From NCBI GenBank assembly GCA_002704915.1, contig PAIP01000013.1, forward strand, positions 1 through 56,656: a stretch of 56,656 nt of DNA, in the 5' to 3' direction. Of the stretch, positions 1 to 56,656 are shown in pieces (the stretch's first letter is position 1; the number at the start of each line of letters is the position of its first letter). Position numbers and translations under genes: made by a program. The stretch is from Parvularcula sp. Its GTDB lineage: Bacteria; Pseudomonadota; Alphaproteobacteria; Caulobacterales; Parvularculaceae. The notes below the pieces were generated by a model that saw only the letters and a list, made by a program, of their open reading frames with translations, was not told where the DNA came from and ran no database searches.

Positions 1-8
1 CGTGACGT

Positions 9-93
9 GCGGTCGTGGCGGAATTGGTAGACGCGCAGCGTTGAGGTCGCTGTGGGGCAACCCGTGGAAGTTCGAGTCTTCTCGACCGCACCA
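9..93 (+). tRNA. tRNA-Leu (anticodon GAG)
   Basis: The acceptor arms at 9-15 (GCGGTCG) and 83-89 (CGACCGC) pair perfectly and are followed by an encoded ACCA at 90-93. The anticodon stem CAGCG/CGCTG encloses the loop TTGAGGT, giving anticodon GAG at 43-45, which reads CUC and CUU leucine codons. The long variable arm after the anticodon stem and the T-arm motif GTTCGAGTC fit a class II leucine tRNA. CCA is genomically encoded. Confidence 0.95.
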
Positions 94-195
94 TTTTCTC
101 ACTAATGCTATGCCGCATCTTCGGATGGCGCTGACCTTGAGCCTAATGGTTGAAGAGCGCATATCCGCTACAATTTTGTCGGAGCATCTCCCCTC

Positions 196-930
196 ATGGT
201 CTCGGACCGGCTTTACCCTTCAGGCGCAAACGCCCCCACAAAACTGTCTCGCGACACGCCCGTGGAATGGGCGGTCTCGCCGGGCCGCGTTCCCTATGAC
301 GCCGCCGTCAATGTCATGGAGGCCCGCGCCGCCGCCATCCGCGCCGGAGACGCCGCCGAACTTGTCTGGCTGATTGAACACGACCCGCTCTACACCGCAG
401 GGACCAGCGCGAAGGAACAGGATCTCCTGAACGCCGACCGCTTTCCGGTCTTCAAATCCTCCCGGGGCGGACAATACACCTATCACGGGCCCGGCCAGCG
501 CGTCGCCTATGTCATGCTCGACCTTGAAACCCGCGGGCGCGACATCCGCAGCTTTGTGTACGGTCTCGAACAATGGATCATCGGCACCCTAGATGCTTTC
601 AATGTGAAAGGCGAACGGCGCAGCGACAGGGTCGGCGTGTGGGTCGACCGGACCGAATCCGGCGGGCCCTCACGCGAGGACAAGATCGCCGCCATTGGCG
701 TGCGCGTCAGGAAATGGGTGAGCTTTCACGGCATCGCCCTCAATGTGGAGCCCGATCTTTCCCATTTTACGGGCATCACTCCATGCGGCGTCAGCGACCC
801 CGGGCTTGGCGTTACAAGCCTTGTGGACCTGGGCTTGCCAGTGACTATGGACGACGCCGATGAAGCGCTGAAAGCCGCCTTTCATGAGGTTTTCGGGCCT
901 ACGCTCGACGCCGCCCCGCCGTCATGGTGA
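196..930 (+). CDS. lipB: Octanoyltransferase LipB
   Basis: This is lipoyl(octanoyl) transferase. It moves octanoyl groups from acyl carrier protein to lipoyl domains, the first step of endogenous lipoylation. The 244-residue length is normal for the family. The substrate loop [12 protein letters not shown] lies near residues 90-101, the catalytic lysine is K163 in [10 protein letters not shown], and the acyl-accepting cysteine is C197 in GITPCGV. The ATG at 196 has only a weak GGAG upstream. The enzyme's targets include the lipoyl domains of PdhB and PdhC encoded at 45531-49186, so the substrate proteins lie in the same window though not in the same operon. The preceding tRNA gene is about 100 bases away. 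Confidence 0.95.
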
Positions 931-972
931 AATAACCGCCGGGACGGCTGATTCCCTGTTGGAAGGCGAGCC

Positions 973-1989
973 ATGGCGGACAAAGTCCTCGTTACCGGCG
1001 TCAGCGGTTTTATTGCGAAACATGCGGCGCTTCAGCTTCTGAACAAAGGCTATGAAGTGCGCGGCACCATCCGTGCGCTGAGCAAGGCGATCCAGGTCAA
1101 GAAATCACTCGAAGAGGCCGGGGCGGATATCGACCGCCTTTCCTTCGTCGCCGCGGACCTGTCGTCGGACGAAGGCTGGGAGGAAGCGGCGCAGGATTGC
1201 GACGGCGTTCTTCACATCGCCTCTCCCTTCCCCACATCGCAGCCGCGCGACCGATATGCGCTGGTTCCCGCCGCCCGGGACGGCGCCTTGCGCGTCCTGG
1301 AGGCTGCGAAAAAAGCGGGACATATCGTAATGACCTCATCCATGGTGGCGATGATGTATCGCCCGGACCGCCCGCCTGTCATGCCGGTCACCGAAGACGA
1401 CTGGACCGATGAGGACTGGAGACCGGTGACGCCTTACGCCGTCTCAAAGACTGCGGCCGAACAGGCGGCCTGGGACGCAGCAGTCATTGGCGGCTTCAAG
1501 CACCGCCTCACCACCGTCAATCCCGGGCTGGTGCTGGGACCGCCGCTCGACGACGATGTGGGCGCGTCGCTTGACCTCATTAAACTGATGATGAAAGGCG
1601 CCTATCCGGCGCTGCCCAAGGCGTCCTATCCCATAGTCGACGTCAGGGATGTGGCGGCGCTGCATCTGGCGGCGCTCGAGACTCCAGAAACCGGCGGCCG
1701 CCGCCTCATCGCGTCCGCCGATACTCTTTCGCTGAAAGACATCGCCGCTATTTTGCGCGACAATTTTCCTGACTATGCGAAGAAAATTCCATCCGCCAGC
1801 CTTCCGGACTGGCTCGTGCGCGTGATGGCGAATGTGGATCGCAATATCGCCTCGGTCCTGCCCGATCTTGGCGTCGAGCCAAAAGCGCAGACGGACTATG
1901 TCACGGATCTCACCGGCGTCACGTTTCGTCCAGCGCGCGACGCGGTTATTGACGCCGGCGGGACATTGGCGCGCCTAAAAGCGATTTAA
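973..1989 (+). CDS. NAD(P)-dependent extended SDR (dihydroflavonol-4-reductase/aldehyde reductase-like)
   Basis: This is a 338-residue extended short-chain dehydrogenase/reductase. The Rossmann signature TGVSGFIA sits at residues 8-15. The active-site pair YxxxK is YAVSK at 155-159, preceded by the TSS segment at 121-123 that supplies the catalytic serine. Sequence flavour is that of dihydroflavonol-4-reductase and aldehyde or cinnamoyl-CoA reductase relatives, which reduce aldehydes or ketones with NAD(P)H. The real substrate cannot be read from the sequence. The start at 973 has a strong GGAAGG six to seven bases upstream. It lies 42 bases after lipB on the same strand and may be co-transcribed, with no evident functional link. 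Confidence 0.85.
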   Translation: MADKVLVTGVSGFIAKHAALQLLNKGYEVRGTIRALSKAIQVKKSLEEAGADIDRLSFVAADLSSDEGWEEAAQDCDGVLHIASPFPTSQPRDRYALVPAARDGALRVLEAAKKAGHIVMTSSMVAMMYRPDRPPVMPVTEDDWTDEDWRPVTPYAVSKTAAEQAAWDAAVIGGFKHRLTTVNPGLVLGPPLDDDVGASLDLIKLMMKGAYPALPKASYPIVDVRDVAALHLAALETPETGGRRLIASADTLSLKDIAAILRDNFPDYAKKIPSASLPDWLVRVMANVDRNIASVLPDLGVEPKAQTDYVTDLTGVTFRPARDAVIDAGGTLARLKAI

Positions 1990-2080
1990 TTTCCAATTTT
2001 ATGGAAAAAGCCCCTGAATTTGCGGACATTTTACCTTTGAACGTGTTAGCTTGGGTCAAGTTTTTCGAGGAGGTTCGACC

Positions 2081-2878
2081 GTGACAAAATCACCGTTTTC
2101 CGCTTTGTTCGCGAGTCTTTGCCTGTTTGCGCTCCCGGCGACGGCGCAGGAAGAATCGCAACCGGCGACGGACATGCCCGCAGCGGCGCCCATGCCTGTG
2201 GATGACGCTGTCATGAGCGAAGGCGAAACGGCGATGATGGAAGGCGAGAGCGAGGGCGAAACCGTCGAGGTCAATCCCGATGAAATGGCAGACATGCTGA
2301 ATTCCAGTCAGCAGTTGCAACAGACCTTCACCCTCAAGCGCACAATCAATGGCGAAGTCGTCGAAACGGAAAAACGCACGGTCACCTATTCGCGCGACGC
2401 CCCCTATCGCGAAACAGAAGCAGGGCAAACGACGCTGGAACGCCTGAAAGCGTCTTTCGACGGCGAAGTGCTGACTCGCACGGAAGCTTTTGAAGAAGCA
2501 AAGCTCGATTTTGTTGTGGCCGACGTCAACACTGATGATGTGATGACGATGGCGGAGTTCGCAGGTCTTGTGGATAGCTGGCGAAAGAACGAGGCGCGCC
2601 AGGCTGATGCGCCAACGGAAGAGATTGCCCGCCAGCGCCAGTATGACGCGTTTCTGGAAGAACTCGATCCTTCCGTCGCGGAACAGCAGACCAAGGCCTA
2701 TGCACGAGAAAAATTCTCGTTTATGGCCGGCGCCGCGGAAAACATCACGCGGCAGGATTATATCCGCGAATATCTGCTCGATTTCGATTCCATGGATACC
2801 GACAACGATACGGTGTTGCGCGGCGATGAATTGATGCGGTTCCGCGCGCTCAATCGCGGCGAAACGCTGGGCCTGTAA
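2081..2878 (+). CDS. Secreted EF-hand-type calcium-binding protein, hypothetical
   Basis: A 265-residue protein with an N-terminal Sec signal peptide ending near an ATA|QE site. An acidic Glu/Met-rich linker follows (about residues 25-75). Two canonical-looking EF-hand loops are visible: D148-E159 (DVNTDDVMTMAE) and D239-E250 (DTDNDTVLRGDE). It probably binds calcium in the periplasm or outside the cell; no enzymatic domain is recognisable. I choose the GTG at 2081 because GAGGAGG lies at 2067-2073, seven bases upstream, and because the signal peptide then begins TKSPFSALFASL. The longer TTG frame from 2051 includes that ribosome binding site and is unlikely. Its stop codon directly abuts the stop of the convergent atp12 gene. 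Confidence 0.75.
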   Translation: MTKSPFSALFASLCLFALPATAQEESQPATDMPAAAPMPVDDAVMSEGETAMMEGESEGETVEVNPDEMADMLNSSQQLQQTFTLKRTINGEVVETEKRTVTYSRDAPYRETEAGQTTLERLKASFDGEVLTRTEAFEEAKLDFVVADVNTDDVMTMAEFAGLVDSWRKNEARQADAPTEEIARQRQYDAFLEELDPSVAEQQTKAYAREKFSFMAGAAENITRQDYIREYLLDFDSMDTDNDTVLRGDELMRFRALNRGETLGL

Positions 2879-3592
2879 TCACGACTCTAGAAGCTTCAGA
2901 AATCGCGCGACGATAAGGAAGTCCGCTTTCAACCGCTCTTCGCGCACTTTCGCTTCCTCGTCGACGCCCCAGCGCTCTTCCTGAAAACGCTCATCGATGC
3001 GCGAGGCCTCGAAGATGGCTTCAGGCTCGTCAAACCGTTTCCACAGCGCAAGGGCGAGAACGGCCGAGCCGGAAATCGCTGTCGCGATCTGCAGCGCGAA
3101 AAGGGTTTCCGGCGATATGTCAGCCAGCACCGCGCGCACGGCGGCCATAGAGGCGTCCGCCTGAGGTACGGCCATCACGCCGGCGGTCGTCACCAGAATG
3201 GCGCCGAATTCAGCGCGCATAAACTCAACATACGCATCCCATGAGGCCGCCTGTCGCTCCGCCAGCGCCTGCGGTTCCTCCGCGCGATAGCATACGAGAT
3301 CGGAGCCCAGATATTTCACAATCTCTTCACGCCAGGCGTCGGCGTCTTCAGCACCGCCATCGATTGATGCGGAGAGCATGCCCGTCAACGGCATGGAAGC
3401 GCGGTCGATATGCTCGCCCTGGCCGGCCCATTCCGCCGCAATCGCCTCAGCAGCCGCTTCTGTCGGAGCCGAGAGAATGTTGCGCCCCATGGTCTTCGCC
3501 AGACGCCCGTCCAGCGCGATTGCATGACGGCCTTCATGGGGGATGATGGAGACCTCTTGATAAAATCTCTTGGGACCGACGGTTTCGCTCAC
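2879..3592 (-). CDS. ATP12-family F1-ATPase assembly chaperone
   Basis: A 237-residue member of the ATP12 family, which binds F1 alpha subunits and helps assemble ATP synthase in mitochondria and alphaproteobacteria. Recognisable features are the start RFYQEVSIIPHEGRHAI with the DGRLAKTM segment, a central Glu/Ala-rich helical domain and the WGVDEEAKVREERLKAD stretch near the C-terminus. The GTG at 3592 is chosen because it overlaps the stop of the upstream pseudouridine synthase (GTGA), typical of translational coupling, and because conserved sequence begins right after it. The open frame continues upstream to 3814, but only over the rluC coding region. It is the last gene of the run that starts with the ABC exporter or degP. 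Confidence 0.88.
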   Translation of the reverse strand: MSETVGPKRFYQEVSIIPHEGRHAIALDGRLAKTMGRNILSAPTEAAAEAIAAEWAGQGEHIDRASMPLTGMLSASIDGGAEDADAWREEIVKYLGSDLVCYRAEEPQALAERQAASWDAYVEFMRAEFGAILVTTAGVMAVPQADASMAAVRAVLADISPETLFALQIATAISGSAVLALALWKRFDEPEAIFEASRIDERFQEERWGVDEEAKVREERLKADFLIVARFLKLLES

Positions 3593-4572
3593 GGCCGCAA
3601 ACCCTCCGGCCATTCGGCTTTGGCGTTTTTGTCGAAGGTGAAGAACTTCCAGGTCTCCAGCATATGCCCCTGAAGCGGCGCGGACAGGGTCATCTTCCGC
3701 CCGGTTTTCGGATGCGGGAATGTCATGGAGCGGCAAAAGAGGTGAAGCTTCGGCGAGACGCCTTCGATCTTCGCCGCCGGTCCGCCATATTTTCCATCGC
3801 CGATTATGGGACACCCCATGGCCGCGGCATGCACGCGAAGCTGGTGCGTGCGCCCCGTCACCGGCCGCATGGCGAGAAAAGAGACCGTTCCCGCTTCTTC
3901 GATGATCTGGTAATCCGTAATCGCCTTCTTCGCGTCCTCGCTGTCTGCGGGAACGACGCGCTCCTCATCGCCTTCGCCAATGCGCATCATTTTCTTGGCG
4001 ATGGGCAGGTCGATCGTTCCTTCATGGGGGCGCGGCGCGCCGGCGACAAGCGCCCAGTAAGTCTTATCGACATCATGGCCCTTGAAAGCATCGCCGAGAC
4101 GCTGCGCCGCTTGCCGGGTTTTGGCGACAATCATGAGCCCGCCCGTATCCTTGTCGAGACGGTGGACGAGGCGCGGCCGCTCGCCGTCTTTTTCGAGCGC
4201 GCCTAACATGCCGTCGAGATGCTGTTTCGTCTTGGTGCCGCCCTGCACCGCGAGACCGAAAGGTTTGTTGAGCGCAATGATTTCGTCGTCTTCGAAAACG
4301 ATCAGTTTGCGCACCGCCTCCGCATCCGCCTTGTTTGGCGGCTGCGGTTTCTTTTCTTTCGGCGTATCGGAAAGCGGTGGAATGCGGATTTCCTCGCCCG
4401 CCTCGAGACGTCGGTTCGCCTTTACGCGCCCGCCGCTGACACGCACCTGCCCCTTGCGCAGGAGTTTTTCCAATTCCCCATGACGGACTTGCGGGAAATG
4501 GGCCTTGAACCAGCGGTCGAGACGCATGCCTTCTTCGTCAGTTTTGACCTTGCGAGTCTGGACGCCGCTCAT
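3589..4572 (-). CDS. rluC: RluC/RluD-family 23S rRNA pseudouridine synthase
   Basis: A 327-residue RluA-type pseudouridine synthase that isomerises uridines in 23S rRNA. An S4 RNA-binding domain covers about residues 16-65 (GMRLDRWFKAHFP and following). The catalytic domain begins near residue 90 and carries the family motif HRLDKDTGG with the catalytic aspartate D140. RTHQLRVHAAAMG is the second conserved block. Length and domain order fit RluC better than single-domain RluA. It overlaps crcB upstream by four bases (ATGA) and atp12 downstream, so it is embedded in an operon. The exact uridine targets are assigned by family only. Confidence 0.88.
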   Translation of the reverse strand: MSGVQTRKVKTDEEGMRLDRWFKAHFPQVRHGELEKLLRKGQVRVSGGRVKANRRLEAGEEIRIPPLSDTPKEKKPQPPNKADAEAVRKLIVFEDDEIIALNKPFGLAVQGGTKTKQHLDGMLGALEKDGERPRLVHRLDKDTGGLMIVAKTRQAAQRLGDAFKGHDVDKTYWALVAGAPRPHEGTIDLPIAKKMMRIGEGDEERVVPADSEDAKKAITDYQIIEEAGTVSFLAMRPVTGRTHQLRVHAAAMGCPIIGDGKYGGPAAKIEGVSPKLHLFCRSMTFPHPKTGRKMTLSAPLQGHMLETWKFFTFDKNAKAEWPEGLRP

Positions 4573-4952
4573 GTCAATTGCCGCCCCAGAGCGAGTCCTG
4601 CAAAAAGGCCGCCTACGGATAATATGACGGATGCGAGAATATAGGCGCCGGCGATCGTCAAGGTGCGGTCGCGATAAAGCGTCACCACATCGAGCGAGAA
4701 CGTCGAAAAGGTGGTGAAGGCGCCGAGAAGCCCCACGGTCAGGAAAGCGCGCAGCGCCGGGCTCGCGGGTTCGCGGTGAGCCAGCCAGACAATGAAGAGC
4801 CCCATGGCGAAGGAGCCCAGAATATTGACCGCCAGCGTGCCCCAGGGAAAATTCGGGCCGAGCAGATGCATCGCCGCACGGGACACCCCATTACGCGCCA
4901 CAGCGCCAACCGCGCCGCCCGCCGCAACCGCCAGCCAGATATGTCCGCCCAT
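4569..4952 (-). CDS. crcB: Fluoride exporter CrcB/Fluc
   Basis: A 127-residue inner-membrane fluoride channel of the CrcB/Fluc family, which forms a dual-topology dimer and keeps cytoplasmic fluoride low. Four hydrophobic segments are visible. Family motifs are GGAVGAVAR near the N-terminus, NILGSF in helix 2 and the polar track GAFTTFSTFS in helix 3. I take the ATG at 4952, which overlaps the upstream stop as TGATG; a GTG three bases further upstream is an alternative. No fluoride riboswitch is possible directly upstream because the gene is fused head-to-tail with its neighbour. Stand-alone housekeeping role inferred. Confidence 0.92.
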   Translation of the reverse strand: MGGHIWLAVAAGGAVGAVARNGVSRAAMHLLGPNFPWGTLAVNILGSFAMGLFIVWLAHREPASPALRAFLTVGLLGAFTTFSTFSLDVVTLYRDRTLTIAGAYILASVILSVGGLFAGLALGRQLT

Positions 4953-5734
4953 CACGCTTTCCTCATAAAGGGGGTCAGAATTAGCCGCAAAAGCGGTTTG
5001 TCTTCAACGGATTCGAGGCCAATTTTCATTTCCGGCCTGCGCTGCGTCCCGCTTCGCGAGGCGAAGAGCGGATCCCAAAGGCTGAAGATCGTCGCGTAGT
5101 TGGAATGGGTGTCGCGCTGAACCGCATGGTGATGCACCCAGTGGATCGACGGCGTGACCACGATCCGCGACAGGACCCGCTCCAGACCCGCCGGCAGGCG
5201 CAGATTGGAATGATGGAACATCACGGCGCAGATGAACACCGTTTCGAAAATGATGACATGGGAAAACGGAATGGCGAGCAGCGTGATGGGAATGAGACGC
5301 AGCAAGGCCGAGGCGATCACTTCGCAGACGTGAAACCGGAAGGCGCTGGTGGTATCCAGGAACTCATCGAAATGATGCACCTGATGGAACCGCCACATCA
5401 CCGGCACGCGGTGCCAGGCGCGGTGCATCCAGTAGGTCCACAGATCGAGCAGGACGATGTCCGCGACAAGGATAGCGCCCACGCGCATAGTTTCGGGTCT
5501 TGTCCATAAGAGATGATTGGCGCCATAGGCCGTCAGCGGTGCGATGATCAGCGGCGACAGCACCAGCACGATCGCCCACAGGCCGAGATTGTGGATCATT
5601 CGATGTCTGATATGCGGGCGCGGGGCCGCGGCGGCGAGACGCTCGCCCGCAAAAAGGAGAACGAACACGCCGGCGCCGATAACGGGTTTCCAGCCGCCCA
5701 CGGCGGCAAAGACAGACTTCACCGCAGCTTCCAT
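4952..5734 (-). CDS. Sterol desaturase / fatty acid hydroxylase family membrane protein
   Basis: A 260-residue integral membrane di-iron oxygenase of the fatty acid hydroxylase superfamily. The histidine boxes are HRAWH (104-108), HQVHH (117-121), HHSN (174-177) and HWVHHH (198-203), which together would hold two iron atoms. Several hydrophobic segments (about 15-30, 52-70, 84-100, 140-172) anchor it in the membrane. Such enzymes hydroxylate or desaturate lipid chains or related hydrophobic compounds; the substrate is not evident. It overlaps rarA by one base at its start and crcB by one base at its end, so expression is coupled. In the clusters I know, rarA and crcB usually stand together, so this gene looks like an addition. 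Confidence 0.85.
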   Translation of the reverse strand: MEAAVKSVFAAVGGWKPVIGAGVFVLLFAGERLAAAAPRPHIRHRMIHNLGLWAIVLVLSPLIIAPLTAYGANHLLWTRPETMRVGAILVADIVLLDLWTYWMHRAWHRVPVMWRFHQVHHFDEFLDTTSAFRFHVCEVIASALLRLIPITLLAIPFSHVIIFETVFICAVMFHHSNLRLPAGLERVLSRIVVTPSIHWVHHHAVQRDTHSNYATIFSLWDPLFASRSGTQRRPEMKIGLESVEDKPLLRLILTPFMRKA

Positions 5735-7044
5735 CAGGACCCGGATTTCTCACGCCTTTTGCGGTCCCAATAATCGAGGCGCTTGGCGATTTCCTTGTCA
5801 AAGCCATATTGCGAGGGCTGGTAGAATTTCCGGCGCGGCATGGCCTCAGGGAAGTAGTTCAGTCCGGCGAACCCGTCCTCCGCGTCGTGGTCATATTCAT
5901 AACCCTTGTGATAACCGAGCTGTTTCATCAGCTTCGTTGGCGCATTGACGGCATGCATGGGCGGCATCAGCGAGCCGGTCTCTTTCGCCGCCGCCTTGGC
6001 GTTGTGAAACGCCACATAGGCGCGGTTCGACTTCGGCGCGGTGGCGAGATAGGTGACGAGCTGGCCCAGCGCGATTTCGCCTTCGGGCTGGCCGAGAAAT
6101 TCGTAGGCGTCTTTCGCGGCTATGGCGAGCGGGAGCGCTTGGGGGTCGGCGTTGCCCACGTCTTCCGACGCCACGACAATCAGACGGCGGAAAATGAATT
6201 TCGGGTCCTCGCCGCCGACAACCATGCGCGCCGCCCAGTATAGCGCCGCATCCACATCGGAACCGCGAATGGATTTCTGCAACGCGCTAGCGAGATTGTA
6301 ATGAGATTCATCGCTCTTGTCGTAGACCGGCGCCCGGCGCTGAACGATGACGGCGAGTTCTTTCGGCTCAATGGGCGCGCGCCCCTCAGGCTCTGCGAAG
6401 ATTTCCTCCGCGAGGTTCAGCATGAACCGCCCGTCGCCGTCCGCCATGTTGCGCATCAACTCGCGCGCTTCCTCCGTTAGCGGAAGATCGCGAGCCTCCT
6501 CTTTCTCCGCACGTTTCAACAACAGTTCAAGCGCGGCGTCGTCGAGGCGGTTAAGCGTGAACACCTGCGCCCGGGACAAGAGCGCGGCGTTCAGTTCAAA
6601 GGACGGATTCTCTGTTGTGGCGCCGACAAGCGTGATACCGCCGGATTCCACATGGGGCAGGAAACTGTCCTGCTGCGCCTTGTTGAAGCGGTGGATCTCG
6701 TCAACGAAGAGGAGCGTTCCTTTCCCCGCAGCGCGACGCGCCTTGGCGCGCTCAAACACTTTGCGCAAATCAGCGACACCGGAAAAGATCGCGGAAATCT
6801 GTTCAAATTCTAAATGCGCGTCCTTGGCGAGAAGACGCGCAATGGTCGTCTTGCCGACGCCGGGCGGGCCCCAGAGAACCAGCGAGGAAAGCCGCCCCGC
6901 ATCGAGCATCCGGCGCAGAGGCGCGCCCTTCGCCAGCAAATGATCCTGCCCTACAACCTCCGACAGCTTTGTCGGACGCAGACGGTCGGCAAGCGGGCGC
7001 GGCGCGTCCTGCTCCAATCCCGCCGCGCCGAAGAGATCGCTCAT
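5734..7044 (-). CDS. rarA: Replication-associated recombination protein RarA (MgsA)
   Basis: A 436-residue AAA+ ATPase related to clamp loaders and RuvB, acting at stalled replication forks in the cytoplasm. Walker A is GPPGVGKTT at residues 59-67 and Walker B is LLFVDEIHRF at 111-120. Sensor 1 lies in LVGATTENPSFE. The C-terminal half (about 250-430) carries the tetramerisation region with APKSNRAYVAFHNA and the YHKGYEYDHDAEDG block typical of RarA/WRNIP1. Length is normal. It starts seven bases after the degP stop and overlaps the sterol desaturase gene by one base, so it sits mid-operon. Confidence 0.95.
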   Translation of the reverse strand: MSDLFGAAGLEQDAPRPLADRLRPTKLSEVVGQDHLLAKGAPLRRMLDAGRLSSLVLWGPPGVGKTTIARLLAKDAHLEFEQISAIFSGVADLRKVFERAKARRAAGKGTLLFVDEIHRFNKAQQDSFLPHVESGGITLVGATTENPSFELNAALLSRAQVFTLNRLDDAALELLLKRAEKEEARDLPLTEEARELMRNMADGDGRFMLNLAEEIFAEPEGRAPIEPKELAVIVQRRAPVYDKSDESHYNLASALQKSIRGSDVDAALYWAARMVVGGEDPKFIFRRLIVVASEDVGNADPQALPLAIAAKDAYEFLGQPEGEIALGQLVTYLATAPKSNRAYVAFHNAKAAAKETGSLMPPMHAVNAPTKLMKQLGYHKGYEYDHDAEDGFAGLNYFPEAMPRRKFYQPSQYGFDKEIAKRLDYWDRKRREKSGS

Positions 7045-7051
7045 GGCTTTC

Positions 7052-8500
7052 CTATCTGCCTACGCGCCAGGGCACGATGCGCCCGCCCACATCCACCTCA
7101 AGCTCCCAGCTCGCGGACGGTTTCGTAATTTCGCGCGCAAGCTCGGCGGCGGTGTTGATGTGTTTGCCATTGACGGAAACGATCTTGTGGCCGGGACGCA
7201 ATCCGCGGCGCGCCGCGAAAGACCGCGGCGACACGTCGGAAACGACGACGCCTTTGGACAGCGGATCGAGGCCGAGCTCTTCGGCGTAGCGCGGCGAGAG
7301 ATTGTCGACCGTGACGCCGTTCAAAGGGTTGTTACCTTCAATCTCGCGCGTGTCGCGCGCCGGCGTTTCCGGCGGCAGGGTCAGCTTGACCACGGCGTTT
7401 CGGGTCTTGCCGTTGCGGACATAGACAACCTCCGCGCTGTCGCCGTCATTATTGACGCCGATGCGATATTGCAGCGTCTGCGCATCAAAGACCGGCTGTC
7501 CGTCCACTTCGATGATGACGTCGCCGGCCTCGATCCCGGCGAGGTCCGCCGGGCCTTTCTCCCAGATGTCGTCGACAATGGCGCCGGCCGGGCGGTCGAG
7601 TTTCAACGCGCTCGCGATATCGGCCGTCACCGTGCTCGATGAAGCGCCAAGCCAGGGTCGCACCAGCGCCGTGCCGGAAATCGCCGATTTGATGACCTGC
7701 TGTACGAGGCGCGACGGAATCGCGAAACCGATGCCGTTAGAGCCGCCTGAGCGCGAATAGATCGCCGAATTGACGCCAACGACACGGCCGTCAATATCGA
7801 TCAGGGCCCCGCCGGAATTGCCCGGATTGATGGCGGCGTCTGTCTGGATGAAGAACTGATAATCGGAAATCGACACGGCCGTGCGCGCGAGCGCCGAAAT
7901 GATGCCGCTGGTCACCGTCTGGCCGACGCCGAACGGATTGCCGATGGCGAGCACCACGTCGCCCACATGAATGGAATCGGAATTGGCGAAGGTGAGATAG
8001 GGCAGCGGCTCTTCCGGCTCGATGCGCAACACCGCCAGATCCGTCTGCGGATCGGCGAGCACGAGCTCGGCCTCATATTCGCGGCGGTCGGAAAGGACGA
8101 CCTTAATTTCTGTCATGCCGTCGATGACATGGTTGTTGGTGACGACGACGCCGTCCGGACTGACGATCACGCCGGAGCCGAGCGAGTTCTGTTCGCGCGG
8201 GCCCACATTGCCGAAAAACCGTTCAAAGAAAGGATCGCCGGCGAAGGGGCTGCGCTGTTGCACGACGCGTTTGGTATAAACATTGACGACGGCGGGCGCC
8301 GCGCGCTCCACGACGGGCGAGAACGACATTCTCACATCTTCCATGGAGTTCGGCACCACGCGCGGCGCCTGAGCGATGGCCTCGCCCGCCATGTCGCCTT
8401 GCGCCGCGGCCGGGGTGACGGTCGCTTCCGGCGCGGGCTGAGCGCAGGCGCCGCCGGCGAAAACAAAAGCTGCGAGAAGACTAAAACTGCGCAATCTCAT
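7052..8500 (-). CDS. degP: DegP/DegQ-type periplasmic serine protease with two PDZ domains
   Basis: A 482-residue HtrA-family protease that degrades or refolds damaged envelope proteins. A signal peptide covers residues 1 to about 20 (MRLRSFSLLAAFVFAGGACA); a cysteine at 19 makes a lipoprotein conceivable but the lipobox is poor. The catalytic triad is H124 (TNNHVID), D154 (DPQTDLAVL) and S229 (NPGNSGGAL). Two PDZ domains follow, about 285-375 and 395-480. The ATG at 8500 is preceded by AGAGG and begins the signal peptide; the longer frame to 8578 is rejected. It is the first of the overlapping group degP-rarA-sterol desaturase-crcB-rluC-atp12. DegP versus DegQ cannot be separated from sequence alone. 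Confidence 0.92.
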   Translation of the reverse strand: MRLRSFSLLAAFVFAGGACAQPAPEATVTPAAAQGDMAGEAIAQAPRVVPNSMEDVRMSFSPVVERAAPAVVNVYTKRVVQQRSPFAGDPFFERFFGNVGPREQNSLGSGVIVSPDGVVVTNNHVIDGMTEIKVVLSDRREYEAELVLADPQTDLAVLRIEPEEPLPYLTFANSDSIHVGDVVLAIGNPFGVGQTVTSGIISALARTAVSISDYQFFIQTDAAINPGNSGGALIDIDGRVVGVNSAIYSRSGGSNGIGFAIPSRLVQQVIKSAISGTALVRPWLGASSSTVTADIASALKLDRPAGAIVDDIWEKGPADLAGIEAGDVIIEVDGQPVFDAQTLQYRIGVNNDGDSAEVVYVRNGKTRNAVVKLTLPPETPARDTREIEGNNPLNGVTVDNLSPRYAEELGLDPLSKGVVVSDVSPRSFAARRGLRPGHKIVSVNGKHINTAAELAREITKPSASWELEVDVGGRIVPWRVGR

Positions 8501-8516
8501 GGAAAAACCTCTTGGC

Positions 8517-8627
8517 GTCAGGGGCCTGAAAAGCCCCGACTCCATACAACGCCGCACGGGACAAGGCAAAGCGGACACATCCGCTGCTTTCGCAGCCTTA
8601 GATGTATTTTCTCAAAAGCAAATCAAG
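8517..8627 (-). promoter_or_regulatory. degP upstream region: candidate heat-shock-like promoter and leader hairpin
   Basis: On the minus strand CTTGAT (8622-8627) is separated by 17 bases from CATCTA (8599-8604). This resembles the CTTG-type -35 of alphaproteobacterial RpoH promoters, which would suit degP. In the leader, GTC-GGGGC/GCCCC-GAC (8517-8540, 7-base loop) forms a hairpin 17 bases before the start codon, close to the ribosome binding site. The promoter call rests on eye matching only. Confidence 0.3.
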
Positions 8628-8649
8628 CGCTTGTCCGCTTTGGGAAGGG

Positions 8650-10539
<1,890 letters not shown>

Positions 10540-10570
10540 GAGACGGCTTATTGCGCGGAAAAGCGCGCCA

Positions 10571-10609
10571 TAAAAGCAAAAACTCGCCGGAACTTATCTT
10601 CCGGCGAGT
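10571..10609 (-). terminator. Intrinsic terminator after rplQ
   Basis: A perfect 11-bp stem (10582-10592 with 10599-10609, ACTCGCCGGAA/TTCCGGCGAGT) with a six-base loop is followed on the minus strand by TTTTGCTTTT. It ends the str-S10-spc-alpha ribosomal block 32 bases after the rplQ stop and separates it from the ABC exporter gene. Confidence 0.92.
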
Positions 10610-10640
10610 CTTTCAGAAAAGCTGAATTAGACTTTAGGGT

Positions 10641-11078
10641 CTATTCTTCGTCATCGTCCTCAACGCCCATGACGGGACCGGAATCGAGACCTTTCGCATC
10701 TTCGTCACGATCAACGAATTCGATGACCGCGAGCGGCGCGTTGTCGCCATAGCGGAAACCCGCCTTCATGATGCGCACATAGCCGCCATCGCGCTCGGCG
10801 TAACGGGGGCCGAGCGTTTCGAAGAGCTTCTTGGTCATATCCTTGTCGCGAATCGACGAAACGACCTGGCGGCGCAGATGCAGCGCGCGGCCCTCATCCT
10901 TGGCGGCGTGCTTCGCCTTCGTCACGAGCTTTTCAACGATAGGACGCAGCTCTTTGGCTTTCGGCAGCGTCGTCGTGATCTGCTCATGCTTGATCAGCGC
11001 ACAGGACATGTTGGCGAACATCGCCTTGCGGTGTTCGTGGGTGCGGTTCAGTTTTCTTTGCGCCATCCCGTGTCGCAT
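10641..11078 (-). CDS. rplQ: 50S ribosomal protein L17
   Basis: A 145-residue L17 of the large subunit, lining the exit region of the peptide tunnel. The family signature [17 protein letters not shown] is at residues 8-24 and the [22 protein letters not shown] block near 100-122. A short acidic tail (GVEDDDEE) extends the C-terminus, as is common in alphaproteobacteria. It is the last gene of the alpha operon (rpsM-rpsK-rpoA-rplQ) and is followed by a strong intrinsic terminator. Confidence 0.98.
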
Positions 11079-11137
11079 GGCTTTTCTCCTAGAGGCTGAC
11101 TTCTGCCGTTTTTGGCGTCAGGTTTGGTTGTCCGTTG

Positions 11138-12163
11138 CTATTCGTCGAATTTCTTCGCGAGTTCTTCGATATTTTCCGGCGGCCAGTCGGGCACATCCAT
11201 GCCGAGATGGAGGCCGAGACCGGCGAGCACTTCCTTGATCTCATTCAGCGACTTGCGGCCGAAATTCGGCGTGCGGAGCATTTCCGCTTCGGTTTTCTGG
11301 ATGAGATCGCCAATGTAAACGATGTTGTCGTTCTTGAGGCAGTTCGCGGAGCGCACCGAAAGCTCGAGCTCGTCGACCTTGCGCAAGAGCGCCGGGTTGA
11401 ACGGAAGCTCTTCGCGGGCGTCGCCGCCCTTGTCTTTGGTCGGCTCGTCGAAATTGATGAAGATCTGGAGTTGGTCCTGAAGGATGCGCGCGGCATAGGC
11501 GACCGCATCATCCGGCGACAGGGAGCCGTCGGTTTCCACATCCATGATCAGCTTGTCGTAATCAAGCACCTGGCCTTCGCGGGTGTTCTCCACGCGATAG
11601 GCGACGCGGCTCACGGGCGAATAAAGGCTGTCCACCGGAATAAGGCCGATCGGCGCATCTTCCGGACGGTTCGCTTCGGCCGGGGCGTAACCTTTGCCCG
11701 TATTGATCGTCATTTCGATACGCAGGTTCGCGCCCTGATCGAGATGGCAGATCACGTGATCCTTGTTGAGGATCTCGACAGCGGAGGTTTCCTCGATATC
11801 GCCGGCCGTCACCGGACCCGGCGTCGATTTTTTAAGAACAAGGCGCTTCGGCCCGTCCGCATGCATGCGCAGCGCGAGCTGCTTCACATTGAGAACGATG
11901 TCCGTGACGTCTTCGCGCACGCCCTGAATGGACGAGAATTCGTGGACAACGCCGTCAATCTGGATCGAGGTCACGGCCGCGCCCTGCAGCGACGACATAA
12001 GAATGCGGCGCAGGGAGTTGCCGAGCGTCAGACCGAACCCGCGCTCCAGCGGCTGGGCGATGATCGTCGCCTTGCGGCTGCCGTCGCCGCTCGCCGAGAC
12101 TTCCAGTTTCGACGGGCGGATCAGCTCAAGCCAGTTCTTTTCGAGAATATTCGTTGAATCCAT
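11138..12163 (-). CDS. rpoA: DNA-directed RNA polymerase subunit alpha
   Basis: A 341-residue alpha subunit. Its N-terminal domain (about 1-235) dimerises and nucleates assembly of beta and beta', with the conserved [20 protein letters not shown] at about residue 40. The C-terminal domain (about 250-320) contacts UP elements and activators; it carries the helix-hairpin-helix stretch around [19 protein letters not shown] and [14 protein letters not shown]. Placement between rpsK and rplQ is the standard alpha-operon order. The partner genes rpoB and rpoC lie further right in the window. Confidence 0.99.
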
Positions 12164-12195
12164 GGGTGGATCGCTCTCTTTGTTCCGTATCGTGA

Positions 12196-12591
12196 TTAAA
12201 CGCGGCGGCGCTTGCGGGGACGACAGCCATTATGGGGAATGGGCGTGACGTCATGAATGACCGTGACAGTGAGGCCCGCGGCCTGAAGGGCGCGAAGCGC
12301 GCTTTCGCGGCCTGAGCCCGGGCCGCGCACTTCGACGCTGACCGTCTGAAGACCATGGTCCATGGCTTTCTTCGCGGCGTCCTCCGCAGCGAGCTGCGCC
12401 GCGTATGGGGTTGACTTGCGCGAGCCCTTAAAGCCCATGCCGCCTGCCGAAGACCAAGATATCGTGTTTCCCTGTTCGTCGGAAATCGTCACCATGGTGT
12501 TGTTGAACGAGGCGTTTACGTGAACGACGCCCGTGGAGATGTTTTTGCGTTCGCGGCGTTTGACGCGCGTTCCGGCAGCTTGCTTCGCCAT
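12196..12591 (-). CDS. rpsK: 30S ribosomal protein S11
   Basis: A 131-residue S11, a platform protein of the small subunit that contacts the mRNA exit region and 16S helix 45. Conserved segments are [15 protein letters not shown] near residues 23-37, [18 protein letters not shown] around 56-73 and the C-terminal [20 protein letters not shown]-type end (here [12 protein letters not shown] followed by basic residues). Length is standard. It sits 12 bases after rpsM and 32 bases before rpoA. Confidence 0.98.
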
Positions 12592-12603
12592 TGTCCCTGG
12601 TCC

Positions 12604-12972
12604 TTATTTCTTCTTGCCGGCGATGGGCTTTGCAGGGCCCTTGCGCGTACGTGCGTTGGTGTGGGTGCGCTGACCGCGAACTGGCAAGCCGCGACGGTGA
12701 CGCAGACCGCGATAGCAACCCTGGTCCATGAGGCGCTTGATATTCACCGCAACTTCGCGGCGAAGGTCGCCCTCGACCATGTAATCGCTGTCGATGGTCT
12801 CACGGATCTGCAGGACTTCGGAGTCCGACAATTCGTTGACGCGACGCTCCGGCGCGATGCCGACCTTTTCGCAAATCTCGGCGGCTTTCGCCGCGCCGAT
12901 GCCGTGAATGTAACGCAGCGCGATGGTGACGCGCTTGTTCGTTGGAATATTGACGCCTGCAATACGGGCCAC
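12604..12972 (-). CDS. rpsM: 30S ribosomal protein S13
   Basis: A 122-residue S13, located in the head of the small subunit where it contacts P-site tRNA and bridges to the large subunit. The start is GTG at 12972: GAAGGA lies nine bases upstream and the protein then begins [15 protein letters not shown], the invariant N-terminus. The frame extends to an ATG at 13026, but that would add 18 unconserved residues. C-terminal motifs [16 protein letters not shown] and [11 protein letters not shown] are typical. It is the first gene of the alpha operon, behind the promoter at 13157-13185. Confidence 0.98.
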
Positions 12973-13156
12973 AGGTAGTATCCTTCTTTTGCCTCTCGCC
13001 CCTTTTCCCTTGGCCGGGCCAACCATTTTAAAGGTCCGTTCGGACCCGCCTCTTACGCAACTTCAAGTCGCCTGTTTCCAAGCAACAAGACCCGCGACGG
13101 CGCATAGGGGCGACCCCCTGCCGGGCGGGCGGTACTCCTTCTGGCGGAGAGCGCGT

Positions 13157-13185
13157 TAGATAGGCCCCGCGCCAACCGCCGTCAA
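13157..13185 (-). promoter_or_regulatory. Promoter for the alpha operon (rpsM-rpsK-rpoA-rplQ)
   Basis: On the minus strand TTGACG (13180-13185) and TATCTA (13157-13162) are spaced by exactly 17 bases, a good sigma-70 match. The transcript would start near 13150, giving a leader of roughly 180 bases before rpsM. It lies directly beyond the adk stem-loop, which would suit an independent alpha transcript. Inferred from sequence match only. Confidence 0.6.
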
Positions 13186-13190
13186 CCGCT

Positions 13191-13215
13191 ATTCAGGGCT
13201 ATTTCAGCCCTGAAT
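13191..13215 (-). terminator. Stem-loop across the adk stop codon
   Basis: A perfect 10-bp inverted repeat (ATTCAGGGCT / AGCCCTGAAT, 13191-13200 with 13206-13215) with a five-base loop includes the adk stop codon. No U-tract follows, so it is a weak or partial terminator, an RNA-stability element or a processing signal rather than a classical intrinsic terminator. Confidence 0.5.
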
Positions 13216-13794
13216 CCGGTCCAAAATCGCGTCAATGTCGGCGGAAACGGCCTCAACCGTCTGCATGCCGTCCACTTCGCGCAATTTGCCCTGTCCCTTG
13301 TAATAGGGAATCAGCGGCGCCGTCTGTTCGCGATAGACCTGAAGGCGTTTCGCGAAGGTCTCCTCATTGTCGTCTGCGCGGACTTCCTCGCCCCGGGCCT
13401 TGGTTTCCTTGATCCGGTTCCGGAGCCGGTCCAGAAGCGCCGCCTCATCCACCTTGAGCTCAATCACCGCGTCAACCGCCCGGCCCTTTTTGGTCAGGAT
13501 CGCGTCCAGCATCTCAGCTTGGGGAACAGTCCGCGGAAAGCCGTCGAGGAGAAAGCCCGGCGCGCAGTCATCCTGCTCGATCCGCTCCTCCACAATCGCC
13601 GCAACGATCTCATCAGAGACGAGATCGCCGGCGTCCATGATTGCCTTGGCCTTCACCCCGACCGGCGTCTTCGCGGCCACGGCGGCGCGCAGCATGTCGC
13701 CGGTGGAGAGCTGGGGAATGCCATAGCGTTTCACAATATGACCGGCCTGGGTGCCCTTGCCGGCGCCCGGCGGTCCGAGAAAGATTACAATCAT
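13204..13794 (-). CDS. adk: Adenylate kinase (short-LID form)
   Basis: A 196-residue adenylate kinase interconverting ATP + AMP and 2 ADP in the cytoplasm. The P-loop GPPGAGKGT is at residues 7-15, the AMP-binding LSTGDMLRA at about 34-42, and [11 protein letters not shown] near 84-94. The LID is the short type: [15 protein letters not shown] runs directly to [15 protein letters not shown] without the roughly 27-residue, sometimes zinc-binding insertion of E. coli Adk. It overlaps secY by four bases (ATGA), the usual spc-operon arrangement. Confidence 0.97.
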
Positions 13795-15131
13795 CGCCTG
13801 CCCCCGCGCAGCTTCGATTTCTTGATCAGCGCCTCATATTGCTGGGCGACGAGATGGCCCTGGATCTGGCCCACCGTATCGAGCGTCACCGACACGACAA
13901 TCAGAAGCGAGGTGCCGCCGATATAGACCGGGATCGCCTGCCCATAGGCGGATTTCAGGATCTCCGGGAAGATACAGACGGCGGTTAGATACATGGCCCC
14001 GATGACCGTGAGGCGCGTCAGTACGAAGTCGAGATATTCCGCCGTGCGCGCGCCGGGCCGGTAACCCTGAACGAAACCGCCATATTTCTTGAGATTGTCC
14101 GCCACGTCTTCGACGTTGAAGACGACGGAGGTGTAGATAAAGGTAAAAACGATGATCAGCGCCGCATAGAGCGCGATGTAGAACGGGCGGCCCGGAGCGA
14201 ACAGGAAGGTGAGATCCTGAAGCCACTGGGGCGAACCGTCACCGACCGCACCCGCCGCCGTCGCCGGCAGCAGAAGCAGCGACGAGGCAAAGATCGGCGG
14301 AATGACGCCCGAGACGTTGATCTTCAACGGCAGGTGAGACTTTTCGCCCTGCGTCATGCGCTGACCCACCTGACGGCGCGGATACTGGACTAGAATGCGC
14401 CGCTGGGAGCGCTCGATAAAGACAACAAAGGTGATGAGGCCAAGCGCCAGCGCGGCGATCACAAGAATCGCGCCCCCGCCAATGCCGCCGCCGGCGCGGC
14501 CCTGATCGAGAAGCGAGGCCGCGACCCGCGGCAATTCCGCGACAATGCCGGCAAAAATGATCAGCGACACGCCGTTGCCGACACCGCGCGAGGTGATCTG
14601 CTCGCCGAGCCAGAGAAGGAACATGACCCCGCCCACCAGCGTCACCGTGGTGGTCATCAGGAAGTAAGGACCCGGATTGATCACCGTGCCCGGAGAGCTC
14701 TGAAGCGAAACGGCGATAAAATAGCCCTGCATGGTCGCGAGGAAGACAGTCAGATAACGCGTATACTGATTGATCTGGCGTCGGCCTTGCTCGCCTTCTT
14801 TCTTGATTTTCTCGAGGCTCGGGATCACCGCGGCCATCAACTGCATAATGATCGACGCGGAGATATAGGGCATGATGTTGAGCGCAAAGATCGCCATGCG
14901 CTCCACGGCGCCGCCGGCGAAGATGTTCAGGGTGCCGAGAAGGCCGCCCTGCTGGCTCTGGAAGCCTTGGCTGAAGGCGATGGGATCGATGCCGGGGATC
15001 GGCACGAAGGTGCCGAGGCGATAGACGATCAGCGCGCCGAGCGTGAACAGCAAGCGCTTTTTCAGCTCTTCCGCCTTGGCGAAAGAAGCGAGATTGATAT
15101 TTGACGCGAACTGTTCCGCTGCGGAAGTCAT
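13791..15131 (-). CDS. secY: Protein translocase subunit SecY
   Basis: A 446-residue channel subunit of the Sec translocon with ten transmembrane helices. Recognisable blocks are [13 protein letters not shown] after the first cytoplasmic segment, the [13 protein letters not shown] region, the cytoplasmic loop [17 protein letters not shown] with the arginines that contact SecA and the ribosome, and [12 protein letters not shown]. It starts about 133 bases after rplO, a gap in which I see no gene. SecG is encoded in this window at 52560-53045; secE is not in the window. Confidence 0.98.
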
Positions 15132-15264
15132 CAGCCTGTCACCTGCTCAACTTGCCCATCTGAAAGCCCTAGCGGCTCCCGGGCGGCCCCTCAAAGCGCG
15201 TTCGCACGAACTGGAGCCATGTGGAGACTGCGGGACGGACCCGCAACCCCTTCGGGACAATCCC

Positions 15265-15738
15265 TTATTCGCCCTTCGCCTGTTCAACCGTCACAGAGCC
15301 GCCGGCCTTCTCAACCGCGGCCTTTGCGCCCGCCGATGCGTGGGCGACGACCAGGTCAAGTTTCGATTTGAGCTCGCCAACGCCGAGAAGGCGAACGCCC
15401 CCTTTGGCGCGACGGACAATGCCGGCCTCAACCAGCGCCTCGACGTCGATTTTCTTGCCCGCGTCGAGCTTGCCCGCGTCCACGGCGGCCTGCAGACGGC
15501 CCACATTCACTTCGACGAATTGAGCGCGATTCGGTTTGTTGAAGCCGCGTTTCGGCAGACGCATGTAAAGCGGCATCTGGCCGCCTTCATATTGGCGGAT
15601 GCCGGACACGCCGGAACGGGATTTCTGGCCCTTGACGCCGCGCCCGCCGGTCTTGCCTTTGCCGGAGCCGATGCCGCGACCCACGCGGATGCGGGCTTTG
15701 CGCGCGCCTTTATTGTCGGAAAGTTGATTGAGTTTCAT
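15265..15738 (-). CDS. rplO: 50S ribosomal protein L15
   Basis: A 157-residue L15, an assembly protein of the large subunit. The glycine-rich N-terminus [19 protein letters not shown] is diagnostic, followed by [20 protein letters not shown] and LPKRGFNK. The C-terminal domain carries the [20 protein letters not shown] segment. Between rpmD and secY as in most bacteria. Confidence 0.98.
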
Positions 15739-15811
15739 TTTTCACCTCGACTTGCGACAGCGATTTTCAGGAACCGCCGCCTCGCCTGTTATGGACCGCT
15801 GCGGTCCCCAA

Positions 15812-15997
15812 TTAATCCTCGACGATCTCCACCATGTGAGAGACCTTGCGGATCATGCCGCGCACGGCAGGCGTATCCTCAAGCTCGCGCTCGCGGCCAA
15901 TCTTGTTGAGGCCGAGACCAACGAGAGTCGCGCGCTGATCCTGCGAACGGCGGATCGGGCTGCCGGTCTGGCGGACTTTGAGCATTTTCTTCGCCAT
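15812..15997 (-). CDS. rpmD: 50S ribosomal protein L30
   Basis: A 61-residue L30 of the large subunit. The family pattern [23 protein letters not shown] covers residues 7-29, with [22 protein letters not shown] following. Length is normal. It sits between rpsE and rplO, with 12 bases to rpsE and 73 to rplO. Confidence 0.97.
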
Positions 15998-16009
15998 CAG
16001 TCGTTTCCT

Positions 16010-16597
16010 TTACGCAGCAGCGTCAGCCGCATCGGCGCCGCGGCCGCGGCCTGCAAGAATGTCGGAGACCTTCTTGCCGCGCTTGGCCGCCATGTTCCGC
16101 GGGCTTTGCTGGTTCTGAAGCGCGTTCACCGTAGCGCGCACCATATTGTAGGGGTTGGAGGAGCCGAGCGATTTCGCCACGACATCCTGAACGCCCAGGG
16201 TTTCAAAAATCGCGCGCATAGGGCCGCCGGCGATGATGCCGGTTCCCGCCGGCGCCGAACGAAGAACGACCTTGCCGGCGCCCCAGCGGCCATGGGCGTC
16301 ATGGTGCAGCGTACGGCCTTCGCGCAGGGGAACGCGCACGAGATTGCGCTTGGCTTCCTGGGTCGCCTTGCGGATCGCTTCGGGCACTTCGCGAGCCTTG
16401 CCCTTGCCGAAGCCGACACGGCCCTTCTGGTCGCCGACAACAACGAGCGCGGCGAAACCGAAATTCTTGCCGCCCTTCACCACTTTCGCCACACGGTTGA
16501 TGGCGACAAGCTTGTCGACGAATTCATCGCGTTCTTCGCGTTCGCCCCGGCCTCTGCCTTGTCCGCGTCCGCGGCCACGTCCTTCTTCACGCGCCAT
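16010..16597 (-). CDS. rpsE: 30S ribosomal protein S5
   Basis: A 195-residue S5, important for decoding fidelity. An unusually repetitive Gly/Arg-rich N-terminus ([11 protein letters not shown] at about 6-16) precedes the double-stranded RNA-binding domain starting [20 protein letters not shown]. The central [19 protein letters not shown] block is conserved. I choose the ATG at 16597, which has AAGGAG with good spacing; a TTG two codons upstream is in frame but lies inside that spacing. The C-terminus is extended by an Ala/Asp-rich tail. Confidence 0.97.
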
Positions 16598-16608
16598 CTT
16601 CAAACTCC

Positions 16609-16962
16609 TTAGAAATTGAGGCCGGCTTCGCGCGCGGCGTCCGCAAGCGCTTTCACCCGACCGTGATACATATAGCCGCCGCGATCGAACACGACATTCT
16701 TGACACCGGCTTTCACAGCGCGATCCGCCAGAACCTTGCCGACTTTCGCCGCGGCGTCCTTGTCAGAACCCTTGCCGAAGTCCTTTTCCAGCGAAGAAGC
16801 CGACGCGACGGTCTTGCCCACAGAATCGTCGATGATCTGCGCGGATATGTTCTTCGACGAACGGAACACCGACAGGCGCGGACGATCCGTCGACACCGAC
16901 TGGATCTTCTTGCGCGTGCGGGTCGCCCGCGAGACATGTTGTTTTCTCTTTTGATCGGCCAT
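16609..16962 (-). CDS. rplR: 50S ribosomal protein L18
   Basis: A 117-residue L18, which binds 5S rRNA in the central protuberance. The basic N-terminus [22 protein letters not shown] and the C-terminal [21 protein letters not shown]-type end ([16 protein letters not shown]) are typical. It is 11 bases ahead of rpsE. Confidence 0.98.
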
Positions 16963-16986
16963 GGCCCGATATCCTTTAGCGAAGCG

Positions 16987-17520
16987 TTACTTCTTCTTGC
17001 CTTCCTTGCGGAAGATATATTCGTCAGCGTATTTCACGCCCTTGCCTTTATAGGGCTCAGGCGGACGGAACCCGCGGATCTCCGCAGCGGCCTGTCCGAC
17101 CTTCTGTTTGTCGATGCCGGAAATGACGATTTCCGTCGGCTTCGGCGTCGCGATCTTGACACCGTCGGGCGCCGGATAATCGATCTCGTGGCTGTATCCG
17201 AGCGACAAAGAAAGGGCAGTTCCTTTCATTTGCGCACGATAGCCGACGCCCACAAGCTCCAGCGTTTTGGAGAACTCGTTGGCGACACCGCTGAACATAT
17301 TCGCGATCTGGGTGCGGCTCATGCCCCAGAGCGAACGCGCGGGCTTGGAATTGTCGACCGGCTTCACCGTGACTTCATCATTTTCAAGCGCAACAGTACA
17401 CAGCTCGTTGACGACGAAGTCGAGCTCGCCTTTCGGGCCTTTCGCCTTGACCGTCTGACCGTCGACCGTGACGGTCACGCCCTTCGGCACGGGGATGGCT
17501 CTTTTTCCGATGCGGGACAT
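16987..17520 (-). CDS. rplF: 50S ribosomal protein L6
   Basis: A 177-residue L6 near the factor-binding centre of the large subunit. It begins [17 protein letters not shown] and contains the two repeated L6 folds. The signature [14 protein letters not shown] lies near the C-terminus (about 155-168). Neighbours are rpsH upstream and rplR downstream in the standard spc order. Confidence 0.98.
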
Positions 17521-17537
17521 CTATCTCGCTCCCAGCC

Positions 17538-17936
17538 TTAGTAAACTTCGCAGAGCACTTCGCCGCCAACATTGGCGTCGCGCGCGGCTGCGTCGGACAT
17601 GACGCCCTTGGGCGTCGAAACAATCGAAATGCCGAGACCATTGCGAACAGAGGTCAGGTCGCGGACAGACGAATAGACCCGGCGGCCCGGCTTGGAAATC
17701 CGCTTGATCTTCTGGATCACCGGCGAGCCTTCGTAATATTTCAGCTCGACTTCAAAGCTCGGCTTTTCGCCGTCTTTTTCGACCCGGGAATAGCCGCGGA
17801 TATAGCCTTCGCCTTCGAGAACGTCGAGCACCCAGCCGCGAAGCTTCGAGGCGGGAACAGACATGGTCGTGTGCCGGCGCATCTGCGCGTTGCGGATGCG
17901 GGTGATCAAATCGCCGATAGGATCATTGATAGCCAT
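17538..17936 (-). CDS. rpsH: 30S ribosomal protein S8
   Basis: A 132-residue S8, a primary 16S rRNA binder and, in E. coli, the translational repressor of the spc operon. N-terminal [14 protein letters not shown] and C-terminal [16 protein letters not shown] with GGEVLCEVY are diagnostic. It follows rpsN with 15 bases between. Whether S8 autoregulates here cannot be judged from the spacer. Confidence 0.98.
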
Positions 17937-17951
17937 TGTTTTCTCGGCTCC

Positions 17952-18257
17952 TTACCAGCTTGACTTCACAAGGCCCGGAATTTTCCCGGACGAACCCAGT
18001 TGCCGCAGCGCAATGCGCGACATTTTCAGCTTGCGATAATATCCGCGCGGACGACCCGACACCTGGCAGCGGTTGCGGATGCGCGTCGGGGACGAATTAC
18101 GCGGCAGCTCGGCAAGCCTCAACGCCGCCATGAAGCGCTCCTCGCCCGATTGATCCTGATCGTAGATGATCGCTTTCAGCCGGTTGCGCTTGGACTCAAA
18201 CTTTTTCGCCATGCGGCGGCGTTTGAGATCGCGCTCGACCATTGATTTCTTCGCCAT
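17952..18257 (-). CDS. rpsN: 30S ribosomal protein S14 (zinc-independent type)
   Basis: A 101-residue S14 in the small-subunit head. It is the long form without the CxxC zinc motif, containing [17 protein letters not shown] and the C-terminal [20 protein letters not shown] segment. It lies between rplE and rpsH; 58 bases separate it from rplE. Confidence 0.98.
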
Positions 18258-18315
18258 GTTTTCTCCTTCTCAAGCCGGTTTCCGCAATTTTCGCGGACCT
18301 TGCCTAATGCCTTTC

Positions 18316-18873
18316 TTATTTCCGGAACGGGAAGTTGAATTCCCGAAGAAGCTCGCGCGCCTCGTCGTCGCTGCGGGCCGTGGTGCAAACAATGATGTCC
18401 ATGCCCCGGATCTTCTCGACCTTGTCGTAATCGATTTCCGGAAACACGATGTGTTCTTTCAGGCCCATGGCGTAATTGCCGCGCCCGTCGAAGCTTTTGC
18501 CGTTGAGACCGCGGAAGTCACGAACGCGCGGCAGCGCAATGGTGATCAGGCGGTCGAGAAATTCATACATGCGGTCCTGGCGCAGCGTCACCTTCGCGCC
18601 GACCGCCATGCCCTCGCGCAGCTTGAAGCCGGCGATGGATTTCTTGGCTTTCGTGACGACAGGCTTCTGACCGGAAATGCGCGTCAAATCTTCGACGGCG
18701 GCGTCCACGGCCTTGCGGTCGTTGACGGCGTCGCCGACGCCCATATTGATCACGATCTTGTCCAGCGACGGCATCATCATCGGATTCGGATAGTTGAACT
18801 TCTCGTTCATCTTTCCCCGGATGGTGTCGCGGTAAAGCGTCTTCAGACGCGGTTCATATTGAGCTTCAGCCAT
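18316..18873 (-). CDS. rplE: 50S ribosomal protein L5
   Basis: A 185-residue L5, which binds 5S rRNA and touches P-site tRNA. The core includes [31 protein letters not shown] and the [19 protein letters not shown] segment. The start ATG at 18873 begins [13 protein letters not shown]; it overlaps the rplX stop by eight bases, so the two are translationally coupled. The frame open to 18918 covers rplX and is not used. Confidence 0.97.
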
Positions 18874-19180
18874 CGATAACCTCACCCGACGCTTTCGCGA
18901 CGCGCACTTTCTTTCCATCTTCGATCTTGAAACCGACGCGGGTCGGTTTGCCCGTCGACGGATCCTTCAGCGCCACATTGGACACATGGATCGGCGCTTC
19001 GCGCGTAATGATCCCGCCCTGCTCTTGCGGAGTCTGACGCTGGTGCTTTTTAATCAGGTTGACGCCACGCACGACCACGCGGTCGGCCTTAGGCATAACC
19101 TCTATGACTTCGCCTTCGGCGCCCCGGTCCTTGCCGGAGAGCACGATGACCTTGTCGCCTTTTTTGATCTTCGCAGCCAT
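18866..19180 (-). CDS. rplX: 50S ribosomal protein L24
   Basis: A 104-residue L24, an early assembly initiator near the tunnel exit. KOW motif residues are in [20 protein letters not shown] at 6-25. The central [18 protein letters not shown] and C-terminal [18 protein letters not shown] are typical. Start at the ATG 19178-19180, in an open frame extending further upstream over rplN. It overlaps rplE by eight bases. Confidence 0.97.
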
Positions 19181-19197
19181 TGTTAGAGCACCTGCCT

Positions 19198-19566
19198 TTA
19201 TAGAACTTCGGGGGCGAGCGACACGATCTTCATGTGGTTGGCGGCGCGAAGTTCGCGCGTCACCGGGCCGAAGATACGGGTGCCGACCGGCTCTTTGTTG
19301 TTGTTGATCAGGACAGCGGCGTTGCGGTCGAACCGGATGACCGATCCATCCTTGCGCTTGATGTCCTTGGCGGTGCGCACGACCACGGCCTTCATGACCT
19401 GGCCCTTTTTCACGCGGCCGCGCGGAATCGCTTCTTTCACCGACACAACGATGATGTCGCCGACGCCGGCGTATTTGCGCTTCGCGCCGCCGAGCACCTT
19501 GATGCACTGAACGCGTTTTGCGCCGGAATTGTCGGCGACGTCCAAATTTGACTGCATCTGGATCAT
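19198..19566 (-). CDS. rplN: 50S ribosomal protein L14
   Basis: A 122-residue L14, part of an intersubunit bridge. N-terminal [17 protein letters not shown], central [18 protein letters not shown] and C-terminal [13 protein letters not shown] are invariant-type blocks. Exact family length. Sixty-five bases downstream of rpsQ, seventeen bases before rplX. Confidence 0.99.
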
Positions 19567-19631
19567 GGGGTGATCCTCCTGATGGGCCTAAAGCCCCGCT
19601 TCACTCTTACCGGCCGGGAAATCCGACCGCG

Positions 19632-19874
19632 CTAACCTTTCGACCCTTCGCCGATCACTTCCCAGCGTTTCAGCTTGGATTTCGGCGCGCATTCCTGAAT
19701 GCGAACGAGGTCTCCGACCTTGAATTTGTTTTCCGCGTCATGCGCATGGAAACGGTTCGAACGGCGCACCGTTTTCTTGAAGAGCGGGTGCGTGAAAAAT
19801 CGCTCGACATTCACGATCACCGTCTTGTCGCCCTTATCGCTCACCACGGAGCCTTGAAGAATGCGTTTTGGCAT
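19632..19874 (-). CDS. rpsQ: 30S ribosomal protein S17
   Basis: An 80-residue S17, an OB-fold primary 16S rRNA binder. It begins [18 protein letters not shown] and shows [17 protein letters not shown] and [18 protein letters not shown]. It follows rpmC with 17 bases between, standard S10-spc junction order. Confidence 0.98.
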
Positions 19875-19891
19875 TGCGTTCGCCTCTATCT

Positions 19892-20086
19892 CTAGTTCGC
19901 TCGGGCTTTTTCGCCGAGAATGGTTTTGATCCGGGCAATGTCCTTGCGCACTTCGGAAATGCGCGCGGTTTTCTCAAGCTGGCCTGACGCTTTCTGGAAG
20001 CGCAGGTTGAACTGTTCCTTGCGGAGCTGAAGGAGACGATCCTTCAACTCATCCGGGGTCATGTCGCGGGCTTCGGTCGCGTTCAT
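19892..20086 (-). CDS. rpmC: 50S ribosomal protein L29
   Basis: A 64-residue two-helix L29 at the tunnel exit, where trigger factor and SRP dock next to L23. The central [16 protein letters not shown] segment and [11 protein letters not shown] are typical. It is 12 bases from rplP and ends the S10 gene set before rpsQ. Confidence 0.97.
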
Positions 20087-20098
20087 TTCAACTGCTCC

Positions 20099-20512
20099 TT
20101 ACTCGCCAATCCGGCTGACAATGCGCGTCTTGACCGGCAGTTTCGCGGCGCCCAGGGTCAAAGCTTCGCGCGCGATCTCGTCGGATACGCCGTCGAGCTC
20201 GAACATGATGCGGCCCGGCTTCACTTTCGCAGCCCAGTATTCGACCGAGCCCTTGCCCTTGCCCATGCGCACTTCGGTCGGCTTTTTCGACACCGGCACG
20301 TCCGGGAAAATACGGATCCACACACGGCCCTGACGCTTCATGGCGCGGGTGATGGCGCGGCGGGTCGCTTCGATCTGGCGCGAAGTCACGCGCTCCGGCT
20401 CCATGGCTTTGAGACCATGGGATCCGAAGTTCAGATCCGTGCCGCCTTTGGCGACGCCCTTGATGCGCCCTTTGTGCATCTTGCGGAATTTTGTTCTTTT
20501 CGGCTGCAGCAT
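20099..20512 (-). CDS. rplP: 50S ribosomal protein L16
   Basis: A 137-residue L16 that helps position A-site tRNA. It begins [16 protein letters not shown] and contains [19 protein letters not shown] with the conserved glycine/lysine loop. Standard length; it lies 30 bases after rpsC. Confidence 0.98.
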
Positions 20513-20542
20513 GACTGGCTCGCTCCAAAATCCTTATTCGCG

Positions 20543-21244
20543 CTAGTTGCGCTGCTGTTGACCGACGCCGCCCGTTTGCGCGTCAATCAAGCGTTTTTCC
20601 TGACCCATCGGGTCGTGTTCCATGATCTCGCCCTTGAAGATCCAGACCTTGACGCCAATGGCGCCGTAGGTCGTCTGGGCGGTCGCCACGCCGTAATCGA
20701 TATCGGCGCGCAGCGTATGCAGCGGCACGCGGCCTTCGCGATACCATTCCATGCGCGCGATTTCCGCGCCGCCGAGACGGCCCGACACATTGACGCGAAT
20801 GCCGAGGGCGCCCATGCGTTGCGCCGTTTGCATGGCGCGCTTCATGGCGCGGCGGAACGCGACGCGGCGCTCAAGCTGCTGCGCAATGTTCTCGGCAACG
20901 AGGGTCGCGTCGATTTCCGGCTTGCGGATCTCAACGATATTAAGAACGGTCTCCGACGAAGACAGCTTCGACAGTTCCTGGCGCAGCTTTTCGATATCGG
21001 CGCCCTTCTTGCCGATCACAACGCCCGGACGCGCGGTGTAGATCGTCACGCGGCATTTTTTATGCGGACGCTCGATCACGATGCGCGACACGCCGGCCTG
21101 CTGCAGGCGCTTTTCGAGATATTCGCGGATCCGCAGGTCTTCATGCAGCAAGTCGCCATAGGCGGCCTTGCCGGCGAACCAGCGCGAGTCCCAGGTGCGG
21201 TTGATCCCGAGGCGCAGACCGATTGGGTTTACTTTCTGGCCCAT
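20543..21244 (-). CDS. rpsC: 30S ribosomal protein S3
   Basis: A 233-residue S3 at the mRNA entry channel with helicase activity on the incoming message. It starts [20 protein letters not shown]. The KH domain contains [17 protein letters not shown] at about 73-89; the C-terminal domain has [20 protein letters not shown]. It overlaps rplV by one base (TGATG). Confidence 0.98.
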
Positions 21245-21624
21245 CAGGCGGCCTCCTCAACTTCTTTCACGACGATGGTGATTTCCGAAAACGGCTTTTG
21301 AATTCTGCCGACCCGGCCGCGCGCGCGGGCTTTCCAGCGCTTCATGACCATGTTCTTGCCGACAAAAGCCTGATCGACGACGAGCGAATCGATGTCGAGA
21401 TCGTGGTTGTTCTCAGCATTGGCGATGGCGCTCTCCAGAACCTTCTTGACGCTCTGGGAGATGCGCTTGCGCGAAAAGGTCAGCTCCGCGAGCGCCTTTT
21501 CCGCCGGCATGCCGCGGATGAGCTGCGCTACGAGGTTCAGCTTCTGCGGCGAGGTGCGGATCAGGCGGCCCTTGGCCATGGCCTGCGTTTCACCGACGCG
21601 CCGGGGATTTTTCTTCTGCCCCAT
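21244..21624 (-). CDS. rplV: 50S ribosomal protein L22
   Basis: A 126-residue L22 whose beta-hairpin lines the exit tunnel. [20 protein letters not shown] lies near residues 25-44. The tunnel hairpin region runs [21 protein letters not shown]. It overlaps rpsC by one base and is two bases after rpsS, implying coupled translation. Confidence 0.98.
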
Positions 21625-21626
21625 GA

Positions 21627-21905
21627 CTATTTCCTCTTCGCCTTCTTGTCCGCGCCGTGACCATAATAGGTCCGGGTCGGAGAGAATTCGCCGAACTTGT
21701 GGCCGACCATGTCTTCAGTGACATGGACCGGAATGAATTTCTGGCCGTTGTAAACGTTGAAGGTGAGCCCAACGAATTGCGGCAGGATGGTCGAACGGCG
21801 CGACCAGGATTTGATCCCGCCCTTGTGTTTGCCTTCCTGGCTCTCTTCCGCCTTCTTCAGAAGATAGCGGTCGACGAACGGGCCCTTCCAGACTGAACGT
21901 GGCAT
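21627..21905 (-). CDS. rpsS: 30S ribosomal protein S19
   Basis: A 92-residue S19 of the small-subunit head, paired with S13. N-terminal [20 protein letters not shown] and the core [19 protein letters not shown] with [17 protein letters not shown] are diagnostic. Two bases separate it from rplV. Confidence 0.99.
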
Positions 21906-21920
21906 GTCTTAAACTCCGGC

Positions 21921-22760
21921 CTATTTCTTCTTCTTGCGCGCATGACGCGAGCGCAGAATGAATTTGTCAGTTGCTTTGTTCTTGCGGGTCTTGGCGCCTT
22001 TGGTCGGCTTGCCCCACGGGGTGACCGGGTGACGGCCGCCCGAAGTGCGGCCTTCGCCGCCGCCATGGGGGTGATCGACCGGGTTCATGACAACGCCGCG
22101 CACGGACGGGCGCTTGCCCTTGTGACGGTTGCGGCCGGCCTTGCCCACGGATTGGTTCATGTGATCCGGGTTCGAGACCGCGCCGATGGTCGCCATGCAT
22201 TCGCCGGAGACGAGGCGAACCTCGCCCGATTGCATGCGCACCTGGCTCATCCCGGAGTCGCGGCCGACGAGCTGGGCGTAGGAACCGGCGGAGCGCGCAA
22301 CCTGGCCGCCCTTGCCGGGCTTCAATTCCACATTGTGGATGATCGTGCCAACCGGAATCGACTTCAGCTTCATGGCGTTGCCGGGCTTCACGTCGACTTT
22401 CTCGCCGGAGATGATCTTGTCGCCGGCTTTGAGGCGCTGAGGCGCCAGGATATAAGCCTGCTCGCCGTCGAGATATTTGACCAGCGCGATGAAGCCCGAG
22501 CGATTAGGATCGTATTCGAGACGCTCGACCTTGGCTTCGATGTCAAACTTGGCGCGCTTGAAATCGATAAGGCGATAGGTCTTCTTAACGCCGCCGCCGC
22601 GACGGCGCACGGTGATGCGGCCGGTATTGTTGCGTCCGGCGCTTTCGGAAAGGCCCTCGGTCAGCGATTTGACGGGCTTGCCCTTCCAAAGCTCGCTGCG
22701 GTCCACCAGCACAAGCTGGCGGCGGCCTGGCGTCGTCGGTTTGAATTTTCTCAAAGCCAT
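21921..22760 (-). CDS. rplB: 50S ribosomal protein L2
   Basis: A 279-residue L2, a core large-subunit protein needed for subunit association and peptidyl transfer. [16 protein letters not shown] lies near residues 43-58. The C-terminal signature [20 protein letters not shown], with the functionally important histidine, lies near 222-241. Length is standard for bacteria. Confidence 0.99.
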
Positions 22761-22773
22761 GGGTTTACCTGCC

Positions 22774-23088
22774 TTAAAGTCCGGTCGTCACGTCGATCGA
22801 GTGACCTTCTTCGAGAGTCACGACCGCTTTTTTCGTTGTGGAGCGCGTATAGGGACGCCCGCGGAACTGTTTGTTCTTGCCTTTGACGCGCAGCGTGTTC
22901 ACGGCCTTCACCTTGACCTTGAACAGCGCCTCAACCGCTTCCTTGATCTCCGGCTTGGTCGCATCGAGCGGCGTCTGGAAGACCACCTGATTGTTTTCAG
23001 ACGCAATCGTCGACTTCTCGGTGATCACCGGCGCAATCAGCGTGTTGTAATGGGCCTCATGGGCCGTGGTTGCATCTTTCTTGCTCAT
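22774..23088 (-). CDS. rplW: 50S ribosomal protein L23
   Basis: A 104-residue L23, the docking site for SRP and trigger factor. [19 protein letters not shown] and [17 protein letters not shown] are family blocks. It overlaps rplD by four bases at its start (ATGA). Confidence 0.98.
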
Positions 23089-23702
23089 TTGAGACGCTCC
23101 TCCAGACCTTCGACGGCCGCTTTCGTCAGGACCAGCTTGTCCTTGCGAAGGATGTCGTAAACATTCGCGCCAATCACCGGCAGCATGTCGATGCCGGCGA
23201 GGTTGCGCGTCGCGAGACCGAAATTCTCATCCACCGACGCGTCGACGATCAGCGCATTAGCGATGCTCATCTTTGCAAACGCTTCGACCAGCGCTTTGGT
23301 CTTGGCTTCCTTCAGCTTGGCTTCATCAATGATGATGAGCGAGCCTTCGGCGGCCTTAGCGGAAAGCGCGTGCTTCAGCGCCAGACGGCGAACCTTCTTC
23401 GGCAGGTCGATGGCATGGCTGCGCGGACGCGGCCCGTGCGCCTTGCCGCCGCCGCGGAATTGCGGCGCCGCACGGTTGCCGTGACGGGCGGTGCCGCCGC
23501 CTTTCTGACGGCCCCACTTTTTCGACGTGGCTTTGACTTCGCCGCGTTCTTTCGCCTTGTGCGTGCCCTGCTGGCGTTTCGCAAGCTGATACACGACGCA
23601 GCGATGAAGAATGTCGGCGCGCGGCTCCAAACCGAAGATCGCATCGTCGAGATCGATCGACCCGGCCTTCTTGTTCTCAATGCTGAGGACGTCGGTTTTC
23701 AT
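23085..23702 (-). CDS. rplD: 50S ribosomal protein L4
   Basis: A 205-residue L4, whose extended loop reaches the exit tunnel. The loop contains [22 protein letters not shown]-type sequence ([18 protein letters not shown]) near residues 60-77. In E. coli L4 also represses the S10 operon; no equivalent leader is evident here since rpsJ follows tuf closely. It overlaps rplC and rplW by one and four bases. Confidence 0.98.
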
Positions 23703-24568
23703 TATTCGTCCCCTTCTTTCTTCTCGGTTTCATCGGCGGCTTCGACGCCTTCAGCGGCGGCGCCGGCTTCCTGTTCTTTCAACGCGGCTTCCTGCTGGGC
23801 GCGCGCCTCTTCGGCGGCGGCCTTGGCTGCGGCCTCTTCCTCGGCAGCGGCTTGCGCAGCGGCTTCTTCAGCCTGGCGGGCGGCTTCTTCCTTGGCGGAT
23901 TTCAGCGCCGCCGGGAAAATCGCGTTTTCAGGCGTAGGCTTTTTCACCGCATCCTTAATCAGCACCCAGCCGCCTTTCGGACCGGGCACCGCGCCTTTGA
24001 TCAGCAACAGGCCGCGATCGGCGTCGGTTTTGACGACTTGCAGGTTTTGCGTCGTCACCCGCGAAGCGCCCATATGGCCGGCCATCTTCTTGCCTTTGAA
24101 GACCTTGCCCGGATCCTGACATTGACCGGTCGAACCATGTGAACGGTGCGAAATTGAAACGCCGTGCGTCGCGCGCAGGCCGCCGAAATTGTGCCGCTTC
24201 ATAGCGCCGGCGAAGCCCTTGCCGATGGAAGTGCCGGTCACATCGACATACTGACCTTCGAAATAATGATCGGCGATGATCTCTTCGCCGACATTGATCA
24301 TATTGTCGTCAGACACCCGGAACTCGGCCACTTTGGCCTTGGGCTCGACATTGGCCTTGGCGAACTGGCCGCGTTCAGCTTTCGTTGTGCGCTTCGCCTT
24401 TTTGGCGCCCGCGCCCAGTTGAACGGCCGTGTAGCCGTTCTTATCCGCCGTGCGCTGACCCACTACCTGACAGCCCTCAAGCTGCAGCACCGTCACCGGC
24501 AGGTGCTCGCCCTGCTCGTTGAAGATGCGGGTCATGCCGACCTTTTTCGCAATAACTCCCGTGCGCAT
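23702..24568 (-). CDS. rplC: 50S ribosomal protein L3 with Ala/Glu-rich C-terminal extension
   Basis: A 288-residue L3. The core (about 1-220) has [36 protein letters not shown] and [14 protein letters not shown] and is complete. About 65 extra residues follow, almost entirely Ala, Glu and Gln with some Lys, predicted to be a single long charged helix or coiled coil. Ordinary L3 is close to 210 residues. The tail is continuous with the gene, ends in a normal stop and uses the same GC-rich codons, so it is not a frameshift artefact. Its role is unknown; related but shorter tails occur in other alphaproteobacteria. Confidence 0.97.
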
Positions 24569-24580
24569 CTCAAATGCTCC

Positions 24581-24892
24581 TTAAGCGCCCAGCTTGATTT
24601 CGACATCGACGCCAGCCGAGAGGTCGAGTTTCATCAGCGCATCCACCGTTTGCGGCGTCGGATCGACGATATCGAGCATGCGCTTGTGGGTGCGCATTTC
24701 GAACTGCTCACGGCTTTTCTTGTCGATATGCGGCGACCGGTTGACCGTGTACCGCTCAATGCGGGTCGGCAGGGGGATCGGTCCGCGCACATTGGCGCCC
24801 GTGCGTTTCGCCGTATTCACGATTTCCAACGTCGAAGCGTCGAGCACGCGATGATCAAACGCTTTGAGCCTGATGCGGATATTCTGTTGCAT
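24581..24892 (-). CDS. rpsJ: 30S ribosomal protein S10 (NusE)
   Basis: A 103-residue S10, also the transcription antitermination factor NusE that pairs with NusB and NusG. Typical blocks are [32 protein letters not shown] and [20 protein letters not shown]. No clear Shine-Dalgarno precedes the ATG at 24892. It begins the S10 operon about 98 bases after tuf. Confidence 0.99.
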
Positions 24893-24947
24893 GGGGTCTA
24901 CGCTTCGCTTTTTGAAAAATTCTTGCTTCTGTCTTTTTGAGTCGAAA

Positions 24948-24976
24948 GCGCGGACCGATCAGGGACCGGTCCGCGC
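24948..24976 (-). terminator. Stem-loop in the tuf-rpsJ spacer
   Basis: A perfect 10-bp stem (GCGCGGACCG / CGGTCCGCGC, 24948-24957 with 24967-24976) with a nine-base loop lies 14 bases after the tuf stop on the minus strand. Only TTTCG follows, so termination would be partial at best. It may set the tuf to S10 expression ratio or protect the 3' end of tuf mRNA. Confidence 0.5.
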
Positions 24977-24990
24977 GCTGTTCATGCCTG

Positions 24991-26166
<1,176 letters not shown>

Positions 26167-26250
26167 TTCACTTCTCTCCGTCTTCTCTGACGTCTGTCGT
26201 TAAACCTGATCGCCCGGGTTCTTGTTCTGGCGGGCGCCTTCACTTACCGG

Positions 26251-28329
26251 CTAGCCTGCCAGCTTCGCCTTCACTTCCTCTTCAACCGCTTTCGGCACGC
26301 GCTCATAGTGGTCGAATTGCATCGTGTACTGAGCGCGACCCTGGGTCGCCGAGCGAAGATTGTTCACATAGCCAAACATGTTGGCGAGCGGCACCATCGC
26401 GTGAACGACGTTTGCGTTGCCGCGCATTTCCTGTTCCTGGATCTGGCCGCGCCGCGAGTTGAGGTCGCCGATCACGGTGCCGGTGTATTCCTCAGGCGTA
26501 ACCACTTCCACTTTCATCACCGGCTCAAGCAACGCCAGCCCCAGCGCCGGCTTGTTTTCGCGGAACGCAGCGCGCGCCGCGATTTCAAAGGCGAGCACGG
26601 ACGAGTCAACGTCGTGGAACGCGCCGTCATAAAGCTCAACCTTGAAGTCGAGGATCGGGAAGCCGACCAGGAGGCCGGTGTCGCGGATCGAGTCGATACC
26701 TTTTTCCACGCCGGGGATGTACTCCTTCGGAATGGAGCCGCCGACGATCTGGCTTTCAAACGAGTATCCTGTGCCCGGCTCCTGCGGGAGAACGCGCATC
26801 TTGATGCGCGCGAACTGACCCGAACCGCCCGACTGCTTCTTGTGGGTGTAGTCGATATCCGCCGCCTTGGTAATGGTTTCGCGGTAAGCGACCTGCGGAG
26901 CGCCGATATTGGCTTCGACCTTGAATTCGCGCTTCATGCGATCAACGAGAATGTCGAGGTGAAGCTCGCCCATCCCCTTAATGATCGTCTGACCGGACTC
27001 TTCGTCGGTGGAGACGCGGAAGGACGGGTCTTCCGCAGCGAGACGCTGCAGCGCAATGCCCATCTTCTCCTGGTCGGCCTTGGTTTTCGGCTCGACGGCG
27101 AGCTCGATGACCGGCTCCGGGAACTCCATGCGCTCAAGCACTACCGGCTTGGACGGATCGCACAGCGTGTCGCCCGTAGTCGTGTCTTTCAGACCCACAA
27201 CCGCGATGATGTCGCCAGCATAGGCTTCCTTGATTTCTTCGCGGCTGTTGGAGTGCATTTGCAACATCCGCCCGGCGCGCTCTTTCTTGCCCTTAACCGT
27301 GTTCATCAGTTGCGAACCGGCTTCAAGCTTGCCCGAATAGATGCGGCAGAAGGTGAGCGAGCCCACGAACGGATCGTTCATGACCTTGAACGCGAGCATT
27401 GAAAGCGGCTCGTCGTCAGACGACTTGCGCAGCACTTCGGTATCCGTGTCCGGCAGCACGCCGCGGATCGCCGGAACCTCAACAGGGCTCGGGAGAAAAT
27501 CGACAACAGCGTCGAGCATGGGCTGAACGCCCTTGTTCTTGAACGCCGAGCCGCACAGCACCGGGTGGAATTCAACCTTGCAGGTGCCCTGACGGATAAG
27601 GCGCTTGATGGTCGCTTCGTCAGGCTCATTACCCTCGAGATAGGCTTCCATCGCCTCTTCATCGATCTCGACCACGGTCTCGATCATCTTTTCGCGATAC
27701 TCAGCGGCCTTGTCGACGAGATCCGCCGGAATGTCTTCTTCGTGGAAAGCGGCGCCGAGGCTTTCTTCTTCCCAGATGATGGCTTTCATCGTGATGAGGT
27801 CGACGACGCCTTTGAAATCGCTTTCCGCGCCGATGGGCAACTGGAGGATGACCGTCTTCGCAGCCAGGCGTTTGTGAATGGTGTCCACGGAATAATAGAA
27901 GTCGGCGCCGATCTTATCCATCTTGTTGATGAAGAAAATGCGCGGCACTTTATATTTGTCGCCCTGGCGCCAGACCGTTTCCGTCTGCGGCTCAACGCCG
28001 GCATTGGCGTCGAGAAGCGCGACGGCGCCGTCGAGCACGCGCAAGGAACGCTCCACTTCAATAGTGAAATCCACGTGGCCTGGGGTGTCGATAATGTTGA
28101 GGCGCTTGTCTTTCCAGAAACAGGTCGTGGCGGCGGAGGTGATGGTGATGCCCCGCTCCTGTTCCTGCTCCATCCAGTCCATTGTCGCGGCGCCGTCATG
28201 GACTTCGCCGATCTTGTGGGACTTGCCGGTGTAATAGAGAACGCGCTCGGTCGTCGTCGTCTTGCCCGCATCGATATGGGCCATGATGCCGAAGTTCCGG
28301 TAGTCCTCGATTTTATGCGTGCGGGTCAT
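26251..28329 (-). CDS. fusA: Elongation factor G
   Basis: A 692-residue translocase GTPase, also used with RRF in ribosome recycling. P-loop AHIDAGKTT at 17-25, switch [22 protein letters not shown] near 80-100, [10 protein letters not shown] for nucleotide specificity. Domains II-V follow, with the tip region of domain IV around the [13 protein letters not shown] block. Length and motif set are those of the canonical EF-G rather than the spdB paralogue. It is 31 bases after rpsG. Confidence 0.99.
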
Positions 28330-28360
28330 GACTGACGGCCCTTAACTCGTGTGATTTCCG

Positions 28361-28834
<474 letters not shown>

Positions 28835-28842
28835 TTAAATCC

Positions 28843-29214
28843 TTACTTCGGACGCTTGGCGCCGTATTTCGAACGGCGCTGCTTGCGGTCTTTGACGCCC
28901 TGCGTGTCGAGCACGCCGCGGATAATGTGGTAGCGAACGCCCGGCAGGTCTTTCACGCGGCCGCCGCGGATCAGCACCACCGAGTGCTCCTGCAGGTTGT
29001 GACCTTCGCCGGGGATATAGCCGATCACCTCGTGACCATTGGTCAGACGGATCTTCGCAACTTTCCGAAGCGCAGAGTTCGGCTTTTTCGGGGTCGTCGT
29101 ATAAACGCGCGTGCATACGCCGCGCTTTTGGGGATTTCCCTCAAGCGCAGGCACCTTGTTGATCTGGCGCTTCGGCTTCCGCGGCTTGCGGATAAGTTGT
29201 TGTATCGTCGGCAT
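28843..29214 (-). CDS. rpsL: 30S ribosomal protein S12
   Basis: A 123-residue S12 at the decoding centre. The ATG at 29214 opens [13 protein letters not shown], the universal N-terminus; a frame open to 29265 is ignored. The two streptomycin-relevant lysines, in [13 protein letters not shown] and [13 protein letters not shown], are both wild type, so the sequence predicts no ribosomal streptomycin resistance. First gene of the str operon, with its promoter around 29439-29467 and a leader of about 220 bases. Confidence 0.99.
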
Positions 29215-29678
29215 CCGTTTCCGTTCTCCGGCTTTGGCCTTCGTTTGGGGCGGGCGCTGACCCAATCCGTCGCGCCCAAATCATTTACGGCATGGACGGG
29301 ATTATCCATGACGCAAACGAGCGGAGCCCCGTCAGGCGGAACGCCGCTCAAAAAACCTCAACTGTCATCAGCTAAAAGCGGCTGCGTTTCAGGGTCTTTC
29401 GGACGAAAGAGCTGACGGCCAGCCATTCAGCGGCGCGAGACATAACGATGCGAGTCGGATGGGTCAATACGTGTTTACGAAAATAAAGGACTCTTTCTCC
29501 TGTTTTTTCCCGGCGAAGCCAAGCACATCTTGGCGGCGTTCTTGCGAGGGAACGGCCCGTTCGGAAAACCGCGTGAAATCAAGGGTCTTTTCCAAAATCG
29601 CAAATTGGCGGATATGGCTGGCAGGAGCCAGGGCGGCGGGAAGAAACGGTCTTCGCCTAAGCCCAAGGAGATAGAAAG
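29215..29678. other. Divergent intergenic region between rpsL and the glycosyltransferase gene
   Basis: These 464 bases hold no credible gene. The left part is the untranslated leader of rpsL, the str promoter is in the middle, and the right part carries the upstream region of the plus-strand glycosyltransferase, including AAGGAG at about 29665-29670. I see no strong hairpin or terminator and no convincing plus-strand promoter. Confidence 0.7.
29439..29467 (-). promoter_or_regulatory. Promoter of the str operon
   Basis: TTGACC (29462-29467) and TATGTC (29439-29444) on the minus strand are spaced by 17 bases. The predicted transcript starts near 29432 and has a leader of about 220 bases ahead of rpsL. 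Strong match and good position; not experimentally shown. Confidence 0.65.
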
Positions 29679-30857
29679 TTGCGCGTTGCAGTGGTTCAAT
29701 ATGGGGTCTTTCACGACCGCTATGCGGCGCTGAAGGCCGGCGAGCCCGAAACCTATTACGCTCAAGCCTATTCAGTGAATTTCATCGCCGAGCTGGCCGA
29801 GCAGTGCGAGTTCCTCGGCGTCATTGGCGTTCTGGGCGAGGAACCGGGAGAAACAGCCGTCTCGGATCGACTCCGTTCCGCTTGTGTTCCAGCCATTAAC
29901 GGCGCGCCAGACGCCCCGGCGATCATCGCGCTCCTCGAAAAATGGCGTCCGGACCGGCTGATTCTCCAGGCGCCAGACCGCGTAATCCTGCGCTGGGCCC
30001 TCAGAAATAAAGTGGACACGCTCCCTCTCCTCGCCGACAGCTTTGAGCAGAAATCGCTCCGCCGGCAGATTCAGTCATTCCTCCTCGGCTGGCTCTTGAA
30101 CAGGCCGGCTTTCCGGGCTGTGGGCAATCATAATGTGCCGTCCTGCCTTTCCCTGAAGCGGATCGGCGTCGACGCCAAAAAAATCTACCCCTGGGACTGG
30201 CCGCACGAATTGCGCCCCGAGAAGCACCCTGTGAAGGCGCTTCCGGCGGGACCGGCGAAACTGGTTTATGTGGGCTCCCTCGCCTCTTCCAAGGGCGTCG
30301 GCGACTGCATTGAGGCGGCGCGCATCTTAAGGGAAGACGGGGTCGAGCTTGAGATGACTCTGGTGGGCGGCGGCGGTTTCACCGAAGAGGCTACGTCGCT
30401 GATTGACCGCTATGGCCTTTCAGACACCGTGCGCCTCGCGGGCAAGCTTTCTCATGACAAGGTGATCGAGACCCTCAAAAGCGCAACTCTCTCAATGGCG
30501 CCGAGCTGGCACATCTATCCCGAAGGGCTGCCCATGACGATCTATGAGGCGCTTGCGACGCGGACACCCCTCGCCCTCTCCGATCACCCGATGTTCCAGC
30601 TTTATTTCAAGGATGCGCCCGCCGCGCGCATGGCGCCCGAACGCAATCCGAAGGCGCTCGCTGCGGCCATCAAGACGCTGATCACCGATGAAAAGGCTTA
30701 TGCCGCCGCCTCGGAGGCGACTGGCGCGCTGTGGGACAAGGTGAAATGCGACCTCACCTGGGGAATGCTGATAAAGGCGTGGCTCGGTGAGGACAATATG
30801 AACCTCGACAATATCAAGAATGAAAGCCTCGCCGAGCGGCTGGAAAGTCTCGGCTAA
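29679..30857 (+). CDS. GT-B glycosyltransferase (family 4-like)
   Basis: A 392-residue glycosyltransferase of the GT-B fold. The C-terminal nucleotide-sugar domain carries VYVGSLASSKGVGDCIEAA and the E-x7-E motif EGLPMTIYEALA, typical of retaining GT4 enzymes. The N-terminal domain has VAVVQYGVFHDRYAALKAGEPE. The likely role is adding a sugar to a cell-surface glycan or glycolipid; donor and acceptor are unknown. The start is TTG at 29679, eight bases after AAGGAG; there is no ATG nearby in frame. It is the only plus-strand gene between two minus-strand ribosomal/polymerase operons, and shares a bidirectional terminator with rpoC. Confidence 0.85.
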   Translation: MRVAVVQYGVFHDRYAALKAGEPETYYAQAYSVNFIAELAEQCEFLGVIGVLGEEPGETAVSDRLRSACVPAINGAPDAPAIIALLEKWRPDRLILQAPDRVILRWALRNKVDTLPLLADSFEQKSLRRQIQSFLLGWLLNRPAFRAVGNHNVPSCLSLKRIGVDAKKIYPWDWPHELRPEKHPVKALPAGPAKLVYVGSLASSKGVGDCIEAARILREDGVELEMTLVGGGGFTEEATSLIDRYGLSDTVRLAGKLSHDKVIETLKSATLSMAPSWHIYPEGLPMTIYEALATRTPLALSDHPMFQLYFKDAPAARMAPERNPKALAAAIKTLITDEKAYAAASEATGALWDKVKCDLTWGMLIKAWLGEDNMNLDNIKNESLAERLESLG

Positions 30858-30868
30858 TCCGGAAAACA

Positions 30869-30897
30869 AAAAAGGCGGCCTTGCAGGCCGCCTTTTT
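30869..30897. terminator. Bidirectional intrinsic terminator between the glycosyltransferase gene and rpoC
   Basis: AAAAAGGCGGCC (30869-30880) and GGCCGCCTTTTT (30886-30897) form a 12-bp stem with a five-base loop. A-tract and T-tract flank both sides, so it can stop plus-strand transcription of the glycosyltransferase gene and minus-strand transcription after rpoC. Confidence 0.95.
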
Positions 30898-30920
30898 CTG
30901 ATCTTGGATTTGTCGCGGGT

Positions 30921-35153
<4,233 letters not shown>

Positions 35154-35229
35154 GAGCGCCTCTTAACTTTCGGTGCGGGATGATGGCACCCGCAAATACA
35201 TCAAAGGGTGGAACGGGAAGCGCCAGGCG

Positions 35230-38200
35230 CTACCCGTTCTGAAGCTCGACATTGAGGCCGAGCGAACGCATTTCCTTCACGAGCACGTTGAAGCTTTCCG
35301 GAATGCCCGCCTCGAAGCTGTCGTCGCCGCGGACGATCGCCTCGTAAACTTTCGTGCGGCCGGCGACGTCGTCCGACTTCACGGTGAGCATTTCCTGCAG
35401 CGTATAGGCCGCGCCGTAAGCTTCGAGGGCCCAGACTTCCATCTCGCCGAAACGCTGGCCGCCGAACTGGGCCTTGCCGCCGAGCGGCTGCTGCGTGACG
35501 AGCGAGTACGGGCCGATGGAGCGCGCGTGGATCTTGTCGTCGACAAGGTGGTGGAGCTTCAAGAGATACTTGTAACCCACCGTGACCTTGCGGTTGAAGG
35601 TGTCGCCGGTGCGCCCGTCATAGAGCGTCACCTGACCCGACTCTTCGAGACCCGCCTTGGTCAGCATGTCGATGATTTCCGCCTCGCGGGCGCCGTCAAA
35701 GACCGGCGTAGCAATGGGAACGCCGCGCACAAGATTCTGGCCGAGTTCTTTCAGCTCCTCATTGGAGCGCGGCAGCACCTGATCCTCGCCATAGACGTCC
35801 TTGAACTTGGCGATGAGGTCCTCGCGGGTCGCCTGATCGTCTTCCCACTGCTCCAAGAGGTTGTCGATCTGACGGCCAAGGCCGCGGCAGGCCCAGCCGA
35901 GATGGGTTTCAAGAATCTGACCCACATTCATGCGCGACGGCACGCCCAGCGGATTGAGGACGATGTCGACCGCAGTGCCGTCTTCGAGGAACGGCATGTC
36001 TTCCATGGGGGCGATTTTCGAGATGACGCCCTTGTTGCCGTGACGGCCGGCCATCTTGTCGCCCGGCTGAAGCTTGCGCTTCACGGCAACGAAGACCTTG
36101 ACCATCTTCATGACGCCCGGCGGCAACTCGTCGCCGCGCTTCAGCTTGTCGACCTTGTCTTCGAAGCGGGCCTCGAGGCGCGCTTTCGACTCGTCGAACT
36201 GCTTCTTCATGGCTTCGATTTCGGCCATCACCTTGTCGTCGGCGACGCCGATCTTCCACCACTGGCCGCGCGAGAGCTGGTTTTCGAGCACGTCTTCGGT
36301 GATTTTGCCTTTTTCAAAGCCTTTTGGACCGGAGACGGCGTCCTTGCCTTCAAGCAGCGGCTTCAGACGGCCATAGACGTTGCGCTCAAGGATCGCGAGT
36401 TCGTCGTCGCGGTCTTTTGCGAGACGCTCGACTTCCTCGCGCTCGATCGCGATGGCGCGTTCGTCCTTGTCAACGCCGTGACGGTTGAAAACGCGGACTT
36501 CAACGACCGTGCCCGCAACGCCCGGCGGCAGCTTCAGCGACGTGTCGCGAACGTCGGAGGCCTTTTCGCCGAAGATCGCGCGCAGGAGTTTTTCCTCCGG
36601 CGTCATCGGCGACTCGCCCTTCGGCGTGATCTTGCCAACGAGAATGTCGCCCGGATGAACCTCGGCGCCGATGGCGACGATGCCGGCTTCGTCGAGATTG
36701 CGCAGCGCTTCTTCCGACACGTTCGGAATATCGCGGGTGATCTCTTCGGGCCCAAGCTTCGTGTCCCGGGCCATCACTTCGAATTCCTCGATGTGGATGG
36801 AGGTAAACACGTCGTCGCGCACAATGCGCTCGGAGATGAGGATCGAGTCCTCGAAGTTGTAGCCGTTCCACGGCATGAACGCGACGAGCACGTTCTTGCC
36901 GAGCGCCAGTTCGCCGAGATCGGTCGACGGGCCGTCGGCGATGATATCGCCTTCGCGCACCTGATCGCCAATCTTCACGAGCGGACGCTGGTTGATGCAG
37001 GTGTTCTGGTTCGACCGTTGGAATTTGCGCAGGTTGAAAATGTCGACGCCCGGCTTTGTGGGGTCTTTTTCTTCCGTGGCGCGGATGACGATGCGCTGCG
37101 CGTCCACCTGTTCGACGATGCCAGTGCGACGCGCTGAAACGGCGGCGCCGGAATCGCGCGCCACGATGGCTTCCATGCCGGTGCCGACAAAGGGCGCCTC
37201 GGCTTGGAGAAGCGGCACTGCCTGACGCTGCATGTTCGAGCCCATGAGGGCGCGGTTGGCGTCGTCATTTTCAAGGAACGGGATCAGCGCGGCCGCGACC
37301 GAAACGAGCTGCTTCGGCGAGACGTCGATATAGGCGACGTCCTCGCGCGGGACGAGCGTCGCATCGCCGCCGACGCGGCAATTAACGAATTCGTTGACAA
37401 GCTTGCCGTTGTCATCGACTTCGGCGTTCGCCTGAGCGATCGCGAAGCGCTGCTCTTCCATAGCGGACAGATAAACGACATCGTCCGTCACCTTGCTGTC
37501 GATGACGCGGCGATAGGGGCTTTCGATGAAGCCGTATTTATTGACCTGCGCATGGGTCGCGAGCGAGTTGATGAGACCGATATTCGGACCTTCCGGCGTC
37601 TCAATCGGACAGATGCGCCCATAGTGGGTCGGATGCACGTCGCGAACTTCGAAGCCAGCGCGCTCACGGGTGAGACCGCCCGGCCCGAGCGCGGAAAGAC
37701 GGCGCTTGTGGGTGATTTCCGAAAGCGGGTTGGTCTGGTCCATGAACTGCGAAAGCTGGGACGAGCCGAAAAACTCGCGCACCGCCGCCGCCGCCGGTTT
37801 GGCGTTGATGAGGTCATGCGGCATCAGCGTGTCGAGCTCGGCCGAGGACATGCGCTCCTTGATGGCGCGCTCCATGCGAAGAAGACCGATGCGGTACTGG
37901 TTCTCCATGAGCTCGCCGACCGAGCGCACACGACGGTTGCCGAGATTGTCGATGTCGTCGATCTCGCCCTTGCCGTCGCGCAACTGCACGAGAGTTTTGA
38001 GGACCGCGAGAATGTCTTCCTTGCGCAGGGTGCGTAAGGAATCTTCCGTCTCGAAGCCAAGCCGGATGTTCATCTTCACGCGGCCGACCGAGGAAAGGTC
38101 GTAACGTTCCGGATCGAAGAACAGCGAATAGAAAAGGCCTTCGGCCGTTTCCAGTGTCGGCGGCTCGCCCGGGCGCATGACGCGGTAAATGTCGATCAGC

Positions 38201-39309
38201 GCCATCTCGCGATTGCGGTTCTTGTCCGCGGACAGCGAGTTGCGGATGTAAGCGCCGATATTGATGTGGTCCACGTCGATCGTGTCGAAGGAGGAAATGC
38301 CGATTTCCTCGAAGGTCTCGATGTGATCCTTGGTGATCTCGTCGCCCGCCTCGGCGTAGATCTCGCCGGTGTCGAAATTGACAAGGTCGGAAGCGAAGAA
38401 ACGGCCGATCATCTCCTCGTCAGAAAGGAGAAGGTCTTTCAGGCCGTCTTCGGCGAGTTTCTTGGCCGCGCGGGCCGAGAGCTTCTTGCCGGCTTCGAGC
38501 ACCACCTCGCCGTTCTTGGCGTTGATAAGATCGCGCTCAACCTTCACGCCCTTCCAGCGTTCCGGATTGTACGGCATGGTCCAGCCGGTCTTGATCTTCT
38601 TGTGGGAGACGCGCTCATAAAACTCGTCGAGGATCTCTTCCTGATCCATGCCGAGCGCATAGAGAAGCGTCGTCGCCGGGAGCTTGCGGCGGCGGTCGAT
38701 GCGAACGTTCACAATGTCCTTGGCGTCGAACTCGAAATCGAGCCAGGAGCCGCGGTAAGGAATGATCCGCGCGGCGAAGAGCAGCTTGCCCGAAGAATGG
38801 CTCTTGCCCTTGTCGTGATCGAAGAAAACGCCGGGGGAACGGTGCATCTGGGAGACGATGACGCGCTCGGTGCCGTTGACGATGAAGGTCCCGTTGTCCG
38901 TCATGAGCGGCATGTCGCCCATGTAGACTTCCTGCTCTTTGATATCCTTGACCGATTTGGCGCCGGTTTCTTCGTCCACTTCAAAAACGATAAGGCGCAG
39001 GGTCACCTTCAGCGGCGCCGCATAGGTCATGTCGCGCTGCTGACACTCTTCGGTGTCGTATTTCGGCTCCTCGAACTCGTAGGAGACATATTCAAGGGTG
39101 GCGGTCTCGGTGAAATCCGAGATCGGGAAGACCGAGCGGAACACCGCTTCAAGGCCTTCGAGCAGCCGGTCTTCTGATTTGGCGAAGCGCTGCAGGAATT
39201 GTTCGTAGGAATCTTTTTGAACCTGGATCAGGTTCGGCATGGGCGCCGCATCGCCGATGCGGCCAAAATTTTTGCGAATGCGTTTCTTCTCAACGAAGGA
39301 TTGCGCCAT
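35230..39309 (-). CDS. rpoB: DNA-directed RNA polymerase subunit beta
   Basis: A 1359-residue beta subunit. The rifampicin cluster reads [20 protein letters not shown] and [11 protein letters not shown], all wild-type residues, so rifampicin resistance is not predicted. Other blocks: [10 protein letters not shown], the [12 protein letters not shown] motif near the active centre, and the C-terminal [19 protein letters not shown]. It starts 290 bases downstream of rplL, a spacer containing a stem-loop at 39480-39504. Confidence 0.99.
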
Positions 39310-39479
39310 ATTATCCTCACAAGCGGGGCGTCAGCCGTTAAAACGCGGTCGCGCACCCCGGCGGACAACAGGGTAAACGCGTGCGCAAAAACCCGCCGGC
39401 CGGACCAGGTTCGACCGCGGGTCGCGGGTGACTAAATTTTGATCTCGATTAACCGAAGCACTTCGCCGCAAAGCCTTAA

Positions 39480-39504
39480 GCCGCCGGTGGATGCCACCGG
39501 CGGC
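39480..39504 (-). promoter_or_regulatory. Stem-loop in the rplL-rpoB spacer, candidate attenuator or processing site
   Basis: GCCGCCGGTGG / CCACCGGCGGC (39480-39490 with 39494-39504) form an 11-bp perfect stem with a three-base loop. The minus-strand sequence after it is TTAAGGCTTT, a poor U-tract, so read-through is expected. In E. coli the same spacer holds an attenuator and an RNase III site that lower rpoBC relative to rplJL; by position this may do the same. I see nothing else in the 290-base spacer. Confidence 0.55.
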
Positions 39505-39599
39505 GAATGGGTGTAATAGGCACGCCCGTCTCCCTCCGCAACCCCTTTGGTTAAAGAAATTCGGAGAGATTGAGCGCGCCCGCCAGCTTTCCGTCGAAT

Positions 39600-39980
39600 T
39601 TACTTAAGTTCGACTTTCGCGCCAGCTTCTTCGAGCTTTTTCTTGAGCTCTTCGGCTTCGGCCTTCGGCGCGGCTTCCTTGACAGCCTTGCCGCCGGCTT
39701 CGACGAGTTCCTTGGCTTCTTTGAGGCCAAGACCGGTGATGGCGCGGACTTCCTTGATCACATTGATCTTTTTATCGCCAGCGTCGACGAGAATGACGTC
39801 AAATTCGTCTTTCTCTTCAGCCGCTTCAGCGCCGCCGCCGGCGCCCGGAGCCGCCGCGACCGCAACCGCGCCCGCCGCCGGCTCGATGCCGTACTCGTCT
39901 TTCAGGATGTTTTTCAGCTCAGCCGCTTCGAGAAGCGTCAGGCCGACAAGCTCTTCAGCCAGTTTTTTCAGATCAGCCAT
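39600..39980 (-). CDS. rplL: 50S ribosomal protein L7/L12
   Basis: A 126-residue stalk protein recruiting translational GTPases. The N-terminal dimerisation helices ([20 protein letters not shown]) are followed by an Ala-rich hinge (about 34-55) and the globular domain [20 protein letters not shown] with [12 protein letters not shown]. It lies 50 bases after rplJ. Confidence 0.99.
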
Positions 39981-40030
39981 TGTCTTTAGTTCCTAGTTCT
40001 TTGATTGGGTTACAAAAATTGGTGCGAACG

Positions 40031-40543
40031 TTACGCCGCTTCGCGCTTCTCCAAGGTCTCCAGAATGCCGGCGATATTGGATGCCGGTGCGCCGATGGCG
40101 CCGGCGAGTTCGGCCGCCGGAGACGTGATGGTCGCAACGATCGAAGCGATGAGCTCTTCGCGAGACGGCATGGAAGCGAGCGCCTCCACCCCTTTCTCGT
40201 CCATGATTTCCTCGCCCATCGCGCCGCCGAGGATTTTGAGCTTTTCATTATCCTTGGCGAACTTCTTGACGGCTTTCGCCGCCGCGACCGGGTCTTCAGA
40301 GAACGCAATGGCGGTCGGTCCCTGGAACAGATCGGAAAGCTTTTCCGCCGCTTTTCCAGAGATCGCGATCTTGGCGAGACGATTCTTGATGATTTTCATG
40401 TTGGCGCCGGCCTCGCGCAGATCGCCGCGCAAAGATTCCATCTCGGCGACCGTCAGGCCGCCATTCGCCACCACGACAACCGTATTCGCATCGAACACGC
40501 CGCCGATCCATTCGACCATTTCCGCCTTTTGGGTTCTGTCCAT
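40031..40543 (-). CDS. rplJ: 50S ribosomal protein L10
   Basis: A 170-residue L10, the stalk base that carries L7/L12 dimers on its C-terminal helix. The start ATG at 40543 (DRTQKAEMVEWIGGVF) has AAAGGA eight bases upstream; the frame to 40588 adds unconserved residues. Core residues MKIIKNRLAKIAI and the C-terminal helix ending ETLEKREAA are typical. L10 in other bacteria represses its own operon through the leader, and a structured leader is visible upstream. Confidence 0.98.
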   Translation of the reverse strand: MDRTQKAEMVEWIGGVFDANTVVVVANGGLTVAEMESLRGDLREAGANMKIIKNRLAKIAISGKAAEKLSDLFQGPTAIAFSEDPVAAAKAVKKFAKDNEKLKILGGAMGEEIMDEKGVEALASMPSREELIASIVATITSPAAELAGAIGAPASNIAGILETLEKREAA

Positions 40544-40830
40544 GAGGCAGGTCCTTTGGTTCAAACGAGGCTCCGGCCCGAAGACCAAAGCCCCAACAGT
40601 CCCCGCCTTAAGACGGGGGGCTTCGAAATCAGCGAATGAAAAGCGGAAACCAAAAAGGCTCCCGCGCCTCAGCGCTGAGAGCCTGCCCCAGAAGGTCCTG
40701 CGGAAAGCGCGGCCATATTGACCGGCTGATCCTTTTCCCTCTGTCTATGCGGGAGATTAAGAGAGGTAACCTCTCACCCGCAGTCTCGGACAGGTTTTCG
40801 CCGCCCGGAGGCGACGAAGGCGGCTTATTA
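40544..40830 (-). promoter_or_regulatory. Structured leader of rplJ-rplL, candidate L10-binding leader
   Basis: About 280 bases between the predicted promoter and rplJ contain several RNA-structure signals on the minus strand. They are a perfect GAGAGG-tta-CCTCTC inverted repeat (40761-40775); a terminator-like hairpin AGGCTC/GAGCCT (40656-40661 with 40679-40684) whose loop includes TCAGCGCTGA and which is followed by TTTTGG; and a C-rich/G-rich stem around 40598-40620. L10 leaders of other bacteria sit at this place. No folding was run. Confidence 0.5.
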
Positions 40831-40852
40831 GCGCCTCCTGTGTGGAAAGCAA
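40825..40852 (-). promoter_or_regulatory. Candidate promoter for rplJ-rplL-rpoB-rpoC
   Basis: TTGCTT (40847-40852) and TAATAA (40825-40830) on the minus strand are spaced by 16 bases. It overlaps the region just after the stop of the gene at 40879-41214 and would restore transcription after the interrupting genes. Eye-matched only. Confidence 0.45.
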
Positions 40853-40878
40853 GCCCTCTCCGGCAAAGAAAAGGCGGA

Positions 40879-41214
40879 TCAGCCCCAGAGCCATCCGGGG
40901 AACGCGCGTCCCTTTCGCGGGACCAGCCGGCCGCGCGGATCATTCGTCACCCCGTGACAGGCGCCGGCGCCGCGCCGCCTATCTTCTTCGGGCGCATCGA
41001 AAGGCGAAGGCGCGCCGGTCGCCTCCTCCCAACTGATGGTCCTTACGCCCTCCGGCGTGCAAATCACGAGCGCGAAACCGCCCGCCCCCTGCCCGGCAAA
41101 CGCCGCGCCCGCAGGCAAGACCTGGGAAAGAGCAAAAAGCGGAGCCAAGACGCGGAGGAGACGGACGCGGGAAAAGCGCCATGCTTGTCGCTGATCGTTT
41201 TTAAAACGGAGCAC
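40879..41214 (-). CDS. Small secreted protein, DUF2946-like (tentative)
   Basis: A 111-residue protein with a basic N-terminus, then a hydrophobic signal segment (LLRVLAPLFALSQVLPAG, about 19-36) and a likely AFA|G cleavage. The mature part has ALVICTPEGVRTISWEEATG and a CHGV tail. The signal-CTPEG-CH pattern resembles small periplasmic proteins annotated DUF2946, some near copper or heme genes, but the family call is tentative. GTG at 41214 is supported by GAAGGA eight bases upstream. It is the gene nearest rplJ in the set interrupting the rpl-rpo operons. A frameshift in the last 30 residues cannot be excluded, since the C-terminus is unlike what I would expect. Confidence 0.5.
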   Translation of the reverse strand: MLRFKNDQRQAWRFSRVRLLRVLAPLFALSQVLPAGAAFAGQGAGGFALVICTPEGVRTISWEEATGAPSPFDAPEEDRRRGAGACHGVTNDPRGRLVPRKGRAFPGWLWG

Positions 41215-41303
41215 CGCCAGCGTCCTTCGCTACCTTCAGCAACTAGACGCGGTTTCACTTGGAACCGCAATGAAGGAGCGGCTGGCGTAGTGACGCAGGC
41301 TTT

Positions 41304-42299
41304 CTAGATGACCGGCGCCTGCATTGTTGCGGCGAGATCTTCCAGCGGAGGAACATCCATCTCCGCCAGTGTGGCCTCATGGTGATGATGGCGCTCAGTG
41401 GTCTCAGCCTCCACAGGCGCAGCGTCGTCCGCGGGTTCGTCCGGCGTTTCAGCCGCGGCGTGATGTTCCTCACCGCCGTGAGACGCTTCCGTCAAGGCGG
41501 CGATCCCCTCTTCAAGGTCGTCAGAGGCGCCTTCAACGCTGGCGGCCTCGCCGTGATCGCCATGCGCATCGGCTACACCGGCAGTGACGTTTGAGTTATG
41601 ACTGGCATGGCTTGCGCCATGTCCCCCGCCTTCATGTCCTGACGCATGATGCGCCACTGAGTCGTGCCCGCCCCCATGCGCAACATGCCGCCCGGCGTCG
41701 TCTTCATGAGCGTGACCGGCGCCGTGATCGCCGCCGTCCGAATGATGGTCGGTTGCGCCGAGGCTATGAGACTGATGGGCCTGATGTCCTCCATGGCCGC
41801 CGGCATGGCTCCCCTGTGCGGAAGCATGATTGGCTCCATGGGAGTCGCGGATACCATGTTGACCTGAATGACCGCCTGTTGCGCCGTCATGACTTTCATG
41901 CTCGCGCGCAAAAGCGCTGGCGAAACGCGAAGCGAAGGGGTCAGCAAGGTAGGATGAATGGCCAAGATGGGCCTTATGATCTTCGCTTCCCGACAATGCG
42001 TCATGATCATGCTCGTCGCCGGCGGCGTAATTCAGGCCGGGCAGGCAGTCCTCACCGAATGCGGAAAGATCGTCCACCGCGACGAGGCCGGCAAGCGGAT
42101 CGAATGCGCTTTCCTTCGCCGCCGCAGAGACCAGCGATGCGCTGATCGCCGCAGTCAGGCTCAGTGTGGGAGAACTTCCCTTTTTGAGCGCCGCCTGAAA
42201 GGCTTTTCGCGCCTTGTCCGTTTTCAGGAAAGTGGCGAGCGCCGCAATGTCAAACAGGTTTGGGTCAGACAGATCTGGATCGATCCCCTTGGCCGGCAT
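41304..42299 (-). CDS. Histidine-rich protein of unknown function
   Basis: A 331-residue protein I cannot place in a family. Residues 1-85 are ordinary (LFDIAALATFLKTDKARKAF, then an Ala/Ser-rich helix and DPLAGLVAVDDLSAFG). From about 94 to 240 the chain is a His/Gly/Ala/Asp/Ser-rich low-complexity region with many HG, HH, HD and HA pairs. By my count the whole protein has about 39 histidines (near 12 percent), ending with an ERHHHHEATLAEMD cluster and a short acidic tail. No signal peptide or transmembrane helix is seen. Metal binding (zinc, nickel, copper) is plausible from composition only. Start at ATG 42299 with GGAG upstream at long spacing. It lies between rplA and rplJ with two other small genes. 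Confidence 0.6.
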   Translation of the reverse strand: MPAKGIDPDLSDPNLFDIAALATFLKTDKARKAFQAALKKGSSPTLSLTAAISASLVSAAAKESAFDPLAGLVAVDDLSAFGEDCLPGLNYAAGDEHDHDALSGSEDHKAHLGHSSYLADPFASRFASAFAREHESHDGATGGHSGQHGIRDSHGANHASAQGSHAGGHGGHQAHQSHSLGATDHHSDGGDHGAGHAHEDDAGRHVAHGGGHDSVAHHASGHEGGGHGASHASHNSNVTAGVADAHGDHGEAASVEGASDDLEEGIAALTEASHGGEEHHAAAETPDEPADDAAPVEAETTERHHHHEATLAEMDVPPLEDLAATMQAPVI

Positions 42300-42408
42300 T
42301 TTTCAGGAAACTCCGCTACGCAACGCCTATCGGTCTAGCCCGGATTCCTTGAAAATCCGCCGCGCCGATGCGGACAATTTTAAAGGCCTTCATAGCGCCG
42401 CATCTAAG

Positions 42409-42633
42409 TCAGCCGGCGCATTCCTCTTCGCATTCCAGCGCCTGGCCCTCGACAAGCTCGCCCGCAGGAGCATCGAAGCTATCCCCGGGGACGGTTGACG
42501 CGTCCTCGTCTTCCTCCGGCGCCGCCTCAGCGCTAGACAAGTTCAATTTTTCAAGCTCTTCCTTGCGCAGCACTTCTGCCATCGCCTCAAGCAAGTCATC
42601 GGCGTCAAAATCGGGGAGATCGTTATCTTCCAT
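42409..42633 (-). CDS. Small acidic hypothetical protein
   Basis: A 74-residue, strongly acidic protein (MEDNDLPDFDADDLLEAMAE start). A predicted amphipathic helix lies at about 10-35, then an acidic disordered stretch with EEDED, and two cysteines near the end (LECEEECAG). No family recognised. The ribosome binding site is weak, so it could be a chance frame. It lies 109 bases upstream of the histidine-rich gene in the same direction and may form a unit with it. Confidence 0.4.
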   Translation of the reverse strand: MEDNDLPDFDADDLLEAMAEVLRKEELEKLNLSSAEAAPEEDEDASTVPGDSFDAPAGELVEGQALECEEECAG

Positions 42634-42765
42634 GCCAAACCATTCATGCTGACATGGCTGTCATAAGGTAAATCGCATCCCTAAAAACACCCGTTGAAGG
42701 GTTACAATCTCTTATGGATTGCGGCGGCGTGGCCCTCAGCTTTCATCACGCCGCCAGGCTCGCAC

Positions 42766-42796
42766 ATAAAAAACGGCCCCGCATGCGGGGCCGTTT
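42766..42796 (-). terminator. Intrinsic terminator after rplA
   Basis: AAACGGCCCC / GGGGCCGTTT (42771-42780 with 42787-42796) is a perfect 10-bp stem around a GCATGC loop. On the minus strand the stem ends in TTT and runs into further T residues (AAAAAA on the plus strand at about 42768-42773). It should end the rplK-rplA transcript 24 bases after the rplA stop, decoupling it from rplJL-rpoBC. Confidence 0.92.
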
Positions 42797-42819
42797 TCGT
42801 TTTCAATTCTTAACGCTGC

Positions 42820-43515
42820 TTAAGCGGAGCCGGCGGAGGTGTCGATCTTGACGCCCGGTCCCATGCTTGAAGAAAGCGCGATCTTTTTCAGATAGGTGCC
42901 TTTGGCGCCAGACGGCTTGGCTTTCGTCACCGCGTCGATGAACGCTTTCACGTTTTCGGCGATGGCTTTTTCATCGAAGCTCGCCTTGCCGACGCCGGCG
43001 TGAACGATGCCCGCCTTTTCAACGCGAAACTCGACGGCGCCGCCTTTGGAGTCTTTCACCGCCTGCGCCACATTCGGCGTCACGGTGCCGACTTTCGGGT
43101 TCGGCATCAGGCCGCGAGGGCCCAGCACTTTGCCGAGACGGCCCACAACACCCATCATGTCCGGCGTGGCGATGACGCGGTCGAAATCCATGAAGCCGCC
43201 CTGGATTTTCTCCATCAGGTCTTCCGCGCCCACGATATCGGCGCCGGCGTTCTTGGCTTCTTCGGCTTTTGCGTCTTTTGCGAAGACGGCGACGCGCACG
43301 GTGCGGCCCGTGCCGTTCGGCAGGGCGACGACGCCGCGCACCATCTGGTCTGCGTGACGGGGATCGACGCCGAGATTCATGGCGATTTCGATCGTCTCGT
43401 CAAACTTGGCGCTTGCGTTCGCTTTCACCGTTTTCACGGCTTCTTCGATCGTATGCAGCTTTTCGCGATCAACGCCTTCGCGCGCCTTGCGGATTCTTTT
43501 TCCTTGTTTCGCCAT
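42820..43515 (-). CDS. rplA: 50S ribosomal protein L1
   Basis: A 231-residue L1 forming the mobile stalk that moves deacylated tRNA, and in E. coli a repressor of the L11 operon. Segments [36 protein letters not shown] and [15 protein letters not shown] are diagnostic. Five bases after rplK; followed by a strong terminator, so here rplKA is its own transcription unit. Confidence 0.99.
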
Positions 43516-43520
43516 GACCG

Positions 43521-43949
43521 TTACCCCTGCACCTCAAGGCCCATGGCCCGCGCTGAACCCATGATGATCTTCGTCGCCGCATCGAGATCGTTGGCGTTGA
43601 GATCCTTCATTTTCGCTTCGGCGATTTCGCGGCACTGGGCCGTCGTAATCGTGCCGGCGACCGCCTTGCCAGGCGTCTGACCGCCCTTTTGCAGCTTCGC
43701 CGCTTTTTTGAGATAATAGGACGCTGGCGGCGTCTTCGTCACAAAGGTGAACGACTTATCGGAAAAGATGGTGATGATGGTCGGAACCGGCATCCCCTTT
43801 TCCATTTCCTGCGTCTTGGCGTTGAACGCCTTGCAGAATTCCATGATGTTGAGACCGCGCTGGCCGAGCGCCGGACCGATCGGGGGCGACGGCGTAGCCG
43901 CTCCGGCCGGCACCTGAAGTTTCAGGTAGCCTGAGATTTTCTTCGCCAT
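43521..43949 (-). CDS. rplK: 50S ribosomal protein L11
   Basis: A 142-residue L11 at the GTPase-associated centre, needed for RelA activation and the target of thiopeptides. N-terminal [21 protein letters not shown] with the conserved prolines, [13 protein letters not shown], and C-terminal [10 protein letters not shown] are diagnostic. Its own promoter is predicted at 44092-44120. The genes secE and nusG, usually just upstream, are absent from this window. Confidence 0.99.
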
Positions 43950-44091
43950 TTTAAAGCCTTCTCGTTTGCTTATGGCGGAAGCCGAGTTAACAGCGCCCGC
44001 CCGTTGAAGGGCCGCGGTGCGGTGTTCAAGATTTGCGGGCCTTCGCCCGCGGGCATGGACTTACGCCCGAACACCTCCCGCGAAGGCGCGC

Positions 44092-44120
44092 CTATTAGAT
44101 GAGGCGGAGACCGTTCGCAA
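44092..44120 (-). promoter_or_regulatory. Promoter of rplK-rplA
   Basis: TTGCGA (44115-44120) and TAATAG (44092-44097) are spaced by 17 bases on the minus strand. Transcription would start near 44085 and give a leader of about 135 bases. The leader holds a GGTGTTC/GAACACC inverted repeat and a GCCCTTCAACGGGC hairpin that could serve L1 autoregulation. Confidence 0.6.
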
Positions 44121-44154
44121 GAGCGAAATGGCGGTATTTCGGGAGATTTCAGGA

Positions 44155-44268
44155 GAATAAAGAACGGGCGGCCCCTATGGGGGACTTGGGACCGCCCGTC
44201 TGATACGCAACTCTACAATACTGATACGCTACTGAGCACTAGAGAAACTGGCGGAGCCGCCGCTCTCA
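44155..44268 (-). ncRNA. Candidate small RNA 2 (about 115 nt) upstream of rplK
   Basis: A promoter-like site at 44275-44303 would start a transcript near 44268. It runs through a GAGA/TCTC-flanked GGCG-CGCC hairpin (44242-44267) and two copies of a nine-base repeat, to a GC hairpin ACGGGCGG/CCGCCCGT (44164-44171 with 44192-44199) followed by TTCTTTATTCT. There is no open frame of note. The terminal stem has a long loop and an imperfect U-tract, so termination may be partial, and the transcript could also read into rplK. No match to a known RNA family is claimed. Confidence 0.35.
44200..44229. repeat. Nine-base direct repeat, two-turn spacing
   Basis: CTGATACGC occurs at 44200-44208 and again at 44221-44229, start-to-start distance 21 bases, which is two helical turns. 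This is the spacing expected of paired protein-binding half sites, but it lies inside candidate small RNA 2, so an RNA role is also possible. Confidence 0.6.
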
Positions 44269-44274
44269 AGTGAT

Positions 44275-44303
44275 GTTATAAACTTACACCCATAAAGATG
44301 CAA
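44275..44303 (-). promoter_or_regulatory. Promoter-like site for candidate small RNA 2
   Basis: TTGCAT (44298-44303), 17 bases, TATAAC (44275-44280) on the minus strand; four of six and five of six matches to the sigma-70 consensus. It begins eight bases beyond the U-tract of the terminator of candidate small RNA 1. Confidence 0.5.
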
Positions 44304-44310
44304 GCCGATG

Positions 44311-44349
44311 AAAAATTCCCCTCAGAGGGGAGAGAAGCTCTGAGGGGAA
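44311..44349 (-). terminator. Intrinsic terminator at the 3' end of candidate small RNA 1
   Basis: TTCCCCTCAGAG and CTCTGAGGGGAA pair over 12 bp around a ten-base pyrimidine loop, followed by five T on the minus strand. It lies about 360 bases after the methyltransferase stop, too far to be that gene's natural end unless the spacer is transcribed for its own sake. Confidence 0.85.
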
Positions 44350-44623
44350 GTACGGTTGGGAGAAACCAAGCAACCACCGGAACATGAGAGAGGAAAGAAA
44401 CGTTCCCGGTCGGCGCTTTACACAACTTGCGAGGGGCGGCGAGGCGAAATCAGCACGGGGGAGAGAGAACGCTGACCGCCTCGCCTACGCGGGTAAACAC
44501 AACGCCCTCGCGATGAGTGGAATATTGCAACGACTTGGCCAAAAGTCGCGGCAAAAATGTGTCTTTTTTACGTTACAAGATCACGTATTGTTAACGCATC
44601 TTACGCTCACACTGAGCATAAAT
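44311..44623 (-). ncRNA. Candidate small RNA 1 with four tandem CU-rich hairpin loops
   Basis: No minus-strand gene is found here, yet consecutive stem-loops can be read by eye. A: CGACTT/AAGTCG at 44531-44548. B: 44488-44512, imperfect. C: 9+5 bp at 44438-44485 with loop UCUCUCUCCCCC. D: 8 bp at 44376-44410 with loop UUUCUUUCCUCUCUC. E: GGUUG/CAACC at 44354-44375 with loop UUUCUCC. F: a perfect 12-bp terminator stem at 44316-44327/44338-44349 with loop CUUCUCUCCC, followed by UUUUU at 44315-44311. Loops C-F are all pyrimidine-rich and complementary to Shine-Dalgarno sequences. D and E abut, and E and F are four bases apart. The architecture recalls alphaproteobacterial regulatory RNAs with CCUCC-type loops, but I do not recognise this RNA. 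The 5' end is uncertain; a promoter-like site at 44630-44658 would place it near 44623. Confidence 0.5.
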
Positions 44624-44629
44624 AGAGCA

Positions 44630-44658
44630 AGTATTTGTAATATATAAGATATTCTCAA
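44630..44658 (-). promoter_or_regulatory. Promoter-like site upstream of candidate small RNA 1
   Basis: TTGAGA (44653-44658), 17 bases, AATACT (44630-44635) on the minus strand within the AT-rich stretch 44530-44700, which contrasts with the GC-rich surroundings. Five of six and four of six consensus matches. Chance matches are more likely in AT-rich DNA, so this is a weak call. Confidence 0.35.
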
Positions 44659-44708
44659 AAGTATCATTTGTTACGATTTTGGCGCGTTTTGTAACAATAG
44701 GCCGGCCC

Positions 44709-45527
44709 TCACCTGTGCTGCTCCGCCGGCGCCAGCTCCGCATCGACCATATTGACGAAAAACTCCCGCAAAAACGGAAGCCCGTCCACCACCGGCAACC
44801 CGCCAGCGGTGCGATAGCGGCGGCGCAAAGGACGAAGGCCGCCCTCCCCGATCAGACGCTCGAACATGGCGACCGTCATTCGATTCATCCCCGGCGACCA
44901 GCTCATCGCGCCGTCATCGCGGTAGAGACTGCGGATGCGAAAGACCGTTTTTTCGGAAAACAGAAGATTGATCCACGGCGCGCGGGTGAAGAAGTGCATG
45001 TGATGGCCATAAGGCGCCATCCAGAGGGGCCCGAAGCTCATATAGATCCGGCCGCCTGGCGCCAGCGCCTCTTTCATCTCGCGAAGATTCGCCGCCGGCT
45101 CAATGAAATGCTCCATGGCGTTCTGGGAGATGACAATATCGAACTGGCCGGAGACGCGCTCGGCGAAGGAAACATTCGCGGCGCCCTCCTTAGCCGCCAG
45201 CGCCGCGCCATGGGCGCGGCGGTTCTCCTCGATCTCGACGCCGAGGACCTGCGCCGCGCCCGCCTTTGCGAGGGCAACAGACTGGAAGCCATCGCCGCAG
45301 CCATAGTCGAGAACGCGCTTGCCCTTCGCTGTCTCCATGAAGCCGGGAAAGGCCTCCTCCAGAAGCGCCAGCGCAGACTCTACATTCCATTGCGTTGTGG
45401 GTTTTTCGTAATTCGACGTCCGGTCAACATCTTCGGGATGATCGGACAGCGCGAGCAGCAAACGCTCGCCAAGGGTCATGGCGCCGAGCTTCTCCGATGC
45501 GAGTGCGAATTTCCCCCGGCGTCGCAT
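44709..45527 (-). CDS. SAM-dependent class I methyltransferase
   Basis: A 272-residue methyltransferase. Motif I is VLDYGCGDG at residues 72-80, the acidic end of beta-2 is GVEIEEN at about 96-102, and motif IV region reads FDIVISQNAMEHF. The C-terminal part (about 165-260) with PLWMAPYGHHMHFFTRAPW and NRMTVAMFERL is like methyltransferases found in glycan or lipid modification clusters; the substrate is unknown. It starts three bases after the pdhC stop, so it is read with the pdh genes. Confidence 0.8.
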   Translation of the reverse strand: MRRRGKFALASEKLGAMTLGERLLLALSDHPEDVDRTSNYEKPTTQWNVESALALLEEAFPGFMETAKGKRVLDYGCGDGFQSVALAKAGAAQVLGVEIEENRRAHGAALAAKEGAANVSFAERVSGQFDIVISQNAMEHFIEPAANLREMKEALAPGGRIYMSFGPLWMAPYGHHMHFFTRAPWINLLFSEKTVFRIRSLYRDDGAMSWSPGMNRMTVAMFERLIGEGGLRPLRRRYRTAGGLPVVDGLPFLREFFVNMVDAELAPAEQHR

Positions 45528-45530
45528 CCC

Positions 45531-46901
45531 CTAAAGCAGCATCGCCGCCGGCTCTTCGATGAACGACTTGAACGCCGCCAGAAATTCCGCGCCCACCGCG
45601 CCGTCGACGACCCGGTGATCGCAGGTGAGCGTCACGGTCATCACATTGCGGATGACCATCTCGCCATCGCGCACCACGACGCGTTCCTCGCCCGCGCCGA
45701 CGGACATGATGGCGCCATGGGGCTGGTTCACGATAGAGGCAAAACTCTTGATCCCGAACATGCCGAGATTGGAGACGGAGAAAGTCCCGCCCTGATATTC
45801 CTCGGGTTTCAGTTTCTTCTGGCGCGCGCGGCCCGCCATATCCTTGATCTCGGCGGAAATCTGCTTGAGGCCCTTTTCCTCAGCCTTCCAGACGATGGGC
45901 GTGATAAGCCCGCCCTCGATCGCCACCGCGACGCCGATATCGGCGTGTTTGTGGAAGAGCAGCGCTTCATCCGTATAGGTCGCATTGGCGGCCGGCACTT
46001 TTTTCAGCGCCATGGCCGAGGCCTTAATGATGAAATCGTTCACCGAAAGTTTGAACGCATCTTCTCCCTCTTTGGGCGAGGTCGCATTGATGCGCGCGCG
46101 CGCCGTGAGGAGATTGTCGAGCTCCACGTCGATATTGAGCGGGAAATGCGGGACTTCCTGATTGAAGCTCTGGGTGAGGCGCTTTGCGATCACTTTGCGC
46201 ATGCCGTCGAGTTTGACCGCCGTATAGCTATCCTCCGGATAGAGCCGCGGATCGACGGAGGCGGGCGCGATCTGGGAGGACTTTGCGACCGCAGGCGCCG
46301 CCTTCCCGGTTCCTTCTTTCAACGCCTTTACAATATCGCGCTTGACGATGCGGCCATGAGGTCCCGTGCCGGACAAGGCGGACAGATCAAGGCCCTCGTT
46401 TTCAGCAATGCGCTTGGCGAGCGGAGAGGCCTTGATCCGGCCATTGGATTTTTGTGGGGCGGGTTTCTTCCCGCCTTCGGCTTTCGGCGCGTCGCCCTTG
46501 CCGTAACCCGCTTGCGGCTCGGCCACCTCGCGCTCGGCCTTGGCGGCGCGGTTGGCTGACGCCTTTTGTTCTTCTTTCGGCTTTTCCTCTTTCGCAGGCG
46601 CGGAGCCGCCCCCCTGACCGTTTTCCAGCGCGCTGACATCAATATCGTCGGCGCTCTCGCCCTCTTCCAGAAGGACGGCGATGGGCGCATTCACCTTCAC
46701 ATTTTCCGTGCCTTCGCCCACGAGAATTTTGCCGACGGTGCCCTCGTCCACCGCCTCGACTTCCATGGTGGCCTTGTCGGTTTCGATCTCGGCGATAACG
46801 TCGCCGGAGGAGACCTTGTCGCCTTCCTTGACGTTCCATTTGGCGAGCGTGCCTTCCTCCATGGTCGGCGACAAAGCGGGCATCAGAATCGGGGTTGGCA
46901 T
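45531..46901 (-). CDS. pdhC: Pyruvate dehydrogenase E2, dihydrolipoyllysine acetyltransferase
   Basis: A 456-residue E2 core. The lipoyl domain (1-80) has the lipoylation site K43 in [10 protein letters not shown] charged Ala/Pro/Lys linker (about 92-152) follows, then the peripheral subunit-binding domain ([21 protein letters not shown], about 156-190) and the catalytic domain from about 225, ending with the active-site HRVVDGAVG. It transfers acetyl from lipoyl to CoA. One lipoyl domain only. Upstream neighbour is an unknown gene that separates it from pdhB; downstream is a methyltransferase. Confidence 0.97.
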
Positions 46902-46953
46902 TTTTTTTCACTTACCTTCAAAAAGCACTCAAACGGCGAGGATTTGGATGCGA

Positions 46954-47757
46954 TTAGAGAGTCTTTTCCAATTGGGCGTGGATCTTTTGTGTTTCGGCGC
47001 AGAAGACCGCGAAATCGGTCATTAGCTCATCCGTGGCGCGATCCAGACGAATGGCGATTGGCGTCTCTTCATCCAGCAGAACATCATAAAACTCGGCATC
47101 AGGATTTTGTTGCTGATGCACATCAATAGTAAGCTTCGCCACATTCATGGTCGGCTTCGCCTGCTGCTGCCCAGATTTAAACTTTTCCCAGTCTGTCTCG
47201 AATTGCTCAGGATCGTTCTGGTATTTCGGATCCGCCTGCATCCTCATTTTTTCGGAATCAAGCCGAAATTCGAGCCGACGTTTGTCGCTTGCCTCCTGTT
47301 CTGCAAGGGTCGAAATTAACATGCCGTTGGGCGTAAGTCGCTGGTTCACCGTCCTATCAATATAATTGATGACCTCCTCGCTTAGCGCTGACGACATCTT
47401 CGGATCGTATAACATTCCGGCAACGTGAAATGCTGGCTGGGAGATTTTCTGGAAAACCTTGTTTTGGGCGATATTGTCCTTTTCAGCGAGAACAGTCTTG
47501 CACTGAACGCCGGCGATACGGAGGCTTGCGGCCGCATTCTTCAGCCCTTCCAAGTCCGCATTATATTCGTTGACAATCACCGCGCCGCTTTCGAGCGTCA
47601 CTTGTTCGCCGACGCCGACAATGGTCCCTGAATTATCGCGGATCTCGTTTCTCGTTGATGAATTTCCGACGAATGTGAAAACCCCAGCCAGAACCGCAGC
47701 AATGGCGCCAATGCCCGCGAAAGTATATTGATGTCGTTTAAAGAAATTCTCAGGCAT
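46954..47757 (-). CDS. Membrane-anchored protein of unknown function inside the pdh operon
   Basis: A 267-residue protein with a short cytoplasmic N-terminus (MPENFFKRHQY), one transmembrane helix (about 12-31, FAGIGAIAAVLAGVFTFVG) and a large soluble part rich in Gln, Asp and Lys, probably periplasmic and partly coiled coil around 150-205. Two cysteines (in GVQCKTV and VFCAETQ). No family recognised. The start ATG at 47757 follows GGGGGAG closely. Base composition is visibly more AT-rich and codon use less biased than in pdhB and pdhC, suggesting later insertion. It lies 13 bases after pdhB and 52 bases before pdhC, so it is read with both. Confidence 0.7.
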   Translation of the reverse strand: MPENFFKRHQYTFAGIGAIAAVLAGVFTFVGNSSTRNEIRDNSGTIVGVGEQVTLESGAVIVNEYNADLEGLKNAAASLRIAGVQCKTVLAEKDNIAQNKVFQKISQPAFHVAGMLYDPKMSSALSEEVINYIDRTVNQRLTPNGMLISTLAEQEASDKRRLEFRLDSEKMRMQADPKYQNDPEQFETDWEKFKSGQQQAKPTMNVAKLTIDVHQQQNPDAEFYDVLLDEETPIAIRLDRATDELMTDFAVFCAETQKIHAQLEKTL

Positions 47758-47770
47758 TGGGCTCCCCCAT

Positions 47771-49186
47771 TTAGTCCTTATACATCACGGTCTTCACCGC
47801 TTTGACGATTTTATCCGCATTGGGAAGGCTCAAGGCTTCGAGATTGGCGGCGTAGGGCAGCGGCGTGTCTTCTTGGGTCACGCGGGCGGGCGGCGCGTCG
47901 AGATAATCGAAGGCGTGCTGCGTCACCTGCCAGCCGACTTCCGCGCCGACGCCGCAAGGACCCCAGCCTTCTTCAACCGTGACGACGCGATTGGTCTTCT
48001 TCACGGACTCCAGAATGGTTTCCACATCCATGGGGCGGAGCGTGCGCAAATCGATGACTTCCGCGGAAACGCCCTCTTCTTCAAGCTTCGCCGCCGCTTC
48101 CAATGAAAATTTCACGCCGCGGGAATAGGAAACGATGGTGACGTCGCTTCCCTCGCGCGCGATTTTCGCCTTGCCGATGGGCAGCACCCAGTCGTCGACA
48201 TTCGGCACGTCCATGGTGTCGCCATAGAGGAGTTCATGTTCGAGAAAGACCACGGGGTTCGGATTGCGGATCGCCGCCTTCAACAGGCCCTTGGCGTCCG
48301 CCGCCGAGTAAGGCGAAATCACGATCAACCCCGGCACGTTCGCATACCACGCGGCGTAGTCCTGGCTGTGCTGCGCGCCGACGCGGCTTGCGGCGGCGTT
48401 GGGGCCGCGAAAGACGATGGGCGAGCCCATCTGGCCGCCGGACATGTAGCGCGTCTTCGCCGCCGAATTGATGATGTGATCGATCGCCTGCATAGCGAAG
48501 TTCCAGGTCATGAACTCGACAATGGGTTTGAGGCCCGCAAAGGCCGCGCCCACGCCGAGACCGGCGAAGCCATATTCGGTGATCGGCGTGTCAACGACGC
48601 GCTTGGGCCCGAATTCGTCGAGAAGCCCGCGCGAGACTTTATAAGCGCCCTGATATTCCGCGACCTCCTCTCCCATGAGGAAGACATCCTCGTCGCGGCG
48701 CATTTCCTCCGCCATGGCGTCGCGCAGGGCGTCGCGGATGGTCGTTGGAACCATTTCCACATCGTCGGGCAGCTCCGGATCGGCGGCGGCAGCGACTTTC
48801 GGCTGGGGCGTTTTCGCCTCGCCTTCCTCGTCGTCGCCGCCTTTATCCTCACCCGATGTCTTGGCCTGCGAGTCCTCCTTGGCGGGCTCCTCAGCGCCGC
48901 CGTCGCCATTCAGTTTCGACAGGTCGATGTCGTCGGCGCTCTCGCCTTCCTCTACGAGGACAGCGATCGGGTCGTTGACCTTCACATTCTCCGTCCCCTC
49001 GGCGACGAGGATCTTGCCGACGACGCCTTCATCCACCGCCTCGACCTCCATGGTCGCCTTGTCGGTCTCGATTTCCGCGATTACGTCACCGGAGGAGACC
49101 TTGTCCCCCTCCTTTATATTCCATTTGGCGAGCGTGCCCTCTTCCATGGTCGGAGAGAGGGCTGGCATGAGGATCGGCGTTGGCAT
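47771..49186 (-). CDS. pdhB: Pyruvate dehydrogenase E1 component, beta subunit, with lipoyl domain
   Basis: A 471-residue E1 beta. Residues 1-80 are a lipoyl domain with K43 in ETDKATMEV, followed by an acidic linker (about 95-140) and the transketolase-like domain starting [17 protein letters not shown]. Conserved blocks include [34 protein letters not shown] and [18 protein letters not shown]. It decarboxylates pyruvate with the alpha subunit and TPP. E1 beta carrying a lipoyl domain is a known alphaproteobacterial feature. The alpha-subunit gene pdhA is not adjacent and must lie elsewhere. Confidence 0.97.
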
Positions 49187-49445
49187 TGATATGTCTCAGC
49201 TTTCCGTGTCAGGCGGGAGCGGCGGCCCCGGTGCGCGCCCTTCCTAGCCGCTAGCGGGCGAAGCCGACAAGAGCGAATCTGCGCAGCTAAATCCATATAA
49301 TAGATGCAGAATTGCTCGCTGCGGCGCGCAAAAGGAGACGAAAGCGCGGCCAGATGCGGCGGAACGATCTCGCCACTCCGGCGAAACGGCGCCATAGTCC
49401 CCGCCAAGGGGCCAATCGGTTTACTATCTTCGGAGGGGCGATTTC

Positions 49446-51266
49446 ATGCGGCTTGTAGGCAAAATTTTCGGCGGGCTTTTGTTGCTCATTATTGTGGCGG
49501 CGGCGGCCGCCTCCATGTGGTTCTGGTTCACGCCGGTGGGCGTCAACAACTACATCAACAAGGTCACGCTTCAGACATTCCTGCTCGGCAGCCCGGAGCT
49601 GTTGAGCAATATTGGCGCGATCGACAACACGCCGCTCGATTTCCATTCGGGCAAGCTCGACGACTACACCAAAGAGCATGAAGAAGAACTCATTGCGCGC
49701 CTGAAAAAAGCGCGGGCGGGTCTGGATAAATACGGGCCTGACGGCCTTGAAGGCCAGGAGCGCCTGTCGTGGGAGATCACGGCATGGTTTTTCGACGACC
49801 TGATTCGCCAGGCCGAGTACGTTTATGGCGGCTATCGCGTCAACCAGATTTCCGGCGTTCTCGTCAGCACGCCGTCTTTCCTGACCGACACCCATGTGAT
49901 CAAGAATGAAAAGAGCGTGAAGCGTTATATCTCGCGTCTGAATGAATTCGGCCGGGTGTTGAGCGAAGTGAAAGCACGCGTCGAAGACGACCGCGCTCAC
50001 GGCGTCATTCCGCCCGACTTCGTCATTGAGAAATCGCTCGCGGGCATGCGCTCCTTCATTGAGGGCGGCGCCGCGGAAAATCCGCTTGTGACGACATTGC
50101 CTGCAAAACTCGATGAAATCGAAGGCCTCTCGGACGAGAAAAAAGCAGAGCTGATGGCCGAGGCGACCGAAGCTGTGGAGACACAAGTCATTCCCGGCTA
50201 TGAGGCGATGATCGAACTCTTTGAAGAGTTGCTCCAGAACACCGACCACAATGCCGGCATCTGGCGCATTCCTGACGGCGAAGAGATCTACGCCGCTGCG
50301 CTCAAGTCCAATACGACGACTGACTTCACCGCCGATGAAATCCATCAGACAGGCCTGTCCGAGGTTGCGCGTATTGAGCAGGAAATGGATGCAATCCTCG
50401 TGTCTCAAGGCATGATGGAGGGAACTGTCGCGGAGCGTGTCCGCATCCTCATGGAAGACCCCGCGCAGCAATTTCCAAATACGGATGAAGGCCGCGAGGA
50501 GATGATTGAATACCTTGAGGCGTTAAACGATCACCTGATGTCCATCGCGGGCGACTATTTCGTCACCCTGCCGCCGCAGCCGCTCGAAATCGTCCGCGTG
50601 CCGGAATATTCCGAAGACTCAGCGCCGGGCGGTTACTACAATCAGCCGGCGGTCGATGGTTCGCGTCCCGGCCGTTTTTACATCAATCAGAAAAACACCG
50701 CCGATAATCCAAAATGGACGCTTCCAACCCTTATGTATCACGAAGGCGCGCCGGGCCATCACTTTCAGATATCCCGCGCTATGCTGATCGAGGACATTCC
50801 GTTTATCCGGAAGTTCGGCCTTTTCAGCGCCTATACGGAAGGCTGGGCGCTCTATGCGGAGCGGATCGCCAAAACCGATATGGGCCTTTATGACGACGAT
50901 CCTTTAGGCGATCTCGGCCGGCTGCAGGCGGAAATGTTCCGGGCCGTTCGCCTTGTTGTCGACACCGGCATGCATGCCAAAAAGTGGTCGCGCGAGGAAG
51001 CCATCGACTACATGATCTCCAAGACGGGCATGACCGAGGAAGAGGTTACGCGCGAGATCGAGCGCTATGCGGTCTGGCCGGGCCAGGCCACCGCATACAA
51101 GACCGGCCAGCTTGCCATCCTTGATATTCGCGCGAAAGCCGAGGCCGAACTTGGCGACAAATTCGACGTGCGCCAGTTCAACGAGATGATTCTCATGAAC
51201 GGCGCCATGCCGCTCGACATCCTGCGGGAAGTCGCCGACGAGTGGGTCGCGGAACAAAAAGGCTAG
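49446..51266 (+). CDS. DUF885 family putative zinc metallopeptidase, membrane-anchored
   Basis: A 606-residue DUF885 protein. An N-terminal hydrophobic helix (about 7-28) is a signal anchor or signal peptide. The long helical domain ends with the family's metal motif HEGAPGHH at 432-439, analogous to HExxH, and the partner glutamate segment TEGWALYAE at 464-472. Such proteins resemble carboxypeptidase-like metallopeptidases, but the substrate is unproven. Start at ATG 49446 with GGAGGGG nine bases upstream. It diverges from pdhB, with 259 bases between, and is followed by an intrinsic terminator. Confidence 0.88.
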   Translation: MRLVGKIFGGLLLLIIVAAAAASMWFWFTPVGVNNYINKVTLQTFLLGSPELLSNIGAIDNTPLDFHSGKLDDYTKEHEEELIARLKKARAGLDKYGPDGLEGQERLSWEITAWFFDDLIRQAEYVYGGYRVNQISGVLVSTPSFLTDTHVIKNEKSVKRYISRLNEFGRVLSEVKARVEDDRAHGVIPPDFVIEKSLAGMRSFIEGGAAENPLVTTLPAKLDEIEGLSDEKKAELMAEATEAVETQVIPGYEAMIELFEELLQNTDHNAGIWRIPDGEEIYAAALKSNTTTDFTADEIHQTGLSEVARIEQEMDAILVSQGMMEGTVAERVRILMEDPAQQFPNTDEGREEMIEYLEALNDHLMSIAGDYFVTLPPQPLEIVRVPEYSEDSAPGGYYNQPAVDGSRPGRFYINQKNTADNPKWTLPTLMYHEGAPGHHFQISRAMLIEDIPFIRKFGLFSAYTEGWALYAERIAKTDMGLYDDDPLGDLGRLQAEMFRAVRLVVDTGMHAKKWSREEAIDYMISKTGMTEEEVTREIERYAVWPGQATAYKTGQLAILDIRAKAEAELGDKFDVRQFNEMILMNGAMPLDILREVADEWVAEQKG

Positions 51267-51290
51267 GCGCCCGTTACCGACGCAAAGACG

Positions 51291-51321
51291 GCCGGGCGAG
51301 CCTTCGTCCGGCTGTTTTGTT
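51291..51321 (+). terminator. Intrinsic terminator after the DUF885 gene
   Basis: GCCGGGCG (51291-51298) and CGTCCGGC (51305-51312) pair over eight positions with one G-T wobble, loop of six, followed by TGTTTTGTT. It lies 25 bases after the stop codon. Confidence 0.8.
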
Positions 51322-51492
51322 AGGGCTATCAAGTATTCGCCTTTTGCCGAGCGTCATTAACCTTTTCTCTTAAGTTTTTGACGCAAAAAGGCATAGTAGG
51401 CGCGCATTAACTTGACGTCTGTCAAAGCGCGGCGGCCTGTTCTATGCATGCTGCCGGGCAGTCACGAGTGTATGAATAAAAGGCGCGAAGGC

Positions 51493-52356
51493 ATGTCGTA
51501 TCTTCCTCACAACCCGCAGGACCCGACCCTTTTCGATTACGATGCGGTCAAGGATCTCGGCCGGGAGCTGCACGAGAAATATATCTCGGGCGATCCCTTC
51601 CCGCATATCGCCATCGACAACTTTCTGCCGGACAATCTGATCGATCTTTGCATCCAGCACTTTCCCGAAAGGCCGGACCCGGGCAGCGAAAGCTTCGACC
51701 GCGATCAGGAGCGCTACAAGACGAGCTACCATCCCGACAATATGGAGCCGAAACTGCGGCACCTGTTCTACGCTTTCAATTCCCGTCCGTTCATTCGGAT
51801 CATCGAGAACATCTCCGGCATCAAGGGCCTCATCCCCGATCCGTTTTTTCTCGGCGGCGGATTTCATGAAACCCGTCAGGGCGGACATCTCGACATGCAC
51901 GCGGATTTTAACCATCACAAGCCGCTCGACCTCGAACGTCGCATCAATGTTCTCATCTATCTCAATGAGGACTGGAAGGACGAATATGGCGGCCAGTTGG
52001 AGCTGTGGCGCACCGACATGTCAGAGCAGGTGCAGCAAATCACGCCGATCGCCAATCGATGCGTGATGTTCACGACGACGCAGCAGTCCATGCATGGACA
52101 CCCGCAGCCCGTGAATCATCCGAACGGCCAGTCGCGGCGGTCCATCGCCCTCTACTATTATACGTCCACTTGGAACTCCACGAAGGCGTCCAAGACCACC
52201 CAGTTCTACGCTCGCCCGAATACTAAAGACCGGGCCGACTGGCAGGTGCGGACGAGCGAGTTCATCAGCGACATCACCCCGCCCTTCCTCATGCGCCAGT
52301 TCGCAAAAGCGCATTACCGGCTCTCTCAGGGGCAAAGGAAAACCGGCGGGGCCTGA
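51493..52356 (+). CDS. 2-oxoglutarate/Fe(II)-dependent oxygenase
   Basis: A 287-residue enzyme of the prolyl 4-hydroxylase-like 2OG-Fe(II) family. The metal dyad lies in GGHLDMHADFNHH (H136 and D138 by the usual spacing), the distal histidine is likely H203 in MHGHPQPV, and the 2OG-binding arginine lies in QSRRSIALYYYT. The core YLNEDWKDEYGGQLELW is typical. Members hydroxylate proteins or small molecules; this one's substrate is unknown. I choose the ATG at 51493 because AAAAGG stands about ten bases upstream; an ATG at 51472 adds seven residues and is possible. Spacing to secG is about 200 bases with no gene. Confidence 0.85.
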   Translation: MSYLPHNPQDPTLFDYDAVKDLGRELHEKYISGDPFPHIAIDNFLPDNLIDLCIQHFPERPDPGSESFDRDQERYKTSYHPDNMEPKLRHLFYAFNSRPFIRIIENISGIKGLIPDPFFLGGGFHETRQGGHLDMHADFNHHKPLDLERRINVLIYLNEDWKDEYGGQLELWRTDMSEQVQQITPIANRCVMFTTTQQSMHGHPQPVNHPNGQSRRSIALYYYTSTWNSTKASKTTQFYARPNTKDRADWQVRTSEFISDITPPFLMRQFAKAHYRLSQGQRKTGGA

Positions 52357-52559
52357 CTTTCAGGCGCGGGCGCTGCGGCGCCCGGCTTCGCACCTCTTTC
52401 GGCGCTTCTTCCTGCCTTGGCGCCCTTGCGGAAAGAGGGGCTTTCCGTTATGTCCCGGCCCCTTCCGCCGGCCCGCAGGCGCCCAGTCTTGGACATCACG
52501 GCCCGGCTCCCTAAATGAAGCCCGATCGCCGGGCGTTCCGGACCCAAGAGAGCCTTCTC

Positions 52560-53045
52560 ATGACCGCCGTCATCCTTACGATTCACACCCTTATCGTGAT
52601 CGCCCTGATCGGCGTCGTCCTGCTGCAGCGCTCCGATGGCGGCGCGCTCGGCCTTGGCGGCGGCGGCGGAGGCGGCGGTTTCATGACCGGCCGCGGCGCG
52701 GCGAATGCACTCACGCGGACCACCTCAATCCTGGCGGCCGGGTTCTTCGCAACCTCCTTGATTCTGGCGACTCGCGCCGGCGCCGGTGAGGATGACGAGC
52801 GGGTGATCGACGAATTGACGGGGGCAGGCGCGCCGGTTGTCGAGGAAACGAGCGAACCCGGCGAGATCACCACCGAAGATCTGCTCAATGACCTCGGAAC
52901 CGAGGATGCGACGGCGGACGAGCCAGCCACAACCGAAGACCTGATTAACGATCTCGGCGGCGAGACCCCGCCGGCAGGAGACGCCGCAGCCGAGGAATCC
53001 CCTGCGGAAGATGCGCCGTCTGAGGAAGAAACGCCTCAGGAATAA
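52560..53045 (+). CDS. secG: Preprotein translocase subunit SecG with acidic C-terminal tail
   Basis: A 161-residue SecG. The first about 75 residues have the two transmembrane helices (ILTIHTLIVIALIGVVLLQ and SILAAGFFATSLILAT), the loop with a Gly run and FMTGRGAANALTRTT. About 85 acidic residues follow, rich in Glu, Thr, Pro and Ala, containing two copies of TTEDLxNDLG (about 105-114 and 125-134). Ordinary SecG is near 75-110 residues. Start at ATG 52560 with GAGAG upstream. It is 77 bases ahead of pyrG; secG-pyrG is a familiar alphaproteobacterial pair. Confidence 0.95.
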   Translation: MTAVILTIHTLIVIALIGVVLLQRSDGGALGLGGGGGGGGFMTGRGAANALTRTTSILAAGFFATSLILATRAGAGEDDERVIDELTGAGAPVVEETSEPGEITTEDLLNDLGTEDATADEPATTEDLINDLGGETPPAGDAAAEESPAEDAPSEEETPQE

Positions 53046-53083
53046 CGGCGTTTTTCGTTCGTTTTCAGCTTTTTCAAAAATAG

Positions 53084-54754
<1,671 letters not shown>

Positions 54755-54930
54755 AAAGTCGCGGCTGCTTTTTCGCGTTCGACGGAACCAACAAGAACAG
54801 CTTCGCGTTTAAAGCGAACTGTCAGACATCAATCCAATAATTTTCCATAAATTACGACAAAGTTTGGAACATTCCCATTTGGGTCGCGTTGTGTGGACGA
54901 GCGCAACCTAAATCGGGAGATAAAAACGAT

Positions 54931-55485
54931 ATGAGATTACGCACTCTAACTACCGCCACAGCATTTGCTGTAGCCGCCAGTTTTGGCGCCGCCAACGCCG
55001 CTCCGTGTTCCATCGGAACATGTGAAGTCAACGGCGGGCCGCTTGGCGCTCAGGATGTAGGCATCGAAGATGAAAATGTCGCTTCCGGCGATTATGAGGC
55101 TGAAGGCAGTTTTGAAGTTGCTTTCGCGACGAACGCAGACGCCCTTGTCGATGTAAATTTCGATGGTCAATCCGGAAGCGTGCCTTCAGGTTTTGAGGAT
55201 CTGACGATTTCCTTTGAACAGGATTCCATGGATCTTGGCGCCTTTACCATCACCGATGGCGACGGCTTTCAGATTCTGAACCAGTTTTTCCTTACCCTTG
55301 CCAGCACATCGGACGTTTTCTTTGAGATTACAGGAAGCGCCTTCAATGACGGCGTGACCTTGCCTGATTACAACATCAGACTGTCTTCTGTGCCGGTGCC
55401 GGCCGCATTGCCGCTGCTTATTTCCGGTATTGCAGGCCTCGGCTTTGCCAGCCGTCGCAAGAAAAACGCTATCCGTTCTGCCTAA
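54931..55485 (+). CDS. VPLPA-CTERM sorting-domain secreted protein (1)
   Basis: A 184-residue exported protein. The signal peptide is about residues 1-23 (MRLRTLTTATAFAVAASFGA, then ANA|A). The mature domain is acidic with beta-rich composition and two cysteines (APCSIGTCEV). The C-terminus is VPVPAALPLLISGIAGLGF followed by ASRRKK: a VPxPA motif, hydrophobic helix and basic end. This matches the VPLPA-CTERM sorting signal, processed by an exosortase of the XrtD type in other species. Start at ATG 54931 with GGGAG upstream. The 175-base spacer after pyrG shows no gene. Probably a surface or extracellular matrix protein; no catalytic domain seen. Confidence 0.82.
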   Translation: MRLRTLTTATAFAVAASFGAANAAPCSIGTCEVNGGPLGAQDVGIEDENVASGDYEAEGSFEVAFATNADALVDVNFDGQSGSVPSGFEDLTISFEQDSMDLGAFTITDGDGFQILNQFFLTLASTSDVFFEITGSAFNDGVTLPDYNIRLSSVPVPAALPLLISGIAGLGFASRRKKNAIRSA

Positions 55486-55531
55486 GCATTAGAACGACAG
55501 GCGCCCGAACGCTCATTGCGGCGCCGTCTAA

Positions 55532-55573
55532 CGGCCGGGGCTTGCGGCTTACTCAAGCCGTCCCGGCCTTTTT
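55532..55573 (+). terminator. Intrinsic terminator between the two VPLPA-CTERM genes
   Basis: GGCCGGG (55533-55539) and CCCGGCC (55562-55568) pair, with an inner GGCTT/AAGCC stem, and are followed by five T at 55569-55573. It lies 47 bases after the stop of the first gene, so the second gene needs its own promoter or read-through. Confidence 0.88.
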
Positions 55574-55605
55574 CTTACCTGCAAAACGAAAGCAGAAGTA
55601 TTCGT

Positions 55606-56313
55606 ATGAAGAAAGTACAGCTTTTGGCTGCAACAGCCTTTTTATCGAGCGCTATGCTGTCCGGCGCCGCAAGCGCCGCAACCTTTGTTTTCAAAGGCGA
55701 CGGCAATAACGTAACGCCTATCGGCGCCGAAGGCGTCGATTTCACACGCGACTGCGGAACGACTGGATCGGATTACTGCACGATCGATCATGAAGCCGGT
55801 TTTAATTACGACGTCGATGGCGTCGGGCTGAATGCAATCGCCTATGCTGACGGGGTCGCGACCCGGCTTATCCAGGATATCATACCAGGCGACTCAGGCC
55901 TTGGCGCCTTTTCCGAACTAGATGCAAGTGACGATCAAACCCAGGCCGACAGCAATGAGGCGATGGAATTCAATTTCGATCGCGAAGTCACGCTGAGCAA
56001 TGTCGAGTTCAACGCCGGCGGCGACGTCAATTGTTCGAGCTTCGGACCGGAAGGCCCCTGCGGCGATTTCCGTTTGACCATCGACGGCACGGTCATTGGC
56101 GTGCTTTCCGCCCAGGATGTGATTGCAAATCTCGGCACGGGCATGTCTTTCCTGCTTGAGGCGGTGACGCCTGAAGGAGGGTTTTCCATAGCCCAGTTCA
56201 CCGTACCGGTCAGCGATGTGCCGGTTCCCGCCGCCTTGCCCCTGCTTCTGTCGGGCGTCGCCGGGCTTGGTTTTGCGTCACGCCGCCGCCGCGCCCCTCT
56301 CATTACGCGGTGA
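55606..56313 (+). CDS. VPLPA-CTERM sorting-domain secreted protein (2)
   Basis: A 235-residue exported protein. The signal peptide is about residues 1-24 (KKVQLLAATAFLSSAMLSGA and ASA|A). The mature part is Gly/Asp/Asn-rich with four cysteines, and ends VPVPAALPLLLSGVAGLGF then ASRRRR. The tail is almost identical to the preceding gene's tail while the rest differs, as expected for modular sorting signals. I take ATG 55606, where the signal peptide begins; the frame open to 55516 overlaps the terminator of the previous gene. Role unknown, probably surface associated. Confidence 0.82.
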   Translation: MKKVQLLAATAFLSSAMLSGAASAATFVFKGDGNNVTPIGAEGVDFTRDCGTTGSDYCTIDHEAGFNYDVDGVGLNAIAYADGVATRLIQDIIPGDSGLGAFSELDASDDQTQADSNEAMEFNFDREVTLSNVEFNAGGDVNCSSFGPEGPCGDFRLTIDGTVIGVLSAQDVIANLGTGMSFLLEAVTPEGGFSIAQFTVPVSDVPVPAALPLLLSGVAGLGFASRRRRAPLITR

Positions 56314-56339
56314 TTTCATCCCTCCAAGGGTAACGACTA

Positions 56340-56371
56340 GCGCTGCAGCTTCTAAAGCTGCGCCGCTTTTT
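56340..56371 (+). terminator. Probable intrinsic terminator after the second VPLPA-CTERM gene
   Basis: A GCAGCT/AGCTGC core stem, extendable with flanking GCGC/GCGC-type pairs, is followed by GCTTTTTC. The stem is imperfect outside the six-base core but position and T-tract fit. Confidence 0.65.
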
Positions 56372-56444
56372 CATGTTTTCCGCATTTTGCCCTGAGGCGA
56401 CAGCGCGGTAAGCTTGAGGTCCCCTTGCCGACAGGAGACCTGCC

Positions 56445-56656
56445 TTGCATCAATCCGTTCTCGTTACCGGCGCCTCCAGCGGTATTGGAGAGGAAGCCGC
56501 GGTCTTTCTCGCCCATAAAGGTTTTCGCGTGTTCGCTGCGGCGCGGCGCATCGACAAACTGAAAGAACTCAACGCCGTCGGCGCAGGCCGCATTACGCCG
56601 CTACAGATGGATGTCACCGACAAATCTTCCATCGACGCCGCGCTTGCAAAGATCGC
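56445..56656 (+). CDS. Short-chain dehydrogenase/reductase, 5' part (cut by window end)
   Basis: The first 70 codons of a classical SDR. Translation from TTG 56445 gives HQSVLVTGASSGIGEEAA, containing the TGxxxGxG cofactor motif (TGASSGIG), then FAAARRIDKLKEL and LQMDVTD, the conserved aspartate region that contacts the adenine ring. AGGAG at 56433-56437 stands seven bases before the TTG, which decides this start; no ATG precedes it in frame. The catalytic YxxxK would lie beyond the window, so the substrate class is open. AARR after beta-2 suggests NADPH preference. Confidence 0.88.
   Translation, partial: MHQSVLVTGASSGIGEEAAVFLAHKGFRVFAAARRIDKLKELNAVGAGRITPLQMDVTDKSSIDAALAKI

Follow-up and report, generated by a model that had tools for sequence, protein, structure and literature searches.

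The window, that is, the whole stretch of 56,656 nucleotides of Parvularcula DNA that was analyzed, carries on its minus strand the gene rplK, preceded by the promoter of the rplK operon, by a series of tandem hairpins and by a methyltransferase gene (table 1). The preliminary description of this DNA had placed no gene on the minus strand of the hairpin region, and no protein gene is evident there; across the 87-codon open reading frame on the plus strand (44384–44647), relatives show insertions and deletions that are not multiples of three (by eye). We found that in the genus, wherever a locus contained both genes, the hairpin region, hereafter the RNA, is flanked by pdhC (pyruvate dehydrogenase E2) and rplK; in G015, these two genes are 1.6 kb apart. 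The insertion of the methyltransferase gene was found only in the window's own species (G000) and in G005 among the loci examined (tblastn, E 1e-8). The closest rplK among the records searched belongs to an uncultured Parvularculaceae bacterium (88% identity). Three order-level relatives (G039, G043, and G047) have secE and nusG before rplK and no such RNA region (by eye).

The −35 box of the rplK promoter begins 7 nt past the U-run of the RNA's terminator, and TGTAAGTTTATAACATCAC of this promoter is kept with few changes in most of the g1, g5, and g6 regions compared. In the rplK leader, one of the two motifs preceding the terminator-like hairpin, GUUGCGUAUC, is uninformative by itself (11 matches in the own genome vs. 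5 for the reversed pattern). Just before rplK, at about 44000–44083 of the minus strand, lies a stretch of the form GCGGGAGG..AAG(A/T)CC..CCGCACCGC, which is found again upstream of many of the alphaproteobacterial rplK genes compared and which we take to be possibly an L1 mRNA site. A second rplK, 73% identical, is present in the same assembly (contig C54, positions 3010–3435); perhaps it is contamination, which is listed at 3.29%.

Table 1. Features around rplK in window coordinates, with the basis of each assignment
Feature	Position	Strand	Basis
Methyltransferase gene, flanked by pdhC and the RNA gene	44709..45527	-	Pfam PF13489
Upstream element (A/T)ACAnnnCGTGAT, possible transcription-factor site	44580..44592	-	23 aligned homologues
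Promoter-like block GCCGCGA - 18 nt - CAATATT	44521..44552	-	Alignment of 23 homologues
Hairpin 1, GUUGUGU in loop (consensus GUUGYGU)	44488..44513	-	Covariation of helix 1
Hairpin 2, conserved core, 16 bp, loop UUCUCUCUCCCCCG	44438..44485	-	25 of 28 genus genomes
Hairpin 3, loop UUUCUUUCCUCUCUC	44376..44410	-	Folds in window; G005 counterpart has another stem and a loop containing CUCCCCUCUCUCUU
Hairpin 4, 4-5 bp, loop UUUCUC, weak	44354..44375	-	Minimum-free-energy fold; absent from G005 fold
Intrinsic terminator, 12 bp, loop CUUCUCUCCC, then UUUUU	44311..44349	-	GC-rich stem and U-run
rplK-operon promoter TTGCAT - 17 nt - TATAAC	44275..44303	-	Sequence
rplK-leader terminator-like hairpin, loop AAGUCCCCCAUA, preceded by GUAGCGUAUC and GUUGCGUAUC	44163..44200	-	Sequence
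rplK (ribosomal protein L11)	43521..43949	-	Pfam PF00298, PF03946

Considering that a comparison of fold energies with shuffled sequences had been proposed, the minus strand from 44623 to 44311 was folded and set against 100 dinucleotide-preserving shuffles. Its minimum free energy was −114.9 kcal/mol, the shuffles had a mean of −85.7 (sd 4.8), and none of the 100 was equally stable (z −6.06). At least five consecutive stem-loops had been described. The last four are present where they had been placed (44485–44438, 44410–44376, 44375–44354, and 44349–44316, minus strand) and expose the four CU-rich loops, of which three are clear and the other, UUUCUC, sits on a weak stem; the last stem is the 12-bp intrinsic terminator that had been recognized. 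The most upstream stem (about 44553–44530) probably does not belong to the RNA, because it overlaps the promoter-like block and is not kept in relatives (by eye). The claim that such loops exceed chance also held. Among the 49 stem-loops of the window with stems of at least 9 bp on either strand, an all-pyrimidine loop longer than 6 nt occurs only in the terminator of the RNA. A search with the Rfam 15 covariance models, likewise proposed beforehand, found no family above its curated threshold for the RNA, the sole match in the window being a tRNA; at a relaxed threshold, positions 44250–44650 gave three implausible eukaryotic matches, all below threshold. Neither was any Rfam 15 family found in 12 further loci.

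Upstream of the hairpins, the CGTGA columns of the upstream element are invariant or at least 90% conserved among the 23 aligned homologues. GCCGCG/A stands at the promoter place in 15 of the 23 (by eye), with no gap before the AT-rich box. To judge from its sequence, this arrangement (GCCGCG/A, 18 nt, AT-rich box) is probably the promoter of the RNA, and the transcript would start near 44514. The product would be a non-coding RNA of about 200 nt with its own promoter, encoded by the minus strand between about 44514 and 44311 and ending just before the rplK promoter.

The distribution of this RNA was investigated by several routes. BLAST found homologues (E < 0.003) in 16 genomes besides the own one, 15 of the genus plus G032, and reading of the rplK upstream regions added six further genus homologues. 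The resulting alignment holds 23 sequences (22 genus genomes and G032), and the covariance model built on it found the RNA in 25 of the 28 genus genomes, each with E < 1e-6 and always on the rplK side. Since 22 of these 25 were already in the model, the independent confirmations within the genus are G019, G024, and G026, which the alignment does not include. For the three genus genomes without a match, the cause is a gap in the assembly: no rplK was found in G010, rplK is cut at a contig end in G008, and the contig ends inside the region in G023. Outside the genus, G031 has the RNA in the same place before rplK (E 5.6e-4), and weaker matches were obtained in G035 (E 0.023), G063 (0.078), G066 (0.081), and, doubtfully, G065 (0.013). 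G032, G031, G035, and G063 have CU-loop hairpins on compensated stems (e.g., GGUGAGGC/GUCUCACC). Under strict filters, the model gave no match at E <= 0.1 in 23 genomes of g2, g3, g4, g7, and g8; by eye, G034 (g8) and G030 (g4) have, immediately ahead of rplK, a hairpin whose loop contains UUUCUCUCUCCCCC or UUCUCUCUCUCUCUCCCCC. In the own genome, there are two weak model matches (E 0.088 and 0.585).

What is conserved in the genus is the upstream element, the promoter-like block, the 5′ hairpin with GUUGYGU in its loop (in many homologues, hairpin 1 has the form GUCGCCGGG..CCCGGCGGC), and one hairpin with UUCUCUCUCCCCCG or a close variant. On the minus strand, a structured non-coding RNA with conserved pyrimidine loops is well supported, but the set of four CU loops first described is not its conserved unit. 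A variable stretch follows on the 3′ side of hairpin 2, with an A+T-framed terminator in several species. The further CU hairpins are lineage-specific: in the fold sample, which comprised 15 usable relatives (the other nine RNA-bearing genus genomes lie outside it), the same further CU hairpin together with a CU-loop terminator was found only in G005, whose terminator carries the loop UUUGUCUCUCUCCC. Close to the position of the window terminator, a TTCCC..GGGAATTTT stem closed by a short mixed loop is present in several relatives. G014 and G022 each have one additional CU hairpin peculiar to them (CCUCUCUCUCCCU in G014, loop UUCCUCCC in G022). Among these folded relatives, CU hairpins were therefore apparently added more than once.

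Compensatory changes in relatives, which had been named as a further check, were found. In the 23 sequences, 10 of the 20 pairs on the rplK side changed on both sides, and 88.2% of the cells were paired, compared with 35–59% in slid structures. All five covariation measures were reached by none of 500 shuffles; these shuffles ignore relatedness, whereas the slid structures allow for it and pair far worse both here and at the second locus described below. Helix 1, which forms hairpin 1, had two-sided changes in six of its nine pairs and 77.3% of its cells paired; the support for this hairpin is weaker in the window because the window's clade uses a shifted register. Helices 2 and 3, which form hairpin 2, were paired in 99.5% and 89.9% of the cells. 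Three pairs of the upper stem of hairpin 2 showed two-sided changes. In the lower stem, only one of eight pairs did so and four never varied, so that its conservation comes close to that of the loop. Such a nearly fixed stem indicates that the loop is not the sole selected part on the rplK side.

A similar structure occurs elsewhere in the genome, where it lies 3′ of genes for a pirin and a NifU-like protein and faces a LysR-type gene (Pfam PF02678, PF01592, and PF03466); it is one of the 24 places in the own genome that hold TCTCTCYCCC. Of the 28 genus genomes, 27 gave a match to the NifU-like protein, and tandem hairpins with C/U-rich loops stand beside its gene, two in 23 of the 27 (21 scored by script, G004 and G002 from folds) and at least one in 24. 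The script itself had counted 25 with at least one, from which G024 was removed as its loop is not C-rich. G003, G011, and G024 have no such hairpins, and G017 has a single C-rich one. The loop of hairpin a is mostly UUCUCUCCCCC, with CUCCUCCCC in five genomes, while hairpin b is terminator-like with a loop of mostly CUCCCCC or UUCCCCC; overall the loops are of the UCUCUCCCCC and CUCCCCC types, and in five genomes a loop contains CUCCUCC, the plain anti-Shine-Dalgarno sequence. In an alignment of 23 of the 27 sequences, picked by presence of the motif, 94.1% of the cells were paired (32–46% in slid structures), and 13 of 20 pairs changed on both sides, in 51 cells. The covariation score was 0.388 vs. 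0.214 in shuffles (reached by 0 of 500); four measures were reached by none of the 500 shuffles and one by three.

The strand can be read from the kinds of mismatch. On the CU strand, G-U pairs outnumbered A-C mismatches by 16 to 3 in hairpin 2 and by 26 to 8 at the second locus; in the window, the U-run follows the last stem on that same strand. The minus, CU strand is therefore supported as the strand of the RNA, as are its structure, conservation, covariation, and recurrence at two loci. The stems of the two loci are unrelated and the loops alike, so the shared loop was either selected for the same partner or is convergent.

It had to be considered whether ordinary terminators of the genus carry CU loops. 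This idea was rejected for a biased sample of 28 terminator-like hairpins (distinct sequences, both strands, loops up to 16 nt), in which 10 were the rplK-side RNA, the rplK leader, or the second locus; among the other 18, mostly with short mixed loops, none had a loop of at least 6 nt that was at least 80% pyrimidine (manual count). In a redundant sample of 60 terminator-like matches in 229,782 bases, the loops of ordinary terminators were likewise mostly short and mixed. Outside the 28 hairpins there is one exception, L113, which had been selected for holding the motif. TCTCTCTCCCCCG occurs there and at two other places of the genus (L124, like L113 in G004, and L126 in G005), which are possible further CU-loop loci; it forms the loop of a terminator between unrelated genes at L113 and the loop of a stem preceding a terminator at L124. 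These results bear on the view that the RNA acts only in cis, as tandem terminators that would insulate the rplK operon from pdhC (or the methyltransferase gene) and shield 3′ ends, with no function in trans for the sequence of the loop. A T-rich stretch follows the CU hairpin in 11 of 20 sequences (manual count), the region stops short of the rplK promoter by the few nucleotides given above, and hairpin b of the second locus looks like a terminator, all as this view would have it. We nevertheless regard it as unlikely, given the absence of such loops from the other 18 hairpins, the conservation of the loop across the 23 aligned sequences, and the promoter-like block between the preceding gene and the hairpins.

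In the own genome, TCTCTCYCCC was matched 27 times (at 24 places) and the reversed pattern 7 times. Five of the 24 places fall in stem-loops of −22 kcal/mol or lower, compared with about 5% of random places, and four do so under stricter scoring. The five include the rplK-side RNA and the second locus; the other three (L244, L245, and L254) are inside long open frames and may be coding. A genome-wide dispersed family of CU hairpins is thus only weakly supported. At 3 of the 24 places (L239, L247, and L261), GGGRGAGAGA, which is complementary to the CU loops, stands directly before an intrinsic terminator and is a possible target or sponge. For the one of these three that lies beside greA, a GA-rich sponge RNA was considered and rejected, not being conserved as such in the 26 loci compared: GGAGAGAG with GUUGCGU was found on the greA side only in the own genome, G022 has GGGGAGAG within a terminator-like stem-loop near that place, and at other spots of the greA loci G012 has GUUGCGU and G015 has GGGGGAG.

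The other conserved motif of the RNA, GUUGYGUA, present once in the hairpin 1 loop, forms tandem arrays in the rplK leader, upstream of pheS (G001, G015, and G023), and after a GroEL-like open reading frame (by eye) and other genes. Two-copy arrays had 19 matches (some overlapping) in the 28 genus genomes vs. 5 for the reversed pattern. The tandem stands just before hairpins, mostly terminator-like ones, at 44163–44223 of the window (the rplK leader), at L177 (about 1459–1520, minus strand), and at L323, L324, L332, L334, L336, L337, and L339, and a hairpin directly followed the array in all eight non-rplK loci read. Only 2 of 28 terminators have GUUGYGUA upstream, and it is therefore not a general feature of terminators. 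Before pheS, at L177, L332, and L339, there are short Phe-rich frames (e.g., MKNVAVFPFRAFAQFEGLFTGAL, translated by eye) that resemble the classical pheST attenuator. The motif raises the question of whether the RNA acts mainly on its neighbor, forming with the rplK leader a single control system of the rplK operon, by attenuation or through a shared binding factor. Both elements have GUUGYGUA and C-rich terminator loops, and the neighborhood is constant in the genus. However, the arrays also precede hairpins after unrelated genes, the second CU locus lies elsewhere in the genome, and the RNA of G032, which is in the model, is some 70 kb from its rplK; we consider such a neighbor-bound role highly unlikely.

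The explanation to which we give most weight, with a probability just short of even, is that these RNAs are cuckoo-like and that their loops occlude GGGGAGAG-type Shine-Dalgarno sequences. The window RNA would then be the local copy of a genus RNA composed of the 5′ hairpin with the GUUGYGU loop and a hairpin presenting UUCUCUCUCCCCCG. We infer that it is transcribed from the promoter-like block and that its exposed loops act in trans on several mRNAs, base-pairing with purine-rich GGGGAGAG(A)-type Shine-Dalgarno sequences and repressing translation. In the own species and G005, the extra CU hairpins may provide each molecule with more binding sites, as has been suggested for cuckoo RNAs, and the second locus would yield another RNA, or a 3′ UTR, with two such loops. 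An anti-Shine-Dalgarno role is our best guess: that the two loci present similar loops on unrelated stems, that a molecule carries several of them, and that a CUCCUCC variant exists would all agree with base pairing at ribosome-binding sites, a mode of action proposed for SmelA075 and SmelA099 (PMC3927594) and reported for SisA of Caulobacter (PMC12559287).

CGGGGGAGAGAGAA is exactly complementary to the loop of hairpin 2. The own genome has 63 occurrences of GGGGAGA-N3-10-ATG vs. 9 of the reversed pattern, and 10 of 30 rows (29 of the 63 places) open a reading frame of at least 100 codons, a raw count without control. Since GGGGAGA contains GGAG, an excess before ATG is expected of any Shine-Dalgarno sequence; these counts mean that such regions exist and are not proof of targets. 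Among 6-mers before ATG in 153 kb of own DNA, GGGGAG (z −0.2) and GGGAGA (0.4) were not enriched, GGAGAG was weak (2.1), and AAGGAG was higher (3.9). This ranking is noisy, and the position of AAGGAG over GGGGAG argues against GGGGAGAG as the main Shine-Dalgarno signal of the organism. No conserved target emerged. The same loops could instead dock an RNA-binding protein, which the RNA would titrate or by which it would be stabilized; Rho, cold-shock protein, and PNPase are candidates that prefer C/U. Slight variation of the loop (UCUCUCCCCC, CUCCCCC, and UUCCCCC) would be compatible with a protein site, of which the conserved lower stem of hairpin 2 could form a part, and the second locus has several loops per molecule. 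But to our knowledge no protein is known for this loop motif, and both the complementarity of the loop to a sequence found before many ATGs and the CUCCUCC of five genomes speak against protein binding, which seems to us unlikely.

No description of this RNA was found among the matches listed in the open-licence literature, where no title named a bacterial RNA for the strings UCUCUCCCCC, CUCUCUCCCC, UCUCCCCC, and GUUGCGUAUC or a Parvularcula small RNA of this kind. RsaE and Lhr, C-rich-motif RNAs of the Firmicutes, have exposed C/U-rich loops by which they base-pair to G-rich initiation regions; they differ from the present RNA in phylum and architecture.

Within the Alphaproteobacteria, PMC12559287 describes the alpha-R8 RNAs SisA–D of Caulobacter crescentus as having an anti-Shine-Dalgarno pyrimidine stretch and an intrinsic terminator, SisA repressing many mRNAs; the core UUUCCUCCCU is single-stranded after a weak hairpin, and most species show a link to the N-formylglutamate amidohydrolase gene. 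The present RNA is alike in its alphaproteobacterial origin, pyrimidine stretch, and terminator, but its pyrimidines are in hairpin loops and its link is to rplK. A single-stranded UUUCCUCCCU core before the terminator was not found in the window RNA.

The closest parallel is the cuckoo family, in which, according to PMC3927594, SmelA075 and SmelA099 of Rhizobiales and CcsR1–4 of Rhodobacter sphaeroides consist of three and four hairpins that all show the loop CCUCCUCCC; their stems are more variable, there are several copies per genome, and the RNAs were proposed to block ribosome-binding sites. The CcsR RNAs are co-transcribed with a DUF1127 gene at the CIN1 locus, as PMC10253847 states. Tandem hairpins with the same pyrimidine loop are common to that family, to the window (four, three of them clear), and to the second locus (two, in 23 of 27 genomes). 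However, most of the rplK-side homologues folded have one CU hairpin plus the GUUGYGU hairpin, and the loops here are UUCUCUCUCCCCC or CUCCCCC. CCUCCUCCC is absent from the loops of the 23 rplK-side and 23 second-locus sequences, the nearest being CUCCUCCC in five genomes, and DUF1127 (PF06568) was found in none of the 28 genus genomes (of 14 control genomes, one, E. coli, had it). Because of this different motif and the absence of DUF1127, the likeness to cuckoo/CcsR that had been pointed out does not amount to membership.

We tentatively hypothesize, at a probability clearly below even, that the Parvularculaceae have a separate family of loop-presenting RNAs that evolved independently of cuckoo/CcsR and without DUF1127. 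It would occupy at least two loci, with the same UCUCUCCCCC loop on unrelated stems and a loop number growing by lineage, and the GUUGYGUA signal before the terminator would link these RNAs to the rplK leader and to other 3′ ends. If so, the positions of the copies, beside rplK and the NifU-like gene, would allow links to ribosome supply and Fe-S metabolism to be tested, and the two loci, with like loops on unrelated stems, would be a natural experiment showing which features such RNAs have to retain. It would also mean that loop-presenting anti-Shine-Dalgarno RNAs arose more than once in the Alphaproteobacteria.
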